Below are positions 1-64,000 of a DNA stretch of 64,000 nucleotides, one piece after another. The DNA lies in contig NZ_AJKI01000044.1 in assembly GCF_000259075.1 (NCBI RefSeq), forward strand, positions 1 to 64,000. The letters are read 5' to 3'. This DNA comes from Marinilabilia salmonicolor JCM 21150. GTDB lineage: Bacteria; Bacteroidota; Bacteroidia; Bacteroidales; Marinilabiliaceae. The notes beneath the pieces were generated by a model. That model saw nothing but the letters and a program-made list of their open reading frames with translations. It searched no databases and was not told the origin of the DNA. How positions within the stretch are numbered: position 1 is the stretch's first letter; each line of letters begins with the position of its first letter. The translations under genes and the position numbers were made by a program.

Positions 1-121
1 GTTTTTCAGTCATCGCCCGCCTTGCACTTGACGCTTTCTTATCAAGCACACCCAAAAACAGGAGATTTCTTGCTGATATAGAAGGGGGGCGTAGGAACAA
101 CTCCACTCCCAATGGGTGGCT

Positions 122-184
122 CTGGGCTATTGCTCTCAGGCTTTCAGCCTTTTTTCGCCTTACCTGTTTTATAAATAAGGTAGG
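122..184. repeat. Family C repeat fragment
   Basis: This stretch closely matches 37106-37167: both run from CTGGGCTATTGCTCTCAGG through a TTTCAGCCT segment to a short AAGGTAG end. A third, shortened relative lies at 61497-61567. It looks like the right part of a palindromic intergenic repeat whose left part is missing here. No coding potential is seen. Confidence 0.7.
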
Positions 185-189
185 TTAGG

Positions 190-575
190 GGTTGCTGAAA
201 AATAATTAAAAGTCTAATAATAAAACGATTATAGCCAGTGATTTCATTCAAAGTGCAAGGCATTTCAAGTAAATCTTTCAAGAGGTTTGCACGAGTGATG
301 GTTAATAGTCAAAAGTTTTACTGTTCAAAAGATTTTTTCTATGTTAAACGACTTTTTCTGATTAAAAGGCGCGGTGGCCTGTCCGTTTTCCGGACCGGCG
401 GTTAGCGGGAAGCCAAAATGGGCGACTTTTAAGGCCTTGCGCAATGGCTGGAAATTTTGGCTTTCGCGGGCGGATAGGTTAAAACGGACTAGATTTTTTT
501 GTTTCTTTTTGGAGCAATGCCAAAAAGAAAATCAATAAAGAAATTAAAATTGGTCTGCTGAATTTTTCAGCAACC
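190..575. mobile_element. 386-bp non-autonomous element with terminal inverted repeats
   Basis: The ends are perfect 14-bp inverted repeats, GGTTGCTGAAAAAT at 190-203 and ATTTTTCAGCAACC at 562-575. No open frame of useful length lies between them, so it cannot encode its own transposase. The GC-rich middle (about 370-490) contains CCG/CGG-rich segments that could fold. Together with the family C fragment it accounts for the gene-free left edge of the window. It could be the deleted remnant of an insertion sequence or a MITE. Confidence 0.6.
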
Positions 576-610
576 TTTAGGTTAAACAGAAGAATCAGAT
601 TTTTTAATAC

Positions 611-650
611 AAAAGAGGCTGCCAGCATCTACGTTGTGGCAGCCTCTTTT
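611..650. terminator. Bidirectional intrinsic terminator
   Basis: A 14-bp perfect stem (AAAAGAGGCTGCCA at 611-624 with TGGCAGCCTCTTTT at 637-650) closes a 12-nt loop, with T-runs on both strands. It lies about 30 bp beyond the stop codon of the minus-strand glycosidase at 682-1782, so it probably ends that operon. Confidence 0.85.
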
Positions 651-681
651 TGCTTTTTGCAGGTACGACCTTCTGTTTGAC

Positions 682-1782
682 TTATTTTGAGAAAACTTCT
701 GAAGCAAGAGCTTTCCAGTGTTCATCAGTCATGCGGCCGGGTGTGAAGAGGCAAACTCCTGTTGCTCCGTTTTCCAGCGACACGCGGATGGCTCCTTTTA
801 GTTGTTCCGGGGTGAGTCCATGGAGTTCCGGGTCAGATGGTTGGTTATTCTCCGGCAGTTCGGGACGAATAAACAGACCGCTGAAGAGTTCCCCCCGGCC
901 TTTTGTGGCCGAAACACCTTCTTTGGTGACCTCACCAATCCAGTTAACACCTTCCAGGTAAAAGTCGTTGTAATTCATCGGATAAAAGGCGTCAAGGTTC
1001 CACTTGTTCCATTCCTGTCGGACTATTTTTCTTGCTACCGAATGAGGTCCGGGGAAAACTGCCGCTGAGATTTCTTTCCCTTCCTGATGGACGGCATCAG
1101 CCAGTCGGTTGACAATCTTTGTAATCAGATCGTACCGAAATTGCTTCCATTCGGGTACTGCTGATGGATCTTCCACTTTTTTGATGTCAATGCCTGTTTC
1201 AGCTTTAAACCTGCTTGTGCATGAATCGCAGTAACAATAATCAAATTGCGGGTATTCCCGATCCATTACCAGGTCATATTTGTCCCATAAACCGCGGGCA
1301 AGAATTACATCCGGGAAACGGATGTAATCGAGGTGAACCCCATCAATCTCTTCTACTTTTGCGATGCTGACATAGAGGTTTTCCAGAAATTGATAGACCT
1401 CTTCGCGCTCCGGGCATAAAAAAGTGTAGTAGGATACGTAAGCAGGGGCGGTCAAAGCGGATTCTCCCTTGCCATTAACGGCATACCAGGACGAATCCAG
1501 CTTTTCGGAATATCCCTGTACCATGGTGGGTATCCAGGCATGAAATTCCAGTCCGGCTTCTTTGGCTATTTTGCCTACCCGTTGATAAGTGGCCGGATCG
1601 TGACCTCCATTGTACATCAAAGCATCAATGCCTTTATTTTTCAGATCGGAGAAGTTTTGTGCCAGTTCCTGATCAGTGGCTTCTCCGGGGCCTCCCATCC
1701 ATGCATGGACAAGGATTTTTTCTTTGGATGTATTGCAGGCTGTCGCCAGAATGATTAGGAATACAAGAAATAATTTTTGCAT
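682..1782 (-). CDS. GHL10-like glycosidase lipoprotein
   Basis: A 366-residue predicted lipoprotein: a hydrophobic N-terminus ends in a lipobox with Cys16 (LATAC). The rest is a TIM-barrel protein of the GHL10 / family-10-like glycosyl hydrolase type. The motif DGVHLDYIRFPD at 147-158 is the family signature at the end of a core strand, and a CYCDSC segment at 182-187 follows, often seen in such Bacteroidota proteins. The substrate is unknown. It starts 14 bp after the GH92 gene on the same strand, so the pair is probably one operon for surface or periplasmic glycan breakdown. The family call is firm, the exact activity is not. Confidence 0.85.
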   Translation of the reverse strand: MQKLFLVFLIILATACNTSKEKILVHAWMGGPGEATDQELAQNFSDLKNKGIDALMYNGGHDPATYQRVGKIAKEAGLEFHAWIPTMVQGYSEKLDSSWYAVNGKGESALTAPAYVSYYTFLCPEREEVYQFLENLYVSIAKVEEIDGVHLDYIRFPDVILARGLWDKYDLVMDREYPQFDYCYCDSCTSRFKAETGIDIKKVEDPSAVPEWKQFRYDLITKIVNRLADAVHQEGKEISAAVFPGPHSVARKIVRQEWNKWNLDAFYPMNYNDFYLEGVNWIGEVTKEGVSATKGRGELFSGLFIRPELPENNQPSDPELHGLTPEQLKGAIRVSLENGATGVCLFTPGRMTDEHWKALASEVFSK

Positions 1783-1796
1783 AGTTTTTCAGATTG

Positions 1797-4100
1797 TTAT
1801 GGTTTAGTGAAAGAATATGGATAGGCATCTTTAGTCGTACCACGTGACTTATTGGGTGCATCAGTCATTTGGAATTCAATGAAAGCGCCTTCCATCAGAT
1901 CGGAATAGCGGACATAATTCTTGTCCCATGCCTGACCGTTGATATGCATTTCATCAATGTAGCGGTTTTGGCTGCTGCTTTCCGGGGCAGACAGGATGAC
2001 TTTATTGCCGTTTTCCAGGTGAACTGTCATTTTTGGGAACAGAGGAGTTCCCAGTACATATTGGTTGCTTCCGGGCGTGACAGGATAAAATCCCATGGAG
2101 CTGAAAACATACCAGGCTGATGTTTGTCCGTTGTCCTCATCGCCACAATAACCGTCCGGGTCGGGGGTATATAATCTGTCCATTACTTCGCGAAGCCAGT
2201 ATTGTGCTTTCCAGGGTTGTCCGGCATAATTGTAAAGATAAATCATGTGTTGTATGGGCTGATTCCCATGTGCATACTGGCCCATATTCACAATTTGCAT
2301 TTCACGGATTTCGTGGATGGGAAAGCCATAATAAGTGTCGTCAAAGTCGGGGGGCATGGCGAATACTGAGTCGAGCATGGTAATAAAGGTCTCTTCTCCC
2401 CCCATCAAATTGATGAGTCCCTGAGTGTCGTGAAAAACCGACCAGGTATAATGCCAGCTGTTGCCTTCGGTAAAGGCATCGCCCCATTTCAGCGGGTTGA
2501 AAGGTGTCTGAAAAGAGCCGTCTTCATTTTTGCCACGCATAAGGTTGGTCTCCGGATCAAACAGCTTCCGGTAATTCTGACTTCTTTTCTCAAACAATTT
2601 GATCTCCTTTTTGGGGCGGTCCAGCTCTTTTGCTAATTTCCAGATGGTCCAGTCCGCGAATGCATACTCTAAAGTGCGGGCAGCATTTTCATTGATGCCC
2701 ACATCGTAAGGGACATACCCCAGTTCGTTGTAATATTCATGGCCAAGCCGCCCGGTGGCTTCAACTTCCGGATGAACATTCTTCGTGCCATGCAAAACAG
2801 CTTCATAAAGTGTTTCGATGTCATAGCCCCGGAGTCCTTTCAGGTAAGCATCTGCTACCAGCGTGGCAGAGTTGTTGCCAATCATTACGGAGCGATGCCC
2901 GGGACTGGCCCATTCAGGAAGAAAACCACTCTCTTTGTAAGTATTTACAAGTCCTGCCTGGATTTTTTCATTGAGAGAAGGATACATCAGGTTGAAGAAG
3001 GGAAATACTGCGCGGAAAGTGTCCCAGAATCCGTTATCTGTGAACATGTAGCCTGGCAAAACTTTTCCGTTGTAGGGACTGTAATGTACAATGTTTCTCT
3101 CTGAATCGAATTCATAAAACTTACGTGGAAACAACAGTGTGCGGTAAAGGGCTGAATAGAAAATCTCTGTTTCAGCCAGCGTTCCCCCTTCCGGAATCAT
3201 TCGACCCAATTCGCGGTTCCAGATCTCTCTTCCTTTTGTTTTTACCGTTTCAAAATCGTCGGAGCCAATTTCTTTCAAATTGAGATTGGCCTGTTCATGG
3301 CTGATAAAAGAGGAGGCCACCCGTGCATTTACTACTTCTCCTTTATTGGTTTTAAACCTGACGGCAACACCTGAGTGTTCACTCGTAAGTTCGACTTGGT
3401 TTTCTTTTAGTTCATCCTTCTCCCATACACTGTAGGAAGAAAATGGCTTATCGAACTCCACTGCGAAATAATTCCTGAAGTTCTCCGGAACTCCTCCGCT
3501 GTTACGGGTGGAGTAACCGATAATTTTGTTTTCCTCAGGAATCACTTTCACATACGAGCCCTGGTCAAAGGCGTCTATAATTACATAGGATTGATCATTT
3601 TCCGGGAATGTAAACCGGAAGCGGGCAGCGCGTTCTGTGACCGTCAGTTCTGTGGTCACATCGTATTCCGCAAGGTAAACGCTGTAATAATGGGGATTGG
3701 CGGCCTCTGCTTTATGAGAAAACCAGCTGGCTCTTTCTTCTTCATTGATTTTTAATTCACCGGTAACCGGCATCAATGAGAAGTTTCCGTAGTCGTTCAT
3801 CCATGGACTTGGTTGGTGGGTCTGTTTGAACCCTCTGATTTTGTCGGCATCGTAGGCATATTGCCATCCATCACCCATGGGAGCTGTTTGAGGAGTCCAG
3901 AAATTCATTCCCCAGGGTAAGGCAATGGCCGGATAGGTATTCCCATTGGACAAACTGAATTTGGAATCCGTTCCTATCAGCGGGTTAACATAGTCAACCG
4001 GGTCTTTTGACGTTGGGGCGGTAACCTGACATTCAGCTGGTTTGGGTCCGCTCCAGAAAAGCAAGATGGTCAGAATAAGTATCATTCCGGATTTTTTCAT
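1797..4100 (-). CDS. GH92 alpha-mannosidase
   Basis: A 767-residue exported enzyme with a signal peptide over about residues 1-24. The mature N-terminus carries the family opening (DYVNPLIGTDS, then NTYPAIALPWGMN). The C-terminal half has the conserved HGNQP near residue 608 and GDEDNGQTSAWYVFSSMGFY near 650, the region that holds the acidic catalytic and calcium-binding residues in GH92. Length and motif order fit full-length members, which are calcium-dependent exo-acting alpha-mannosidases, mostly alpha-1,2. The linkage it cuts cannot be read from the sequence. The downstream GHL10-like lipoprotein is probably co-transcribed. There is no SusC/SusD pair in the window, so this is not a complete polysaccharide utilisation locus. 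Confidence 0.95.
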   Translation of the reverse strand: MKKSGMILILTILLFWSGPKPAECQVTAPTSKDPVDYVNPLIGTDSKFSLSNGNTYPAIALPWGMNFWTPQTAPMGDGWQYAYDADKIRGFKQTHQPSPWMNDYGNFSLMPVTGELKINEEERASWFSHKAEAANPHYYSVYLAEYDVTTELTVTERAARFRFTFPENDQSYVIIDAFDQGSYVKVIPEENKIIGYSTRNSGGVPENFRNYFAVEFDKPFSSYSVWEKDELKENQVELTSEHSGVAVRFKTNKGEVVNARVASSFISHEQANLNLKEIGSDDFETVKTKGREIWNRELGRMIPEGGTLAETEIFYSALYRTLLFPRKFYEFDSERNIVHYSPYNGKVLPGYMFTDNGFWDTFRAVFPFFNLMYPSLNEKIQAGLVNTYKESGFLPEWASPGHRSVMIGNNSATLVADAYLKGLRGYDIETLYEAVLHGTKNVHPEVEATGRLGHEYYNELGYVPYDVGINENAARTLEYAFADWTIWKLAKELDRPKKEIKLFEKRSQNYRKLFDPETNLMRGKNEDGSFQTPFNPLKWGDAFTEGNSWHYTWSVFHDTQGLINLMGGEETFITMLDSVFAMPPDFDDTYYGFPIHEIREMQIVNMGQYAHGNQPIQHMIYLYNYAGQPWKAQYWLREVMDRLYTPDPDGYCGDEDNGQTSAWYVFSSMGFYPVTPGSNQYVLGTPLFPKMTVHLENGNKVILSAPESSSQNRYIDEMHINGQAWDKNYVRYSDLMEGAFIEFQMTDAPNKSRGTTKDAYPYSFTKP

Positions 4101-4225
4101 AGCACAAGTGATTTAATGATTATTTTTTTCTTTAAATAATTGCTGGTTTATTGAGCTGGTGGGAAGTCTGGCTTATTTGGCTTTTACAGGCCTTTTTTTT
4201 AAGGTTGAGATTTTCTATTAATGCT

Positions 4226-4233
4226 CAAATTTA
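4226..4233 (-). promoter_or_regulatory. Candidate -7 promoter element for the GH92 operon
   Basis: On the minus strand this reads TAAATTTG, an exact match to the Bacteroidota -7 motif TAnnTTTG. It lies about 125 bp upstream of the GH92 start codon. No good -33 TTTG is seen at the usual spacing, so the call rests on the -7 element alone. Confidence 0.45.
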
Positions 4234-4393
4234 GCAAAAGTTGTAAAAAGATCATATACTTGTGTGAAAAAATTAAATAAGTTGGAGGGTGTGTTTTTTT
4301 GAAAGTAATGGGCTTAATGTTTAGCTGTTCAGAATTAAAATTTCCCGTCATAAATGAATTATTTGGGAGATTCAAAGAAAAATCCCCCTCTTT

Positions 4394-4424
4394 TTTGAAT
4401 AATTCTAAATAACCCCTATATTTG
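4394..4424 (+). promoter_or_regulatory. metK promoter (Bacteroidota type)
   Basis: TTTG at 4394-4397 and TATATTTG at 4417-4424 match the Bacteroidota -33 and -7 elements (TTTG, TAnnTTTG) with a 19-bp spacer. Transcription would start near 4430, placing the riboswitch-like element at the very 5' end of the transcript. Confidence 0.8.
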
Positions 4425-4433
4425 CAACATCAA

Positions 4434-4484
4434 AGTGGATGGATTTGCCTGCTTGCAACCACTATAAAACAATGCTAAAATGCG
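4434..4484 (+). promoter_or_regulatory. SAM-II-like riboswitch upstream of metK
   Basis: The leader has the conserved layout of the SAM-II class: GTGG at 4435-4438 pairs with CCAC at 4459-4462, the loop contains ATTTG and GCTTGCA, and the 3' part has TAAAA and GCTAAAA (4474-4480). SAM-II RNAs bind S-adenosylmethionine in a pseudoknot and repress genes of methionine and SAM metabolism, which fits the metK gene downstream. Recognition is by remembered family consensus. The second pseudoknot stem (P2b) is not convincing by eye. GCTAAAA is also one arm of a separate hairpin. Confidence 0.72.
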
Positions 4485-4508
4485 ATTTTAGCTTGCCTTT
4501 TAGTTTTT
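4474..4508 (+). terminator. Candidate attenuator hairpin overlapping the riboswitch
   Basis: GCTAAAAT at 4474-4481 pairs perfectly with ATTTTAGC at 4485-4492 around a GCG loop, followed by the T-rich TTGCCTTTTAGTTTTT. The left arm is the conserved GCTAAAA of the SAM-II core, so ligand-bound and hairpin forms should exclude each other. A second long-range pairing is possible between GGATGGA (4437-4443) and TCCATCC (4508-4514). The tail is interrupted, so termination strength is uncertain. Confidence 0.45.
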
Positions 4509-4584
4509 CCATCCCTTCATATTTTAATTGTTGAATCGTAATTCCGGACTGTTTTGTGTTTGGAATTATTGTAATTGTAATGTT

Positions 4585-5835
4585 ATGGGATATTTATTTA
4601 CCTCGGAATCTGTGTCGGAAGGACATCCCGACAAAGTGGCCGATCAGATTTCTGATGCAGTGCTGGATGAATTGCTGCGTCAGGATTTCAATTCAAAAGT
4701 TGCCTGTGAAACTCTGGTGACTACCGGTTTGGTGGTCGTGAGTGGAGAAATCAGAACATCGGGGTATGTGCCGGTTCAAAAAGTGGCCCGCGATACCATC
4801 AAACGAATTGGTTATACCGAAGCAGATTATATGTTCGATTCGGGTTCATGTGGTGTTATTTCTGCGCTGCACGAACAGAGTGATGACATAAACCGCGGTG
4901 TGGATCGTGACGGCGAAGATAACCAGGGCGCCGGTGACCAGGGAATGATGTTTGGTTACGCCTGTAAGGATACGGAAAACTATATGCCTTTGCCGTTGTA
5001 TCTGTCGCATGTGTTGTTGCAGGAGCTGGCTGATATTCGTCGGGAAGGTAAAGAAATGACCTATTTGCGTCCCGACTCTAAATCGCAGGTAACCATCGGA
5101 TACAATGATGATAATACCCCTGTAAATCTGGATACCATTGTTGTTTCCACTCAGCACGATCCTTTTGATGAGGACGATGATGTGATGCAGAAGAAAATTG
5201 AAGCTGATGTAAGGAATATTCTTATTCCGAGAGTGAAAGCAAAGCTGAGAGAAGATATTCAGCAACTTTTTAAGGATTATAAACTTCATGTGAATCCGAC
5301 AGGACGTTTTGTGATTGGCGGCCCCCATGGTGACACCGGATTGACCGGACGGAAGATTATTGTGGATACCTATGGTGGCAAAGGAGCTCACGGAGGTGGT
5401 GCGTTCTCCGGCAAGGATTGTTCAAAAGTTGACCGTTCTGCCGCTTATGCAACCCGTCATATAGCCAAAAATATGGTGGCAGCCGGACTGGCCGATGAGG
5501 TGCTGGTCCAGGTGGCTTATGCTATTGGGGTGGCCCAACCTGTTGGTTTGTATGTCAATACCTATGGGTCAGCAAATGTGAAGATGACGGATGGTGAGAT
5601 TGCTAAAAAGATCAATGAATTATTTGACCTTCGTCCGGGTAAAATTATCAAACGTCTGGGACTTAAGAATCCGATTTTTACACCTACCGCAGCATACGGG
5701 CATATGGGACGCGATCCCTACACCGACAAAGTGACTTTTCTGGAAAATGGCCAGGAGGTAGAACGAGAAGTAGAGTTCTTTACCTGGGAGAAACTGGATT
5801 ATGTAGATAAAATAAAAGAAGCCTTCGGTTTGTAA
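4585..5835 (+). CDS. metK: S-adenosylmethionine synthase
   Basis: A 416-residue enzyme making S-adenosylmethionine from methionine and ATP in the cytoplasm. The start at 4585 puts the family opening ([20 protein letters not shown]) at residues 5-24; an upstream TTG at 4528 would add 19 residues unlike the family. Signature motifs are GAGDQG from residue 115 and GGGAFSGKD at 270-278, the phosphate-binding loop. All expected parts are present at normal length. It is a single-gene unit: promoter and SAM-II-like leader before it, intrinsic terminator right after it. Product feedback through the leader is the likely control. Confidence 0.98.
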
Positions 5836-5855
5836 AGAAGAATCTTTTTTGAAAT

Positions 5856-5890
5856 GCTCCATTCGTTTGTGCGGATGGGGCTTTTTTTTT
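5856..5890 (+). terminator. metK intrinsic terminator
   Basis: GCTCCATTCG at 5856-5865 pairs with CGGATGGGGC at 5872-5881 (ten pairs including G-T wobbles), followed by a run of T residues to 5890. It lies 20 bp after the metK stop. Confidence 0.88.
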
Positions 5891-5902
5891 GCTCATTTTT
5901 AG

Positions 5903-6076
5903 CCTGGTCTATTCATGAGTTTTCGTTATGAGATGTTTAAATACCAATAAATACGGGCAACCGCAAAGAAAATTGATGAAGGGAATAATAATTTATTTTC
6001 AAGTCAATTTTATTGAGGATGCCTGTATTTAGCCGGTAGTTGAACATTGTAATAGATAATTTATGAATAGTTCAGG
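5903..6076. repeat. Family A 174-bp MITE-like element, copy 1
   Basis: One of three elements of exactly 174 bp (others at 18131-18304 and 19878-20051). The ends are inverted repeats, CCTGGTCTATTCATGAG and TTATGAATAGTTCAGG, and the interior is largely self-complementary. This copy is inverted relative to the other two. TTAG directly abuts both ends, a possible target duplication. There is no reading frame, so mobility would need a transposase encoded elsewhere. It fills most of the gap between metK and the ATP-grasp gene. Confidence 0.8.
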
Positions 6077-6148
6077 TTAGAGGGTTTTAAATTTCTTTAT
6101 CGCTCATTCCCTTCTTTTTATACTTGCTTAGGTGGTGTTTGCCAAAAT

Positions 6149-6188
6149 GTTGTTGAAAAAGCCATTGCAGCTACGTAATTTCAACAAC
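6149..6188 (+). promoter_or_regulatory. Hairpin in the leader of the ATP-grasp gene
   Basis: GTTGTTGAAA at 6149-6158 is perfectly complementary to TTTCAACAAC at 6179-6188 with a 20-nt loop. It ends 23 bp before the start codon of the first polysaccharide-block gene. There is no T-run, so it is not an intrinsic terminator. A leader control structure or a protein-binding palindrome is possible. Confidence 0.4.
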
Positions 6189-6211
6189 GAGAACGAATTT
6201 ATTAAACACTT

Positions 6212-7489
6212 ATGCTGGCATCACCATATCCTTTTTTTCAGTCTCTTTCCAGAGAGATTGGGCAGTTGCAATCCGACTATCGGAATTTTGTTCCTTTAAC
6301 TCCGGGACAAATGAAAAACGTGGTAAGCGGGTTGCGTCAGGAATATGTTCCCCTTTTGACCGATGGTGCATTTGCCAATCAGCTTGCCATTGTTCGCGGG
6401 AATGGGAAGGTGGACCTGATGACGGTGGTGTTGGATCCTCATGAACGGGCACTTGCTTTTTATTCGCGGTTCTCGGTGCCGGTTCTTTCTCCTGATTACA
6501 AGACAGAACCACGGAATTTCTGGGCTTTTGTTCTCGATCTGGGAACGAAGATCAGAGCATGTGGCAAAATCCCGGTCCTTACCATAGGAGATGCCGAATG
6601 GTTGCTGGATTCAATGATTGAATTTGGCCTTGAAAGGTTGAATGAGGTTTTTGTTTTCAACCAGGACTATCTTCTTCAGCAAAAGCTGATGGATAAGTTT
6701 TGGCAGTATCAGCTGGCCGGTGAAGCAGGGGTGGACATGCCTTTAACATGGCCTGGAGATGCTGATTTCTGGAAGGAAAAAGCTTCATTGCCATTTCCCG
6801 TGCTTGTGAAAGAGCAACGTGGAAAAAGATTATTCACCGAAACCGGCAGGCAGGCAATAGAGTTATTTTCCCGGGAAGAATTGATCGCTGCAAAGAAAGA
6901 GGTGATTGGGAATGTTCCGGTGATTGTGCAACAAAAGGTGAGCGATGATGGCAGTGAAAATATGTTCAGCATCGGTGCTTTTCGGAATAGGCATACGGGA
7001 CATTCTATTTTGTTTTCTTCACGCCGTATCAGAGCTACCAGAGTTTTTGGGAGTACTGCCCTGTCGGTGAGTGAGCCCTGTCCTGAAGGAGTAAGAGCGG
7101 CCAGGAAATATCTTGATTACATTGATTATCATGGCAGTTGTGAATTGGAGTTTATTTACGACAGTCGTCAGAAAAAACTTCTGTTGCTCGAACTCAATCC
7201 ACGACTGTATAAAACACAATCGCTGGCGACCCATTGTGGCATCAACTTTAATCATTTTGCACTATTAACCGCTATGGGGAAGAATCTTCCTGAACAACCT
7301 CAGCAAATATATGGTCCCCGTTGGTGGCTCGCCTGGGGCGATATTGCTGATGGCATCCGTAAAATGCAAACCGGAAAGTTGAGCTTTCAGGAGTTTATAG
7401 AACCGCTCTCTTTTGATTTTGTGAACGGGATGGATGAACTGGATGATCCCCTGCCGGGATTTGTAAATATTTTTAATGGGAAATTTTAA
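6212..7489 (+). CDS. ATP-grasp domain protein
   Basis: A 425-residue cytoplasmic protein with an N-terminal pre-ATP-grasp region and an ATP-grasp fold over roughly residues 150-350. Visible family parts are the nucleotide-binding lysine region (PFPVLVKEQRGKRLF) and the metal-binding ELNPR segment near residue 329. ATP-grasp enzymes ligate a carboxylate to an amine or thiol through an acyl phosphate. Members in surface-polysaccharide loci are thought to attach amino acids or other groups, but the substrate here is unknown. It heads the first polysaccharide block and is followed after a 163-bp gap by the epimerase. Confidence is high for the fold, low for the role. Confidence 0.82.
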   Translation: MLASPYPFFQSLSREIGQLQSDYRNFVPLTPGQMKNVVSGLRQEYVPLLTDGAFANQLAIVRGNGKVDLMTVVLDPHERALAFYSRFSVPVLSPDYKTEPRNFWAFVLDLGTKIRACGKIPVLTIGDAEWLLDSMIEFGLERLNEVFVFNQDYLLQQKLMDKFWQYQLAGEAGVDMPLTWPGDADFWKEKASLPFPVLVKEQRGKRLFTETGRQAIELFSREELIAAKKEVIGNVPVIVQQKVSDDGSENMFSIGAFRNRHTGHSILFSSRRIRATRVFGSTALSVSEPCPEGVRAARKYLDYIDYHGSCELEFIYDSRQKKLLLLELNPRLYKTQSLATHCGINFNHFALLTAMGKNLPEQPQQIYGPRWWLAWGDIADGIRKMQTGKLSFQEFIEPLSFDFVNGMDELDDPLPGFVNIFNGKF

Positions 7490-7510
7490 ACCTAAATAAA
7501 ACGGATGAAT

Positions 7511-7608
7511 TTTTGGGATTAGAAGTTAATGGTTAGTTTGTCAGGGGCTTTGTGTTTTTGTTCAGGTGGCCAAATGTGTTGGACTATCTAACTTCTAACC
7601 TCCCAAAA
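7511..7608. repeat. Imperfect inverted repeat between ATP-grasp and epimerase genes
   Basis: TTTTGGGA plus TTAGAAGTTA at 7511-7528 pairs with TAACTTCTAA (7589-7598) and TCCCAAAA (7601-7608), 18 pairs interrupted by a 2-nt CC bulge. About 60 nt lie between the arms. It could be a short non-autonomous repeat or an RNA hairpin in an operon gap. No second copy was found in the window. Confidence 0.45.
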
Positions 7609-7652
7609 TCTAATAGTCTGTTGAATAACTATTGTTTAACCAATATCAATCT

Positions 7653-8648
7653 ATGATACACATCAATCAGAAACTAACCGACAAAAAAATTCTGGTTATT
7701 GGAGGAGCCGGCTTTATTGGCAGCTTCGTGGTTGAGGAGTTGCTGAAATACCCTGTGGGAGAGGTGGTGATCTACGATAACTTTGTTCGGGGAAAGCAGG
7801 AGAATATCGAAAAAAGCATGCGTGATAGGCGTTGCCGAATTTTTGAATTCGGGGGGGATATTAGGGATACGGATATCCTGGACAAAGCAATGGAGGGTAT
7901 GGATTATGTGGTTCATCTGGCGGCAATGTGGCTTTTGCACTGTCGCGATTTTCCGCGTACCGCATTTGATGTGAATATTGCCGGTACATTTAATGTACTT
8001 GAGGCATGTGCCCGTCACGGAGTGAAGCGGTTGGTTTATTCCTCGTCAGCATCGGTGTATGGCGACGCGGTGCATGTTCCTATGGAAGAAGATCATCCTT
8101 TTAATAACAAGAACTTTTATGGTGCCACCAAGATTTCGGGAGAAGCTATGTGTCGTGCTTTTTTTGATCGCTATGGGCTCAAATATGTGGGATTACGGTA
8201 TATGAATGTTTATGGGCCCAACCAGGACCAACATGCGGTCTATTCAGGGGTGGTTCCCATTATGTTGAATAAAATTGCACAAAACGAGCTTCCGGTCATT
8301 AATGGTGATGGCTCCCAGGCTTACGATTTTGTTTATGTGCGCGATGTAGCTCGGGCCAATGTTCTTGCCCTGGCTTCTGATGAGACAGATGAGTTTTTCA
8401 ATGTGGGAACTGGTGTGCAGACTTCCGTTCGGGAGTTGTGTGATGCTATCCTGCGCTTGAAAGAGTCAGATCTGGAAGTGCAATATAAACCTTACTCAGA
8501 AGATGACAACCGTCGTTTGGTGAAAAATCGCATTGGGGATACCCGTAAAGCCGCTGATTTGCTCGGATTTATGGCCGAATATACTTTGGAAGACGGACTG
8601 GAGGCCTTGATTGAATGGCGAATTGAAGAGGGAATTGACAAATTATAA
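7653..8648 (+). CDS. NAD-dependent nucleotide-sugar epimerase/dehydratase
   Basis: A 331-residue extended short-chain dehydrogenase/reductase. GGAGFIG at 17-23 is the NAD-binding loop, a Ser-rich SSSAS lies near 130-134, and Tyr156 with Lys160 (YGATK) form the catalytic pair. It resembles UDP-hexose 4-epimerases and related polysaccharide enzymes, which invert a sugar carbon on a UDP-sugar. Precise substrate and position are not determined. I chose the ATG at 7653 because a TTG at 7632 only adds seven residues outside the fold. The next gene starts about 10 bp after the stop. It is part of the first polysaccharide block. Confidence 0.88.
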   Translation: MIHINQKLTDKKILVIGGAGFIGSFVVEELLKYPVGEVVIYDNFVRGKQENIEKSMRDRRCRIFEFGGDIRDTDILDKAMEGMDYVVHLAAMWLLHCRDFPRTAFDVNIAGTFNVLEACARHGVKRLVYSSSASVYGDAVHVPMEEDHPFNNKNFYGATKISGEAMCRAFFDRYGLKYVGLRYMNVYGPNQDQHAVYSGVVPIMLNKIAQNELPVINGDGSQAYDFVYVRDVARANVLALASDETDEFFNVGTGVQTSVRELCDAILRLKESDLEVQYKPYSEDDNRRLVKNRIGDTRKAADLLGFMAEYTLEDGLEALIEWRIEEGIDKL

Positions 8649-8658
8649 TGAAGCAGGT

Positions 8659-9768
8659 ATGTTCTACGTTTACAAAAGCTCTGTGATTTCAATAGCAACT
8701 GAATCCACTAAAGTCCATGAAAAGGAGGTGGATGTTGAGACCATTGTGGCTGAAAACTCTGGTGGTTCTGTATCTCGTTTTATTGCCCGGTTTGGGAATC
8801 CTGCCTCTTTTGATTCATTGGTGATTTCGACTTCACAGGCTTTTAACATCGCTGTACAACCAAGACAAAACTATAGGTTTATTGTAAATCTTCAGAACCT
8901 TAATAGTGTCAACGGTCTTTGCGGCTTTTTATGTGCAGTGAATCGCAAGCTTGAAATGGATGGGCGTTTTGTTTGTTGCCTGGAGACAACCCGGCTTCGT
9001 CGTCATCGGATTTTCAAAGCATCGCCTTCGATTCTTGGGCAGGTTCATTATTTTTTTGATTATCTGACAAAGAGAGTAATGCCAGGGATCAAAGGTACAC
9101 GATGGTTGCTTAACTCTTCATCGTTGCGTAAAAACAGACCTGTTTCTTTTTACGAAATGTTAGGTCGGTTGGCATATTGCGGTTTTGAGACGGAGGTAGA
9201 TGAGGTAATCCACGGACGTCATTACCTGGTAGTCCGCAAAGTGGCCGAACCACCTGCTGATGTGCGCGAAGATTATGGTTTCATTCTTAGGCTTTACAGA
9301 GTTGGAAAAGACGGAAAAACGATTCGTGTTTTTAAGTTCCGGACAATGGTCGCTTTTAGTGAATATTTACAGGAGCATATTTACAGGAGGAATCATCTCT
9401 GTAAAGGCGGAAAATTTAAGGACGACAGGCGCGTAACACTTTTGGGGGCGTTTGCCCGCCGGTACTGGATTGATGAGTTGCCAATGATTTATAATGTTTT
9501 AAGAGGTGATATGAAATTGGTCGGTGTGCGTCCCGTCAGTTCGCAATATCTTTCACTTTATGATTCTGAGGTGGTTAATATCAGGACTTCTGTGAAGCCC
9601 GGTCTGATTCCTCCCTTCTATGCCGATATGCCGGAATCGCTTGAGGAGATTCAGGCCTCGGAAGTGCGATATGTTCGTCAATGGCACCGGGCACCGTTTC
9701 GAACCGATTGCATCTATTTTTTTAAAGCCCTGGGAAACATCCTATTTAGAGGTGCCCGGAGTAAATGA
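8659..9768 (+). CDS. Sugar transferase (initiating type) with atypical N-terminal domain
   Basis: A 369-residue protein in two parts. Residues about 205-350 are the catalytic part of the bacterial sugar transferase family (PF02397): KFRTM at 226-230, the Asp272-Glu273 pair in DELPMIYNVLRGDM, and the LVGVRP motif. Such enzymes move a sugar-phosphate onto undecaprenyl phosphate to start a repeat unit. The long hydrophobic segment that normally precedes the catalytic part is absent. Instead, residues 1-200 look weakly like a class I methyltransferase fold (NLQNLN, then DGRFVCCLETTR, ending FETEVDEVIHGRHYLVVRK). How it reaches the membrane is unclear. The start at 8659 follows an AGCAGG stretch; earlier TTG codons overlap the epimerase. 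Confidence 0.82.
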   Translation: MFYVYKSSVISIATESTKVHEKEVDVETIVAENSGGSVSRFIARFGNPASFDSLVISTSQAFNIAVQPRQNYRFIVNLQNLNSVNGLCGFLCAVNRKLEMDGRFVCCLETTRLRRHRIFKASPSILGQVHYFFDYLTKRVMPGIKGTRWLLNSSSLRKNRPVSFYEMLGRLAYCGFETEVDEVIHGRHYLVVRKVAEPPADVREDYGFILRLYRVGKDGKTIRVFKFRTMVAFSEYLQEHIYRRNHLCKGGKFKDDRRVTLLGAFARRYWIDELPMIYNVLRGDMKLVGVRPVSSQYLSLYDSEVVNIRTSVKPGLIPPFYADMPESLEEIQASEVRYVRQWHRAPFRTDCIYFFKALGNILFRGARSK

Positions 9769-9810
9769 TTTGGGTAAACAGGCTGAATTTAAAAACTAGA
9801 ATCTAAATAG

Positions 9811-9960
9811 TCTCTGTCCATAAACTAAGCGTTTTTCACGTGTTTGAACTAGAAAGTTCAAATTCAAGGCGTGTGAAAAATCTAAACCGCAGAATACTAA
9901 TGTATTTGAGGATTTAGATTTTGAGCAGCAACGCAGAAGTTGGACTTTATAGACAAACTC
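9811..9960. repeat. Family B element, core type I, copy 1
   Basis: A 150-bp unit nearly identical to 31287-31436. The ends are inverted (CTGTCCATAAACT and ACTTTATAGACA). Inside are nested palindromes, such as TTTTTCACGTG with CGTGTGAAAAA and AAATCTAAA with TTTAGATTT. It sits directly beside a type II unit and shares end sequence with it. No coding capacity is seen. Confidence 0.85.
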
Positions 9961-9969
9961 TAAATAGAG

Positions 9970-10126
9970 TCTGTCTATAAACTAAGCAAAATTTGTTTTT
10001 AGTCATGTTTCTGGTCAGAAAGTGCCAATTGCTAGGCTTGCGAAGCCGCCAAAAACGGAGTTTACTAATCGTAAATGAGTATTTTGGCGGCAAGCGTAAC
10101 GACGCAAGTGGTACTTTATGGACAGA
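9970..10126. repeat. Family B element, core type II, copy 1
   Basis: A 157-bp unit related to 31140-31276 and 40688-40844, with inverted ends TCTGTCTATAAA and TTTATGGACAGA. The core folds into a long stem, GCCGCCAAAA at 10045-10054 with TTTTGGCGGC at 10082-10091, capped by an inner TTTAC/GTAAA hairpin and flanked by GCTTG/CAAGC. The other copies keep this fold despite changed bases. It ends 15 bp before the flippase start. Confidence 0.85.
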
Positions 10127-10141
10127 ATCTAAATAACATTC

Positions 10142-11596
10142 ATGGGCAGCAAAAAAGCTTTCATAAAAGACTCATTTGTTTATGGACTGGGAAATGGTCT
10201 TAAAAAATTTATAGGCCTGCTCTTATTGCCTTTTTACACCAGAGCTTTGAGTGTAGGAGAATTTGGAATGCTGGAGACTTTGGGCACTGCAGCAGCTCTT
10301 CTGGGAGGTTTATTGTCTGTTGGGTTGGAGTCAGCCAACGGATTTTATTTTTTTAAGGCTGATGAGCGTCAAAAGGGGGATGTGTTATCCACTTCTTTTT
10401 TTCTTCGGTTACTTTCTTTTCCGGCTCTTATACCCATCCTCTTTTTCCGCGATTCATTGTCCGAATTGTTGTTCGGTACTCCCGAACATGGGTTTCTGAT
10501 TGTGCTTCTTTGCCTCCTGGTTCCGGTGAATCTGATGATGAGTGAGCAGGCACATCTGTTTCGTTATTTTCGGCAACCCTGGCGTTACAATTTGATGACT
10601 TTGGCCAAGTCGCTGGTCAATATCGGAATGGGAATTACTCTGGTTATCATACTCAAATACGGTGTGGAAGGAGCCATGTGGGCCCGCTTGGCTAGCAGCT
10701 TACTGGTTGTGGTTTTGGCTTTCGGGGTGTTTAATTACCGGAAATATACCTTTCGTTTTTCTTTAAGTTGGGCCGGACAATTGCTGAAGTTTGGATTTCC
10801 GCTCATTTGGGCCGGACTGGCAGCCTGGATTTACAATAGCAGCGATCGCTTCTTTTTACTTTATTATCATGACTTAAATGAGGTGGGACTCTACTCTATC
10901 GGAGCCATCTTTTCACAGCCTGTGTTGCTCATCAATATGGCGGTGCAAATGAGTTTTGGAGTGCTTTTTTATCAATCTTATTATGCCGAAAAGAATGAGG
11001 ACAAACCCCGCACCCGAAAAATGGCTGTTGATATTTATGTGTTGTATCTGTCTGGAAGTGTTATTCTTGCCACGTTTTTGTCTGTCTTTTCCGATTTGTT
11101 GATACCGTTTGTGGCTACGCCTGATTATGTCGATGGGGCCCGGGTAGTTCCGTTCCTGGTGTTTTCTTACATTGCTGCTCAATCCTATCAGACTATGGGA
11201 CCGGGGATTTCTCTGGCTGAAAAAACCTGGCATTTCGCCTGGATTACGGGTGTGACTGCTGTGCTGAATATCGTTCTGAACTTTTTGTTGGTTCCCCGTT
11301 GGGGATTTCTCGGTGCCGGGGTGGCCACGTTAATATCTTTTGTGACTTACTGGCAAATAAAAGTGTGGGTAGCTGCCCGTTATTTCCCTGTTTCATACCA
11401 GTTTGTTCGAATAATGTTGTTGTTTTTTGCCGGACTTATTCTTTCTGTTTTTGTAGTGTTTAGGCCTGAGCTTTTCGGTTTTTGGGGAAGAATTACAGCA
11501 CTTTGTGTAGTGACAACTATGGCTTTTTTATTTAAATTGCTCAACTGGCAGGATTTTTTAGTTGTTTTTGAAAAGTTTAAACCACCGCATAAATGA
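10142..11596 (+). CDS. Polysaccharide flippase (Wzx-like)
   Basis: A 484-residue integral membrane protein with about 12-14 hydrophobic helices, of the polysaccharide/oligosaccharide flippase family in the MVF/MATE-like superfamily. The opening, SFVYGLGNGLKKFIGLLLLP, is typical. It would move lipid-linked repeat units across the inner membrane after assembly by the sugar transferase and glycosyltransferases. The gene follows two family B repeats and overlaps the polymerase gene by 4 bp (ATGA), so the two are translationally coupled. It is the only flippase of this type in the window. Confidence 0.9.
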   Translation: MGSKKAFIKDSFVYGLGNGLKKFIGLLLLPFYTRALSVGEFGMLETLGTAAALLGGLLSVGLESANGFYFFKADERQKGDVLSTSFFLRLLSFPALIPILFFRDSLSELLFGTPEHGFLIVLLCLLVPVNLMMSEQAHLFRYFRQPWRYNLMTLAKSLVNIGMGITLVIILKYGVEGAMWARLASSLLVVVLAFGVFNYRKYTFRFSLSWAGQLLKFGFPLIWAGLAAWIYNSSDRFFLLYYHDLNEVGLYSIGAIFSQPVLLINMAVQMSFGVLFYQSYYAEKNEDKPRTRKMAVDIYVLYLSGSVILATFLSVFSDLLIPFVATPDYVDGARVVPFLVFSYIAAQSYQTMGPGISLAEKTWHFAWITGVTAVLNIVLNFLLVPRWGFLGAGVATLISFVTYWQIKVWVAARYFPVSYQFVRIMLLFFAGLILSVFVVFRPELFGFWGRITALCVVTTMAFLFKLLNWQDFLVVFEKFKPPHK

Positions 11597-12954
11597 GTCT
11601 TTTTTTATTGCTATTGATGATGCTTGTTATTGGGAGTATAGGGCTGATTGTTGCCCGACGCTGGCCGGATTATTTTTTTTGGACAGTGATGGTACTTCTT
11701 TTTGATCCCACAGGACATCTGACCGTTTATTTTGGCAAAGAGGCTCTTGGTGGATTTTATTATCGTGACTTTCTTTTTGTATTGGCATTCATGCCTTTTC
11801 TGGCACCGGATGTTGATAAAAGAGGACTTCTTGCATTTAAGCCATTGCTGATTTTATTGGGTGTGCAGTTGCTTTTTTTCCTTTATCAGATTTTTATCTT
11901 TGGCTATTGGCAGCCCGGTAGAGGCTGGGGGTATGTGGTGCGCTATGTGCTTATTCGTGAGCGGATGACTGTATTCGGGTTTTTGTTGATTATTCCGGTA
12001 TTTATGATGGCCAGGCGAAAGCTGTCAGTATTGGTGGATGTGCTGGTAATTTCCTCGCTGGCTGTATATTTGATCTATTTTGTTTCGGTGGTATCCGGCG
12101 TTGAGTTGTTGCCCTTGTGGCAGGCCGAGCGGTACAGAGGAACAGGTATTCTTCGGTATCTGATGTTTAGTTCGGGGCTTTCTGATATGTTGGTGCCACT
12201 TTCCTTTTTTGTTTTGGTACGCAAAGTCTCTTACCGTTACAGAAACTTTCTTTTTTTGGCCACGTTGCTGATGTTGTTGGCGGTGATGCTTTCACTGACC
12301 AAGAGTAGCTATATTAATGTGGCCGGGCTGGCAGTGGCTTCTCTCTTTTTGTATCACCGGTTTTACAGAGCTTCTTTTCAGGGGGTGATGGCAATACTTC
12401 TAGGGCCGGCACTTGGTCTTCTGCTACTGATGTGGGCAGTTTTTCCTCAATATCCGTTGCTTGTCTGGCGCCAGATTACGGATTTGTGGTTGCTTTTATC
12501 AGGAGATGCCTACACCAGTGGGGTTGTGGAAGGGCGGCTGGTCAACCAGTGGCCTGCCCATATGGCCATCATCAGTCAACGGCCTTGGTTTGGGACCGGC
12601 GCCGGTTTTTCTGATTTCTTTTCGTTGCGGTTTCATCCGTCCGATTATGAGGTGACAGACCTTCCGGTGACAGGACACCTGGCTATGTATGGAGCAGTGG
12701 GGCTTGGAATATACAGTTTATTGTATTTTCAGATGTGGCGATTTACGTTACGTACTTACCGGATTGTCAAGGCAAAAGTTTCTAAACAGAATGATATTGA
12801 TGTAGCACTCTTTTTTGTGGTATTCAGCTGGATGGTCAAAACCTTTTTTTTCAAACCCAACTATTTGTTTAATGAACTTACTACCGGAACTTTGCTGATC
12901 AATCTTTATGCAGGAATTCTTGCTGCATTGATTTACCGGCTTCGGGAAGTATAG
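11593..12954 (+). CDS. O-antigen/exopolysaccharide polymerase-like membrane protein (Wzy-like)
   Basis: A 453-residue protein with about 10-12 predicted membrane helices and one large periplasmic loop, the layout of Wzy polymerases and O-antigen ligases. In the loop region it has a GTGAGFSD stretch followed by TGHLAMYGAVG, like the conserved segment of the O-antigen ligase family (PF04932). Sequence alone cannot separate polymerase from ligase; adjacency to a flippase favours polymerase. It overlaps the flippase by 4 bp, and the GT2 gene starts 20 bp after it. Confidence 0.82.
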   Translation: MSLFLLLLMMLVIGSIGLIVARRWPDYFFWTVMVLLFDPTGHLTVYFGKEALGGFYYRDFLFVLAFMPFLAPDVDKRGLLAFKPLLILLGVQLLFFLYQIFIFGYWQPGRGWGYVVRYVLIRERMTVFGFLLIIPVFMMARRKLSVLVDVLVISSLAVYLIYFVSVVSGVELLPLWQAERYRGTGILRYLMFSSGLSDMLVPLSFFVLVRKVSYRYRNFLFLATLLMLLAVMLSLTKSSYINVAGLAVASLFLYHRFYRASFQGVMAILLGPALGLLLLMWAVFPQYPLLVWRQITDLWLLLSGDAYTSGVVEGRLVNQWPAHMAIISQRPWFGTGAGFSDFFSLRFHPSDYEVTDLPVTGHLAMYGAVGLGIYSLLYFQMWRFTLRTYRIVKAKVSKQNDIDVALFFVVFSWMVKTFFFKPNYLFNELTTGTLLINLYAGILAALIYRLREV

Positions 12955-12974
12955 ATAATTTGGTGCTAATTCTG

Positions 12975-13898
12975 ATGCAAAAAAAAATCATTATACAGCT
13001 GGTATTTTATAACGATGCCAGATTTTTGCCGGGACTTGCAAAATCCCTTAAGAAACAGACTTTTACTGACTTTCATGTTTTGACAATTGACAATGATTCC
13101 AAACAGGAGTCTGCAAAAATATTCAGTGAGTTGTTTCCGGATGCAGAACAGATACCGGGCCGGGGGAATATCGGATTTGGGCGTGCTCACAATCTCCTGT
13201 TGCAACGAACGCTCCAATCCGGTGCACCTTATGTGTTAATTCTGAATACGGATGTGGAATTGCATAAGGATTTCCTGAAAAATATGTATTTGCACATGTC
13301 TCGTTTTCCCGGAGTGGATGCTTGTGGTCCGTTGATTTATTATGGAAAAGAAAAAAAACGATCCCATATTGTTCAGAACTACAGGTTGTTCATGAATTTT
13401 TCCACCGCTAAAAAAAGTGCCCCCGATTCTGAAAAGGAGACCAGGTCAGGAAAAGAGCTTTCAGCGTCTTCAGATGTGGATTACCTTTCTGGAGTGGCCA
13501 TGATGTTCAGAACTGAGATTTTCGATGAGATGCATTTGTTTAATGAGCACCTGTTTCTTTATGGTGAAGAGCGTGACTTCTTTTATCGTTTTTTTCAGCA
13601 AAAAAGGCTTGCTATGGTAACCCGTAAAGCAGTTTGCTGGCATTTTCACGACTGGGACAGCAGAGATCGGAAAAGTCTTTGTCGGGAATACTATTATTTA
13701 CGTAGAAATAAAGTGCTGTATTTTAAAGAATATCGGCTCACACCAGGATTGTTAAAGTTTCTGGTTAGAGAAGTTTTAAATATCCCGGTTACGTTTTTTT
13801 GGGCAATGCGAAAAAAAATTCCCGGCCTTTTTTATTGTTATTGGCTGGGAATTCTGCATGGTTTAAAAAATAAAAACGGACAAATGCGGGAGTTTTAA
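12975..13898 (+). CDS. Glycosyltransferase family 2
   Basis: A 307-residue GT-A fold transferase. The N-terminus (QLVFYNDARFLPGLAKSLKK) and GNIGFGRAHN are typical of rhamnosyltransferase-like GT2 enzymes. Asp93 in LNTDVEL is the metal- and nucleotide-binding acidic site. A C-terminal FYRF/WHFHDWDSRDR region is also family-like. Donor and acceptor are unknown. I use the ATG at 12975, because a TTG at 12960 only adds MVLIL. The last 4 bp overlap the convergent small membrane gene. It closes the first polysaccharide block. Confidence 0.88.
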   Translation: MQKKIIIQLVFYNDARFLPGLAKSLKKQTFTDFHVLTIDNDSKQESAKIFSELFPDAEQIPGRGNIGFGRAHNLLLQRTLQSGAPYVLILNTDVELHKDFLKNMYLHMSRFPGVDACGPLIYYGKEKKRSHIVQNYRLFMNFSTAKKSAPDSEKETRSGKELSASSDVDYLSGVAMMFRTEIFDEMHLFNEHLFLYGEERDFFYRFFQQKRLAMVTRKAVCWHFHDWDSRDRKSLCREYYYLRRNKVLYFKEYRLTPGLLKFLVREVLNIPVTFFWAMRKKIPGLFYCYWLGILHGLKNKNGQMREF

Positions 13899-14260
13899 AA
13901 CTCCGGTTTTTTATCATCTCTGATTCTGTCGTTGATAAATCTTTTCACGAAGAAAATCAGGGAGATGAGCGAGGCTGTCATCATTATTAAAACTCTCACA
14001 AGAGCTGGTGTATCTCCTCTTTCGATGGAACCGGTAAGTGGAAAAATGAGCCCTGCAAGTATGAGAAAAGTGAGTACCATAACGGCGTTGGATATTCCTT
14101 TCCGATAGTTCTTCACTCCTTTGTTCAAAACGAGAATAAAGGCTCCGAAAATAACAGGAATTAGCGCTGTTGGTGATGGTGATTCGGGCCAAAGATGAGA
14201 CCAAATTCCGAGAATCATAAGGATAATGCCATGTATCAGGCTGATGGTGTGTAGTTTCAT
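13895..14260 (-). CDS. Small four-helix membrane protein
   Basis: A 121-residue protein with four hydrophobic stretches (about residues 5-22, 31-47, 57-76 and 86-105) and a charged tail (RFINDRIRDDKKPEF). Size and helix count resemble TMEM14/UPF0136-type proteins, but this is not a firm assignment. It converges on the GT2 gene with a 4-bp overlap of their 3' ends. I do not recognise a function. Confidence 0.7.
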   Translation of the reverse strand: MKLHTISLIHGIILMILGIWSHLWPESPSPTALIPVIFGAFILVLNKGVKNYRKGISNAVMVLTFLILAGLIFPLTGSIERGDTPALVRVLIMMTASLISLIFFVKRFINDRIRDDKKPEF

Positions 14261-14512
14261 GATATTGTTTTTAGTTGTTTCTTTTTTAATACTCCGTTGA
14301 TTTTTTTAGAAATATTTGATAATCAGAGATTTATGCAATCTGCGATGCAGCATATAACTCTCTTGTAATGAGGCTCTTGCGTCATTGCGTTTATGTTTTT
14401 TTTAACGGATTATTGTCTTTTGGATCCGTATTTAAAACGTATTTTCCTCTGCTGTGTTCAATGGATTACAATTTATAAAAAATGGTTGAATAGCGATTTA
14501 AAATTAGAATGT

Positions 14513-14601
14513 TAACTTTACTATCAGAAAAACACATCGCTGTTACGGGAAATAATAAGTGAAGTGTTTTGGGTGACGACTCTTTGAGCGTCACCTTTTT
14601 T
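14513..14601 (+). ncRNA. Candidate two-hairpin small RNA with intrinsic terminator
   Basis: The first hairpin pairs AAAACAC (14529-14535) with GTGTTTT (14564-14570) and TCGCT (14537-14541) with AGTGA (14558-14562), with one A-A mismatch and a 16-nt loop GTTACGGGAAATAATA. The second pairs GGTGACG (14572-14578) with CGTCACC (14589-14595), followed by T6, an intrinsic terminator. TAACTTTA at 14513-14520 is one base off the -7 motif and would start transcription just before the first hairpin. No plus-strand gene lies upstream for this terminator to serve. The element ends 31 bp before the FAD oxidoreductase, so a small RNA or a regulatory leader are both possible. The rest of the 14261-14632 gap shows nothing else. 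Confidence 0.55.
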
Positions 14602-14632
14602 ATTAGCATTGTTGACGCAAAAAGAAGAGTTC

Positions 14633-15850
14633 ATGCGAATTGCGGTTATAGGAGGTGGAGCAGCAGGTTTTTTTGCAGCACTGACAGCCAAAGAAAATCA
14701 TCCTGAATCTGAGGTTTCCATATTTGAGAAATCAGCAAAGGTGTTGTCTAAAGTAAAAATATCCGGCGGAGGCCGTTGCAATGTAACCAATGCCGTTACG
14801 GAAATTTCAGGTTTGATTAAAGCTTATCCCCGCGGAGGAAACAGCCTGAAGAAACTTTTTCACCAGTTTAGTAATCTGGATGCCATGCAATGGTTCCAGT
14901 CCCGGGGTGTCCCGTTGGTAGCGCAAGAGGACGGATGTGTTTTTCCGAAAGCACAGGATTCCCAAGTGATTATTGATTGTTTCTTTAGGGAGGCTCAGCG
15001 TCTGGGAGTGGTAATCCATACTTTTTCGTGTGTTTCAAAACTCTCACCCGTGGAGGGTAAATGGTCTTTGAGATTTCAATCGGATGAGCGTAGCTCTGAA
15101 ATATTTGATAAGGTGATTGTTACGACAGGAGGAAGTCCGCATGTGGAAGGACTTCAATGGATCAGGGAACTGGGACACAAGATCGAATTGCCGGTGCCTT
15201 CACTTTTTACCTTTAATATGCCACAAGCTCCGGTTACCCGCCTCATGGGATTGGTTGTTGAGGATGTTAAAGTGGGGGTGGAGGGCAGCCGGCTGAATGC
15301 TGAAGGCCCACTGTTGATTACCCATTGGGGGATGAGTGGACCGGCCGTGCTGAAGCTTTCTTCTGTTGCAGCCCGCTTCCTGAATGAGCGGAATTATGAT
15401 TTTAATATCCATATCAACTGGGTGGGCATAGGGAATCCGGAACTGGTTTCAAAAAGTCTGAATGAGATCATCTCCCAACATTCCGGTAAGCAGGTGACCA
15501 ATTTTCGGCCCTTTGCCCTTCCCGAGCGCTTGTGGGGTTTCCTGATTAAAAGAAGTGGCATCTCTGCTGATAAAAAGTGGGGACAGCTGGGGAAAAAAGA
15601 CACCAACAAACTGGTTGAAACGATTACTCACGATATTTATCCGGTAAAAGGGAAGTCCACTTTTCGTGATGAGTTTGTAACCTGTGGCGGGGTGTCGCTT
15701 AAAGCTGTGGATATGAAAACCATGCAAAGCAAAGTGGTTCCCAATCTCTATTTTGCAGGGGAGGTTCTGGACATCGATGCCATTACCGGGGGGTACAACC
15801 TTCAGGCTGCCTGGACGACCGGTTATATCGCCGGTCATCTCAGACAATAG
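14633..15850 (+). CDS. FAD-dependent oxidoreductase, HI0933/YhiN family
   Basis: A 405-residue flavoprotein. The N-terminus has the dinucleotide-binding GGGAAGFFAA, then GGGRCNVTN near residue 48, and the C-terminus has ITGGYNLQAAWTTGYIAG, all signatures of the HI0933-like family (PF03486). Reaction and substrate are not established for most members. The ATG at 14633 puts the FAD motif near the N-terminus; a TTG at 14609 is less likely. It directly follows the candidate small RNA or leader and ends 5 bp from a convergent small gene. Confidence 0.92.
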   Translation: MRIAVIGGGAAGFFAALTAKENHPESEVSIFEKSAKVLSKVKISGGGRCNVTNAVTEISGLIKAYPRGGNSLKKLFHQFSNLDAMQWFQSRGVPLVAQEDGCVFPKAQDSQVIIDCFFREAQRLGVVIHTFSCVSKLSPVEGKWSLRFQSDERSSEIFDKVIVTTGGSPHVEGLQWIRELGHKIELPVPSLFTFNMPQAPVTRLMGLVVEDVKVGVEGSRLNAEGPLLITHWGMSGPAVLKLSSVAARFLNERNYDFNIHINWVGIGNPELVSKSLNEIISQHSGKQVTNFRPFALPERLWGFLIKRSGISADKKWGQLGKKDTNKLVETITHDIYPVKGKSTFRDEFVTCGGVSLKAVDMKTMQSKVVPNLYFAGEVLDIDAITGGYNLQAAWTTGYIAGHLRQ

Positions 15851-15855
15851 CCTGT

Positions 15856-16095
15856 TTATTGAATCTGGTAAACATGATTTTCTCCCTTTGCAATAGCATC
15901 CTGAATTGATGTAAGTTCTGCAAGGGCATCTTCTTTGGTTTTGTATTCGCCCAGAACAACCTGATTGCTTTGGAACAGTGATGAATCAGCAAACTGACCT
16001 ACCAGAGCCGCCTTGTTTTTACTTCCGATGTTTCTCTCAATGGTAATTCGGATGATTTTCACCAGTTGTTTTTTACACTGTGTTCTGACCCACAT
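15856..16095 (-). CDS. Small conserved-looking protein of unknown function
   Basis: A 79-residue soluble protein, basic at the N-terminus, with a C-terminal stretch EYKTKEDALAELTSIQDAI that looks like an amphipathic helix. No family recognised. It lies alone between two convergent or co-directional genes with a plausible ATG start. The call rests on a clean frame and protein-like composition. Confidence 0.6.
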   Translation of the reverse strand: MWVRTQCKKQLVKIIRITIERNIGSKNKAALVGQFADSSLFQSNQVVLGEYKTKEDALAELTSIQDAIAKGENHVYQIQ

Positions 16096-16210
16096 AATTA
16101 AGATGTTTTAGTTTATAATGAGTACCGGTATTTAAGTCAAATTTTAAAACAGACCTGATGTTTAGGACGGCCTTGAGTGGTGAACCAAAATAACCGGATG
16201 TTCATTAAAT

Positions 16211-17296
16211 TTAATGATGAAACAAACGGACTCCTATATTGATAAACGTAATGCCATGTTTCCTGGCGGTATCCATGATCTCCTGATCACGGATGGAGCC
16301 CACAGGTGAAGCGATGTATTGTATTCCGTATTTTGCCGCCAGTTCAATGTTGTCTTTTTGCGGGAAAAAGCCGTCGGAAATAAGACAGGATCCCTCTAAT
16401 TCGTTAAGAACAACTTTGTCGGCAAATACTTCTTCTCGTTTTTGCTCTATGAGCTGATCCAGTTCTGTGCGCTTCAGCCCCTCGTGTTGATTGAGGAAGG
16501 AATAGTCGAGCTTCATTTTCTGATACCATACATTGGCTTTATTGAGCGCCAGACCGCTACAAAGGATTCGTGACTGCTGGCCGGATCCGATGCCAATTAC
16601 CTGCCCCTTATTGACCACACAGATGGAGTTGGACTGGGTGTATTTCAATGTGAGAATTCCCAGTTTGATGTCATCGGCTATTTGTTTTGTCACGGGGTTC
16701 GATTCTGTGCGAATATCCTGTAGTAACTCATCGGTAACCTGCAGCTGATTGCGTTTTTGGCGAATGGTAATGCCGAAAACTTCTCTTGATTCAATCTCTT
16801 CGGGTTCATAATTACGATCTATGCTGAAAATTACATATCCCCCTTTTTTCTTGGTTTTGAGAATTTCCAGTGCTTCGGCCGAAAATTCGGGTGCTATCAC
16901 ACCATCAGAAACTTCTGATTTTATCATCTTTGCGGTTGTTGCATCCACAGGTTCGCTCAATGCGATAAAATCCCCGAATGATGCCAGCCGGTCAGCACCT
17001 CGTGCTTTGGCGTAAGCAGCTCCCAGTTCCGATGGTTCTGATTTTGTGAGGTAAGCTTGTTGCTCTGTTTCCGAAAGAGTGCCTGAAACAGCCATTCCGG
17101 AAGGGGTAACATGTTTAAAGGAGGTAGCCGCAGGTTTTTCCAGCGTTTTAGATGTTTCTTTTACCAGTTGCCAGGAGTTGAGTGCATCCAGCACATTGAT
17201 GACGCTGGGGTTTCCGTTCAGGATCTTGAAAGCACCTGAATTGTCAATGATTTCAGCAAAATCCTGATAGGGATTCATTCCATACTTGAGTTTCAT
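16211..17296 (-). CDS. Stand-alone AICAR transformylase (PurH C-terminal domain)
   Basis: A 361-residue protein matching only the formyltransferase part of PurH, which transfers a formyl group from 10-formyl-THF to AICAR in purine synthesis. It opens with KLKYGMNPYQ, the start of that domain. SFKHVTPSG near residue 59 holds the Lys-His catalytic pair, and GSGQQSR and SDGFFP are family motifs. The IMP cyclohydrolase (MGS-like) domain of bifunctional PurH is absent, and no gene for it lies nearby. Free-standing forms exist in some bacteria beside a full PurH, so this may be a second copy or a paralogue with another role. Confidence 0.85.
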   Translation of the reverse strand: MKLKYGMNPYQDFAEIIDNSGAFKILNGNPSVINVLDALNSWQLVKETSKTLEKPAATSFKHVTPSGMAVSGTLSETEQQAYLTKSEPSELGAAYAKARGADRLASFGDFIALSEPVDATTAKMIKSEVSDGVIAPEFSAEALEILKTKKKGGYVIFSIDRNYEPEEIESREVFGITIRQKRNQLQVTDELLQDIRTESNPVTKQIADDIKLGILTLKYTQSNSICVVNKGQVIGIGSGQQSRILCSGLALNKANVWYQKMKLDYSFLNQHEGLKRTELDQLIEQKREEVFADKVVLNELEGSCLISDGFFPQKDNIELAAKYGIQYIASPVGSIRDQEIMDTARKHGITFINIGVRLFHH

Positions 17297-17351
17297 CGTA
17301 AGAAGGTTTTATGGTACATATATTGAACAGACGAATTACCATTCGATAATG

Positions 17352-17359
17352 CAAAGGTA
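17352..17359 (-). promoter_or_regulatory. Candidate -7 element for the AICAR transformylase gene
   Basis: On the minus strand this reads TACCTTTG, an exact TAnnTTTG match about 55 bp upstream of the start codon. No clear -33 TTTG partner was found. Confidence 0.5.
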
Positions 17360-17484
17360 AAAAAATATTGCCGGAGGTGACGATGCCTTTTGTTGCATGC
17401 CTTGAGGTTGTTCGTAACTTTATGGCAAAATAGATGTTATATCTGATACAAAGAATTTGGAACAAGCATGGAACTTTGATAATT

Positions 17485-17492
17485 TAAATTTG
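17485..17492 (+). promoter_or_regulatory. Candidate -7 element for the NlpC/P60 gene
   Basis: TAAATTTG matches TAnnTTTG about 80 bp upstream of the NlpC/P60 start. A TTTG at 17456-17459 lies 25 bp upstream, slightly wider than usual for the -33 element. Confidence 0.5.
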
Positions 17493-17572
17493 TTAAAATC
17501 TTCCCGGTCTATAGGGGAAGGTGTATGTAAAAAAATATTTTGAGTTCCATCACACCTTAAGAAATTATTTGG

Positions 17573-18121
17573 ATGAAAAAACGAATTGTTGTTTTACTCA
17601 TAGCTGTATTGTCACTTTTTTCTTCCTGCGCCGAACGGTCTTACCCGGTTTTACCATCCGAACGGAGTGAGATGCCCGGGAATAGCAGGGCTTTTAAGCA
17701 ATTTGTAGCCGGGGGAGTGGAGAAGAAATTGAATACCGGGAATGTTAGTGCTTCGGATATCATACGTACCGCAAGAAAATACATCGGGGTTCCGCATTGT
17801 ATGGGTGGAACCACTTCCAAATGCATGGATTGTTCCGGACTTTTGGTTCGTGCTTTTGAAATTCACGGGATAAAACTTCCCCACAATTCAGAAGCACAGG
17901 CCAGATATGGGAAGATTTTAGCAAATAAAGAGAATCTGAGAAAAGGAGATCTGGTATTTTTTATCCGTACTTACCGGACCTCCAATTACATTACTCATTC
18001 GGGTATTTATCTGGGGAACAATCAATTTTTGCACACCTCCTCCAGCCAGGGAGTTACCATTACATCGCTTGATAACTCCTGGTGGAAGGATAAGTTTATT
18101 TTCGGAACCCGGATTTTTTGA
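17573..18121 (+). CDS. NlpC/P60 family lipoprotein peptidase
   Basis: A 182-residue lipoprotein (lipobox LFSSC, Cys19) with a C-terminal NlpC/P60 cysteine peptidase domain from about residue 60. The triad can be read as Cys87 (MDCSGL), His142 (ITHSGIYLG) and His154 (QFLHTSS). Members cleave peptide bonds in cell-wall stem peptides, typically between D-Glu and a diamino acid. It would act in the periplasm, anchored to a membrane. It is monocistronic, with a family A repeat beginning 10 bp after the stop. Confidence 0.93.
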   Translation: MKKRIVVLLIAVLSLFSSCAERSYPVLPSERSEMPGNSRAFKQFVAGGVEKKLNTGNVSASDIIRTARKYIGVPHCMGGTTSKCMDCSGLLVRAFEIHGIKLPHNSEAQARYGKILANKENLRKGDLVFFIRTYRTSNYITHSGIYLGNNQFLHTSSSQGVTITSLDNSWWKDKFIFGTRIF

Positions 18122-18130
18122 TGGGGGTAG

Positions 18131-18304
18131 CCTGGTTTATTCATAAATAATTTATTCCGATGCTCAACTATCTGAGAAATACAACCGTCCTCAACAAAAT
18201 GGATTTGAAAATAATTTATTATTTTCTGTACCCATTTTGTTTGCGGTTGATTGTATTTCTTGATATTTGAACATCTCATTACAATAATTCATGAATAAAC
18301 CAGG
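18131..18304. repeat. Family A 174-bp MITE-like element, copy 2
   Basis: Same length and ends as the other two copies (CCTGGTTTATTCATAA to ATGAATAAACCAGG), same orientation as copy 3. It lies between the NlpC/P60 stop and the abgT stop; the abgT stop codon (TTA on this strand, 18305-18307) is the first triplet after the element. With copy 3 it brackets abgT. Confidence 0.82.
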
Positions 18305-19849
18305 TTAGAGATAAATACCTTCTCCCACTCCAATGGGAAGATCAAGCCAGAACCATACAAACAATAGTACCAGCCACATCAGGAACAATACGATGGCGTA
18401 GGGCAATAACAATGAGATCACTGTGCCAATGCCAACTTTTTTATCGTATTGCCGGATCCAGCCAATTAATAGCGGAAAATAGACATAGAGCGGGCTGATG
18501 GAATTGGTGATGCTGTCGCCAACCCGATACATTAGTTGTACAAAGGCGGGTGAGAATCCCAATTGAGCAAGCATGGGGATAAAAATCGGGGCGAAGATGG
18601 CCCATTTGGCAGAACCACTTCCGATAAATATATTGATAATGGCTACCAGCGTCATAAAAAGAGTAAACATAAAGGGACCTGTAAGTCCGCTCGCCTGTAA
18701 AAAATCTGCTCCGTGAATGGCCAGAATGGTGTCGAGTCGCGACCAGTTAAAGAGATTGATGAACTGTGCAACCACCAGCATCAGGACTATATATCCCGAA
18801 AGGTTTTTCATCCCTTCTCCCATGAAATTGATGACATCATCGGGGTGCTTAATGCTGCCTGTGGCTTTGCCATAAAAGTAGCCCGGAATGGCAAAAAGGA
18901 AAAACAGAATGGGTACCAGTCCCCGCAAAAACGGCGATGGGACGATTCCTCCTGTTTCCTGATTTCGAAGGGGGCCCCAGGCGGGAATGGTGAGTAATGA
19001 AATGATCGCAATGATGAGAATGGCCGCAATTCCGGCATGTCTCAACCCTTTTCGTTCTTCCGTGGTGAGAGCGTGGGTGTCGGGAACTTCAATTTCATCC
19101 TGCGATCCCATGGAAAATCGCTTTGTTCTCGGAATTGTATAGCGGGTCACTACGAATGCTCCTCCCAATCCAAGTAAAATGGTGGATACAATCATGAAAT
19201 ACCAGTTGGCGGTTGCGCTAACTTCTCCAACGCCTGGGATTTTTGATGTTACTTCGGAGCTGATACCTGCCAGCAGTACATCCGTGCCGGCAATGAAAAA
19301 ATTTGCCGTGAATCCTGCCGTTGCTCCTGCATATCCTGCCACCAGGCCGGCAATGGGGTGGAGTCCCATCTGGCTGAATATCAGTGCAGCTATTGGTGGA
19401 ACAATGACCACTCCTGCATCAGACCCGATGTTACCGCAGGCCCCGATAATAAAGATCACGGGAAGCACTACCTTACGAGGAACTGAGAAAGCCAGATTGC
19501 GCATTACCACTGAGAGAAGACCGCTTTTCTCAGCAACCGAAACGCCCATCAGCATTACCAAAACCAGGCCCAACGGTGCAAAATGGGCAAAGTTGGTAAC
19601 CATCTCCTGAAGGAATCTTCGCAAGCCGTCTCCCGAAATCAGGTTCTGGGCTTTTATGATTTCTCCGGTTGCAGGATCGGTGGCCTGTACTCCAAAAAAG
19701 GAGGTGATGAAACTGATGAAGACAATAAACACAGTAATCCACACAAACATCCAGAAGGGATGTGGCAATTTGTTACCCATGCGTTCTATCCAGTCAAGAA
19801 AACTGCTGCTCTTTTCTTTTGAAGTAGTGATTTTTCCGTTGGTTCCCAT
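18305..19849 (-). CDS. AbgT family transporter
   Basis: A 514-residue inner-membrane protein with about 9-11 helices and two hairpin regions, of the AbgT/MtrF family. Known members import p-aminobenzoyl-glutamate or export antimetabolites such as sulfonamides. Family segments include FAPLGLVLVMLMGVSVAEKS, GSDAGVVIVPPIAAL and GSGSAKWAIFAPIFIPML. Substrate is not known here. I start at the ATG at 19849 (MGTNGKITT), because the upstream ATG at 19891 lies inside a family A repeat. The stop codon touches another family A copy. The gene thus sits as a cassette between two repeats. Confidence 0.9.
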   Translation of the reverse strand: MGTNGKITTSKEKSSSFLDWIERMGNKLPHPFWMFVWITVFIVFISFITSFFGVQATDPATGEIIKAQNLISGDGLRRFLQEMVTNFAHFAPLGLVLVMLMGVSVAEKSGLLSVVMRNLAFSVPRKVVLPVIFIIGACGNIGSDAGVVIVPPIAALIFSQMGLHPIAGLVAGYAGATAGFTANFFIAGTDVLLAGISSEVTSKIPGVGEVSATANWYFMIVSTILLGLGGAFVVTRYTIPRTKRFSMGSQDEIEVPDTHALTTEERKGLRHAGIAAILIIAIISLLTIPAWGPLRNQETGGIVPSPFLRGLVPILFFLFAIPGYFYGKATGSIKHPDDVINFMGEGMKNLSGYIVLMLVVAQFINLFNWSRLDTILAIHGADFLQASGLTGPFMFTLFMTLVAIINIFIGSGSAKWAIFAPIFIPMLAQLGFSPAFVQLMYRVGDSITNSISPLYVYFPLLIGWIRQYDKKVGIGTVISLLLPYAIVLFLMWLVLLFVWFWLDLPIGVGEGIYL

Positions 19850-19877
19850 GTTCTTTTTTTTACTAAAAGTTATTAAA

Positions 19878-20051
19878 CCTGAACTATTCATAAATTATCT
19901 ATTACAATGTTCAACTACCGGCAAAATACAGGCGTCCTCAATAAAATTGACTTGAAAATAAATTTTTATTCCCTTCATCAGTTTTCTTTGCGGTTGCTCG
20001 TATTTATTGGTATTTGAACATCTCATGACGAAAACTTATGAATAGACCAGG
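19878..20051. repeat. Family A 174-bp MITE-like element, copy 3
   Basis: The ends are CCTGAACTATTCATAA and TTATGAATAGACCAGG. The sequence is close to the reverse complement of copy 1. TTAAA abuts both ends and may be a target duplication. It lies just upstream of abgT, so it could carry or displace that gene's promoter. Confidence 0.82.
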
Positions 20052-20075
20052 TTAAAGGTATCCTCAGGTTCAAAT

Positions 20076-20371
20076 ATGCAAAAAATATCCAAATCCTTTT
20101 TTATGCGGGGCCCTTATATACAAAAATCTTCAATTGGTCAAATACTTATAGTCACTGACCAGTCTTCTCTGCAGGAGGACTTTGAATTCCTTAAATTTAA
20201 TTGCTGTTATAAACGGATTTTCACCATTCCGAAAACCTTAACCTCACTTTGTCGGAATATCATTAGGTGTTTTCATAAAAGAAGAAGACTTCGCTTTTTG
20301 AGGAAAGTGGTCTGTTTTTAGATTTTCGTCAAGGAATGTTTGAATACCAACAATCAGGTAAATGGATATAG
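20076..20371 (+). pseudogene. Possible degenerate small gene before the second polysaccharide block
   Basis: An ATG at 20076 opens an 81-codon frame (QKISKSFFMRGPYI at the start) that stops at 20321 in a T5 run. In another frame the sequence continues with LDFRQGMFEYQQSGKW and stops at 20371, overlapping the start of the next gene. This looks like a small gene broken by a one-base shift, but no family is recognised and it may be non-coding. The 20052-20361 gap shows nothing else. Confidence 0.22.
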
Positions 20372-21330
20372 CCACAAATCTTTTTTCAGGAAGGGTGCTT
20401 TTTGTTTGTAGTGCTGTACAAAAAGGCAGATGTACTGAAGCTGTGGCAGAACAATCCAGAGGTTTGAAGAAAAGAGGAGTGAAAGTCTCTTTTTTTCAAC
20501 TTGAACAGGGAGGCTTTACCGGTTATCTAAAAGGGATTTATCGGCTGAGAAAATTTTTGAAGCAAAATCATTTTGAGGTAATTCATGCGCACTATGGACT
20601 GACTGCTGTAGTCGCCAGTCTGGCAGGCGCCCGGTCTTTGGTTGTTTCGCTTATGGGGAGTGATGTCTTTGGTCCCCGATGGTTGTTGTGGCTGGTCAGG
20701 TTTTTTTCAGCTTTTTTCTGGCCCTGCGTGATTGTTAAAAGTCAACAAATGGGGGACCATCTGGGCGTCAGGAGTGTGAAGGTTATTCCCAATGGAGTGG
20801 ATTTGACTTTGTTTCGTGAGATTTCCGGGGCAGAGGCAAGAATAAAGATGGGGTGCTCCTGCCGAAAAGTAGTTTTATGGCCGGCAAATCCGGAGCGTGA
20901 AGTGAAAAATGTGAAACTTGCTCTTGATGCCATGAAGTTGCTGGCCGCTGAGCAGGTGGAACTTAAAATTATTTATGATGTGCCGACCAGCCAAATGCCC
21001 TGGTTTTACAATTCGGCAGAGGTGGTTTTGGTAACTTCCCGGTGGGAGGGCTCTCCAAATGTGGTAAAAGAGGCTTTGGCATGTAACGTTCCTGTTGTGT
21101 CAACACCGGTGGGAGATGTGAAAGATTGGTTGCAGCAGACGGAGGGCTGTGAAGTAGTTCCTCCCAGGCCGGACAAAGTGGCTGAGGCTTTAAAGAAAGT
21201 AATTCGCAGGGGGAAAAGAGTTAATGGTCGTGAGGTAATCGGTGAATTGGATATTGATCGTATTTCTGCCAGATTAATGAATGAATATCTGGCGGTTTCA
21301 TTATCGACACTAGGAAGAAGAGGACGATAA
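20362..21330 (+). CDS. Glycosyltransferase family 4-like
   Basis: A 322-residue GT-B fold transferase. The N-terminal half ends in VIHAHYGLTA, and VIPNGVDLTLF is the linker typical of GT4. The C-terminal half has WEGSPNVVKEALACNVPVVS with the glutamates that bind the donor nucleotide, then TPVGDVKDWL. It would add a sugar to the lipid-linked repeat unit on the cytoplasmic side. Donor is unknown. It is the first clear gene of the second polysaccharide block; the next gene starts 18 bp after it. Confidence 0.9.
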   Translation: MDIATNLFSGRVLFVCSAVQKGRCTEAVAEQSRGLKKRGVKVSFFQLEQGGFTGYLKGIYRLRKFLKQNHFEVIHAHYGLTAVVASLAGARSLVVSLMGSDVFGPRWLLWLVRFFSAFFWPCVIVKSQQMGDHLGVRSVKVIPNGVDLTLFREISGAEARIKMGCSCRKVVLWPANPEREVKNVKLALDAMKLLAAEQVELKIIYDVPTSQMPWFYNSAEVVLVTSRWEGSPNVVKEALACNVPVVSTPVGDVKDWLQQTEGCEVVPPRPDKVAEALKKVIRRGKRVNGREVIGELDIDRISARLMNEYLAVSLSTLGRRGR

Positions 21331-21348
21331 CAGGATAAAGGTACCGGA

Positions 21349-22389
21349 ATGGCACTGAAAGTGATAACTGATATTGCAAAAATTGACCGCAGGGTTTGGG
21401 CTGATTTTGTCAACAATCATCCGAATGGTAATATTTTTCAATTGCCCTGGATGTATGAGTTGCATCAAATGACCAGCCTGCAACATCCAATTGCCATTTT
21501 TGCTTTTGATGGTCCTTTATTGGTCGGGCTTATGATTGGCACTAATTTTAGAAGTGTGGCTTTCCCATTCTCCTGGCTTACCAGACGTCAAATGGTAATT
21601 GGCGGACCTTTGGTGGACAACAATAACAGAGATGTGCTTGAGACCATACTGGAGTGCCTGGTGAAAGAATTTGGACATAAAGCCATCTTTACCGAAATAA
21701 AAAATTTGAAACTGCGGCTTTCATTAAAACCTGTTTTTGAAGATGCCGGTTTTTATTACGAATCGTTGCTTTCAGTGATTGTTGAGATGAACAAGAAATC
21801 CGGAACATTATGGGATTCTCTCTCACCCGATAGAAGAGAAAATATTAGGAGAATGAGTAATGTTAGCGGCCTGATTCGTGATATGCACGGGACTCGGGAT
21901 ATGGAAAATGTCTGGAGGGTTCTTCGTTACGCCATTGGGGAAAAAGGACTTCACGTGCCTCATCGGTCTTTATTTAGGTTTATGGATGAACTTGAGATGT
22001 TAAAACCTTATGTCGCCATAAAAGGTTTTGAAATGAATGAGGATTTAAAAGCTGTTTTGATTGTAATGAAGTTTCAGCAGAAAGCATATTTCTGGATGGA
22101 GGGACATTGTCTTGATAATGGCTCGGAATGGATGTATGACGGTTTTGTCTGGCAGGTGATTCAGGAACTGGAGAGCGAAGGTATTCAGTTTTTGAATATG
22201 GGTGATGCCGGGCGCCCCGGAAATGATTTTCATAGTCGTCAATACAAGAAATCCTATGGAGGAACCATCAGGGAAACAGGGCGGTATATTTATGTGCACA
22301 AATGGGGGCTCTGGAATTTCAGGCGCTTCTTTTACCGTTGGTATAAGCAGGCACGGATTTGTTTTTACAAAAAATATTGCAGTGTATGA
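21349..22389 (+). CDS. FemAB-like / GNAT-fold acyltransferase
   Basis: A 346-residue protein with two GNAT-like halves as in FemAB and related proteins (PF13480 type). The C-terminal half has YFWMEGHCLDNGSEWMYDGF and later FLNMGDAGRPGNDFHSRQYK, like the conserved YxxxGxD/KxxF region. FemAB-type enzymes transfer aminoacyl groups, others acetyl or related groups. In this setting it may decorate a sugar of the polysaccharide. Substrate is unknown. Its stop overlaps the start of the DUF354 gene (ATGA). Confidence 0.75.
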   Translation: MALKVITDIAKIDRRVWADFVNNHPNGNIFQLPWMYELHQMTSLQHPIAIFAFDGPLLVGLMIGTNFRSVAFPFSWLTRRQMVIGGPLVDNNNRDVLETILECLVKEFGHKAIFTEIKNLKLRLSLKPVFEDAGFYYESLLSVIVEMNKKSGTLWDSLSPDRRENIRRMSNVSGLIRDMHGTRDMENVWRVLRYAIGEKGLHVPHRSLFRFMDELEMLKPYVAIKGFEMNEDLKAVLIVMKFQQKAYFWMEGHCLDNGSEWMYDGFVWQVIQELESEGIQFLNMGDAGRPGNDFHSRQYKKSYGGTIRETGRYIYVHKWGLWNFRRFFYRWYKQARICFYKKYCSV

Positions 22390-23435
22390 GGATATTTCTC
22401 GATATAGGGCATCCGGCTCATGTACATTATTTCAGGAACTTTATCCGGATTATGGAACAAAGAGGCCACCGGTTTATGGTTACTGCCCGAAACCGGGAAC
22501 ATGTGACAGATTTGCTCAATTATTATCAGATTCCATTTGTGGACCGTGGTGCAGGAGCTCGAACCTTGTTGGGTAAAATCCGATATTTGCTGGTTACCTC
22601 CTGGCTACAATATTTGCGGGCACGAAGGTTTAAGCCTGATTTGTTTCTCGATTTCAGCACCATATATTCCGGATTTGCATCCCGGTTGTTGAAGAAGCCT
22701 TACATCACTTTTACAGATACGGAAACTACAGGGTTATATCGGTTTTTTATTCGTCCTTTCACCAAAAAGGTCTATACACCTGTTTGTTTTTCACGTCATC
22801 TGGGCGCCGAACATAAACGTTTTAACGGTCTGATGGAGCTGAGTTACCTGCATCCCCGATATTTTGAGCCTGACCCATCGGTGTTGGAATTCCTGAATCT
22901 GAAAGAGAATGAACCTTTTGCCATTGTTCGTTTTGTGGGATGGGCGGCCGTCCATGACCATGGCAAGCAGGGTTTTTCAGACAAACGGAAGATTCAGTTG
23001 GTGAAAAGTCTTCAGAGGCACGGTCGGGTTTTTATTAGTTCCGAAGGTCCCTTGCCTGAGACATTGGAGCCACTAAGACTTAAGCTGGCTTCTCACCGGA
23101 TTCACGATTTGCTTTTTTATGCAACGGTGTTGGTGGGCGAAGGAGCAACAATGGCTACAGAGGCTGCGGTGTTAGGTACTCCTGCTGTTTATCTCGCTGA
23201 TTTTAAATTGGGAAATCTTTCTTATCTGGAAGAGAAATACGGATTGGTTTTGAATTTTGGAACTTCCCAAAAAGAACAGGGTATGGCATTAAAGAGTGCA
23301 TCAATGCTCTTGAGTCGTCCCGGAACTAAATCCAACAGCGGACGACAAGCCGAAAAACTGCTGGAAGATCATGAGGATGTGACTATATTTATGGTAAATG
23401 AAGTGCTCCGGAATTATGAAAAAGTATCAAAATAA
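22386..23435 (+). CDS. DUF354 family protein
   Basis: A 349-residue protein starting MRIFLDIGHPAHVHYF, the signature opening of DUF354 (PF04007). The fold is probably GT-B, related to UDP-GlcNAc 2-epimerases and glycosyltransferases. A GEGATMATEAAVLGTPAVY segment near residue 255 resembles the nucleotide-sugar site. The ATG at 22386 overlaps the previous stop and puts the family motif at residue 1. DUF354 genes are common in surface-glycan loci of Bacteria and Archaea, but the reaction is not known. Confidence 0.85.
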   Translation: MRIFLDIGHPAHVHYFRNFIRIMEQRGHRFMVTARNREHVTDLLNYYQIPFVDRGAGARTLLGKIRYLLVTSWLQYLRARRFKPDLFLDFSTIYSGFASRLLKKPYITFTDTETTGLYRFFIRPFTKKVYTPVCFSRHLGAEHKRFNGLMELSYLHPRYFEPDPSVLEFLNLKENEPFAIVRFVGWAAVHDHGKQGFSDKRKIQLVKSLQRHGRVFISSEGPLPETLEPLRLKLASHRIHDLLFYATVLVGEGATMATEAAVLGTPAVYLADFKLGNLSYLEEKYGLVLNFGTSQKEQGMALKSASMLLSRPGTKSNSGRQAEKLLEDHEDVTIFMVNEVLRNYEKVSK

Positions 23436-23449
23436 ATAAGAATAACTCA

Positions 23450-24556
23450 ATGAGTTACAGAATACCCCTAATAAAACCTTATATAAATGACCGTGTAAAA
23501 GAACTGGTTTCAGAAGTTCTTGATTCAGGGTTTCTCACCGAAGGACCTGTGACACGCCGCTTTGAGGAGGCTGTGGCTTCCTATACCGGGGTGCCCCATG
23601 CCATTGCATTTACTTCCTGCACTACCGGACTTGAAACGGCTCTGCGGGTTGCCCGTATTGGTCCGGGTGATGAGGTGATTGTTCCCGATTATACCTATCC
23701 GGCCACCGCCAATGCAGTTAAAATTGCCGGTGCCATTCCGGTGATCGTGGATGTAAATCCGGATACACTGCTTATTGATTATGACAAGATGGAAGAGGCT
23801 GTTTCGGCAAACACGAAAGCAGTGATTCCGGTTTCTTTATTTGGTAACCCGCTTGATTTTGACCGGTTGATAAAAATGAAAGAGCATTATGGCGTTTTGA
23901 TTATTGAAGATGCTGCCTGTGCTTTGGGAAGCTCTTTCAAAGGCAGAAAAACCGGGGGGTGGAGCGATATGACAGTTTTTAGTTTTCATCCCCGTAAATT
24001 TATCACTACCGGTGAGGGTGGAATGGTTACTACTCAAAATGCTCAGTGGGCCAAAGCAATGCATCAGTACAAGCATTTCGGAATGGGGAAGGTGGCAGGC
24101 AGGGAAGAAATGGTCTTTCAGGATACAGGTTCCAATTATAAAATGAGTAATATCCTTGCAGCAGTGGGACTTGCACAGATGGAGATGGTTGATGATTTGC
24201 TGGACGAACGTATAAAACTTGCGGCAAATTATCATCAGCTTCTCAAAGGATGCAAAAACATAAAAATTCCTGAAACTACTAAAAATGGCATTCATTCATA
24301 TCAAAGTTTTGCTGTTTTAGTACCTGAACGTGACAGGGTAATGAAGAAAATGAGAGAAGAGGGTATTGAGGTGCAGATTGGAACCTATGCTCTGCATCAG
24401 CATCCTGCTTTTCAGCAGCGGGGAGTTCGTTTGCGTGGACAATATCCCGGAAGCATCAGGGCATGGGAGGAAACGCTTGTGTTGCCGATGTATCATTCGA
24501 TGACCAATGCCGGGCAGGCTGAAGTGGTTGAAAAATTGACAGCATGTGTGGAATAA
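23450..24556 (+). CDS. DegT/DnrJ/EryC1 family sugar aminotransferase
   Basis: A 368-residue PLP-dependent enzyme. Lys183 (HPRKFITTGEGG) is the PLP lysine, and EDAACALGS is the cofactor-binding acidic segment. Family members transfer an amino group from glutamate to a keto-sugar nucleotide. The product sugar is not determined; the two DegT proteins of this block are distinct, so at least two amino sugars may be made. It overlaps the AsnB gene by 13 bp. Confidence 0.92.
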   Translation: MSYRIPLIKPYINDRVKELVSEVLDSGFLTEGPVTRRFEEAVASYTGVPHAIAFTSCTTGLETALRVARIGPGDEVIVPDYTYPATANAVKIAGAIPVIVDVNPDTLLIDYDKMEEAVSANTKAVIPVSLFGNPLDFDRLIKMKEHYGVLIIEDAACALGSSFKGRKTGGWSDMTVFSFHPRKFITTGEGGMVTTQNAQWAKAMHQYKHFGMGKVAGREEMVFQDTGSNYKMSNILAAVGLAQMEMVDDLLDERIKLAANYHQLLKGCKNIKIPETTKNGIHSYQSFAVLVPERDRVMKKMREEGIEVQIGTYALHQHPAFQQRGVRLRGQYPGSIRAWEETLVLPMYHSMTNAGQAEVVEKLTACVE

Positions 24557-26412
24557 CAGGCATATTGAACCATAATAATGAGCCGGCTTCAGAGGTACTT
24601 TGCCAAAAAATGGCTAAGGTGCTTGAACACAGAGGCCCCGACGGAGAAGGTGTGTGGACTTCAGGAGCGGTAGGAATGGGGCATCGGCGACTGGCAGTGC
24701 TTGATTTATCTGAGACCGGGAATCAGCCAATGGTTAGTCGAGACGGGAAGTTGGTGCTTTCCTACAACGGAGAAATCTATAATTACCGGGAGCTTAGGGA
24801 AGAACTGAAAATTAAGGGTTATCAGTTTCATGGAAGTTCAGATACGGAGGTCGTGCTGAATGCACTTCACTGCTGGGGCAGTGAGGCCATTTTAAGATTT
24901 AACGGGATGTTTGCCTTTGCGGCATGGTTTGTTTATGAACAGAGATTGTTGCTGGCCCGCGATCGCTATGGAATTAAACCTTTGTATTACTTAAATCAGC
25001 CGGATGTTTTTCTTTTTGGTTCAGAGATAAAAGCCATTCAGCAACATCCTGCCTATAACTTTAAGGTGTCTGCAGATGCTTTAACCGAATATTTTTCATT
25101 TCAGAACATCTTTAGTGATTTAACCCTTTTTGAAGGGGTGAGGCTTCTCCCTGCAGGTCATTTCATGGAGGTAAAACAGGGTCAGACAGATCCTGAAACG
25201 CATAAATACTGGGATTTTAATTTCAGTTCATTATCCATGTCGCAAAAGGAAGCGGAGACTGAATTACACAGGCTTTTTGAACAGGCCGTGGAGCGTCAGC
25301 TGGCATCCGATGTGGAAGTGGGTGCTTATCTGAGTGGGGGAATGGATAGTGGAGGAATTACCTGTGTGGCTTCACGAAAGTTTAAAAACCTCAAATCTTT
25401 TACGGCAGGCTTCGATTTATCTTCTGCATCGGGGCTGGAACTCAATTTTGATGAGCGGGAGCGCTCAGAATTTCTTTCTAATTTATACAAGACCGAGCAC
25501 TATGAAGTGGTTCTGAAAGCTGGTGATATGGAACGTGTGATGCCAGGACTTATCACCCATTTGGAAGACCTAAGGGTTGGGCAGTCTTATCCCAATTATT
25601 ATGTCTCACGTCTGGCAGGCCGCTTTGTAAAAGTTTGTCTTTCGGGAGCTGGTGGCGATGAGTTGTTTGCCGGTTATCCCTGGCGCTACTACCACAATAC
25701 GGCCAACGGATACAGCAACGGCTTTGCTGATCGCTATTTTAAATATTGGCAACGACTGGTGCCCGATGATTATCGCGAAACGTTTTTTAGTAGCGGACTT
25801 CGTTCTAAGGTTGATTATGACCGGCCGGCAAGAGTCTTTAAAAATCTGCTGGACGAAGGTCATTCTGATGTTGCTGATCCAAAAGCTTACATCAACAGCT
25901 CTCTTTATTTTGAAAGTAAAACTTTTCTACACGGTTTATTACTTGTGGAAGATAAACTGAGCATGGCACACGGGCTTGAAACCCGCCTTCCTTTTCTTGA
26001 CAATGATCTTGTTGATTTTGCAATGAAGGTTCCGGTGGAATTGAAGCTCCGGGACTGGGAGAAAGGATCCAGAATCAATGAAAATGACCTCTCCGGGAAA
26101 GCTTTTCAGTTCAAGTCGTCCACTACCGACGGTAAAATTCTGTTGCGTCAGATGCTGCAGCGGTATGTGCCGGAAGATTATTGTAACGGGCGTAAACAGG
26201 GGTTTTCAGCCCCCGATGCCAGTTGGTTTAAGGGCGAAAGCGTAGATTATATACGGCGCTTGTTGTTTGACAGAGATGCCCGACTCTACGAATATATTGA
26301 TGCGGATGTGGCTCAAAAGCTGATGACTGATCATCTTGACGGAAAGGAGAACCGACGGCTGCTTATCTGGTCTTTGCTTAGTTTTGAGTGGTGGTTGAGG
26401 TCGTTCGGATAA
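24544..26412 (+). CDS. Glutamine-dependent asparagine synthase-like amidotransferase
   Basis: A 622-residue AsnB-type protein. Cys2 (MCGITGIL) is the glutaminase nucleophile, and RGPDGEG and NGEIYNY are N-terminal domain motifs. The synthetase domain has the ATP loop SGGMDS at 264-269 and LSGAGGDELFAGY. It may make asparagine, but AsnB-like proteins in O-antigen loci can amidate uronic acids. With a WbpA/B/D/E-like set in the same block, amidation of a diacetamido-uronic acid is a reasonable inference. The start overlaps the DegT gene. Confidence 0.9.
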   Translation: MCGITGILNHNNEPASEVLCQKMAKVLEHRGPDGEGVWTSGAVGMGHRRLAVLDLSETGNQPMVSRDGKLVLSYNGEIYNYRELREELKIKGYQFHGSSDTEVVLNALHCWGSEAILRFNGMFAFAAWFVYEQRLLLARDRYGIKPLYYLNQPDVFLFGSEIKAIQQHPAYNFKVSADALTEYFSFQNIFSDLTLFEGVRLLPAGHFMEVKQGQTDPETHKYWDFNFSSLSMSQKEAETELHRLFEQAVERQLASDVEVGAYLSGGMDSGGITCVASRKFKNLKSFTAGFDLSSASGLELNFDERERSEFLSNLYKTEHYEVVLKAGDMERVMPGLITHLEDLRVGQSYPNYYVSRLAGRFVKVCLSGAGGDELFAGYPWRYYHNTANGYSNGFADRYFKYWQRLVPDDYRETFFSSGLRSKVDYDRPARVFKNLLDEGHSDVADPKAYINSSLYFESKTFLHGLLLVEDKLSMAHGLETRLPFLDNDLVDFAMKVPVELKLRDWEKGSRINENDLSGKAFQFKSSTTDGKILLRQMLQRYVPEDYCNGRKQGFSAPDASWFKGESVDYIRRLLFDRDARLYEYIDADVAQKLMTDHLDGKENRRLLIWSLLSFEWWLRSFG

Positions 26413-26479
26413 ATGCAAACAAAGGGGAATGTAATTCAGATTAAAGAATTGATAATAATGTGGGTAAAACGGGGTTGAA

Positions 26480-27193
26480 ATGAGAACAGCAATTACCATT
26501 GACATAGACTGGGTGCCGGATAAGGTGCTGCATTATACACTGGAAATTTTGTCGAAAGCGGGGGTGCCGTGTACTCTTTTTGCTACCCATGTAACCAAGC
26601 TGTTGAATGGTCTCGACAGAAAACAGTTTGAAATTGGTGTTCATCCCAATTTTAATCCTTTGTTGAACAGGGATAAGAGTGCCAATGGAAATCCCCGGGA
26701 GGTAGTGGAACGATTAAAGAAGTCATTTCCTCAGGCCAGAGGTATTCGTTCTCACTCATCGCTGGTGAGTAATGTACTGGTTGAACTGTTCTCTGACCTT
26801 GGATTTGATTATGAAAGTAATGTTTGTTTACCTTACAGTCGTAATTTGGAGACACTTCCCTTATGGAATGATATATTGCGAATTCCCTTTAACTGGGAAG
26901 ATTACCTGCATTTTTCATACGGGAATGATTTTTCCGATGCATGCCTTGATTTTAATGCCCGATTAAACATTATGACTTTTCATCCGGTGCATGTTTTTTT
27001 GAATACAGAAACCCGGGACAGATATGAGGGGGCCAAACCTTTTTATCAGGAGCCAGATCATCTGGCAGGATATAAAAATCCGGGTAAAGGAACGGAAACT
27101 CTTTTTAAAAAAATTCTGGAGATGGATCTGGAATTTGTGAAAATGGAAGATTTAGTGGATGAGTACAGAAAAGGGAAAAATAAGTACGAGTAA
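26480..27193 (+). CDS. Polysaccharide deacetylase-like protein (WbmS-like)
   Basis: A 237-residue protein with a CE4-like NodB fold. Asp8/Asp10 (ITIDIDW), His55 and Asn59 (GVHPNFN) and RSHS near residue 95 match the metal-site motifs of polysaccharide deacetylases. It lacks a signal peptide, so it would act in the cytoplasm, perhaps on a sugar nucleotide or lipid-linked sugar. It resembles WbmS-like proteins of O-antigen loci, whose role is not settled. Its 3' end overlaps the next gene by 35 bp. Confidence 0.8.
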   Translation: MRTAITIDIDWVPDKVLHYTLEILSKAGVPCTLFATHVTKLLNGLDRKQFEIGVHPNFNPLLNRDKSANGNPREVVERLKKSFPQARGIRSHSSLVSNVLVELFSDLGFDYESNVCLPYSRNLETLPLWNDILRIPFNWEDYLHFSYGNDFSDACLDFNARLNIMTFHPVHVFLNTETRDRYEGAKPFYQEPDHLAGYKNPGKGTETLFKKILEMDLEFVKMEDLVDEYRKGKNKYE

Positions 27194-28277
27194 ACTCAGG
27201 GTTTTTGTAGGGCCGGGAAATACCGCCGGAAATGCCCATTACATTGCACGTTCGCTTAGGAGCGTTGGTGTAAGAGCTACCGGTTATTGCTACCATGTTC
27301 ATGAATTCGGTTACGCAGCAGACAGGGTAATTCCTCAGTTCAGATCGTTGAAACGAAAAGGAATTGTAAAGTTGGTAAACAACCGTTTTGTATTGAGGCC
27401 GGTCAATGCAGTAATAAGGTTCTGGTTTTTCCTGTCGGTATTGTTCAGGTACGACCTGTTTTATTTTATTTCTCCCATCACCTTTTTTGAGAATCACAGG
27501 GATCTGGCCATTCTAAAATTTTTTGGAAAAAAAATTGCCTTTTTTTTCCCCGGTTGTGCCGAGAAAAATCCCCATGATGCCCTGAACTCGATGAAGTACA
27601 GCGATTGCTGGTATTGTACCGATGTGAGGAAGCAACGGTATTGTCTGTGTCACAAGCCGGATCAGAAAAGAAATAAAATAGAATATTTTGAGGGGAAAGC
27701 TGATTTTATTTTTTCCCGACCCAATACCTCCGGATATCTTAAGTATCCACAAAAGGCATTGCCGATGTGGTTAATGACGGATGCTCCGATGCAAACGGTA
27801 GATCTGCAGCGTTATCAGGATGGAAATTTCTGGCGCATCATGCACTTTCCGTCTCATCAGGAACTTAAAGGGACTCGCTATGTGGAAGCAGCCATTGCAT
27901 CACTGAATGGAAAATATAAGATTGAGTATCTTTCGGAGAGAATGTCTAACAGGGAGGTTTTGGAGAACCTGGAGAAGGCACACATTCTGGTCGACCAGTT
28001 TACGCACACTTTCGGGTTGCTGGCTATCGAAGGGTTATCCAGGGGCTGCGTGGTTATTTGCCGGATGGAAGAGTGGGCCCGCAAGTGTTACCCGGATATC
28101 CCACTGGTTAGTTGCAATCCGGAAAATCTGGAAAAAACTATTGCGGAATTACTTGCCAACCCTGAGAGAATGCAGCAGATAGCGGAAGATGGCATCCGTT
28201 GGTTTCGGGAAAATGCCATGTTGGACGTGGTGGGCAACAGGATGTTGAATGTTTTTGAAAATAAGATTTCATGCTGA
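27159..28277 (+). CDS. Glycosyltransferase-like protein with a cysteine cluster
   Basis: A 372-residue protein of probable GT-B fold: N-terminal LRVFVGPGNTAGNAHYIAR, C-terminal FGLLAIEGLSRGCVVICRM like the GT4 donor site. Between the halves lie Cys133, Cys150, Cys153, Cys162 and Cys164 (C-x2-C-x8-C-x-C), a plausible zinc site. Such an insert is not usual in GT4 enzymes. Donor and acceptor are unknown. It starts inside the deacetylase gene and overlaps the Wzi-like gene by 7 bp, so it is translated as part of one operon. Confidence 0.72.
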   Translation: MSTEKGKISTSKLRVFVGPGNTAGNAHYIARSLRSVGVRATGYCYHVHEFGYAADRVIPQFRSLKRKGIVKLVNNRFVLRPVNAVIRFWFFLSVLFRYDLFYFISPITFFENHRDLAILKFFGKKIAFFFPGCAEKNPHDALNSMKYSDCWYCTDVRKQRYCLCHKPDQKRNKIEYFEGKADFIFSRPNTSGYLKYPQKALPMWLMTDAPMQTVDLQRYQDGNFWRIMHFPSHQELKGTRYVEAAIASLNGKYKIEYLSERMSNREVLENLEKAHILVDQFTHTFGLLAIEGLSRGCVVICRMEEWARKCYPDIPLVSCNPENLEKTIAELLANPERMQQIAEDGIRWFRENAMLDVVGNRMLNVFENKISC

Positions 28278-29923
28278 CAAAGAAAAAATTAATTTTTATT
28301 CCTGTTCTTTTTCTCTGGGGAGTATTTCTCCCTGGTTCCCTCACTGCGCAGGGGGTGCCGGTGTCTGTTGATAACTTTGGGGTTTATGAGCTGCTGGACG
28401 AATTGGCCGATATGGGAGTTATTGACATCAATACAATTGCCAGGCCTTACGGACGAAAGTTTATATCTGACCGGCTGGTGGAGGCATCGGCTTATGACGA
28501 ATTGCCTTCAAGGATAAAAAATGAAATTGCCTTTTACATGCGGGATTACCAAAAGGAACAAACCCGGGAAACTCCGGAAAATAAGCGATTTGATATTTTT
28601 TATTATACCGATTCCCTCTTTCAGTTGACAGTGAATCCCATTGTGGGACTAGAGGTTCAGTTTTCGGGAGGGGAAATGGCTTATCATCGTTTCAATGGCG
28701 GAGAGTTGTACGGAACCATTGGTGAGCATTTCGGGTTTTATGCCTCTTTACGTGATAATCACGAGTCTGAAATTTTGGGAGGACCGGATTATCTGATGTC
28801 ACGAAGGGGGGCTGTCTATAAAGAGGATGATGACAGCGGCGATTACAGTGAGGCCAGAGGAGGTATCACCTGGTCGTGGGACTGGGGTGTCGTAGGTTTG
28901 CATAAAAACTCCTATCAATGGGGATATGGATACAACGGGACTAATATTTTTTCCGGAAACACTCCTTCGCATGCATTTATTTCTCTTTCTGTCAGTCCTG
29001 TGCCTTGGTTCCGGCTCGATTATATGCATGGCTGGCTGGTTTCGGAGGTGGTGGACAGTGTAGCGTCCTTCAGTTATTATGATGGTACCAGGGAGATTCT
29101 TGCCAATAAGTACGTCGCAGCCAATTTAATAACGGTCCGTCCTTTGAAAGGATTGTATGTTTCTGCCGGAAACAGCATTGTATATGCCGATACAAATGTG
29201 AATCCTGCCTTCCTGATTCCAGTGATGTTTTATAAATCAGTGGATCACACATACAACGGAGCATCTAATGAGGTGGGGCAAAATGCTCAGATGTTTTTTG
29301 GGGTTAGCAGTCGTCAGATTCGTAATGTTCATCTTTATTCCACACTTTTTGTTGATGAGATTTCCATTAACCGTATGTTTGATAAATCACAGCAATCCAA
29401 TTATATAAGTCTGAAAGCCGGTGGCCGTGTTTCCAATCTTATTGATGGTGCCGCTTTTACATTTGAATATACCCGCAATCATCCCATGGTTTATCAGCAT
29501 AAAATTCCTACAACAACTTGGGAAAGTAATCGTTACAATATGGGACATTATCTTCAGGATAACAGCGACGAGATCTTTCTGAGTTTAAAGTACCGTCCTG
29601 TTCGCGGTGTTCGGTTGGAGTTGTCTCACTTGTTGGCCCGGAAGGGGAAAGATTATCAGGAAATACTTAAAGCAGGCACAGAGGCGGATTATCCAGAAAT
29701 TAATATGGATGAACCCCGCTGGGGGCTTCCTTTCATGGATGAGGTGAGATGGAAATTCCGAAAAACTGAATTGACAGGTAGCTGGCAGATTATCAATGAT
29801 GGCTATTTATATTTCTCAGTTAGTCATCGGAAGATAAGTGGTGTTGATAGGGAAAAATATTTGCCAGCGTTTTTGAATGAGAATGGTTTGAGCGGTAAAT
29901 TCGGGATAAATTACGGGTTTTAA
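28271..29923 (+). CDS. Wzi-like outer-membrane capsule assembly protein
   Basis: A 550-residue exported protein: signal peptide over about residues 1-26, then a region (NFGVYELLDELADMG) seen before the barrel in this family, then a long run of alternating strands consistent with an outer-membrane beta-barrel ending in KFGINYGF. It matches the capsule assembly Wzi family (PF14052 type), whose E. coli member binds capsule at the cell surface. Its presence suggests that the product is surface-attached or exported. It overlaps the previous gene by 7 bp. Confidence 0.82.
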   Translation: MLTKKKLIFIPVLFLWGVFLPGSLTAQGVPVSVDNFGVYELLDELADMGVIDINTIARPYGRKFISDRLVEASAYDELPSRIKNEIAFYMRDYQKEQTRETPENKRFDIFYYTDSLFQLTVNPIVGLEVQFSGGEMAYHRFNGGELYGTIGEHFGFYASLRDNHESEILGGPDYLMSRRGAVYKEDDDSGDYSEARGGITWSWDWGVVGLHKNSYQWGYGYNGTNIFSGNTPSHAFISLSVSPVPWFRLDYMHGWLVSEVVDSVASFSYYDGTREILANKYVAANLITVRPLKGLYVSAGNSIVYADTNVNPAFLIPVMFYKSVDHTYNGASNEVGQNAQMFFGVSSRQIRNVHLYSTLFVDEISINRMFDKSQQSNYISLKAGGRVSNLIDGAAFTFEYTRNHPMVYQHKIPTTTWESNRYNMGHYLQDNSDEIFLSLKYRPVRGVRLELSHLLARKGKDYQEILKAGTEADYPEINMDEPRWGLPFMDEVRWKFRKTELTGSWQIINDGYLYFSVSHRKISGVDREKYLPAFLNENGLSGKFGINYGF

Positions 29924-29941
29924 GATTTTTGTAAACATAAA

Positions 29942-31081
29942 ATGGGGAAAGAGCGAACAGACATATCAATGGTTGATCTCACAGGGCAGTACTTACGTCT
30001 GAAGCCTGAAATTGATGAGGCTATGCAACAGGTATTGAATCGTGGCGATTATATTAACGGTGCTGCAGTAAAAAATTTTAGCAATGCACTGGCCGGATAC
30101 CTTGAAACAGATTACGTTGTTCCGTGTGCCAACGGCACGGACGCTCTTCAGGCCGCATTGATGGCACTGAATCTTACCCGTGGGGATGAGGTTATTACGT
30201 CAGCATTTTCGTTTGTTTCCACAGTGGAAGTGATTGTTCTCTTGGGCCTAAAGCCTGTGTTCGTTGATATTGATCCGGATACGTATAATATAGATACTGA
30301 TGCAATCAGAAATGCATTAACGGAACGTACACGTGTTGTCGTTCCTGTACATCTGTTTGGGCAGCCGGCTCAAATGGACGAGATTATGGAAATTGCCCTT
30401 TCGCACAACCTTTATGTGGTTGAAGATGGGGCGCAAAGTATGGGTGCTTCTTGTATGGTTCGCGGGAATCAATATAAAGCCGGTACGGTTGGCCATATAG
30501 GGTGCACATCCTTTTTCCCGACCAAAAACCTTGGGTGTTTTGGCGATGGAGGCGCATGTTTCACAAATGATGAACAATTGGCCGGGCGACTTAAGATGAT
30601 AATGAATCATGGTGCCCGAAAAAAGTACTTTAATGAAATAATTGGAATGAATTCCCGGCTGGACACTTTGCAGGCGGCTGTTTTGTCAGAGAAACTGACG
30701 CATCTCGATGATTTTATTGACAGGCGTCGGAGTGCTTCCAGGATTTATCTTGAAGGCTTGAAAGATGTTTCAGAATTGAATCTTCCTCATCAGACTGAGC
30801 AAAGTACACATACATTTAATCAGTTTACCGTGAGGGTGCTGGATGGGAAGCGAGATGAGTTGAAGCAATTTCTTGCCCATGAAGGGATTCCCTCCATGGT
30901 CTATTATCCTTTTCCTTTGCACCGGCAACCGGCTTTTGAAGTCCTGAGCAAAGGTGATTTGCATCTTCCGGAAAGCGAATTGGCTTGCATCGAGGTCTTG
31001 TCTTTGCCGATGCATACCGAAATGACAGAAGCACAACAGGAATATATTATTCAAAGAATTAAAATGTTTTTTGGGAAATAG
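29942..31081 (+). CDS. DegT family aminotransferase, WbpE-like
   Basis: A 379-residue PLP enzyme opening MVDLTGQYLRLKPEID, like WbpE/WlbC. Lys195 (FFPTKNLGCFGDGG) is the PLP lysine, EDGAQSMGA the acidic cofactor segment. WbpE transfers an amino group to UDP-2-acetamido-3-keto-glucuronate, giving the 3-amino sugar that WbpD acetylates. The matching WbpD-, WbpB- and WbpA-like genes follow on the same strand after a 368-bp repeat array, supporting the role. Call is by family resemblance. Confidence 0.9.
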   Translation: MGKERTDISMVDLTGQYLRLKPEIDEAMQQVLNRGDYINGAAVKNFSNALAGYLETDYVVPCANGTDALQAALMALNLTRGDEVITSAFSFVSTVEVIVLLGLKPVFVDIDPDTYNIDTDAIRNALTERTRVVVPVHLFGQPAQMDEIMEIALSHNLYVVEDGAQSMGASCMVRGNQYKAGTVGHIGCTSFFPTKNLGCFGDGGACFTNDEQLAGRLKMIMNHGARKKYFNEIIGMNSRLDTLQAAVLSEKLTHLDDFIDRRRSASRIYLEGLKDVSELNLPHQTEQSTHTFNQFTVRVLDGKRDELKQFLAHEGIPSMVYYPFPLHRQPAFEVLSKGDLHLPESELACIEVLSLPMHTEMTEAQQEYIIQRIKMFFGK

Positions 31082-31139
31082 GATTTTCCCAAAAATGTGT
31101 GATGAATTAAAAAATGAATAAATTATCGCATCTATTGTC

Positions 31140-31276
31140 GGATCAGAAAATGCCAGTTTCAAAGCCTGCCCCGATTTTTTATGGGGGCTTGCGAAGCCGC
31201 CAAAAACGGAGTTTACTCAGGTAAATGAGTATTTTGGTGGCAAGCGTAACGACGCAAATGGCACTTTATGGACAGA
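31140..31276. repeat. Family B element, core type II, copy 2 (left end diverged)
   Basis: It shares the core stem GCCGCCAAAA with TTTTGGTGGC (one G-T pair), the inner TTTAC/GTAAA hairpin and the right end TTTATGGACAGA with copy 1. Its left inverted end is not recognisable, and a short GC-rich insert forms an extra hairpin. It is followed within 10 bp by a type I unit, the reverse of the order at 9.8-10.1 kb. The pair accounts for the gap 31082-31449. Confidence 0.8.
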
Positions 31277-31286
31277 CACTAAATAG

Positions 31287-31436
31287 TATATGTCCATAAA
31301 CTAAGCGTTTTTCACGTGTTTGAGATAGAAAGTTCAAATTCAAGGCGTGTGAAAAATCTAAACCGCAGAATACTAGTGTATTTGAGGATTTATATTTTGA
31401 GCAACAACGCAGAAGTTGGACTTTATAGACAAACAC
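31287..31436. repeat. Family B element, core type I, copy 2
   Basis: A 150-bp unit nearly identical to 9811-9960, with only a few base differences. It ends 13 bp before the wbpD-like start, so it lies in that gene's leader. Confidence 0.85.
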
Positions 31437-31449
31437 TAAATAGTTATTT

Positions 31450-32031
31450 ATGCAGGAATTATCATTACCAAAGATTCATCCGTCAGCAGTGATTGACGAC
31501 CGGTGCGAAATAGGACCGGGAACCACCATCTGGCATTTTTGTCATGTTATGAGTGATTGCCGGATCGGGCAGAATTGTAATCTTGGCCAGAATGTGGTTG
31601 TTTCACCAGGAGTTGTGTTGGGTGACAACGTAAAGGTTCAGAATAATGTCTCCGTTTATACGGGAGTCGTTTGCGAAGATGACGTTTTTCTTGGACCATC
31701 GTGTGTCTTCACCAATGTTTCCAACCCGAGGAGTGGCGTTCCCAGGCGGAATCAATACGAACAAACGCTGGTAAAAAAGGGTGCTACCATTGGTGCCAAT
31801 GCCACCATTGTTTGTGGACATACCATCGGGCGCTATGCCTTTATTGGGGCTGGTGCAGTGGTGACTCATGATGTTCCTGATTATGCTCTGATGGTTGGAA
31901 ATCCGGCCCGGCATACGGGTTGGATGAGTGAATTCGGACATCCACTGGAGTTTGGCGAAGATCGCATTGCTGTTTGTCCCGAAAGTGGTGATCAATATGT
32001 GTTGCGCGACGGGAACGTGGTTAAAATATAA
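31450..32031 (+). CDS. WbpD-like sugar N-acetyltransferase
   Basis: A 193-residue left-handed beta-helix acyltransferase made of hexapeptide repeats (for example [29 protein letters not shown]). It ends in the [20 protein letters not shown] segment typical of trimeric sugar acetyltransferases. Size and sequence match WbpD/WlbB, which acetylates the 3-amino group of UDP-GlcNAc3NA with acetyl-CoA. It starts a tight cluster (4-bp spacing to the WbpB-like gene), and the aminotransferase it needs lies just upstream of the repeat array. Confidence 0.92.
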
Positions 32032-32035
32032 TTTT

Positions 32036-33091
32036 ATGGTTACATCAGATAAAATCAGGTTTGCAATTGTCGGACTCGGACGAATTGGCAAGAGGCATGC
32101 GGCGATGATTCAGGAAAATCCGGAGGCAGAACTTTGTGCGGTATGTGATGTGCGGTCTGCTGATGAGACCGGTTGGGAGGATGGGGATATTCCCTATTTT
32201 AATGATTACAGCCGAATGCTGGACGCCCTTGAGGATTGTCATGTGGTGAATATTTGTACCCCTAATGGATTGCATGCAAGCCAGGCGGTGAAGGCACTGG
32301 AGCAACGGAAGCATGTGGTTGTGGAAAAGCCAATGGCATTGACCCGTCTGGAAGCCGAGAGCATTATTCATAAAGCATTACAGGTCTCCCGGCAGGTGTT
32401 TACCGTGATGCAGAATCGGTACTCTCCACCTTCAGTCTGGCTGAAGGAGGTAATGGAGAAAAAACTGCTTGGGCAGATTTACTTTGTGCAACTCAATTGT
32501 TTCTGGAATCGTGACGATCGCTACTATAAGAACAATGGTTGGCATGGCACGGCAGAGTTGGACGGGGGAACGCTATTCACTCAGTTTTCACATTTTATTG
32601 ACATTCTCTACTGGTTGTTTGGGGATGTTACGGATATCCATGCAGATTTTAATGATTTTGCGCATCAGCACTCCACCGATTTTGAGGACAGTGGTTCGGT
32701 AATGTTTAACTTTGTCAATGGAGGCATGGGGAATATTAATTTTTCCACGGCTGTGTGGGATCGGAACCTTGAAAGTACCATCACCATTATCGGGGAAAAG
32801 GGGACAATCAAGGTGGCCGGACAGTACATGAATGAAGTGGTGGAGTGTAATGTGCGGGATTATCAGATGCCGGCATTGCAACCCTCGGCTCCAGCTAATG
32901 ATTATGGCGGTTACAAGGGGTCAGCTGCCAATCATCATTTTATTATAGACAATGTCATTCAAACGCTCAGAGAAAAAACATTTGTTACCACGAATGCCCT
33001 GGAGGGATTGAAAGTCGTGGATATTATTGAGAGAATTTATCATCATAGAAAAAACAAATCATTCAAAGCTTATGTTTCAGCAACTAATTAA
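32036..33091 (+). CDS. WbpB-like Gfo/Idh/MocA oxidoreductase
   Basis: A 351-residue NAD(P)-dependent enzyme. GLGRIGKRH near 13-21 is the Rossmann loop and EKPMA at 97-101 the conserved catalytic-region motif. WbpB/WlbA oxidises C3 of UDP-GlcNAcA before transamination by WbpE. The ATG at 32036, 4 bp after the WbpD-like stop, gives the standard N-terminus. It overlaps the next gene by 20 bp. Confidence 0.9.
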   Translation: MVTSDKIRFAIVGLGRIGKRHAAMIQENPEAELCAVCDVRSADETGWEDGDIPYFNDYSRMLDALEDCHVVNICTPNGLHASQAVKALEQRKHVVVEKPMALTRLEAESIIHKALQVSRQVFTVMQNRYSPPSVWLKEVMEKKLLGQIYFVQLNCFWNRDDRYYKNNGWHGTAELDGGTLFTQFSHFIDILYWLFGDVTDIHADFNDFAHQHSTDFEDSGSVMFNFVNGGMGNINFSTAVWDRNLESTITIIGEKGTIKVAGQYMNEVVECNVRDYQMPALQPSAPANDYGGYKGSAANHHFIIDNVIQTLREKTFVTTNALEGLKVVDIIERIYHHRKNKSFKAYVSATN

Positions 33092-34361
33092 CAAGGAGAC
33101 CAAACTGTCAGTGGTTGGTCTGGGATACGTAGGGCTTCCGATTGCACTGGAATTTGCCCGTAAAATGAAGGTTATCGGTTTTGATATTAAACCATCCCGC
33201 GTGGAATTGATGAAAAAGGGTATTGATCCCAGTAATGAATTGGAAGTTTCCGATTTCAATGGGTGCGATATTGAGTTTACCAGTAATCCGGCCGATTTAC
33301 GCGAGGCTACCTTTCATGTTGTGGCCGTTCCTACGCCAATAAATAAACATAATCTGCCCGACCTTAATCCTTTGTTAAGTGCATCCCGCACTGTTGGTAA
33401 GGCATTGAAAAAGGGTGATTTCGTGGTTTTTGAGTCCACAGTTTATCCCGGCTGTACCGAAGAGGATTGTGTGCCTATCCTGGAAGAAGAATCAGGATTG
33501 AAGTTCAATCAGGATTTTAAAGTGGGCTATTCTCCCGAAAGAATTAACCCCGGTGATAAAGAGCATACATTGACAAAAATTCTGAAAATTGTTTCGGGTA
33601 GCGACCATGAAGCTTTGGAGGTAATTTCTGATGTTTATGGTTCAATAATAAAGGCTGGAATCCATAAGGCCAGTTCCATTAAAGTTGCAGAGGCGGCAAA
33701 AATTATCGAAAACACCCAGCGTGATGTGAATATTGCCTTGATGAATGAGCTCTCTTTGATTTTTAACAGATTGAATATTAATACCTATGAGGTGCTGGAA
33801 GCTGCCGGAACCAAATGGAATTTCCTGAGGTTTTTCCCCGGATTGGTTGGCGGGCACTGTATCGGAGTTGACCCCTACTACCTGACCTACAAAGCTAACG
33901 AACTGGGGTATCACTCCAAGATTATTACCGGTGGACGTGTGATTAATGATGCCATGGGGCCGTATGTGGCCAAGCAGGTTGTCAAAAAGCTCATCTCCAA
34001 AGGTCATAAAATTAATGGTTCCAAAGTGTTGATTATGGGGGCTACCTTTAAAGAGAATGTCAGCGACATCCGTAATTCCAAGGTGGCTGATGTCTATAAT
34101 GAACTCCGTTCCTTTAGCGTGGATGTAGATGTGGCCGATCCTCATGCATCATCGGAAGAGTTGATGGAAGAGTATGGGTATGGACTGGTGGATGAAATCA
34201 GGGAGAATTATCATGCGGTTATTCTGGCAGTCAATCATGATGAGTATATGAAACTGGATGAGTCCTATTTCAAGTCTATCACTCTTGACGATGCTCTGTT
34301 TGTTGATGTGAAAGGTGTATTTAAAGAAAAAATCAAGGGCTTGGATTACTGGAGTTTGTAA
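33072..34361 (+). CDS. UDP-N-acetylhexosamine 6-dehydrogenase (WbpA/TviB-like)
   Basis: A 429-residue nucleotide-sugar dehydrogenase. GLGYVGLP at 16-23 binds NAD, and Cys263 in GGHCIGVDPYYL is the catalytic thiol. The family oxidises UDP-GlcNAc or UDP-GalNAc to the uronic acid in two NAD-dependent steps. GGHCIGVDP resembles the TviB/WbpO branch, but co-location with WbpB-, D- and E-like genes suggests that it supplies UDP-GlcNAcA, the WbpA role. The ATG at 33072 overlaps the WbpB-like gene; an upstream TTG is less likely. Confidence 0.93.
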   Translation: MFQQLINKETKLSVVGLGYVGLPIALEFARKMKVIGFDIKPSRVELMKKGIDPSNELEVSDFNGCDIEFTSNPADLREATFHVVAVPTPINKHNLPDLNPLLSASRTVGKALKKGDFVVFESTVYPGCTEEDCVPILEEESGLKFNQDFKVGYSPERINPGDKEHTLTKILKIVSGSDHEALEVISDVYGSIIKAGIHKASSIKVAEAAKIIENTQRDVNIALMNELSLIFNRLNINTYEVLEAAGTKWNFLRFFPGLVGGHCIGVDPYYLTYKANELGYHSKIITGGRVINDAMGPYVAKQVVKKLISKGHKINGSKVLIMGATFKENVSDIRNSKVADVYNELRSFSVDVDVADPHASSEELMEEYGYGLVDEIRENYHAVILAVNHDEYMKLDESYFKSITLDDALFVDVKGVFKEKIKGLDYWSL

Positions 34362-34368
34362 ATCATGA

Positions 34369-35640
34369 ATGGAGCCGGAGATGCTTTCAGAAACCAATAT
34401 CCCAATATCAAAAAGTGAACATCGCACCGGCAGTCGCCGGTGCGTATTGTATTTGTTGCCCGTAGCGTTTTTTCAACGGTCTGATGAGCCCGGGTTTCAG
34501 GTGCAGACACTGAATTTCCGGACTGCCTTTGGTTTTGTGGTGCCGGAGTTGCACAAAAGGGATATGGAGGTAACACTGGTTTCTTTGAACAATAATGCCA
34601 GACAGATTGTCTATGCCCGCGATTTCATAAAAAGCACCGGATTGTCCTGGATTTGCCGCACTTTTTTCTTTGAACGAAAAGCCGGAAGGGGACGTCTGTT
34701 TCCTCAATTCTTGCAGTTGTTGCTTAACCTCAGATGGTTGTTGCGGGTTATGAAGGGAGTTCGGCCTGATGTGGTTTATGGTTATAACGATGTGGGAACG
34801 TTGTATGGTGTGTTGCTCAAACTGCTTTTTCGTTTTCATCTGGTTTACGATATGCGGGGAGATCGCGTAAATGAGATGGCTGTTCAGGGGGCTTCCAGTT
34901 GGCGGGTTCGGCTTTATCGCCTTATCCGAAGGCTCTGCCTCCAAAAGAGCGATCTGGTGTTTACGGTTTCCGATGAGTGCCGGGATCTGCCTGCCGGCCA
35001 AAAGCATTTAGCGAAATATAATTTCTACGATGCCGCTCTTTTTTCTTTCGATGAAGAGGAGTCCCGTCGGACCAAAGACAAATTAGGACTGGAGAACCGA
35101 TTTGTTTTGGTGTATAGTGGTACCGATAAATATTATCAGATGGTGCCACAAATGGTCGAATTTTTTGCAGGGTTTCGAAAAGTCTGTCCCGATGCTTTTT
35201 TTATGATAAATCTTCCAGTCAGGTCCGAATTGTTTGAGGCGGAACTTCAAAGGTGGCATTTGCCTGAAGACTCGTTTCGTATTTTTCATCTGGATCAGTC
35301 TGATCTGAATCGTTATCAGACGGTTGCTGACATTGCCTTGCTGATGCGTGAGGATTTGCCCCTGAATCATGAGGCTTTTCCGACCAAGTTTCCGGAGTAT
35401 CTGGCAGGTGGGGTTCCTGTGTTGGTAACGCCGCATGTGCATACTCTGGCAAAGATGGTTCACGAAAATGGTTTGGGTGAGGTTTGGGAAGATGAGGAAC
35501 CGGTGGAGAAACTGTATGGCCGGATACTTTTGTATCGAAACAACCGGGAGAAAAAAAAGCACTGTGCCAGGTTTGCCCGAGAACACTTATCGTGGCAAAA
35601 CAGAGCTTCCTGGGTGACCGGAATTCTTGATTCACTTTGA
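34369..35640 (+). CDS. Glycosyltransferase (GT-B fold)
   Basis: A 423-residue protein of GT4-like type: DVVYGYNDVGTLYGVLLK in the N-terminal half, FTVSDECRDLPAG mid-protein, and FPTKFPEYLAGGVPVLVTPH in the C-terminal donor site. Residues before about 25 are unlike a GT core start and contain a strong hairpin in the DNA, so the real start could be elsewhere. It lies 7 bp after the dehydrogenase gene and 2 bp before the next GT. Confidence 0.82.
   Translation: MEPEMLSETNIPISKSEHRTGSRRCVLYLLPVAFFQRSDEPGFQVQTLNFRTAFGFVVPELHKRDMEVTLVSLNNNARQIVYARDFIKSTGLSWICRTFFFERKAGRGRLFPQFLQLLLNLRWLLRVMKGVRPDVVYGYNDVGTLYGVLLKLLFRFHLVYDMRGDRVNEMAVQGASSWRVRLYRLIRRLCLQKSDLVFTVSDECRDLPAGQKHLAKYNFYDAALFSFDEEESRRTKDKLGLENRFVLVYSGTDKYYQMVPQMVEFFAGFRKVCPDAFFMINLPVRSELFEAELQRWHLPEDSFRIFHLDQSDLNRYQTVADIALLMREDLPLNHEAFPTKFPEYLAGGVPVLVTPHVHTLAKMVHENGLGEVWEDEEPVEKLYGRILLYRNNREKKKHCARFAREHLSWQNRASWVTGILDSL
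34423..34444 (+). promoter_or_regulatory. Strong hairpin near the start of the GT gene
   Basis: CGCACCGGC (34423-34431) pairs perfectly with GCCGGTGCG (34436-34444) around AGTC. It lies about 55 bp inside the GT gene. A nine-pair GC-rich hairpin so near the start could slow translation or mark a misplaced start. There is no T-run, so it is not an intrinsic terminator. Confidence 0.45.
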
Positions 35641-35642
35641 AA

Positions 35643-36854
35643 ATGAAGAACCGCACCGCAAATAAGGCACTTTGTGTTCTGAATTTTTCCGGAAGATTCG
35701 GAGGCGCCGAAAAGCGCTATGCCACTCTTTTCAACCGGCTGATGACCGATGGAGCGGACTATTATATGGTCATGAATACCCGTTTATACAGACTATTGGT
35801 CAGTAGTTCTGTCCTTCTTCCGCATGAGCGTATTGTTTTGTTTAATGACGGGGGCGATGGTGTTGCAGGCCCGGCAAAGAGCAAAAGAGATTTTACGGGG
35901 GGTGGAAGAGCGTCAATTGCGGGTAAAATGATTCGTTTTGGAGGTTCCTGTAAGTACTTTCTGAAGACTTTTCTTCTTTGGTTGCGCTTCTCGTTCTTTT
36001 TTATACGAAAAGTAAATGGGTTGAATATCAAGAAAATATATGCTGTATGGCAGGGAGGAATCTGGACGTGGATGTGGTGCAGGGGGTTTGGGATTGACCT
36101 TGTTTACAGCGTTAATGCATCGGATAAATTGATGCTTTACAATAGTGTCCTGAAATTCTTTGACAGTCAGTATTGGATTTTGCAACATGCTACTCATCTG
36201 GATTTTTTATCCCCGTCTTTGGTTCCTGAATACCAGAGAGCTATGGGTGTAAAATTAAAAGGTGAAAAGCTGGTTACGCCTTGTAGCTTTGTAGATTATT
36301 CCAACTATTATCCTGTAGAGCCTAAAAAGCCCTGGGTAGTATTTCTTGGGAGGTTAGAGCCTCTCAAAAATCCTGAACTTTTCCTTGAGGCGGTTGCTAT
36401 TTTGGCTGTTGAGTCAACCTTTCAGGAGGTTACTTTTTTTGTGATGGGAACAGGAAGCGAACAACAGAATTTGCAGCAGTTTGTAGTTGACCGGGGATTA
36501 CAGAATGTTGTGTTTTCAGGACTTCATCCGCATCCCTGGGAAATTTTGCAACAATCCTCGGTATTTGTTTCTCTTCAGAATAGTGAAAATTATCCCAGCC
36601 AGTCTCTCTTGGAAGCAATGGCCTGTGAAAACGGAGTGGTTGTTACCGATGTTGGTGATACGCGAATGCTTGTCACGGAGAAAGAAGGGATGCTGGTTGC
36701 TGTTGATTCTGGTGAGGTTGCCGATGCAATTCGTTTGTTAATGGAGAATGCGGAATTTTGCAAAACGTTGGGACGGGCTGCCAGAGAGAAAGTCACTTCG
36801 ATGCATACACTGGAGCGTTTTGTTGCCTGGTTTAATCAGGTGATGAGGTTTTAA
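35643..36854 (+). CDS. Glycosyltransferase family 4
   Basis: A 403-residue GT-B protein. N-terminal LNFSGRFGGAEKRYATLFNR is a GT4 opening. The C-terminal half has PWVVFLGRLEPLKNPELFLE and ENYPSQSLLEAMACENGVVV, with the E-x7-E donor-site glutamates. It starts with the ATG at 35643, 2 bp after the previous stop. It is the last gene of the second polysaccharide block. Confidence 0.9.
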   Translation: MKNRTANKALCVLNFSGRFGGAEKRYATLFNRLMTDGADYYMVMNTRLYRLLVSSSVLLPHERIVLFNDGGDGVAGPAKSKRDFTGGGRASIAGKMIRFGGSCKYFLKTFLLWLRFSFFFIRKVNGLNIKKIYAVWQGGIWTWMWCRGFGIDLVYSVNASDKLMLYNSVLKFFDSQYWILQHATHLDFLSPSLVPEYQRAMGVKLKGEKLVTPCSFVDYSNYYPVEPKKPWVVFLGRLEPLKNPELFLEAVAILAVESTFQEVTFFVMGTGSEQQNLQQFVVDRGLQNVVFSGLHPHPWEILQQSSVFVSLQNSENYPSQSLLEAMACENGVVVTDVGDTRMLVTEKEGMLVAVDSGEVADAIRLLMENAEFCKTLGRAAREKVTSMHTLERFVAWFNQVMRF

Positions 36855-36921
36855 TCGAATTATTTGGTATTGTTGAACTTCGTATGCATTTGTTCTCAGT
36901 AAGAGATTTTCAAATAAAAGA

Positions 36922-37167
36922 AATTACATAATGTTGTTTTGATAAAGTAATGTTGGATTTTTAAAAGTTCGAAGGTCTTTAAGCAATAGCCTGGGGCAAC
37001 GCCGCAGGGAAATTGTAATAAATACATACCCCCTTCTCATTATTGATCGCGTTGTGACAATAATGAGAAGGGGGAGGGGGATACCTCTAAAACCAGGGCG
37101 TTGCCCTGGGCTATTGCTCTCAGGCTTTCAGCCTGTTTAAACCTTATCTGTCTTATGTATAAGGTAG
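36922..37167. repeat. Family C nested palindromic repeat
   Basis: The outer arms GCAATAGCCTGGGGCAACGCC (36983-37003) and 37097-37117 are inverted with 19 of 21 bases matching. Inside is a perfect 17-bp inverted repeat, 37029-37045 with 37058-37074, starting CCCCCTTCTCATTATTG. Left and right flanks recur together at 61497-61567 without the middle, and the right part recurs at 122-184. It occupies the gap between the second polysaccharide block and the MATE gene. A transposase-independent or RAYT-like repeat is possible; no such transposase is in the window. Confidence 0.75.
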
Positions 37168-37280
37168 TAATTTCAAAAGCAAGGCTTTTTCAATTTAAGG
37201 CATTTTACAAAGTTTTAAACGAATGCATAAAAAATTAGTCGCATCTTTGCAGATTGTTTTTGGGATTACAAGGTAAGAGA

Positions 37281-38642
37281 ATGAACGATAAGAATCTTTT
37301 TGAACTGGAGAATAACCCTGTCGGATCATTGATGTGGCGCTACTTTTGGCCCGCATTCATTGGTGTGATGGCCAATTCGTTGTACAATATCATCGACCGC
37401 ATATTTATTGGCCAATTTGTGGGGCCGGAGGCGCTAAGTGGAGTTACTGCTGTTTTTCCCGTGATGGTAATTATGATGGCCTTTGGTATGCTGATTGGGG
37501 TGGGAGCAAGCGTCCGATTGTCCCTGAACCTTGGGCGGAAAAATCTTGAACGTGCCCGTAAGGTTGTTGGAAATACGGTTTTGCTGATAATTATAGTTTC
37601 TCTTTTGGTGACGGTTATCGGCTTTGCAATCAAGGATCCCATGTTGCGATTGTTTGGGGCGACGGATGCTACCGTTGAATATGCCAACGATTATCTCAAC
37701 TATATTTTGTGGGGGGTGGTGCTGCATGAGTTTGGTTTCTCAATGAATTCGCTGATCCGGGCAGAGGGAAATGCGCGCATTGCCATGATCAGTATGCTAA
37801 TCAGTGCCGGGATCAACATACCGCTGGATGCCTTCTTTATTATATATCTGGACATGGGGGTTCAGGGAGCCGCGCTGGCTACCATAATTTCAATGGCCTG
37901 CTTATCCCTTTGGGTTTTGGTTCATTTCAAAAGCAAGCGTTGCGTTGTTCAGCTGAAGAAAAAATACATTGGCATTGATCCTGCCATTTTGGGGTCTATT
38001 ATTACCGTTGGGTTAGCTCCTTTTGCCATGCAAATTGCCAATAGTGTAGTCCAGGCTTTGCTTAATCTCAGTCTCATAAAGTACGGAAGTGATCTGGCGG
38101 TGGGAGCGATGGGGATTATAATGAGTGTTGTGGTGCTGATAACGATGAGTATAGTGGCTTTAAATATGGCAGGTCAGCCCATCATTGGTTACAATTACGG
38201 CGCTCGTAATTTCAGCAGGGTACGCCAGACATTGAAAACAAGTATTGTTTTTGCTACAGCCATCTCGGTGGTATCCTGGGTTTTTATTCAATCGTTCCCG
38301 CGGGCCATTATTTCACTGTTTGTGGCCGATAGTCCTGAGATAATGCGTTATGGAGTTGGAGGACTTCGTTATTTTCTGATTGCTCTGCCCATCATTGGAT
38401 ATCAGATTGTGGTTGGAAATTATTTTCAATCAGTGGGAAAGGCGGGCAAGGCCATTTTTGTAACCCTGCTTCGCCAGGTTTTGGTGTTGATACCCCTGTT
38501 AATTGTGTTGCCCCGTTCATTTGGCCTTTTGGGAGTCTGGATTGCTGCCCCTATTGCAGATACGGTCTCCGGGGTATTTAGTGCCCTCTTTTTGATTTAT
38601 GAATGGCGGCGGTTGAAGCGTCAGGAGGGGGTCATCCACTGA
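37281..38642 (+). CDS. MATE family efflux transporter
   Basis: A 453-residue membrane protein with about 12 helices, opening NNPVGSLMWRYFWPAFIG and ANSLYNIIDRIFIG, typical of the NorM/DinF-related MATE family. MATE proteins export drugs or metabolites using Na+ or H+. A repeat of the same segment type (QIANSVVQALLNLSL) marks the second half. The ATG at 37281 follows AAGGTAAGAGA, a plausible ribosome site; an upstream in-frame TTG is less likely. It converges on the GNAT gene. Confidence 0.93.
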   Translation: MNDKNLFELENNPVGSLMWRYFWPAFIGVMANSLYNIIDRIFIGQFVGPEALSGVTAVFPVMVIMMAFGMLIGVGASVRLSLNLGRKNLERARKVVGNTVLLIIIVSLLVTVIGFAIKDPMLRLFGATDATVEYANDYLNYILWGVVLHEFGFSMNSLIRAEGNARIAMISMLISAGINIPLDAFFIIYLDMGVQGAALATIISMACLSLWVLVHFKSKRCVVQLKKKYIGIDPAILGSIITVGLAPFAMQIANSVVQALLNLSLIKYGSDLAVGAMGIIMSVVVLITMSIVALNMAGQPIIGYNYGARNFSRVRQTLKTSIVFATAISVVSWVFIQSFPRAIISLFVADSPEIMRYGVGGLRYFLIALPIIGYQIVVGNYFQSVGKAGKAIFVTLLRQVLVLIPLLIVLPRSFGLLGVWIAAPIADTVSGVFSALFLIYEWRRLKRQEGVIH

Positions 38643-38672
38643 TTCCTTGCACTTAGTATTTGGCAATTATTC

Positions 38673-38960
38673 CTAATCCTGTTCAAACAATATTTCTTTC
38701 CACTCAGGGTGTTTTTGGATGTAGGAAACAACAAAAGAACATTCAGGTATGATGCGAATCTGATTTTCCTGACAGTAGGTCAATACCTGTTTTACCAGAC
38801 CGGATCCAACACCTTTCCCTTTCAACGGATCCGGCACTAAAGTATGGGTGAGTGACCATACCGATGGTTCGTAGGGATCGAAATAAAGGGTTGCCAGGTG
38901 TCCGTCGGCTTTAAGTTCAAAGCGCTTTTTCTCTTTGTTGAGATGTACTTTCTGTTCCAT
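38673..38960 (-). CDS. Small GNAT-type acetyltransferase (PF14542-like)
   Basis: A 95-residue single-domain protein. PLKGKGVGSGLVKQVL is the acetyl-CoA loop, and RIIPECSFVVSYIQKHPEW matches the conserved end of the small GCN5-related family with yeast-like members. Substrate is unknown. It lies 123 bp downstream of aminopeptidase P on the same strand. Confidence 0.88.
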   Translation of the reverse strand: MEQKVHLNKEKKRFELKADGHLATLYFDPYEPSVWSLTHTLVPDPLKGKGVGSGLVKQVLTYCQENQIRIIPECSFVVSYIQKHPEWKEILFEQD

Positions 38961-39083
38961 AACTCCGTAATCTTATTCAGAAGAATTGTTTCTCCTGATA
39001 GTGGTGATAAGAACTATCTTTTTTCGTTGATTATTATATTATTGGGATGTCTTCTCTACTGGTTATTGACTAAAAACTACTAA

Positions 39084-40484
39084 CTATTTTACCAGTCCTT
39101 TTCCTGCAATCTCCTCTACCTCTTCAATGGTGATGGGAATGCGTTTTCCAAGTATCCTGCATCCATCTTCGGTGACCAATATATCATCTTCGAGGCGGAT
39201 TCCGCCAAACCCTTTAAATTCTTCAATCTTATCGTAATTAAGAAACTGGGAAAATTTATTTTCGGCTTTCCAGCTGTCAATCAGTGCCGGAATGAAATAG
39301 ATCCCCGGCTCGTTGGTAATGGTGAAGCCTGGTTGCAGGCGACGTCCCAGTCTTAGAGCGGCCAACCCAAACTGTGTGGATCGTTCGATATCATCATCGT
39401 ATCCAACCAGTGTGTCGTCGTAATCTTCCATGTCATGAACATCCAGACCGATCATGTGTCCCAGACCGTGGGGCATAAATAAGGCATGAGCTCCGGCATT
39501 TACTGCTTCGTCGATGTCTCCTTTCATCAGTCCAAGTTCTTTAAGCCCTGCGGTGATGACCTTGCAGGCCAGGAGATGAACATCGCGGTATGGAACACCC
39601 GGGCGGGTGGCTTCGCGCGCTTTATTATTGGCATCCAGCACAATTTGGTAAACTTTGCGCTGAGTTTCACTGAATTTTCCTGATACGGGAGTCGTGCGGG
39701 TATGATCGGTGGCATAATGAAGAGGCGATTCACTTCCGGCATCTGTCAGAAGGAGGTCTCCTTCTTTTAAGGTGTTGCCGTGGTAATGGTTGTGCAATGT
39801 TTCTCCCCTGACGGAGCATATTACCGGAAAAGATACCATTCCTCCTCCTGACATGGATACCCCTTCAATGGCACCGGTTATTTCCTGTTCGGTGATTCCG
39901 GGGTGAACCATACGCATCGCGGTGGTATGCATTTCCCGGGCGGTGGACATGTGACGTTCCATTTCTTCAATCTCGCAGGGCTCTTTGATGCTTCGCAGAT
40001 CGATACAGGCTTTTGTCAGTTCCAACGATGCGTTTTTCTCCACTTCCCGGTGGTGAATGCTCAGAAGATCGGCCAAAAGCATGATGTTTTCTCCACGATA
40101 GGGAGGCGTGAAATGAATGGGCCGGTTTTTTGCAGTAGCCTCTTTGATATAGCCATAAAGGTCAGAAAAAGATCGTGTTTTACCAATTCCTGCTTTTTCG
40201 GCTTTTTCTTTTAGAAATGTTTGTGGCCCCATCCAGATAATATCATCAATGGTATAATCATCTCCAAACAGAATCTCTTCGTTGTTGTCGATGTCGATAA
40301 CTCCTGCCAATCCTTGCAAATCAATGCCAAAAAAGTAAAGAAAGGTGCTGTCCTGTCTGAAGTGATAAGTATTCGATTTGTAATTCATCGGGGCATCGTT
40401 GTTGCCGGTGATGAGTACAATGCCGTTGTTGATTTTGTTTTTTAATTGGTCACGTCGGTTGATGTACGTTTCTTTTGAAAACAT
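39084..40484 (-). CDS. pepP: Xaa-Pro aminopeptidase (M24B)
   Basis: A 466-residue metallopeptidase with an N-terminal creatinase-like domain and a pita-bread catalytic domain. Metal ligands can be read in LLTDAGSE, YATDHTRTT, MPHGLGHMIGLDVHD, ITNEPGIYF and GIRLEDDILV. It removes an N-terminal residue preceding proline, normally with Mn2+, in the cytoplasm. There is no signal peptide. A family B repeat lies upstream (40683-40849). Gene symbol is by family similarity. Confidence 0.93.
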   Translation of the reverse strand: MFSKETYINRRDQLKNKINNGIVLITGNNDAPMNYKSNTYHFRQDSTFLYFFGIDLQGLAGVIDIDNNEEILFGDDYTIDDIIWMGPQTFLKEKAEKAGIGKTRSFSDLYGYIKEATAKNRPIHFTPPYRGENIMLLADLLSIHHREVEKNASLELTKACIDLRSIKEPCEIEEMERHMSTAREMHTTAMRMVHPGITEQEITGAIEGVSMSGGGMVSFPVICSVRGETLHNHYHGNTLKEGDLLLTDAGSESPLHYATDHTRTTPVSGKFSETQRKVYQIVLDANNKAREATRPGVPYRDVHLLACKVITAGLKELGLMKGDIDEAVNAGAHALFMPHGLGHMIGLDVHDMEDYDDTLVGYDDDIERSTQFGLAALRLGRRLQPGFTITNEPGIYFIPALIDSWKAENKFSQFLNYDKIEEFKGFGGIRLEDDILVTEDGCRILGKRIPITIEEVEEIAGKGLVK

Positions 40485-40682
40485 GGTGTAATATTTTTTT
40501 GTGAATAAATTAGTTCTCCCATAACAGGGTTTTTCCTTTTAAAGGAATTTATTAGGTTTAACGTTATAGTTGGGTGTGAATTGCAAAAATGTTATTTTTA
40601 ATCATGGTGTGCATTAAAACAATTAATCGAGTGCAAGGGTGTTAATGGTTTTGTGTTTAAGGTAGCTAAGGCAATGACTGCT

Positions 40683-40849
40683 TAGTGCCCGTCTATAAAG
40701 TCAGGAAATTTTCTGGCTTGAGTTGTGTCTGTTCAGAAAGTGCCAGTTACAAGGCTTGCGAAGTCCGAAAATACGGAGTTTACTTTTCGTAAATGAGTAA
40801 TTTTCGGACAAGCGTAACGCAGTAAATGGTACTTTATGGACAGACACTA
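40683..40849. repeat. Family B element, core type II, copy 3
   Basis: The core unit 40688-40844 is 157 bp, the same length as copy 1. Outer inverted ends (TAGTGCCCGTCTATAAAG and CTTTATGGACAGACACTA) extend it to 40683-40849. The central stem GTCCGAAAAT (40763-40772) with ATTTTCGGAC (40800-40809) differs from copy 1 at several paired positions but remains fully complementary. The DUF2157 stop codon (CTA, 40847-40849) lies inside its right end. The remaining gap 40485-40682 holds nothing recognised. Confidence 0.85.
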
Positions 40850-41863
40850 CTTAATTATTTCTGCTCTTCGGCCCAACAACCAGAATGAGCCTCCCAGCAA
40901 GGCAAAAAAGAGAGCCGGATGCAGAGGTTCCCATAAGAACAGGAAGACCTGGGTGTAAGCATCTGCTATTAAGGCTAAACCTCCCATCCACATCCACTCT
41001 TTGTTGCTGAGCTTTTTCCCGGCAAACCAAACGGTCACTCCAAGTGCTCCCATCAGTAGTCCCCAGGGAAGTAACGACAGAGATGATGCTTCTTCCCATG
41101 AGTCGAGGGTGTTGTGGTTTCCAAACAAGGCAACTCCCCATAAGGCCAGCCAAAGAAAGAGCCATCCTGTACGCTCGGTAAGCCTGGCAAATTCAACCTG
41201 TTTTCGGGTTCTTTTTAGCCACATTCCGGTAAACAGGGGTATCAATGAGAAAAACAGATATCGTAACGCAAGGTTCATTCCCAGCCATCCGGTTTCGCTG
41301 TTTTTATCGGGCGAGCTTTCAATGCCCAGCCAAAGCATCAAGGCTGCCCAGCCTATCCCGGAAAACAGTATGACTTTGAAAAACCATGACAGGAGAAAGG
41401 CATGAACGGCAAAGATGACAATCAGAAATGTCTCTCCAAAACCGGACAGTCCGGATATTTTTCCGAAATAGTTGAGTGCTCCGCCAAAGGCAATGCTTCC
41501 CAACACCAGCAGTGCCTGCATAGAAATGTGTTGTTTCTTGCGGTGCGACGGCATTTTTCGGGCACCAAATACAAATCCTGCCGATAAAATTAGTAGTAAA
41601 ATAAGAATGGCCAGGTCTGACAGACTGAACAGGCGCTCAAACAATTCCAGAATCCACTCATCAGCTACCAAGGTAAGAAAAGCGGTTACCACACTAATGA
41701 TGGCCAGAATCATCAGGTACTCGGCAACCTTTTTCCAGTTGATGGTTTTTATTTCCAAACTTTCTTTCAGCTGATTGCTTTTTTCTTCAGTGAGGAGATG
41801 CTCCTCTTCCCACCAGTCAATCAGCTTTAGCGTGGTCTCTTTCTGTTTGCGGTTCAGCTTCAT
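40847..41863 (-). CDS. DUF2157 membrane protein
   Basis: A 338-residue protein with a soluble N-terminal helix region (LIDWWEEEHLLTEEKSNQLK) followed by about 9-10 membrane helices, the layout of DUF2157 (PF09925). The function of the family is unknown. The stop codon lies in the end of a family B repeat, so the original C-terminus may have been altered slightly. It follows the histidine kinase gene by 80 bp on the same strand. Confidence 0.82.
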   Translation of the reverse strand: MKLNRKQKETTLKLIDWWEEEHLLTEEKSNQLKESLEIKTINWKKVAEYLMILAIISVVTAFLTLVADEWILELFERLFSLSDLAILILLLILSAGFVFGARKMPSHRKKQHISMQALLVLGSIAFGGALNYFGKISGLSGFGETFLIVIFAVHAFLLSWFFKVILFSGIGWAALMLWLGIESSPDKNSETGWLGMNLALRYLFFSLIPLFTGMWLKRTRKQVEFARLTERTGWLFLWLALWGVALFGNHNTLDSWEEASSLSLLPWGLLMGALGVTVWFAGKKLSNKEWMWMGGLALIADAYTQVFLFLWEPLHPALFFALLGGSFWLLGRRAEIIK

Positions 41864-41943
41864 GGTATTCTTTATATGAGAATGCTCCGGATTTGGAATT
41901 CCGGGAGTGTGCTCAAAGTTGAACCTTAAATGTAATCAAATAA

Positions 41944-43461
41944 TCATAAATGAGGCAGTGTAAAGTAGAAACTTGTGCCTTCTCCCGGATCGGATTCCAG
42001 CCAGATTTTACCTTTAAGTATTTTGATGAATCCCATACAAATGGAGAGGCCCAGGCCTGCTCCTTCATGTTTGAAAAGCTTGGGGTCGTCGGAACGATAA
42101 AAGCGTTCAAATACTCTGTCCTGTTGCTCTTTGGAAATCCCGGGTCCGGTATCTTTTACAAAAAACAGAAGGTCTTTTTCCCTTTTTTCAAAACCAAATT
42201 TAATAATTCCCTTCTCGGTGTATTTAATTGCATTGTTGATGAGATTGGTAAGTATCTGATCGAGTTTTGTGTAGTCTGAGGTAATGGTTGTTTCTTTTTC
42301 CGGGATTTTTAATAAAAGTTCAAGTTGCTTTTCTTTGGCTTGTTTCGAGAATAGTGCGTGAAGGTTTTTTAATAATGTATTAACAGGCACAGCTGATGAA
42401 TCTATTGTTACCGATCCGGTTTCTATGCGGGACAACTCTAATACATTGTTAAGAATTGAGAGTAATTTTTCTCCGCCTGACTGGATAATACCAATGTATT
42501 CTGCTCTTTCTGTGTCTTTCAGTCCCGGATGTTTTATTAATTCGGAAAAACCCAGGATGGCGTTCAATGGGGTGCGAATCTCATGTGATATGTTTTGCAG
42601 AAATGCGGTTTTCAGGCGGTCGTTTTCCTTCAGTTTTTGTTCCAGTTTTTTTTGTTCTGTGATATCGGTAATGAAGCCTTCCAAAATTGCCTCTGAGAAG
42701 GGGCTGTTATCGGCAATACTTCCCTGCTCCCAGACCCACTTCTCAGTTCTGTTTTTAGTGATCATTCTGTATTCCAGGAGGTAAGGCTTTCTTTTTTTTA
42801 TAGCTTCCTGAATTGTATTCCAAACTTTTTCCCGATCTCCGGGGTAAATAAGATCACCATACCGAATATTTCCATCAATAAAATCTGATTTGTCATATCC
42901 GGTAATTTTTTTAGTTCCGTCACTGACAAATTCCATTGGCCAGGTGTTGAAGTTTCGGCAACGAAAAGCCATTCCCGGGAGGTTGTTTAGTAAGTTGGAG
43001 AAGTAATTCCGACTTTCCTGAAGTTCCTTTCTGTGGGCTTCTTCTTTCTCACGTAGTGTTTGTTCTGCTTCTTTTCTTTTGGTAATATCCCGGGCAAAAG
43101 AAAACGAGATTGTTCTGCCGTCAAATTGCATATAAGTAATGGTTACTTCTACCGGCATCAGACTTCCGTCTTTCCTTTTATGGAGAGTTTCAATTGTTCC
43201 GGTTCCTGCTTTACGGATATTATCTCTGTGTGAATGCCATTTTCCGTTGTAAGGTTCTGAGAAATTCGGATCAAGCTCGAAAATAGTCATGCTTTCCAGC
43301 TCTTCTTTGGAATAGCCCAAGTCATTGCATGCTTGTTGATTTACCGATATTATATGTCCATCAGTATCGGATATCTGATAAATGCCGATTCCTGCATGGT
43401 CAATGCAAAACCGGTCAAGTTTGTGTTGCTGTATTAGGTTTGTTTTTTTAGGATTATTCAT
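41944..43461 (-). CDS. PAS-PAS hybrid-free sensor histidine kinase
   Basis: A 505-residue soluble kinase: PAS 1 at about 15-130, PAS 2 at about 150-270, a coiled coil, a HisKA domain with the phospho-acceptor His293 (NISHEIRTPLN) and a HATPase domain (NLINNAIKY, DTGPGISKE, GAGLGLSICMGF). No membrane segment or receiver domain is present, so it probably senses an internal signal. No response regulator gene is adjacent. It follows treY/malQ by 71 bp on the same strand, so it could be co-transcribed with the trehalose genes, but a functional link is not shown. Confidence 0.93.
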   Translation of the reverse strand: MNNPKKTNLIQQHKLDRFCIDHAGIGIYQISDTDGHIISVNQQACNDLGYSKEELESMTIFELDPNFSEPYNGKWHSHRDNIRKAGTGTIETLHKRKDGSLMPVEVTITYMQFDGRTISFSFARDITKRKEAEQTLREKEEAHRKELQESRNYFSNLLNNLPGMAFRCRNFNTWPMEFVSDGTKKITGYDKSDFIDGNIRYGDLIYPGDREKVWNTIQEAIKKRKPYLLEYRMITKNRTEKWVWEQGSIADNSPFSEAILEGFITDITEQKKLEQKLKENDRLKTAFLQNISHEIRTPLNAILGFSELIKHPGLKDTERAEYIGIIQSGGEKLLSILNNVLELSRIETGSVTIDSSAVPVNTLLKNLHALFSKQAKEKQLELLLKIPEKETTITSDYTKLDQILTNLINNAIKYTEKGIIKFGFEKREKDLLFFVKDTGPGISKEQQDRVFERFYRSDDPKLFKHEGAGLGLSICMGFIKILKGKIWLESDPGEGTSFYFTLPHL

Positions 43462-43532
43462 GCAATGAAGTTGCTAAATAAAAAAATAATTTCCCACTTT
43501 AGTGACAGGATGATGCTTCAAAAAGCTTCACT

Positions 43533-46500
43533 TTATCTGGCAAATAGCGTAAGCAACTCCCTGATCTCTCCGGCAATTTCTTTCAATTCATCTATGGATT
43601 TCAGGCGCCAGGTCCAGTTTCCTTTGGGTACCGACGGACGGTTCATTTGTGCATCAGTTCCTTTGCCAAGGAGATCCTGAGCCGGGATGATTGCCAGGCG
43701 GGATTGTGAGGCCCAGGCCAGGCGCGTAAGGACTTTGTGGACATTGGATGATTTTACTTTATTTCCTGTGTAAAGTTTCAGGCGTTTTTTTACGGGCTTG
43801 CTTACATCCTCCCGAAACCAGCCTCTGGCAGTGTTGTTGTCGTGTGTCCCGGTATAAGTAAGGCTATTTACCTGGTGGTTGTGAGGGGTGTGTACCGAAT
43901 CGGCAGTATCCTCACCAAATGAGAATTGTAGGACCTGCATTCCGGGAAGTTTGAAGTCATCACGCAGGCGGTAAACCTCTTCATCAATTTCCCCCAGATC
44001 CTCAGCAATAAAAGGCATGGATGGGAAGTGTTTTTGTACCTCTTTAAAGAAATTTTTTCCGGGCCCTTTTATCCAGGAACCGTTTTCGGCAGTTTCTTCT
44101 CCGGCAGGGACTTCCCAATAGGAAACAAACCCTCTGAAATGATCCAGTCTCACCAGGTCAAAAAGTTCCAGGTTTTTTCTGATGCGCTGCATCCACCAAT
44201 CAAACTGTTCTTTTTCATGGGTTTTCCAGTTGTAAACGGGCATATTCCAAAGTTGTCCCGTCTCGCTGAAGTAATCAGGCGGCACTCCTGCTATTGCGCT
44301 CATTGTTTTGTCGGCTCTCAACTTAAAAAGATGGGGATTCGACCACACATCAGCATTGTCGAAACTAACATATATGGGTACATCTCCGATGATGCGAATA
44401 CCGTGATGGTTGGCGTACTTTCTGAGTTCCTGCCACTGCATACTAAAAAGATACTGACGAAATTTTTCCAACTCCAGCTTTCTGTCATTTTGATTGTGAA
44501 ATTTCTCCAGGGTTGATTTGTCTCTGTCTCTGAACTCCCTGGGCCAGGCGTTCCAGGGTGTGTTGTCAAACTGTTTCTTCAGTACTGTGAAGAGAACATG
44601 GTCTTCAAGCCAGCTGTTTTCTCTGTTACAAAAGGTTTCAAATTCCTTGCGCTGAGGTCCGCTGCAGTGAGTTATGAAGTTTTCGTAGGCTGATCGGGTC
44701 AGTTCCTCGCGGATGGAAAGTGCTTTTTTAAAGTTTGCTTTGTCTGAAAGAGAACACTCCGTTTCTTTTAATTCTTTTTTGCTGATGAGCGATTCTTCGG
44801 CAAGTTTTTGCGGACTTATCATCAATATATTTCCTGCAAAAGCCGATGGAGAAGCGTAAGGAGACCATTCATTTGCTTCAGTAATCTGGGTGAAGGGCAA
44901 AACCTGCCAGCAGGAGTGTCCGGATTCTTTCAGGAAATCTACAAAACGGAATGCTTCCGGGCCAAAATCTCCGGAAGCAAATTTGCCTGGCAATGAGGTT
45001 ATGTGCATCAATACCCCTGCAGAACGGGACTTTCGACCTGCATCGGCATGAAGAATTCCTACCGGGGCCATTTCAAAGATTTCCGACACAGAGACTTCCG
45101 AACTTGTTGTATAGGGGCGTCCGGTGAATACATTCACCCAGTCGGTTGGGGATTTTTCAGGCATTAAAACCCGTGTGTTTTTCCAGTCTATTTCATCAGG
45201 ACAGATGTCTCTGGTACTTTCGCTTAAAGAGGAGAAGTAAAATGGAAGTATGGTCAGGTGCCATTTTTCTTTGTGATGGCGGGCAAATGCAAGAATTTTA
45301 TTTTTGTGAATCCCCTTGACTTTCAGGGGGATGTATTCTCCTGAGGCGAAAAGACTCTGGTTTTCTTTTCGGTAACGCAGCAGCCTGTGTGTGAGCCAGA
45401 GTTTTATGTTTCCGTTTTGGCGGTTGTGAAGCAAGGATGGGAAGAGCTTTGCCGGACTCAGGGAATAATGCTCTTTCAGGTTTTTGAGTGTCCGGTGAAG
45501 GTCATTGAAGTTGACAGGCTTTCGGTTGTCCGGATCCACCAGTGTCAGATCCCACATTTCGGTACCACGGTATATGTCCGGAATCCCAGGACAGGTACAT
45601 TTCAGTGTGAGCTGCGACAAACTGTTGAATATCCCGTAATGAGCTGTTTTTCTGAAAAAAGGCAGAAACGATGAAAGAAAATCATGTTCAGGACTGAGGA
45701 TGCGTTGTATAAAAAGTGCGACTGCTTCTTCCCATTCTTGATTTGGGGCGTTCCATGCCGAATTGACTTTGGCTTCACGAAGGGCTTTCTGAATATATTG
45801 GGTTAGGCGTTGCAGAAATGTTTTATCAATGTGTTCGTCAAAGGGGAAAATCCCTGTCAGGGTCTGATAAATAAAGTACTCCTCTTCCGCAGAAGGGGCT
45901 GTTCGGTTATTAACTTCTTTTTTGAAACTCTGGTTAATCTTTCTCCAATGCAGAATGTTTTCTTCCCACTCCTCGGGGAATTCACTGATGATGTTTAATC
46001 GGGCTCTTACATCTTCCCCGCGCTTTGTGTCGTGAGTGGAGGTTGTGTTCATTGTCAGGGGCCATTTTTTCTGTCGAATGGTCATGGCACTATGGAACTC
46101 CTCAAAAGTTAAACCTTCGTTCTGAGGGGTATCGCCAACTTCGTTGTGTGTTATGAAGCATGAATAGCGGTACATCGCCGTGTCTTCAACTCCCTTGGCC
46201 ATCAATGGACCGGCCAGTTGCATCATACGGCTTAAAAAATCAAGGATTCGATCATCCCGGTCACCTTTTGTGCGTTGGTCACTAAAAAACAGGTCTTCGA
46301 AAAGCGGCATTAGTGGTTCAATGCTGTCGTCGTTTGCCAAAGCGTCCGTCTGCGCTTTTTTTATGATTTTTCGGTCTTGTCCGGTTAATGGAAGTTTTTC
46401 GGGATACAATCGGTAAACCGGAAAGAACAGAAGGAGTCCGGCGATGGCATTTTTTAGACTCTCTTGTGAGAAGTCCCCTTCAGATATACGCAGTCTGTAA

Positions 46501-47762
46501 AACAGTGAAATAAGATTGTCCAGTTCTCCCTTCATTCGTTTCGTCAGAATCAATTGTTTGGATTCATAAATCATGTTCCGCAGCGGCTTTTCATTCTTCG
46601 AAATTTTATAATAAAGATCCCGCAATGTTTCCATGCCTTTTCGACGGGTGAAAAGTTGATTGACCAGCCCCAGAAAATCGTAACCGGTTGTGCCCTGCAC
46701 CGGCCAGTGAGAGGGTAACCCTTCCTGAGATTCCAGGATCTTCTCCACCGTGATGAAGCTTCCCGAACCTGTCAGTTTACGAATATGCGAAAGGTAATCG
46801 GAGGGATGTCGGATGCCGTCAATGTGATCAATCCTTAGTCCCTTGAAGGTGTGGTTGGACACGAGTCTGTAGATATCCCTGTGATAGCGTTTGAAAACCT
46901 CTTCTTCTTCCATGCGGAGGCAAATGAGGTCATTGACTGTAAAAAAGCGGCGGTAATTGATGGTATGCTCAGTTTCCTTCCAGCATACCAGCCGGTAATG
47001 CTGATTGTTGTGTAAAATGCTGATTAAATCGGGGGTCTCCGAAATATAGGAGGTCAGTTTATCAAAAAAACCGGAGACTTCCTGGCTTTGACGGTTCAGG
47101 TCGGCAAGTTGTTCTTTGATTCGTTCCCATTCTCCGTTAAGGAAAAGGTAATCGGGGGATTTCTCTTCGGCCTGGTATTGATTTAAAAGTAACGAAAGTT
47201 TCGTCGGAGGTGTTTCCGGCGCTTGCTCCATGATCCAAAGGAATGACTCAAATCTTAGTGGCCATGAGTTTCCGTGATAATCCAGTGCGAAATTACCCTT
47301 GATAAATATCAGTTTAAGTTCTTTGTTCTTAATAACCTGATCGGTGTTATCTCCAAGGAATGGCACCATCAGCTTACCCCGGTAGTCGGCATGTTGCCTG
47401 TCAATGTCAAATACAGAGGCGAATTCAGAGTCTTTCCCTTTTTCCAAAACATCTGCCAACCAGTGGTTGTGTCGGTTAAAGGCCATGTGATTGGGGACAA
47501 TGTCTTGAAGCCACCCGATTCTTTTGTTCTCCAGGTTTCCGGATAGCTTCCTGAGTTGTTCTTCCGTGCCGATTTCCGGATTTATTTTATGAGGATTGGT
47601 AACGTCATATCCATGTGAGCTTCCCGGAGTAGCTTCAAATACAGGACTTGCATAAATGGTTCCGACTCCCAGCAGATGAAAATATTCTGTCTGTAACCGC
47701 GCATCTTCAAAGGTGAAGTTTTTGTTGAACTGAAGTCTGTATGTGGAAATGGGATTGTACAT
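43533..47762 (-). CDS. treY/malQ: Maltooligosyl trehalose synthase fused to 4-alpha-glucanotransferase (TreY-MalQ)
   Basis: A 1409-residue two-enzyme protein. Residues 1 to about 880 are TreY (GH13_26): STYRLQFN at the start, catalytic Asp near 311 (GLRIDHIDG), Glu near 340 (FITVEKIL) and Asp near 578 (THDTKRGEDVRAR). It converts the reducing end of maltodextrins to an alpha-1,1 bond. From about 900 the chain is MalQ (GH77): SLPGKFASGDFGP, SPYASPSAFAGN, nucleophile Asp near 1207 (VRLDHFRGF), acid/base Glu near 1254 (IAEDLGE) and Asp near 1308 (THDNNTARGW). There is no stop or frameshift between them. Both active sites look complete. MalQ could extend short dextrins left by TreY/TreZ. The gene starts 21 bp after treZ. 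Confidence 0.95.
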   Translation of the reverse strand: MYNPISTYRLQFNKNFTFEDARLQTEYFHLLGVGTIYASPVFEATPGSSHGYDVTNPHKINPEIGTEEQLRKLSGNLENKRIGWLQDIVPNHMAFNRHNHWLADVLEKGKDSEFASVFDIDRQHADYRGKLMVPFLGDNTDQVIKNKELKLIFIKGNFALDYHGNSWPLRFESFLWIMEQAPETPPTKLSLLLNQYQAEEKSPDYLFLNGEWERIKEQLADLNRQSQEVSGFFDKLTSYISETPDLISILHNNQHYRLVCWKETEHTINYRRFFTVNDLICLRMEEEEVFKRYHRDIYRLVSNHTFKGLRIDHIDGIRHPSDYLSHIRKLTGSGSFITVEKILESQEGLPSHWPVQGTTGYDFLGLVNQLFTRRKGMETLRDLYYKISKNEKPLRNMIYESKQLILTKRMKGELDNLISLFYRLRISEGDFSQESLKNAIAGLLLFFPVYRLYPEKLPLTGQDRKIIKKAQTDALANDDSIEPLMPLFEDLFFSDQRTKGDRDDRILDFLSRMMQLAGPLMAKGVEDTAMYRYSCFITHNEVGDTPQNEGLTFEEFHSAMTIRQKKWPLTMNTTSTHDTKRGEDVRARLNIISEFPEEWEENILHWRKINQSFKKEVNNRTAPSAEEEYFIYQTLTGIFPFDEHIDKTFLQRLTQYIQKALREAKVNSAWNAPNQEWEEAVALFIQRILSPEHDFLSSFLPFFRKTAHYGIFNSLSQLTLKCTCPGIPDIYRGTEMWDLTLVDPDNRKPVNFNDLHRTLKNLKEHYSLSPAKLFPSLLHNRQNGNIKLWLTHRLLRYRKENQSLFASGEYIPLKVKGIHKNKILAFARHHKEKWHLTILPFYFSSLSESTRDICPDEIDWKNTRVLMPEKSPTDWVNVFTGRPYTTSSEVSVSEIFEMAPVGILHADAGRKSRSAGVLMHITSLPGKFASGDFGPEAFRFVDFLKESGHSCWQVLPFTQITEANEWSPYASPSAFAGNILMISPQKLAEESLISKKELKETECSLSDKANFKKALSIREELTRSAYENFITHCSGPQRKEFETFCNRENSWLEDHVLFTVLKKQFDNTPWNAWPREFRDRDKSTLEKFHNQNDRKLELEKFRQYLFSMQWQELRKYANHHGIRIIGDVPIYVSFDNADVWSNPHLFKLRADKTMSAIAGVPPDYFSETGQLWNMPVYNWKTHEKEQFDWWMQRIRKNLELFDLVRLDHFRGFVSYWEVPAGEETAENGSWIKGPGKNFFKEVQKHFPSMPFIAEDLGEIDEEVYRLRDDFKLPGMQVLQFSFGEDTADSVHTPHNHQVNSLTYTGTHDNNTARGWFREDVSKPVKKRLKLYTGNKVKSSNVHKVLTRLAWASQSRLAIIPAQDLLGKGTDAQMNRPSVPKGNWTWRLKSIDELKEIAGEIRELLTLFAR

Positions 47763-47783
47763 AGCTGTTAACTTGATTAATTG

Positions 47784-49601
47784 TCAGGAGATTTCAAAGA
47801 TGGTGAATGATTCGGGTGGCAGATTTACACGACCGGAGTCAGCTTGCAATGCTGAGGATTTGGCAAATCCGCCATATTTTTCCGATGCCGAACTTTCAAT
47901 GATTTTTCCGGACTGTCGGACTGATGCCGCCTCCTTGCTAAAGTTCCCGAAACAGACCATGGTGGTTGCCGCATTTCGATAAGTTAGCTTTATGAGTTTG
48001 CTGCTGATGGTTTCGGCTTTGAAATGTTTTCGGGCATCACCCTGCCAAACGGGCTGCTCTTTTCGGAAATGAATTAAAAAGCGGTACCAATCATAAAGTT
48101 TTTGTTGTGCGACGTTCCATTTTTCCGGAGGTGTGAGTATTGATTTTTTGAAAGTCTCTTCTGATTGTGGATCAGGAGGCTCTTTTTCTGTCATGAAATC
48201 TTTAAATTCTTTTTTCCGCCCCTTCTGAACATTTAGAATCAGTTCCGGGTCGGAATGACTCACAAAATACAGAAACGGGTGGTGCTCGCCGTATTCCTCA
48301 CCCATAAATAACATGGGGGTAAAGGGAGACAGCATGTAAGCTGCTGCAATAAGTTTCTGCATTTCAAAACTTACCAGTTGAGTGAGTCTTTCTCCCATCA
48401 TACGGTTTCCGGTCTGATCATGGTTTTGGGCAAAGACTACAAATCTGTACCCCGGCTGTCCTTTGGTACTGCTGCCAAAAATTTTTTTCCGGTGCGGAGA
48501 GTAAATGCCATCATAAACAAAGGCATGGTTGTAACTCTTTTCCAAAGTTCCTGTGCCGCCAAAGTCGCTGTAGTATCCGTTTTCTTCACCGGTTGTGAGG
48601 GCGTGCAGCGCATGGTGGAACTCATCGCACCACTGGGCATCAAGATTGTATCCGCCTTTTTTGAAAGGATTGATGTAGCGCACATCGTTGAGATCGCATT
48701 CGGCAATGAGAAAATGATTCCGGTCGTCTGCAATATTCAGGTTTTGTAAGTTTTGTTTTAACTCGGCCAAAAAATGGTGTGCGCCTAAATCTTTGATGGC
48801 ATGCACCGCATCCATCCGGAGTCCGTCGATGTGAAAATCGCGCAGCCACATCTGTGCATTTTCCAGGAAAAAGTGACGAACCCCATCACTGTATGCATCA
48901 TCGAAGTTGAGTGCTTCGCCCCAGGGTGTTTTATACTTTGTGGTGAAGTAAGGTCCGAATTTTTGCAGATGGTTTCCTTCCGGTCCCAAATGGTTGTAAA
49001 CCACATCCAGAATTACGGCAATCCCCCGTTTGTGACATTCATCTACCAGGTGTTGCAGCGTTCCGGCTCCACCGTAAGAGTTTTGTACCGCAAAGGGGAA
49101 AACTCCATCATATCCCCAGTTTCGGGTGCCCGAAAATTGTGCAACAGGCATCAGTTCAATAGCGTTTACTCCCAGGGTTTTGAGCCGGTCAAGGTGTGGG
49201 AGAATTCCTTCGAAAGTACCTTTTTTGCTGAACGTTCCGACATGTAACTCATAGATAATGAGTTGTTCCGGCATTATGCCTGACCAGTTTTGGTCGGTCC
49301 ATTGGTATCGGTAAAGGTCAATGACTTCTGACGGGGAATGAACCCCGTCGGGTTGTGATAGGGAGGCAGGATCTGGGAAGGTTTCGTTTTCTAAAATGAT
49401 TTGGTAACGATCACCAGCAGCCAGCGCGAGTTCATGTCCTTCCCAATACCCTCCCGTGCTTTGAGACAGCGCAATCTTTGTGGTTGAGTTTTTTTCGATG
49501 AGAACTGTCTCTGCAAAGGGAGCCCACACCAGGGCTGAAGCTGTTTTTCCGTCCCGGTTTAGGCTGATGCCCGGACGTTGGCTGAACTGATTAATCGTCA
49601 T
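47784..49601 (-). CDS. treZ: Malto-oligosyltrehalose trehalohydrolase
   Basis: A 605-residue GH13_10 enzyme. An N-terminal E-set domain (about 1-100) precedes the barrel (YELHVGTFSKKGTFEG). Catalytic Asp is near 264 (GLRMDAVHAI), Glu near 301 (LIAECDL), Asp in VVFAQNHDQTGN. It releases trehalose from the TreY product in the cytoplasm. It is the middle gene of the treX-treZ-treY/malQ operon, 17 bp from treX. Confidence 0.96.
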   Translation of the reverse strand: MTINQFSQRPGISLNRDGKTASALVWAPFAETVLIEKNSTTKIALSQSTGGYWEGHELALAAGDRYQIILENETFPDPASLSQPDGVHSPSEVIDLYRYQWTDQNWSGIMPEQLIIYELHVGTFSKKGTFEGILPHLDRLKTLGVNAIELMPVAQFSGTRNWGYDGVFPFAVQNSYGGAGTLQHLVDECHKRGIAVILDVVYNHLGPEGNHLQKFGPYFTTKYKTPWGEALNFDDAYSDGVRHFFLENAQMWLRDFHIDGLRMDAVHAIKDLGAHHFLAELKQNLQNLNIADDRNHFLIAECDLNDVRYINPFKKGGYNLDAQWCDEFHHALHALTTGEENGYYSDFGGTGTLEKSYNHAFVYDGIYSPHRKKIFGSSTKGQPGYRFVVFAQNHDQTGNRMMGERLTQLVSFEMQKLIAAAYMLSPFTPMLFMGEEYGEHHPFLYFVSHSDPELILNVQKGRKKEFKDFMTEKEPPDPQSEETFKKSILTPPEKWNVAQQKLYDWYRFLIHFRKEQPVWQGDARKHFKAETISSKLIKLTYRNAATTMVCFGNFSKEAASVRQSGKIIESSASEKYGGFAKSSALQADSGRVNLPPESFTIFEIS

Positions 49602-49618
49602 AGACGAATCGGTTTGAA

Positions 49619-51748
49619 TTATTTTTCTGCTTTTAATAAAACAATTGATCTTCCCTGAATTTCAATTTCCTGTGCTGCCGGAACAGAATCCCCAATTCCG
49701 TTTTCATCCAATGAAGAATCGAAGGTGTCCATGATTCTTTTCCACTTTTTTCCCCATTTTTCATCAGGAAGCCTGAATGGCAGAGATTCATGGTAAGAGT
49801 TGAACATGATGTAAAAGCTGTCATCTACTTCAGGTTCTCCTTTTGGGGATACGGACCTGATGCCGTGCCCGGAGAGAAAGACCCCCAGTGATTTGGCAAA
49901 GGAAGAGTCCCAATGTTCTTCACTCATCTCTTCACCTTCGATGGTAAACCATTCGATATCGGTGACGTCTTTACCTTTGATGGGTTGATACTTAAACCAT
50001 TTTCGACGGCAGAATGCCGGGTGTTTTTTTCGGAAATGAATGAGTTTTGCGGTGAATTCAATCAGTTGAGCATCCTTTTGGGGCCAGTTAATCCATGACA
50101 ATTCATTGTCCTGACAATAGGCGTTGTTGTTTCCCTGTTGCGTACGCCCCAGTTCATCACCGGAAACAAGCATCGGAACTCCCTGCGAAAGGAAAAGTGT
50201 GGCCAGGAAATTGCGTACCTGCTGCTTTCTTAGTTGGTTTATTCCTTCATCATTGGTAGGCCCTTCCACTCCGTGATTCCAAGACCTGTTGTGGTCCTCT
50301 CCGTCGTTATTGTCTTCTCCGTTGGCTTCATTGTGTTTCTGATTGTAAGAGACCAGGTCGAGCAGCGTGAATCCGTCATGAGCTGTAATGAAGTTAATGC
50401 TTGCCGTGGGGGTACGCCAGTTGTCGAAATAGAGATCAGAGCTGCCGGTAATGCGGTTGGCAAACTCGGGCAGCATTTCATCATCTCCTTTCCAAAATTC
50501 GCGCATACAGTCGCGGTATTTGGCATTCCACTCCATCCATCCGGCGGGGAAATTGCCTACCTGAAATCCGTCTTCGCCCAGATCCCATGGTTCGGCAATC
50601 AGCTTCACTTGCGACAGCACCGGATCCTGATGCAGCACATCAAAGAAAGAGCCCCATTTATCGACATCGTCGAATTCACGTGCCAATACCGGAGCGAGAT
50701 CAAAGCGGAAGCCGTCCACATGCATCTCGTTAACCCAATAACGCAGACTGTCCATGATGAGTCGCAGGATGGTGGGATGAACGGTATTCAGAGTGTTTCC
50801 TGTTCCGGTGTAATCCACACAAAAACGGGGATCTTCTTCCGAAAGACGGTAGTAGGCCAGGTTGTCTATTCCGCGAAAGCAGAGGGTAGGACCCATGTGA
50901 TTGCCCTCGGCGGTATGGTTGTAAACTACATCGAGGATTACTTCAATGCCTGCCTTGTGGAGGTTTTTGACCATTTGTTTGAACTCTGTCACCTGACCTC
51001 CGTCAGTTCCGGAAGAAGCGTACCGGACATCGGGAGCAAAAAAACCGATGGTGTTGTATCCCCAGTAATTGTTCAGGCCCATCTTCTGTAACCTGTGATC
51101 GGAAACAAACTGATGAACCGGCATGAGTTCAACGGTATTGACCCCCAGTTTTTTAAGGTATTCGATGCTCTTGGGATGGGCCAGGCCGGCATAGGTCCCT
51201 TTAAAGGTATCCGGGATGTCAGGGGCCATTTTGGAGAAGCCTTTGACGTGCATCTCATAAATAATGGTCTCATGCTGGGGAATGTCCAGTCGTTGGTCTC
51301 CGTTCCAGTCGAAGGTGTCTTCAATTACCACACATTTTGGGACGAACGGGGCGCTGTCGGCATCATTGAAGGAGAGGTCCTCGTCTTCAGCCCCGAATTG
51401 ATATCCGTAAAGCGCTTCGTTCCAGTCTATGGTGCCGTCAATGGCTTTGGCATAAGGATCTAAAAGTAGTTTGGATGCGTTAAAGCGGACTCCTTTTTCA
51501 GGTTCGTAGGGGCCGTGAACGCGGTAGCCGTATCGTTGACCCGGTTTTATATCGGGCAGATAAATGTGCCAGTGGTTGTGGGTGCGTTCATTGACTTTTA
51601 TGCGGGTCTCTTTTCCATGCTTATCAAACAGGCACAATTCTACTCCGTGTGCGTTGTCGGAGAAGAGAGCAAAGTTTACACCTTTTCCGTCATATATGGC
51701 TCCTAAAGGATATGGTTTACCCGGCCATGCTGTTTGTTTTTCTGACAT
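49619..51748 (-). CDS. treX: Glycogen debranching enzyme (GlgX/TreX)
   Basis: A 709-residue GH13_11 isoamylase-type enzyme. It has an N-terminal carbohydrate-binding E-set region, then the barrel with Asp near 350 (GFRFDLAP), Glu near 386 (IAEPWDLGEDG) and Asp near 458 (ITAHDGFT). It hydrolyses alpha-1,6 branches of glycogen, providing linear dextrins for TreY. It is the first gene of the trehalose operon. In trehalose operons the name treX is used; glgX is the glycogen-catabolism name for the same family. Confidence 0.95.
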   Translation of the reverse strand: MSEKQTAWPGKPYPLGAIYDGKGVNFALFSDNAHGVELCLFDKHGKETRIKVNERTHNHWHIYLPDIKPGQRYGYRVHGPYEPEKGVRFNASKLLLDPYAKAIDGTIDWNEALYGYQFGAEDEDLSFNDADSAPFVPKCVVIEDTFDWNGDQRLDIPQHETIIYEMHVKGFSKMAPDIPDTFKGTYAGLAHPKSIEYLKKLGVNTVELMPVHQFVSDHRLQKMGLNNYWGYNTIGFFAPDVRYASSGTDGGQVTEFKQMVKNLHKAGIEVILDVVYNHTAEGNHMGPTLCFRGIDNLAYYRLSEEDPRFCVDYTGTGNTLNTVHPTILRLIMDSLRYWVNEMHVDGFRFDLAPVLAREFDDVDKWGSFFDVLHQDPVLSQVKLIAEPWDLGEDGFQVGNFPAGWMEWNAKYRDCMREFWKGDDEMLPEFANRITGSSDLYFDNWRTPTASINFITAHDGFTLLDLVSYNQKHNEANGEDNNDGEDHNRSWNHGVEGPTNDEGINQLRKQQVRNFLATLFLSQGVPMLVSGDELGRTQQGNNNAYCQDNELSWINWPQKDAQLIEFTAKLIHFRKKHPAFCRRKWFKYQPIKGKDVTDIEWFTIEGEEMSEEHWDSSFAKSLGVFLSGHGIRSVSPKGEPEVDDSFYIMFNSYHESLPFRLPDEKWGKKWKRIMDTFDSSLDENGIGDSVPAAQEIEIQGRSIVLLKAEK

Positions 51749-51819
51749 AATATACCTGATGTTTTATCTGGCATATTACATTAAAAAACGGGTTTTATCA
51801 ATAGCAAATCAGGTTAAAA

Positions 51820-52812
51820 TCAGAAGTAACGGATGGAGTTCATCTCCTCGTCCTGTTCTTTCTCTTTTTTCTTGCGGTGAAGGAAGCGTCTGTTTCTGTT
51901 TGGGATTATGTGTTTGGTGAAGTCGAAAGAGAGTGACAACTCATGTACACCTCTTTTCACGATGGGATCCATTGAGACCGGGAGTTCGTAGGAATAGGCT
52001 ACCCCTATCTCGTCGGTGATCTGCATACCCAGTATTATTCCGAATGATTGTTGCAGCCGGTGGGTGATTCCTCCGCGAAGACCCTCTTCATGACTGATTA
52101 TTAAACTGACATCAGTGGAAGATATTTCATCGGGAACCATATAATGCATTCCGGCAAGTTTAAGACTGAGATCCCGCGTTACCGCGATGTGGTAACCTCC
52201 GCTAAAAAGCAGATTGTAATGGGTTTCAAATTCGGAAGCTTCTTCGGAAGCCCACGGAACGGAGGCGAAGGAAAAATGCGGCAGCGAGGCGGACAGGTAA
52301 AAGGAGGGTCTGATATATACCAGTCCGGCTCCGAAAGATGGGCGAATCTGGTTTTCTATATTCGCTGAAAATTCAGGGTCATTGAAATCAATCACGGGTA
52401 GTTGGCTGTAGTTGAGGTTGAAATGATCAACTCCTGCACGTAGCCCCAAAGAGAGGAATGAGCGGCGTGAGGTTCTTAAAAGGTAACTGTAATCAAGCGT
52501 AAGTTTATTGTACATCAGGGGGCCGGTATGTTCACTGAGAATGGTTGCTCCGGCACTGGCAGAAGAATGGTTGAATGGGAGGTGGATGCCGGCATAATAG
52601 GTTGCAGGCGCTCCTTCAATGCCAATCCATTGCTGACGCGACAATACATCTACAGCCAGAGAATTGCGGTTGCCGGCAAATGCGGGATTGAGCAGGAGAG
52701 GGTTGTCCATGTATTGAGTTAAGAGTGCACTCTGCTGTGACAAGAGTCCTGTAGAGAGGCCTTGCCAGATAAAAAATAAGAGTATAACAAAACTGCGCAC
52801 TTTTCTCATCAT
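51820..52812 (-). CDS. PorP/SprF family type IX secretion protein
   Basis: A 330-residue outer-membrane beta-barrel protein with a signal peptide and the family opening LLTQYMDNPLLLNPAFAGNRN. SprF-type proteins help deliver type-B sorted cargo through the type IX system. The C-terminal tail is unusual, basic and charged (RRFLHRKKKEKEQDEE). The start could be either of two adjacent ATG codons. It lies 21 bp after the 318-residue type-B cargo gene, a typical cargo-then-PorP order. Confidence 0.9.
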   Translation of the reverse strand: MMRKVRSFVILLFFIWQGLSTGLLSQQSALLTQYMDNPLLLNPAFAGNRNSLAVDVLSRQQWIGIEGAPATYYAGIHLPFNHSSASAGATILSEHTGPLMYNKLTLDYSYLLRTSRRSFLSLGLRAGVDHFNLNYSQLPVIDFNDPEFSANIENQIRPSFGAGLVYIRPSFYLSASLPHFSFASVPWASEEASEFETHYNLLFSGGYHIAVTRDLSLKLAGMHYMVPDEISSTDVSLIISHEEGLRGGITHRLQQSFGIILGMQITDEIGVAYSYELPVSMDPIVKRGVHELSLSFDFTKHIIPNRNRRFLHRKKKEKEQDEEMNSIRYF

Positions 52813-52833
52813 TCACTATGCTTTTGCTTAAAT

Positions 52834-53790
52834 TTAATAGCTGATATAAACACTTCCTTTTGTTGTCTCTGAACTTCCTGTTACCGTCAGTACATAAAAA
52901 TAGATTCCTTTGGGGACCAGTTTCCCTTTTAATTCTCCAATATTGGCAAATCCGTTCCAGTTGTTTTGGTAATTGGAATCTTCAAATACTTTAATCCCGT
53001 TGCGAGTGAAGACAATGAAAGAGAGATTTTGGTAATAATCGTATTGCGGAATCCAGAATGTATCATTGAAACCGTCTCCATTTGGAGAAAAGGCTTCTGG
53101 GATTACATAAGGCTGATTGGTTTCGCGGGGAGGCTTCACAAAAAGTGTGGCCTGATCACAATCCCCGTCATTGTCACAAATCTGGTAAATTAAAGAGTCT
53201 GTTGTATAAAAATAGCTGGTGAATGTTAGTTTTATACTCATTTGATCGGTAATTTCAGAAAAACCTTTGTTCAGATCCTGAACGATTGTCATATTCAGAG
53301 GCTTGTCGTAAAGATCCTGGTCATTAATCAATACTTTAAATACCGAACTGCTGTCGGTGTAGTAAATGACTGTGTCGTTAAATAGTTTTGGCGTGTAATC
53401 CACATCAGCTACTACAATATTTACTTCTGCTTCATCACAACTTCCCTCCGTATTGCAGACACGGTAAATCAGCCGGTCGGTTCCATGAAAACTTTCATTG
53501 GGAGTATAGGAGATGGTGTTATCATCTAAGACCCTGGCAACTCCGTTTCTGGGTTGAGAAGAAATGGTAAGCTGACTGATTCCGTTTTGCAGACCGTAAT
53601 CATTGTTTGTAACATTGGCAACCGATGTAGAGTTTTCATTCATGGAGATGACATCGTTGTTGGCAACGACGGAAACACCCTGGCTTTCCCGGTTTTGGTC
53701 TTCTGATGAAGACTCACTAAAACGGGCAAGGGCACTATGGCCAAGAGTGAAAAGGAGAATTAATATGGTGTATTTAGCTGAACGTTTCAT
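52834..53790 (-). CDS. Ig-like protein with type IX type-B sorting domain
   Basis: A 318-residue exported protein. After a signal peptide (about 1-22) come two Ig-like or cadherin-like repeats of the tandem-95 / Big_9 type (VTNNDYGLQNGI, TISYTPNESFHGTDRLIY, then CDNDGDCDQAT). The gliding-motility-associated C-terminal domain starts near residue 230 (IPEAFSPNGDGFNDTFWI) and ends KGSVYISY, the type-B sorting signal. It is probably secreted and surface-attached through the type IX system with the following PorP/SprF. Confidence 0.9.
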   Translation of the reverse strand: MKRSAKYTILILLFTLGHSALARFSESSSEDQNRESQGVSVVANNDVISMNENSTSVANVTNNDYGLQNGISQLTISSQPRNGVARVLDDNTISYTPNESFHGTDRLIYRVCNTEGSCDEAEVNIVVADVDYTPKLFNDTVIYYTDSSSVFKVLINDQDLYDKPLNMTIVQDLNKGFSEITDQMSIKLTFTSYFYTTDSLIYQICDNDGDCDQATLFVKPPRETNQPYVIPEAFSPNGDGFNDTFWIPQYDYYQNLSFIVFTRNGIKVFEDSNYQNNWNGFANIGELKGKLVPKGIYFYVLTVTGSSETTKGSVYISY

Positions 53791-53840
53791 GAGCTAATTT
53801 TTCGCAACGCTTGTAATAGTGTATAACGCATAAAAGCCAA

Positions 53841-53876
53841 CAAACTTACATTTTTTCCTTGAAAAATGTAAGTTTG
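53841..53876 (-). terminator. Hairpin between PorP and type-B cargo genes
   Basis: A perfect 15-bp inverted repeat, CAAACTTACATTTTT (53841-53855) with 53862-53876 around a 6-nt loop. It lies 36 bp after the upstream PorP gene's stop, and has A/T-rich arms and a TTGGCTTTT tail on the minus strand. It probably ends that transcript, though the lack of a pure T-run leaves doubt. Confidence 0.55.
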
Positions 53877-53911
53877 TCTCAGGTTCGGTTGAATATGTTG
53901 TTTCGAACACC

Positions 53912-54952
53912 TTATTTGGCAGTAGCATCTTTGATGCCTTTCAGTCCCCTGTTTTTATCTCTTTGTGCTGCTTTTATGATGGCGTCTTTTTGAGTACAAG
54001 GCATTGCCCGCTTACTCTTATCCGAACAAATCCGGTATCCTGCCACCAGCAGCAAGGCACTTCCGAATTGTTTTTGAGCAGAGGTAAGTCCCAATTGATG
54101 TTCCACACCAAAAGAAAAGCTCCGGTAATCGATACCTATGGTGGTTCCAAATCCTAAATCCCGTCCTAACTGTCCATCCATTGACCTGCGGTAAGCCAAA
54201 ATTCCCCAAAGGGCGAAATTTGGATCGGGGGTGGGCATATAAAGCTTGAGGTTTGCGTCAAAACGGGTATGGGCGTTTGCGTCTCTTCTGTAATACAAAA
54301 GGGGTTCGATGTAAACGTCACGATCCGGGACTTTCCATGAGGTCCCTGCATGTGCGTGTATGACGGGGCCTGTCTGAGGTTCCCATTCCGATTGATACAT
54401 GGGGTTGTTTTGAGCGAAAAGTTCCGAGATGGCAACGCCAATATGATAGTTGTTTACTTCAAGCATCATTCCGGTGTTGGCGTTAAAACCGGTTCCGCTT
54501 TCTCCGGTTCCCGAAATTACAGGGTCCAGTGCTGCCCCGTCGGTGAAATTACCATAGTCCAGCGAGGTGTGGTTGATGATGGCAGAGAGACCAAAGTGAA
54601 GTGAGGTGAAACCATTTCTGTTTTCACGAAGCTTGATTTCCACAGAAAAAGATTGCTGAAGCCCCATCCGATTATAATTCCCGTTTCTGTCGTTGAAGAC
54701 ATAGGTTCCGGAGCCAAGATTGTTCATCAGAGGTGCCTGAAAAGCAAATAACTGAGTGGTGGGCGCCAGGTCAACCCCAAACCACTGCTTCTGGTAAAAT
54801 CCGTTAAAGGTAATACACTCACTGTTGTTTCCGGCATCTGCAGGATTTACCAGAAATAAATCGTATGCGTACTGATTGGTTATAAAATAATTCTGTCCCA
54901 GGGCGTTAAGGCTTATGATCAGGAGGCAGAGGGATAAAACTAGTTTTCTCAT
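53912..54952 (-). CDS. PorP/SprF family type IX secretion protein
   Basis: A 346-residue exported outer-membrane barrel with the family opening NQYAYDLFLVNPADAGNNS after a signal peptide. The ATG at 54952 (MRKLVLSLC) gives a normal signal peptide; a longer frame to 55003 would run into a MITE-like element. It follows the 1596-residue type-B cargo gene on the same strand, so it is the probable partner of that protein. Confidence 0.9.
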   Translation of the reverse strand: MRKLVLSLCLLIISLNALGQNYFITNQYAYDLFLVNPADAGNNSECITFNGFYQKQWFGVDLAPTTQLFAFQAPLMNNLGSGTYVFNDRNGNYNRMGLQQSFSVEIKLRENRNGFTSLHFGLSAIINHTSLDYGNFTDGAALDPVISGTGESGTGFNANTGMMLEVNNYHIGVAISELFAQNNPMYQSEWEPQTGPVIHAHAGTSWKVPDRDVYIEPLLYYRRDANAHTRFDANLKLYMPTPDPNFALWGILAYRRSMDGQLGRDLGFGTTIGIDYRSFSFGVEHQLGLTSAQKQFGSALLLVAGYRICSDKSKRAMPCTQKDAIIKAAQRDKNRGLKGIKDATAK

Positions 54953-54992
54953 TAATATGGTTTTTTGGGGTAGTGAGGGTTTTTTACTGAGA

Positions 54993-55119
54993 GGCTGTCC
55001 CAAAAGTCCAAATTTAATGTCATTCTGAGCTTGTCGAAGAATCTTTTCGTTTGATAAACAGATGTTTCGACTACGCTCAACATGACCCTATTTTTGTGTT
55101 TTATACTTTTTGGACAGCC
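54993..55119. repeat. MITE-like element (family D)
   Basis: The ends are inverted: GGCTGTCCCAAAAGT and ACTTTTTGGACAGCC. Inside, GTCATTCTGAGC with TTGTCGAA pairs with TTCGACTACGCTCA plus ATGAC, a nested palindrome. Similar short elements are frequent between genes in Bacteroidota. It sits between the large type-B cargo gene and its PorP partner, so it may affect their co-transcription. Only one copy is in the window. Confidence 0.7.
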
Positions 55120-55132
55120 CTTTTGTCTGTTT

Positions 55133-58100
55133 TTATCTTTTGATGGTTACGTTTCCTTTGATTAGTTTGTCAACCGGTTGCAGGTGTATTACATACCAGT
55201 AATCATCAGATGGCAATGGTTTATTTTGGTATTCACCGTCCCAGGAAATGGATTCGGAAGCTTTAAATTTCCGTAATAGTTTTCCATATCTGTCGTAGAT
55301 GAAAATTTCCGAATCCGGCAACCGTTCAATACCATCAATAATCCAGTTGTCATTGAATCCATCGTTGTTGGGTGTGAAAAAGTTGGGGACATCGATGTCG
55401 TAAGTGGAGTTGAGACTGAATACCTTCAACGCGGTACATCCGTTTTTGTCCTCCACATATACGGTATGCTCACCATTCTGAATGTTTTTAAAGGTGTTTT
55501 CATCCTGCAGGCGGTTTTCGTTGTCAATGGCAAACTGATAAGGACTTGTGCCGTTGTCAGCAAATACACTCACCTGGGCATAATACAATGTATCGAGTCT
55601 GGTGATTTCGGGAGACGGGTAATAATCCACATGAATGGTGTCACGCAAATAGAAGCAACCGTCAAATATTTCTACCCAGTAATCGCCGGGTTCGGTAATT
55701 TCCTGTGTCTGCTCCTGATTGCCGGTGTTCCAGTTGTAATCAATGAATGGCGTGATGGTCTGTTCTCCGGAGTATTCAGAAATACGTTCGGCACCTGCGT
55801 CTATTATCAGTTCATCAGAATCGCAGGCAGTGGTGTCATTACCCAGGGTATATCCCGGATAGCCTAATAAATCCACTACTTTTGTATCCCAGCCAATACA
55901 TCCGAATTCATCAATCACATACACTGTATTAAGGGTATCTACCAGGTCAGCCGTAATAAACCGCCCTTTTTCGCCGTTGTGCCAGGTATAGTCATTAAAT
56001 CCTTCCTCTGCTTCTATCTGCACAGGGTAATCCACCGGGCAGATAAACTCATCTGGGCCCAGGTTCACATTGGGCAACTTTCGCCAGGTAAAGGTCATGG
56101 AATCTTCCGAAATACAACCGTTGTCGTCCACTACTTTAACTTTGTGTTTCCCATTGCCAACAGTGATGGAAGTAACATTCTGTTGGTAAGAGTTCCAGTA
56201 GATTTCTTTAAATGGAGCAACCGAAAGAGTAATCTCATGGCCGGGACATTCTTGCCTGTTTGGGCCCAGATCAACAATCGGCAATTCAAATACATCAATA
56301 TTGGCAGTTTCGGTAGCAGTACATCCGTTTTCATCCCATATCTGAAGTGAGAATGTTAGATTAAGACCTGCTGCCTCGGTTTTAAAGACATTGGTTTGAC
56401 CATCGTCTGAATTTCCATTCCACTCGTAGCGGGTGAAAGAGGGTTCGGTCATTACCATCAGGGTGTCATACAAACATTTGTCGTCGTCGGCTCCCAGCAC
56501 GAATTTAGGCGCCGGCAGGTGGCTGAGGGTCATTGTTCCCTTGTTGGTGCAGCCATTGTGGTCCGTAATATTAAGGGTGTAATCTCCTTCATCTGTTACA
56601 GCCCAGTCTGAATCTGGATCTCCTTCATTGGTGGTCCCATTCTGACTCCAAAAATAAGTGTCAACACTTAATGATGCAGGCTTTTGCAACGTAAAGGATT
56701 CATTGTCGCAGAATTCGTCATTCTTCAGCTCTACGTCTGTCAGTTCATGGTAGGAGATTTCCACTTCGTCGATGAATTTACAAACGGCATCATGTACTTC
56801 CAGGAAATAGACTCCTGCCTCAGGATTTCCCGGTTGGGCATCTCCCAAATCTGTTTCGGTGGAATATTCAACCAACTCGTCATTTTCGTTACGCGTGTAC
56901 CATTTGTAATCTCGTGGGGCTTGATCTGCCGGATCGGTTTGTGGCGAAAACCAGCCATGTGCTGATTCATCCAATGCCAAGTGAACATCTTCATTTGGAC
57001 AGAAGGTTTCATCAGGGATGTCAAAGGTGGGTTTTGTCCATGTACTTACTACTGTTGTGGCGGAATTGGAGCACCCATTGTCCTGTGTGGCAGTTAGCTG
57101 ATATGTTCCGGCATCGGAGACAAGCAGGTAGTTTTCGGAGCTCAGTACTGTTCCTGAGGGATCACCGACTTCCACCCATTCGAAAGAAGTATAAAGCGGA
57201 TTTTCAACCCCGATTTTTATCATGTTTCCTTCTCCTTCACAAAGGTTGGCTTCTGTATCGATACCGATGGGGGGAACATCCTGCACATCCAGATTAAAGG
57301 ATCCCGACACGTTACATCCGTTTTCGTCGATGGCAGTGATGGTGTAAGTCCCATCATGAGAGTTATCAGCAGTGCCTATAGAATATATGTGATCCGGGCT
57401 CGTTGTCAGGGGAGTTCCTTCAAATTCCCACTGATAATTGGTGAAATTGTCATGAATCTCAATGTCTATGGAGTTGCCGATACAAACACTGGTGTCTGCG
57501 CCAAAAGAGAATACCTGTTCGTTGTAAACTTCAAAAAAGGCACTGTCTCTATTGACACATCCATTGGCATCTTCAACCCGAATATAGACTGAGTCGGTCT
57601 GATTCATTATGAGTTCATGGGTTTGAGAAAGGGTGTTTTCGCGACCAGCTCCCTGCCAGATGTAGTCGGTATAGCCGGCATCTAATGTGAAAGTATGTGA
57701 TGCTCCAGGGCAAACTGCTGCATCAGTAATGTCAATGTCGGGCAGTGCATGAACGGTAAGTTGTTTCGTTTTATTCACATCACACTGCTCTTTGGTAACT
57801 ACTGTCAGAGAGTATTCGACTCCCGACTGTGTTGGGACAATGTAGGGTTCGTTGTAATTTTCTACAAGTGTGCCATCAAGATACCACTGGTATTCAAGAA
57901 TTAAGTCTTCTCCGGAAATAATTTCTGCTTTTAAGGTGTCCCCAAGACAAATGGCATCCGCTTCAACATTCCATTCTACTACCGGAATGGTACGGGCTTT
58001 AACGGTTGTGATATCTGTGGTGGTACACACATCATTGTCGGCAGATATTTCATAGGTTGCTGTCAGTGCAATTTCTATCTCTTCATCGGCTTCCAGCCCT

Positions 58101-59923
58101 TCCGGAATGGTATAGGTGGTTCCTGTGCTTCCGTCGGGCCAGGTATAGATGTAGTCTTCTTCTGCTACAACTTCAAATTCAATGGGCTCGCCCGGGCATA
58201 AAACAGTGTCTCCTTCAATCGTGAAATCCGGGGTAACAGACTGAATTTCTATGACATCTTGCAGAACACATTGCGGGTCGATGGCAGATGATGCAGTGAG
58301 TCCATAGATTCCGGGCTCCTCCACAACGATTGAAGGGGTGTTCCCCAAATTCTCGGTGGTAAATTCATCTACATAATGAACCCATTCGTAATCATTCATG
58401 GGTTCCTGTGTTTCCAATGTAATGCTTCCATCGCTTGCACAGAAGATATCCGGGCCTTTGATTCTTAAGGAGCTAAAACTGGAGAAATAACCGAAGCTCA
58501 TACTGCTGTTGTTTTCATCCAGGATACTCATGTGGAAAAGACCGGGATTACTTATTGTGTATGGGTTTGTTGTGGAAAGACCAACGGTTCCGTCTCCCAT
58601 TTTTATTACAGTTGTAACCCAGGGGTCAGAAAAAGTCTCAGTTCCGGGAACGGTAACCCAGTTAACTACCGTTGGGTCGTCAAAATATCCGGTAACCTCA
58701 GCACCTTTGTTATCCTCTAGCGTAAAACTATCCTTGTTCGAATCTTTGGTCATTATCTGAACCCAAAAACGTTCTTCCAGAACTCTGGTAAAAGAGATTC
58801 TTGTTGATCCGGTGCAGGTGATAGGGGGTAGGATAGCACTACCTAACTCTTTGCCGTCCGGGACATGTGGTTCCCACCTGTCGGGGATACCCGTGACATG
58901 GTAAACGTAAACGGGTTTGTCACTATTGATGTGTACAGCATTCTCATCTATGGCAATATCAAGGGAATAGGACTCTCCTTTGTCCAGTGTAATGTCAACA
59001 CCTCCACTATTGTTAAGTTCTATGTTTGTGTCGTCTTCTGTGGCTAAAATGTATATCTTTTGATCTGTTTTGATAGGTTCCTCCGGAGTCCAGGAATTTC
59101 TTTGGTCCATCTGTCCGTACATGGTGTTCATTGCGATGTATTCAGTCCCGATGACATCCGTGGGTATGAGTTGGTCTCCGATTAAATCGTGAGGTCCGGT
59201 TCCGTCTCTTTGAATAGAGTCATCGGATATTGTTACTGCAATGGGATGGTTCGATGCAATATAAGTTCCTCCCAGTTGATCCGCTTCATCCTCCCCCGAA
59301 GCCCAAATAGAATAAGTTTGTCCACGGTCTAATGTTACTGTGATGGTTTCACCGGCCGAATGTCCATTGACGTCACCGGTAAGGTTGATGGTAATTTCGG
59401 TGTCGTCTTCAGTGGCCACAATGTCAATCCGCTCTCTTGCAGGAGTGGAAAAGTGATGGTTGTAGAATTCGTCCTGGGAAGGTACAAAAAACTCGGTCCC
59501 TAATGCATTATCACCTTTAAGCGTGAATTTATCCGGGTTGTTTGTGTCGGTAACCTCGTAATAAACCGAAATGTCCTGATCTGAAACGATATGAATTCCC
59601 ATATCGTTGATCTGATTATACGGCTTGTTTTCAATTAGATCTTTAAATGTTTGGTTGTTAGGCCCTTCGTAGGTGAATTGTGAGTTCGCCGGGACTGTGA
59701 ACTGAGCGATGGGGTTGGTCTGATCCGTTCCCAGAAATATCTCCACATAGGCTGGTTGGTCAAAAGCTGTAATTCTGAAAACCACCGGATCATCTCCGTG
59801 ATTAACGGTCACTTCCGGTGCAACGAACCAAAAATCCTGTCCCACCTGAGCGTAGGATTTGCTTGTTGCAAAAAGAGTGAGCAATGCCACAAAAAAGAAA
59901 AAACGGGTTGTAGAGTTTCTCAT
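55133..59923 (-). CDS. Giant IgGFc-binding/PKD-repeat surface protein with type-B sorting domain
   Basis: A 1596-residue exported protein. After a signal peptide (cleavage near SYA-Q), the first 470 residues resemble the IgGFc-binding N-terminal domain (VGQDFWFVAPEVT, then two VATEDDT or LATEDDT repeats). About ten Ig/PKD-like repeats follow, each with paired cysteines and VCPG, CLGD or C-x-G motifs. The type-B C-terminal domain begins near 1512 (VPNFFTPNNDGFNDNWI) and ends GNVTIKR. It is a probable type IX-secreted adhesin or matrix protein. IgG binding is not implied. Confidence 0.92.
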   Translation of the reverse strand: MRNSTTRFFFFVALLTLFATSKSYAQVGQDFWFVAPEVTVNHGDDPVVFRITAFDQPAYVEIFLGTDQTNPIAQFTVPANSQFTYEGPNNQTFKDLIENKPYNQINDMGIHIVSDQDISVYYEVTDTNNPDKFTLKGDNALGTEFFVPSQDEFYNHHFSTPARERIDIVATEDDTEITINLTGDVNGHSAGETITVTLDRGQTYSIWASGEDEADQLGGTYIASNHPIAVTISDDSIQRDGTGPHDLIGDQLIPTDVIGTEYIAMNTMYGQMDQRNSWTPEEPIKTDQKIYILATEDDTNIELNNSGGVDITLDKGESYSLDIAIDENAVHINSDKPVYVYHVTGIPDRWEPHVPDGKELGSAILPPITCTGSTRISFTRVLEERFWVQIMTKDSNKDSFTLEDNKGAEVTGYFDDPTVVNWVTVPGTETFSDPWVTTVIKMGDGTVGLSTTNPYTISNPGLFHMSILDENNSSMSFGYFSSFSSLRIKGPDIFCASDGSITLETQEPMNDYEWVHYVDEFTTENLGNTPSIVVEEPGIYGLTASSAIDPQCVLQDVIEIQSVTPDFTIEGDTVLCPGEPIEFEVVAEEDYIYTWPDGSTGTTYTIPEGLEADEEIEIALTATYEISADNDVCTTTDITTVKARTIPVVEWNVEADAICLGDTLKAEIISGEDLILEYQWYLDGTLVENYNEPYIVPTQSGVEYSLTVVTKEQCDVNKTKQLTVHALPDIDITDAAVCPGASHTFTLDAGYTDYIWQGAGRENTLSQTHELIMNQTDSVYIRVEDANGCVNRDSAFFEVYNEQVFSFGADTSVCIGNSIDIEIHDNFTNYQWEFEGTPLTTSPDHIYSIGTADNSHDGTYTITAIDENGCNVSGSFNLDVQDVPPIGIDTEANLCEGEGNMIKIGVENPLYTSFEWVEVGDPSGTVLSSENYLLVSDAGTYQLTATQDNGCSNSATTVVSTWTKPTFDIPDETFCPNEDVHLALDESAHGWFSPQTDPADQAPRDYKWYTRNENDELVEYSTETDLGDAQPGNPEAGVYFLEVHDAVCKFIDEVEISYHELTDVELKNDEFCDNESFTLQKPASLSVDTYFWSQNGTTNEGDPDSDWAVTDEGDYTLNITDHNGCTNKGTMTLSHLPAPKFVLGADDDKCLYDTLMVMTEPSFTRYEWNGNSDDGQTNVFKTEAAGLNLTFSLQIWDENGCTATETANIDVFELPIVDLGPNRQECPGHEITLSVAPFKEIYWNSYQQNVTSITVGNGKHKVKVVDDNGCISEDSMTFTWRKLPNVNLGPDEFICPVDYPVQIEAEEGFNDYTWHNGEKGRFITADLVDTLNTVYVIDEFGCIGWDTKVVDLLGYPGYTLGNDTTACDSDELIIDAGAERISEYSGEQTITPFIDYNWNTGNQEQTQEITEPGDYWVEIFDGCFYLRDTIHVDYYPSPEITRLDTLYYAQVSVFADNGTSPYQFAIDNENRLQDENTFKNIQNGEHTVYVEDKNGCTALKVFSLNSTYDIDVPNFFTPNNDGFNDNWIIDGIERLPDSEIFIYDRYGKLLRKFKASESISWDGEYQNKPLPSDDYWYVIHLQPVDKLIKGNVTIKR

Positions 59924-60267
59924 TACGGGGTAGCTTTAATGGTCAAATAATACAATCAATTTTAATTGTACAAAAAATCTTCCTTCCTGATAATACAAGA
60001 AGAAAGTAACATACATAATTTATGTATTCAGGTTAAGGGATAGGGTTAAAAAAAGTTACAGAATAAAACTCTTAAAAGTTTATACGTAACTTTTTTTGAA
60101 ATGTTTTGGTTTTCAGCAGGAATAATTAGGACTAGCAAAAATAGAAAAAAAACAATACAAATTCGAAAGTGTGAAATATTCTTACGGGAAGTGCATGGAG
60201 GTTAACGGAGAAAAATGAATGTTTAATCAAATTGGGGAATGAAAGGCTGAAATTCTGAGAGCAAAAG

Positions 60268-60286
60268 CCCAGGGCGACGCCCTGGG
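60268..60286. terminator. GC-rich palindrome downstream of mscS
   Basis: CCCAGGGCG pairs with CGCCCTGGG around a single A, flanked by AAAAG and TTTTG. It lies 34 bp after the mscS stop on that strand and could terminate it, or be a family C remnant (it shares the CCCAGGGC core). The rest of the gap 59924-60319 contains two lone sequences like family A ends, at 60015-60037 and near 60290-60306, and no other feature. Confidence 0.5.
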
Positions 60287-60319
60287 TTTTGACAATAAAC
60301 CAGGTTAAGCAAAAAGGAT

Positions 60320-61240
60320 TTATTTTCCTTTTTGATCCACAGACAATTTAAGCGGATTGATCTCCTCGCCCCAGTAAACAGTGGTGTGTGGGAATGGTAT
60401 TTCGATGTTTTGCTTGTCAAATGCAATTTTAAGCCTTCTCCGGTATTCACGGCCCGTACTCCATTGGGTAATGGGGCGGGTTTTGAGTCGTGCTTTGATG
60501 ACAAGAGCACTGTCGGCAAATTTATCCAGCCCGAAAATCTCGATGGGTTCAAGGATGTTGGTTCCAAATTCCGGGTCGTTTTGCAAATCATCTCCTACGT
60601 CCTTCATAATTTGCATCACCTGATCCACATCTTCTTTGTAGGCTACACCAATATCGAATACCATTGCTGACCATTCTTTGGTCATGTTGGCCAGTGTACT
60701 TATTTTTCCATTCTGAAAAATGTGGACGGTACCGTTGAAGTCTCTGAGCGAAATGGTGCGCAGCTCTATTTTTTCTACCAGGCCTCCGGTGCCGTTGATG
60801 ATGGCAACATCACCGGTACGAATCTGGTCTTCAAGCAGCATAAAGAATCCGGAAATGTAATCGCGCACCAGTTCCTGAGCGCCAAAGCCAATTGCCAACC
60901 CGAGTATTCCGGCACTTGCAATCAGAGGGCCCACATCGATGCTGAATTTGCTCAGCATCATTATAATAAAGACGGTAAACAATATTATCCGTACTGCTCC
61001 AAGAATAATTCCGGTAAGTGTGTTAATCCTTTTTTCTGTCTCCAATGAATCTGTTGACTGGTCATTGGCTGCCCTTTTAAGAAGAATCTTTTTTAAGCGG
61101 GAAACCGAGAAGGTTACCACTCGAAGCATTACTGTCAGGGCTATGATAAGAATAATCAAGCCGGGTAGTTCATTGATGGCCCAGTCGATGGAGCTTTCCA
61201 GTAATTTTGACCAAAAGGCGGATGTAAATAATTCGTTCAT
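60320..61240 (-). CDS. Small-conductance mechanosensitive channel (MscS family)
   Basis: A 306-residue inner-membrane protein with about three N-terminal helices and an MscS beta domain. The pore-lining segment and the following motif GILGLAIGFGAQELVRDYIS plus GFFMLLEDQIRTGD are family hallmarks. Such channels open on osmotic downshock to release solutes. With the nearby trehalose operon it could form part of an osmotic response, but they are not in one operon. The C-terminal region (KTRPITQW to TVYWGEE) is typical. Confidence 0.92.
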   Translation of the reverse strand: MNELFTSAFWSKLLESSIDWAINELPGLIILIIALTVMLRVVTFSVSRLKKILLKRAANDQSTDSLETEKRINTLTGIILGAVRIILFTVFIIMMLSKFSIDVGPLIASAGILGLAIGFGAQELVRDYISGFFMLLEDQIRTGDVAIINGTGGLVEKIELRTISLRDFNGTVHIFQNGKISTLANMTKEWSAMVFDIGVAYKEDVDQVMQIMKDVGDDLQNDPEFGTNILEPIEIFGLDKFADSALVIKARLKTRPITQWSTGREYRRRLKIAFDKQNIEIPFPHTTVYWGEEINPLKLSVDQKGK

Positions 61241-61496
61241 AATATTTATGTTTTGCTATAAAAATACAAAACACCCGGAAAGATAAAAACAGTTCTACTG
61301 TCTTTTGTGGTGTTTAATCTAATTCGGATTATTCATAAAGAATCCCTGCCTGCGGCAGCGACTAAGGCTCATTAAAAACTTTCTCTAAAAGTTTAACTTT
61401 GCCTAAGCGGGGAGTAGTCTGAACTAAATCCATATATTTTTTAATTTTTGAATAGATCAGTCCTCCAGAAAGCGAGGCTTTTTCATTTTATAAGGA

Positions 61497-61567
61497 ATAC
61501 ATAATGTTGCTGTGTTTTTAAAAGGCCAAAGGTCTTTAAGCAATAGCCTGTCTTATGTGTAAGGTAG
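61497..61567. repeat. Family C repeat, internally deleted copy
   Basis: It matches the left flank (ACATAATGTTG, then AAGGTCTTTAAGCAATAGCC) and right end (TGTCTTATG..TAAGGTAG) of 36922-37167 but lacks the palindromic middle. It ends 2 bp before the stop codon of the PorE-like gene. The remaining gap 61241-61496 shows no gene. Confidence 0.7.
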
Positions 61568-61568
61568 G

Positions 61569-63428
61569 TTAAAAAGCAGGCTTCATTTTTAATGGGACAG
61601 TAAGATTCAGATTCAGATACCCTGTGCTTTTGGAAAAAGTAGAATAATCGGTCTGAATCGAGGAGAAGCCGGTCCTGCTGAATTCAAGCTGGTAGTTGGA
61701 ATAGGGATGGAGCCTGATCCGAAACCTGCCTTCATAATCAGTAGTGAACGTTTTTGTATCGCGCGATGCAGATGACACGGTAATGGTAACGTCAGAAAGA
61801 GGAGAGCCATTGTCGGACCGTGTAACCTGGCCATAAATACCATAAAGGGGGATGGGACTTAATCTGATAATTAACGGACTTTCGGAAACCGGTAGCGTTT
61901 TTTCATACGGGTAATAGAATTCTGCTGCTGCCATGATGGTAATATCTCCTTTTGTCCATCCATTTATGACGAATTCGCCATTTTCTTCAGATACTGCTTC
62001 CCCGAGGTATTGCCCGCGGTTATCCAACACTCCGGCAATAACTCCTTCCACCGGATTTTCGGATTCCTGGTCAACCACTCTGAGTTTTAATTGATTTTGA
62101 GCCTCTTCGTTTAATTGAGAAGCGTCTTCTTCGAATGAAACCGGTTTAATAACCGAAAACCGGTACAGGTCGTCATCTCCCTGACCGCCCGGACGGTTCG
62201 AAGCAAAAAAGCCTGTCCGGCCATCATTGTTTACATAAATGGAAAAATCATCTTTCCCTGAATTAATGGGGTGTCCCATGTTTCTCGTGACATACTTCCC
62301 GTCAGTATTTTTTGCCATAAAAAGATCCAGACCACCCATTCCGAGGTGACCATCGGAAGAAAAATACAGGATGCCGTTGTTATCTTCAAAGGGGAACATC
62401 TCATTTCCTTCGGTGTTGATCTCCTTCCCGGCATTTACCGGATTATGCCAGCCATCGGATGATCGATCGGCATACCAGATGTCACTGCCTCCGAATCCCC
62501 CTTCCCGGTTGGAGGTGAACCAGAGTCGTTTGCCGTTCTGTGTCAGAAACGGATGGCCGCTTGAAGATTCGGGTTCGTTTATCGGCAATTCTGTAGGGGA
62601 GTCCCATTTACCCTCTGCGTTGCGGGAGAAATGAACAATCATCAACCGGTTGTAATTGTCATTTCCTTTCTGTTTAAATACGGAGTGAAAAGTATTGCGC
62701 GTGAGGAATATTTCTGTGCCATCAGCATTAAAACACAAAGGACCGTCGTGAAATATGGATTTGAGTTTTGGGAAAAGGGGGTCGGGGTGGGAAAATGTCT
62801 GTCCCTGTTTCACAGATTTAAAGACGTTGAGGTAGGGTTTGTGATCACGGGCAGTCCGACGTTTGATGACCGTTTCCATTGCTCTGTCGGATGCAAAAAA
62901 CAAAGTTTCATTGCTCCAGAATGGGCCAAAATCGGAATTAGAACTGTTAATCTCAAGAGGGCTTATCTCATAGCGTTTGATGGCGGTGGCAGCCTGCACA
63001 AACTTCAGGGTGTTGATTTGTTCCCGGGCTCTTGTGTCATCCGGATTCTCCTGGGCATACCGTTTCATGATGCGTTCGGCAGAACGATATTTTTCCAGTG
63101 ATTGCAAAACCCTGGCATAAGTATAAAGAAATTCGCCGGAGAGTTTCTCCTCTCCAATCAGAGTGAAAATATAGGCGGCCTTTACAGGTTCGTTCAGGCG
63201 ATAATAGGTGACGGCGAGAAGTCCTTTTTCCTGAGCGTTGAGGGTTCCTTCTCTGAGCAGATCTTCAAAGATTTCTATGGCGCTGGGGTAAGCCATATCG
63301 TTAAATGCACGAATGGCTTTCTCTGATTTTTTAGAAGAGGGTATAATGTGTTGAAAGCTTTCCCGGCTTTGTCCGTAAAGAGCTGTAAGAAAGATGAAGA
63401 AGAATGTTATGAAAAGAGTTCTGTACAT
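61569..63428 (-). CDS. PorE-like TPR / beta-propeller protein without OmpA domain
   Basis: A 619-residue exported protein. A signal peptide precedes TPR-like helices (about 35-150), then a WD40-like PD40 propeller with repeated FASDR, FTSNREGG, FSSDGHLGMGG and FASNRPGGQGDDDLY segments (about 170-430), then two carboxypeptidase-regulatory-like domains. This is the order in PorE-type type IX proteins, which end with an OmpA-like peptidoglycan-binding domain. Here the chain stops at LKMKPAF without it. A family C repeat lies at the stop codon. It follows a PorP/SprF gene by 29 bp. Confidence 0.88.
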   Translation of the reverse strand: MYRTLFITFFFIFLTALYGQSRESFQHIIPSSKKSEKAIRAFNDMAYPSAIEIFEDLLREGTLNAQEKGLLAVTYYRLNEPVKAAYIFTLIGEEKLSGEFLYTYARVLQSLEKYRSAERIMKRYAQENPDDTRAREQINTLKFVQAATAIKRYEISPLEINSSNSDFGPFWSNETLFFASDRAMETVIKRRTARDHKPYLNVFKSVKQGQTFSHPDPLFPKLKSIFHDGPLCFNADGTEIFLTRNTFHSVFKQKGNDNYNRLMIVHFSRNAEGKWDSPTELPINEPESSSGHPFLTQNGKRLWFTSNREGGFGGSDIWYADRSSDGWHNPVNAGKEINTEGNEMFPFEDNNGILYFSSDGHLGMGGLDLFMAKNTDGKYVTRNMGHPINSGKDDFSIYVNNDGRTGFFASNRPGGQGDDDLYRFSVIKPVSFEEDASQLNEEAQNQLKLRVVDQESENPVEGVIAGVLDNRGQYLGEAVSEENGEFVINGWTKGDITIMAAAEFYYPYEKTLPVSESPLIIRLSPIPLYGIYGQVTRSDNGSPLSDVTITVSSASRDTKTFTTDYEGRFRIRLHPYSNYQLEFSRTGFSSIQTDYSTFSKSTGYLNLNLTVPLKMKPAF

Positions 63429-63457
63429 CAGAGCTTATTAGTTGTTGAGTTTTAAAT

Positions 63458-64000
63458 TTAAAAATATCTTGGTGAAACCAGCTTTTCTTTCGTGAATTCT
63501 TTAAAATCATAACTGATAACCACTTCGTGGGCTCCGTTGTCGAATGGTTTTAATTGGGAAACAGGGAAGTCGAAGGAGTAACCCACCATTAATTGTGGTG
63601 AAATTCTGACTCCTGCCAGCATTGCAATTGCCTGATTCGTGCGGAAGGAGGCACCCGCCCATACCATTTGGTTGAATAAAAACTGACCGGTGATTTCTGC
63701 GGAGAAGGGGGCGCCTTCCACCACTCGCGTAATCAGGGAGGGTTTGAATCTGAATGAGTCCTTATTCCCCAGAACGACTCCTGTCATAAAATAATAATGA
63801 CGTTTCAATTCCGTGATTGTGCCGGTGGTGGTCTGGTTGCCGTTTAGATCTGTTTCCAGGAGCCTTGGCGCTGAGATTCCTGCATAGAATTTGTCGGAAT
63901 AGAGATAGATTCCTGCACCGAAACCGGGTTTGAACTTCTGTTCCAAATCCTGCTCAAAAGCGGGGTCAGCAACGTCTGTGTTAAGACTGCTCAGGTTGAC
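63458..64000 (-). CDS. PorP/SprF family protein, partial
   Basis: The 5' end runs off the window: the open frame continues past 63946 to the edge with LNTDVADPAFEQDLEQK before the visible part. The retained C-terminal barrel includes GAGIYLYSDKFYAGISAPR and MVGYSFDFPVSQLKPFD, typical of the family, ending SPRYF. It precedes the PorE-like gene on the same strand. A type-B cargo gene may lie upstream, outside the window. Confidence 0.88.
   Translation of the reverse strand, partial: VNLSSLNTDVADPAFEQDLEQKFKPGFGAGIYLYSDKFYAGISAPRLLETDLNGNQTTTGTITELKRHYYFMTGVVLGNKDSFRFKPSLITRVVEGAPFSAEITGQFLFNQMVWAGASFRTNQAIAMLAGVRISPQLMVGYSFDFPVSQLKPFDNGAHEVVISYDFKEFTKEKLVSPRYF

Follow-up and report, generated by a model that had tools for sequence, protein, structure and literature searches.

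The stem that a first-pass annotation had singled out in the window (the whole stretch of 64,000 nucleotides of Marinilabilia salmonicolor JCM 21150 analyzed here) is the middle part of a longer hairpin of 123 nt (40725–40847) inside a 163-bp element. This element, designated B, is a MITE with a TANNTA target duplication. Covariation between genera supports selection on the fold of its core; within this genome such selection is not shown. The best explanation of the data taken jointly, which we regard as fairly probable, is that B and its sibling family A are non-autonomous DNA transposons (MITEs), the fold being kept for the element's own spread and a DDE-type transposase being supplied in trans.

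MITE families B and A in the window and the genome

The window contains three B elements and two elements of family A. Their cores were scored with two covariance models, R1 and R2, the latter built from A2, an alignment of copies outside known Bacteroidota (37 rows, among them L192 of unstated phylum; 32 of the rows are distinct):

9810–9960, plus strand: family A element 1, adjoining copy 1; TAAATA at 9961–9966 is common to both, and the other flank is TAAATA at 9804–9809
9859–9945, plus strand: core of family A element 1, in no training set (R1 65.8 bits, E 7.9e-14; R2 57.1 bits, E 2.3e-14)
9967–10129, plus strand: copy 1, a 163-bp B element between TAAATA at 9961–9966 and TAAATA at 10130–10135
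10026–10113, plus strand: core of copy 1 (R1 95.3 bits, training row; R2 77.9 bits)
31136–31279, plus strand: copy 2, B element with its left end replaced, start approximate; right flank TAAATA at 31280–31285
31180–31263, plus strand: core of copy 2 (R1 72.3 bits; R2 58 bits)
31286–31436, plus strand: family A element 2, adjoining copy 2, flanked by TAAATA at 31280–31285 and 31437–31442
31335–31421, plus strand: core of family A element 2, in no training set (R1 61.9 bits, E 7.2e-13; R2 55 bits, E 1e-13)
40679–40684, no strand: left target-duplication copy of copy 3, TGCTTA, one base off the right copy (sequence, family statistics)
40685–40847, plus strand: copy 3, B element of 163 bp with ends GTG..CAC (sequence and genome-wide copy alignment)
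40725–40847, plus strand: hairpin part of copy 3, 123 nt (fold)
40744–40831, plus strand: conserved core within copy 3 (a training row of R1, 101.2 bits; R2 85.4 bits, E 5.6e-23, outside R2 training)
40763–40809, plus strand: central stem, internal loop and inner hairpin of copy 3 (sequence, covariation)
40848–40853, no strand: right target-duplication copy of copy 3, TACTTA (sequence)

On the window R2 recovered all five elements, with no sixth at E up to 10. BLAST of the whole genome with copies 1 and 3 gave at least 48 and at least 45 matches, respectively (best 40 of 204 candidates scored each); merged with the fetched loci, these made up 106 non-overlapping matches, of which 71 spanned the core and were aligned. 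The genome searches reported here scored at most 20–150 candidates, and counts are lower bounds where that number was reached. With R1, at least 144 places were found in the source genome at E up to 0.01 (150 candidates scored).

The GTG..CAC ends align among the B copies, starting with GTGTCTGTCCATAAAG or close to it, and thus form terminal inverted repeats. Among the 60 copies with both ends readable, the NN letters of the flanking TANNTA-like hexamers are identical in 44, while shuffling gave a mean of 8.1 and a maximum of 17. Of 61 listed copies, 36 agree in all six letters; copy 3 is not among them, as it differs at one base. At 163 bp (copies 1 and 3) the element is short and carries no transposase gene. 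Family A has similar ends and adjoins B with TAAATA in common.

No mobilizing enzyme was found in searches for the DDE_Tnp_1 family and for exact end patterns: none of 10 DDE_Tnp_1 loci of four genomes, and none of 25 exact-end loci of three genomes (read for genes at end combinations other than those of 381–982 bp), contained a partner transposon with B ends. A DDE_Tnp_1 element at G000:C18 was rejected as a parent, since its ends begin with TAGTGTCTATTAATATT and only the first letters agree with B, and an end pair at C1:20754–22891 was rejected as an autonomous copy, enclosing an ordinary gene for a 551-aa protein.

Another MITE-like family in the window, of about 183 bp and with inverted ends, is represented at 5898–6078 (minus strand), 18131–18313 and 19878–20060. 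Two direct copies of it flank a frame for an AbgT-type transporter (18305–19891).

Covariation of the central stem and structure of the core

Direct reading bears out the base changes described earlier. The stem arms are GCCGCCAAAA (10045–10054) and TTTTGGCGGC (10082–10091) in copy 1, and GTCCGAAAAT (40763–40772) and ATTTTCGGAC (40800–40809) in copy 3; the two copies differ on both sides at pairs 2, 4, 5, 6 and 10, numbered from the base, so that five of the ten pairs are changed, and all ten are Watson–Crick. In copy 2 (31196–31205 and 31232–31241, TTTTGGTGGC) pair 4 is G-T, again as reported. Three copies are insufficient to prove selection. Compensated changes among the copies of one genome are non-independent events, which is a pitfall for such readings; between genera the question is testable.

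Covariation was tested in the manner of R-scape, with substitutions shuffled along a FastTree tree and a 5% family-wise threshold. The own-genome set comprised 62 of 69 analyzable copies (60 distinct), seven of other arm length having been dropped. None of its 5,050 column pairs exceeded the threshold, an outcome that the first-pass annotation had itself named as speaking against its reading, and which is explained by stem types being inherited as blocks.

Between genera the result was different. In a set of 45 representatives that were not hand-picked, together with copy 3, two of 3,570 column pairs passed, both in the central stem, where ranks 3 and 4 also fell; the same two pairs passed in 25 rows below 78% identity. 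A hand-picked alignment, A1, gave five significant pairs out of 4,186, all of them structural. A1 has 27 rows, comprising copy 3 and 26 of 46 representatives, including L232 from a Candidatus Delongbacteria MAG and L028 trimmed by five bases; the 20 left out were copies with inserts, decayed copies, near-duplicates, two copies with mixed arms (L145 and L151) and L241 of Halomonas. Exclusion of mixed-arm copies favors structure, and therefore the test had been repeated with 45 of the 46 representatives, only L241 being left out. In a gap-free anchored set of all taxa (46 rows), none of the 1,953 pairs was significant, probably owing to a loss of register between stems that differ in length. Paired cells amounted to 88.5% in A1, compared with 75.0% after shuffling, and to 84.1% vs. 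68.0% in A2, an alignment fitted to the model. The support for selection on the fold comes from covariation between genera beyond the tree-aware null, not from the three copies in which it had first been read.

Most stems fall into two types. Among 197 distinct cores, both arms belong to type 1 in 93 and to type 2 in 58; in 26 neither arm fits a type, and in 15 one of the arms could not be classified. The remaining five mix the types, all in Anaerophaga and all different, which indicates that unpaired stems persist. At least one non-Watson–Crick pair among the nine stem pairs occurs in 84 of the 197 cores, 15 of which have three to six. The mixed arms and the imperfect pairing speak against the explanation preferred here. 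Copy 3 appears to carry the stem of an amplified subfamily rather than a local double change.

From outside inward, the core comprises a variable stem, AAG, a GC/GC helix whose 3′ strand carries an AAC bulge, then a short helix of TGC/GC(G or A) and the variable central stem, followed by an internal loop GGA/GA, a G-U pair, TTTAC/GTAAA and a loop. In A1 and A2 the G-U pair is exceptionless and TTTAC/GTAAA nearly invariant, while the pair just below the internal loop varies between A-U, G-U and G-C. The annotation was right that the letters of the inner TTTAC/GTAAA and of GCTTG/CAAGC are kept, but the latter are probably not the lower helix, as another pairing scores better across genera. The version with TGC/GC(G or A) and GC/GC around the AAC bulge had a covariation score of 0.334 vs. 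0.160 in shuffled alignments (none of 500 shuffles as high), GCTTG/CAAGC one of 0.264 vs. 0.198 (9 of 500), and the minimum-energy version one of 0.086 vs. 0.119 (482 of 500).

Amid the variable stems the loop letters AAGGC / AACGC and CGGAG-TTTAC / GTAAA-TGAGTA are fixed. In 213 distinct cores, chosen by the central pattern and not by the arm motifs, AAGGC (one mismatch allowed) was present in 188, AACG at the expected distance in 131, and both in 117; the reversed arm pattern had no match. Small AGCCTGCCCCGAT..GGGG inserts occur at the AAGGC or AAC loop in copy 2, L019, L100 and L129, as if these loops were insertion-prone; the small insert of copy 2 lies at about 31164–31187.

A known Rfam family was rejected as the identity of the core, with no match to it above gathering score in the window or in the loci searched. 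The window at this score gave SAM-II only, away from the repeats; 10 loci gave rRNA, RNase P and tRNA only; and seven loci searched at E up to 5 gave 11 matches, each below its own gathering score. The SAM-II riboswitch is located at 4429–4488 on the plus strand (60.3 bits vs. a gathering score of 44).

Occurrence of the core in other taxa and likeness to ERIC

A core of about 87 nt is common to family A and to repeats of Pseudomonas, Modicisalibacter, a Mariprofundales MAG, Alistipes and Clostridium magnum. The exact centre pattern, searched over genome contigs, occurred in at least 106 stretches, largely of Marinilabilia and Anaerophaga; the matches listed also include Pseudomonas, Halomonas, Salinicola, Modicisalibacter, Mariprofundales, Bdellovibrionales, Clostridium magnum, Alistipes and others. 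R1 at E up to 10, a level that includes chance matches, gave 28 matches in Salinicola, five in a Halomonas MAG, 62 in Pseudomonas alcaliphila, 25 in Clostridium magnum, 66 in Modicisalibacter, at least 150 in the Mariprofundales MAG and 37 in Alistipes. In the Mariprofundales MAG (G046, about 2 Mb; L263, L270, L276 and L283) the matches, at least 150, are mostly to a shortened core of 66 nt.

Among 198 genomes drawn from the phylum and searched with stricter filters at E up to 1e-5, 23 matched: the source genome and 22 of a single other family. The genomes of this family (f33) are small (1.8–2.8 Mb), their matches are weaker (39–53 bits), and it may hold a further branch. In G022, a genome of the same family as the source genome, the core lies inside a 123-bp element with ends GGGAACCTCTAAAAA; there were 168 exact end matches, and 10 elements were read. 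A 4-bp duplication is identical in five of the 10 (shuffled mean 1.12, shuffled maximum 5), compared with two at a width of 2 bp and none at 3, 5 or 6 bp. Many end matches of this genome (loci L290–L319) lie about 100–120 bases after the beginning of a contig, which looks as though the assembly had been interrupted at these elements. The copies of Pseudomonas, Halomonas and Alistipes have yet other ends, where ends are recognizable. The presence of the same core between different ends makes it unlikely that the core is kept for one transposase.

The centre of the E. coli ERIC element reads GGAG-CTTAC-ATAA-GTAAG-TGA and is accompanied by AAGGC and AACG arms. A common motif, GGAG-YTTAC-n-GTAAR-TGA plus arms, matched both E. 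coli ERIC loci (L248 and L249) and none of 20,000 dinucleotide shuffles, and two control motifs had no match in 3.0 million bases. This motif was written from the B family and then widened for the ERIC spacing and the C-G apical pair; since its gaps were set after ERIC had been seen, the match is support and not a blind test. R1 scored the ERIC loci at E 3.8e-4 and 2.6e-3 in 1,088 bases, with small, correctly placed scores, and R2 at 4.5e-4 in both, as a local match only; in 169 kb the ERIC covariance scores were not significant (E 0.059 and 0.41). We call the B core ERIC-like; its common descent with E. coli ERIC is probable.

ERIC (also IRU or RU-1), a 127-bp enterobacterial MITE, resembles B in being a long imperfect palindrome in intergenic regions, with target duplication reported in the consulted part of a review of bacterial MITEs (PMC2229807), and its length is close to the 123 nt of the B hairpin. 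It differs in its terminal repeats, those of B being GTGTCTGTCC.., and lacks the bulged G and A that B has beside the tandem GA loop; B in turn carries an additional arm of some 40 nt on its left side, besides the TANNTA duplication. The range of ERIC is given as Enterobacteriaceae and Vibrionaceae in the consulted part of a 2024 review (PMC10969869). Should the two belong to one lineage, the group extends far beyond the two families named there, and those relatives whose ends differ allow the requirements of a transposase to be told apart from those of the core. Only tentatively do we propose one old selfish hairpin module present in several phyla, with ERIC as its enterobacterial branch, that survives by changing its ends and is thereby moved by different transposases, while a conserved host factor binds the fold; for its success the folded core would then be decisive, and no single transposase.

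REP repeats (the GTAG (RAYT) and CGTC superfamilies) are likewise palindromic, and the consulted part of one study describes sub-families whose stems have alternative residues that remain complementary, GT pairs being frequent (PMC3733652). Compensated stems as such are therefore already known from repeats. In contrast to B, which has a target duplication and no Y1 neighbor, REPs are 20–40 bp long and lack inverted ends of the B kind. From the same phylum as B come BrickBuilt of Porphyromonas gingivalis and MITECca01 of Cardinium, IS-derived MITEs that are short, non-coding and bounded by inverted ends (PMC4596501; PMC9769881); their ends resemble a known IS of the host, whereas none was found for B, and the consulted parts of these two papers describe no shared core. 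Searches of the open-licence literature on the core letters, on ERIC primers with MITE, and on ERIC-like or folded MITEs gave no account of the B core. As far as this literature goes, three things are new: the cross-phylum core, the letters that ERIC has in common with it, and the fact that its ends change.

Possible role of the fold

According to the consulted part of the MITE review, transposase-driven movement of bacterial MITEs, ERIC included, was without experimental support, and the mode of movement of such repeats had thus been open (PMC2229807). For families A and B, a DDE-type transposase supplied in trans would act on the element ends, and a partner would recognize the fold and its loops, so that the core would be kept for the element's own spread, whichever transposase moves it. 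The surroundings of 49 copies agree with this. Neighboring frames are co-oriented upstream in 27 of 49 and downstream in 29 of 49, with no gene-orientation bias (++ 21, −− 14, −+ 8, +− 6), and in three copies there is overlap with a frame at least 100 aa long. With neighboring frames in all orientations, the fold is probably kept for the spread of the element itself.

A host-regulatory role was rejected on these counts. It would take the form of a transcribed hairpin that tunes the mRNA stability of its neighbors and is kept by the host, and it finds a precedent in Yersinia, where, in the consulted part of the same review, ERIC RNA acts on upstream mRNA and folded MITE RNAs are known for ERIC (PMC2229807). 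The sense orientation of the Clostridium magnum core in a 16S-23S spacer also points that way; against it stand the genes in every orientation around the 49 copies and copy 3 itself, which is antisense to both adjoining frames, making the whole quite improbable. Mutation without selection is another unlikely source of the pattern: hairpin-templated repair or template switching would copy one arm onto the other, giving compensation in one step and a functionless fold. The block-wise change of five pairs between copies 1 and 3 and the inheritance of the types as blocks would fit, but repair of this kind would be expected to remove the internal loops as well, and the letters CGGAG / TGAG and AAGGC / AACG are kept in distant relatives.

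The hairpin might also be the single-stranded DNA substrate of a Y1/RAYT transposase, a kind of enzyme that the annotation had proposed to look for, and the genome does have seven Y1 matches. None of the seven loci carries the core or an element end within about 1.5 kb, as would be expected of a REP/RAYT repeat flanking its Y1 gene, and the element makes a target duplication, which IS200/IS605-type insertion is not known to do. A RAYT origin of B was rejected on these grounds, and we consider the substrate reading very improbable. A different palindrome is present near two of the seven loci. It is similar to a palindromic repeat around GCGTTGCCCTGGGCTATTGCT, and this repeat, rather than B, may thus be the one linked to RAYT; in the window it is found at 94–183, 36951–37003, 37078–37167, 60242–60292 and 61508–61550.

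If the fold of A and B is kept for their own spread, its form may be a folded transcript or single-stranded DNA, with the balance tipping slightly to RNA. At the pair below the loop, G-U outnumbers A-C by 15 to 1 when distinct rows are counted in A1 and A2. With the invariant pair left out, G-U also leads across the whole structure (50 vs. 24 and 25 vs. 20), but in the B stem it has no clear excess (37 vs. 26, p 0.21). The Clostridium magnum cores lying sense in the 16S-23S spacer add to the slight preference for RNA. Counting against the best explanation, the invariant loop letters could be a protein site in double-stranded DNA.

The 16S-23S spacer of Clostridium magnum holds two cores, both on the same strand as the rRNA (L193, 2364–2583; L222, 4326–4545). 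In the window, the right flank of copy 3 overlaps the stop-codon end of the adjoining frame (40847–41863, minus strand), and the end of a frame is likewise only a few bases away from several further copies.
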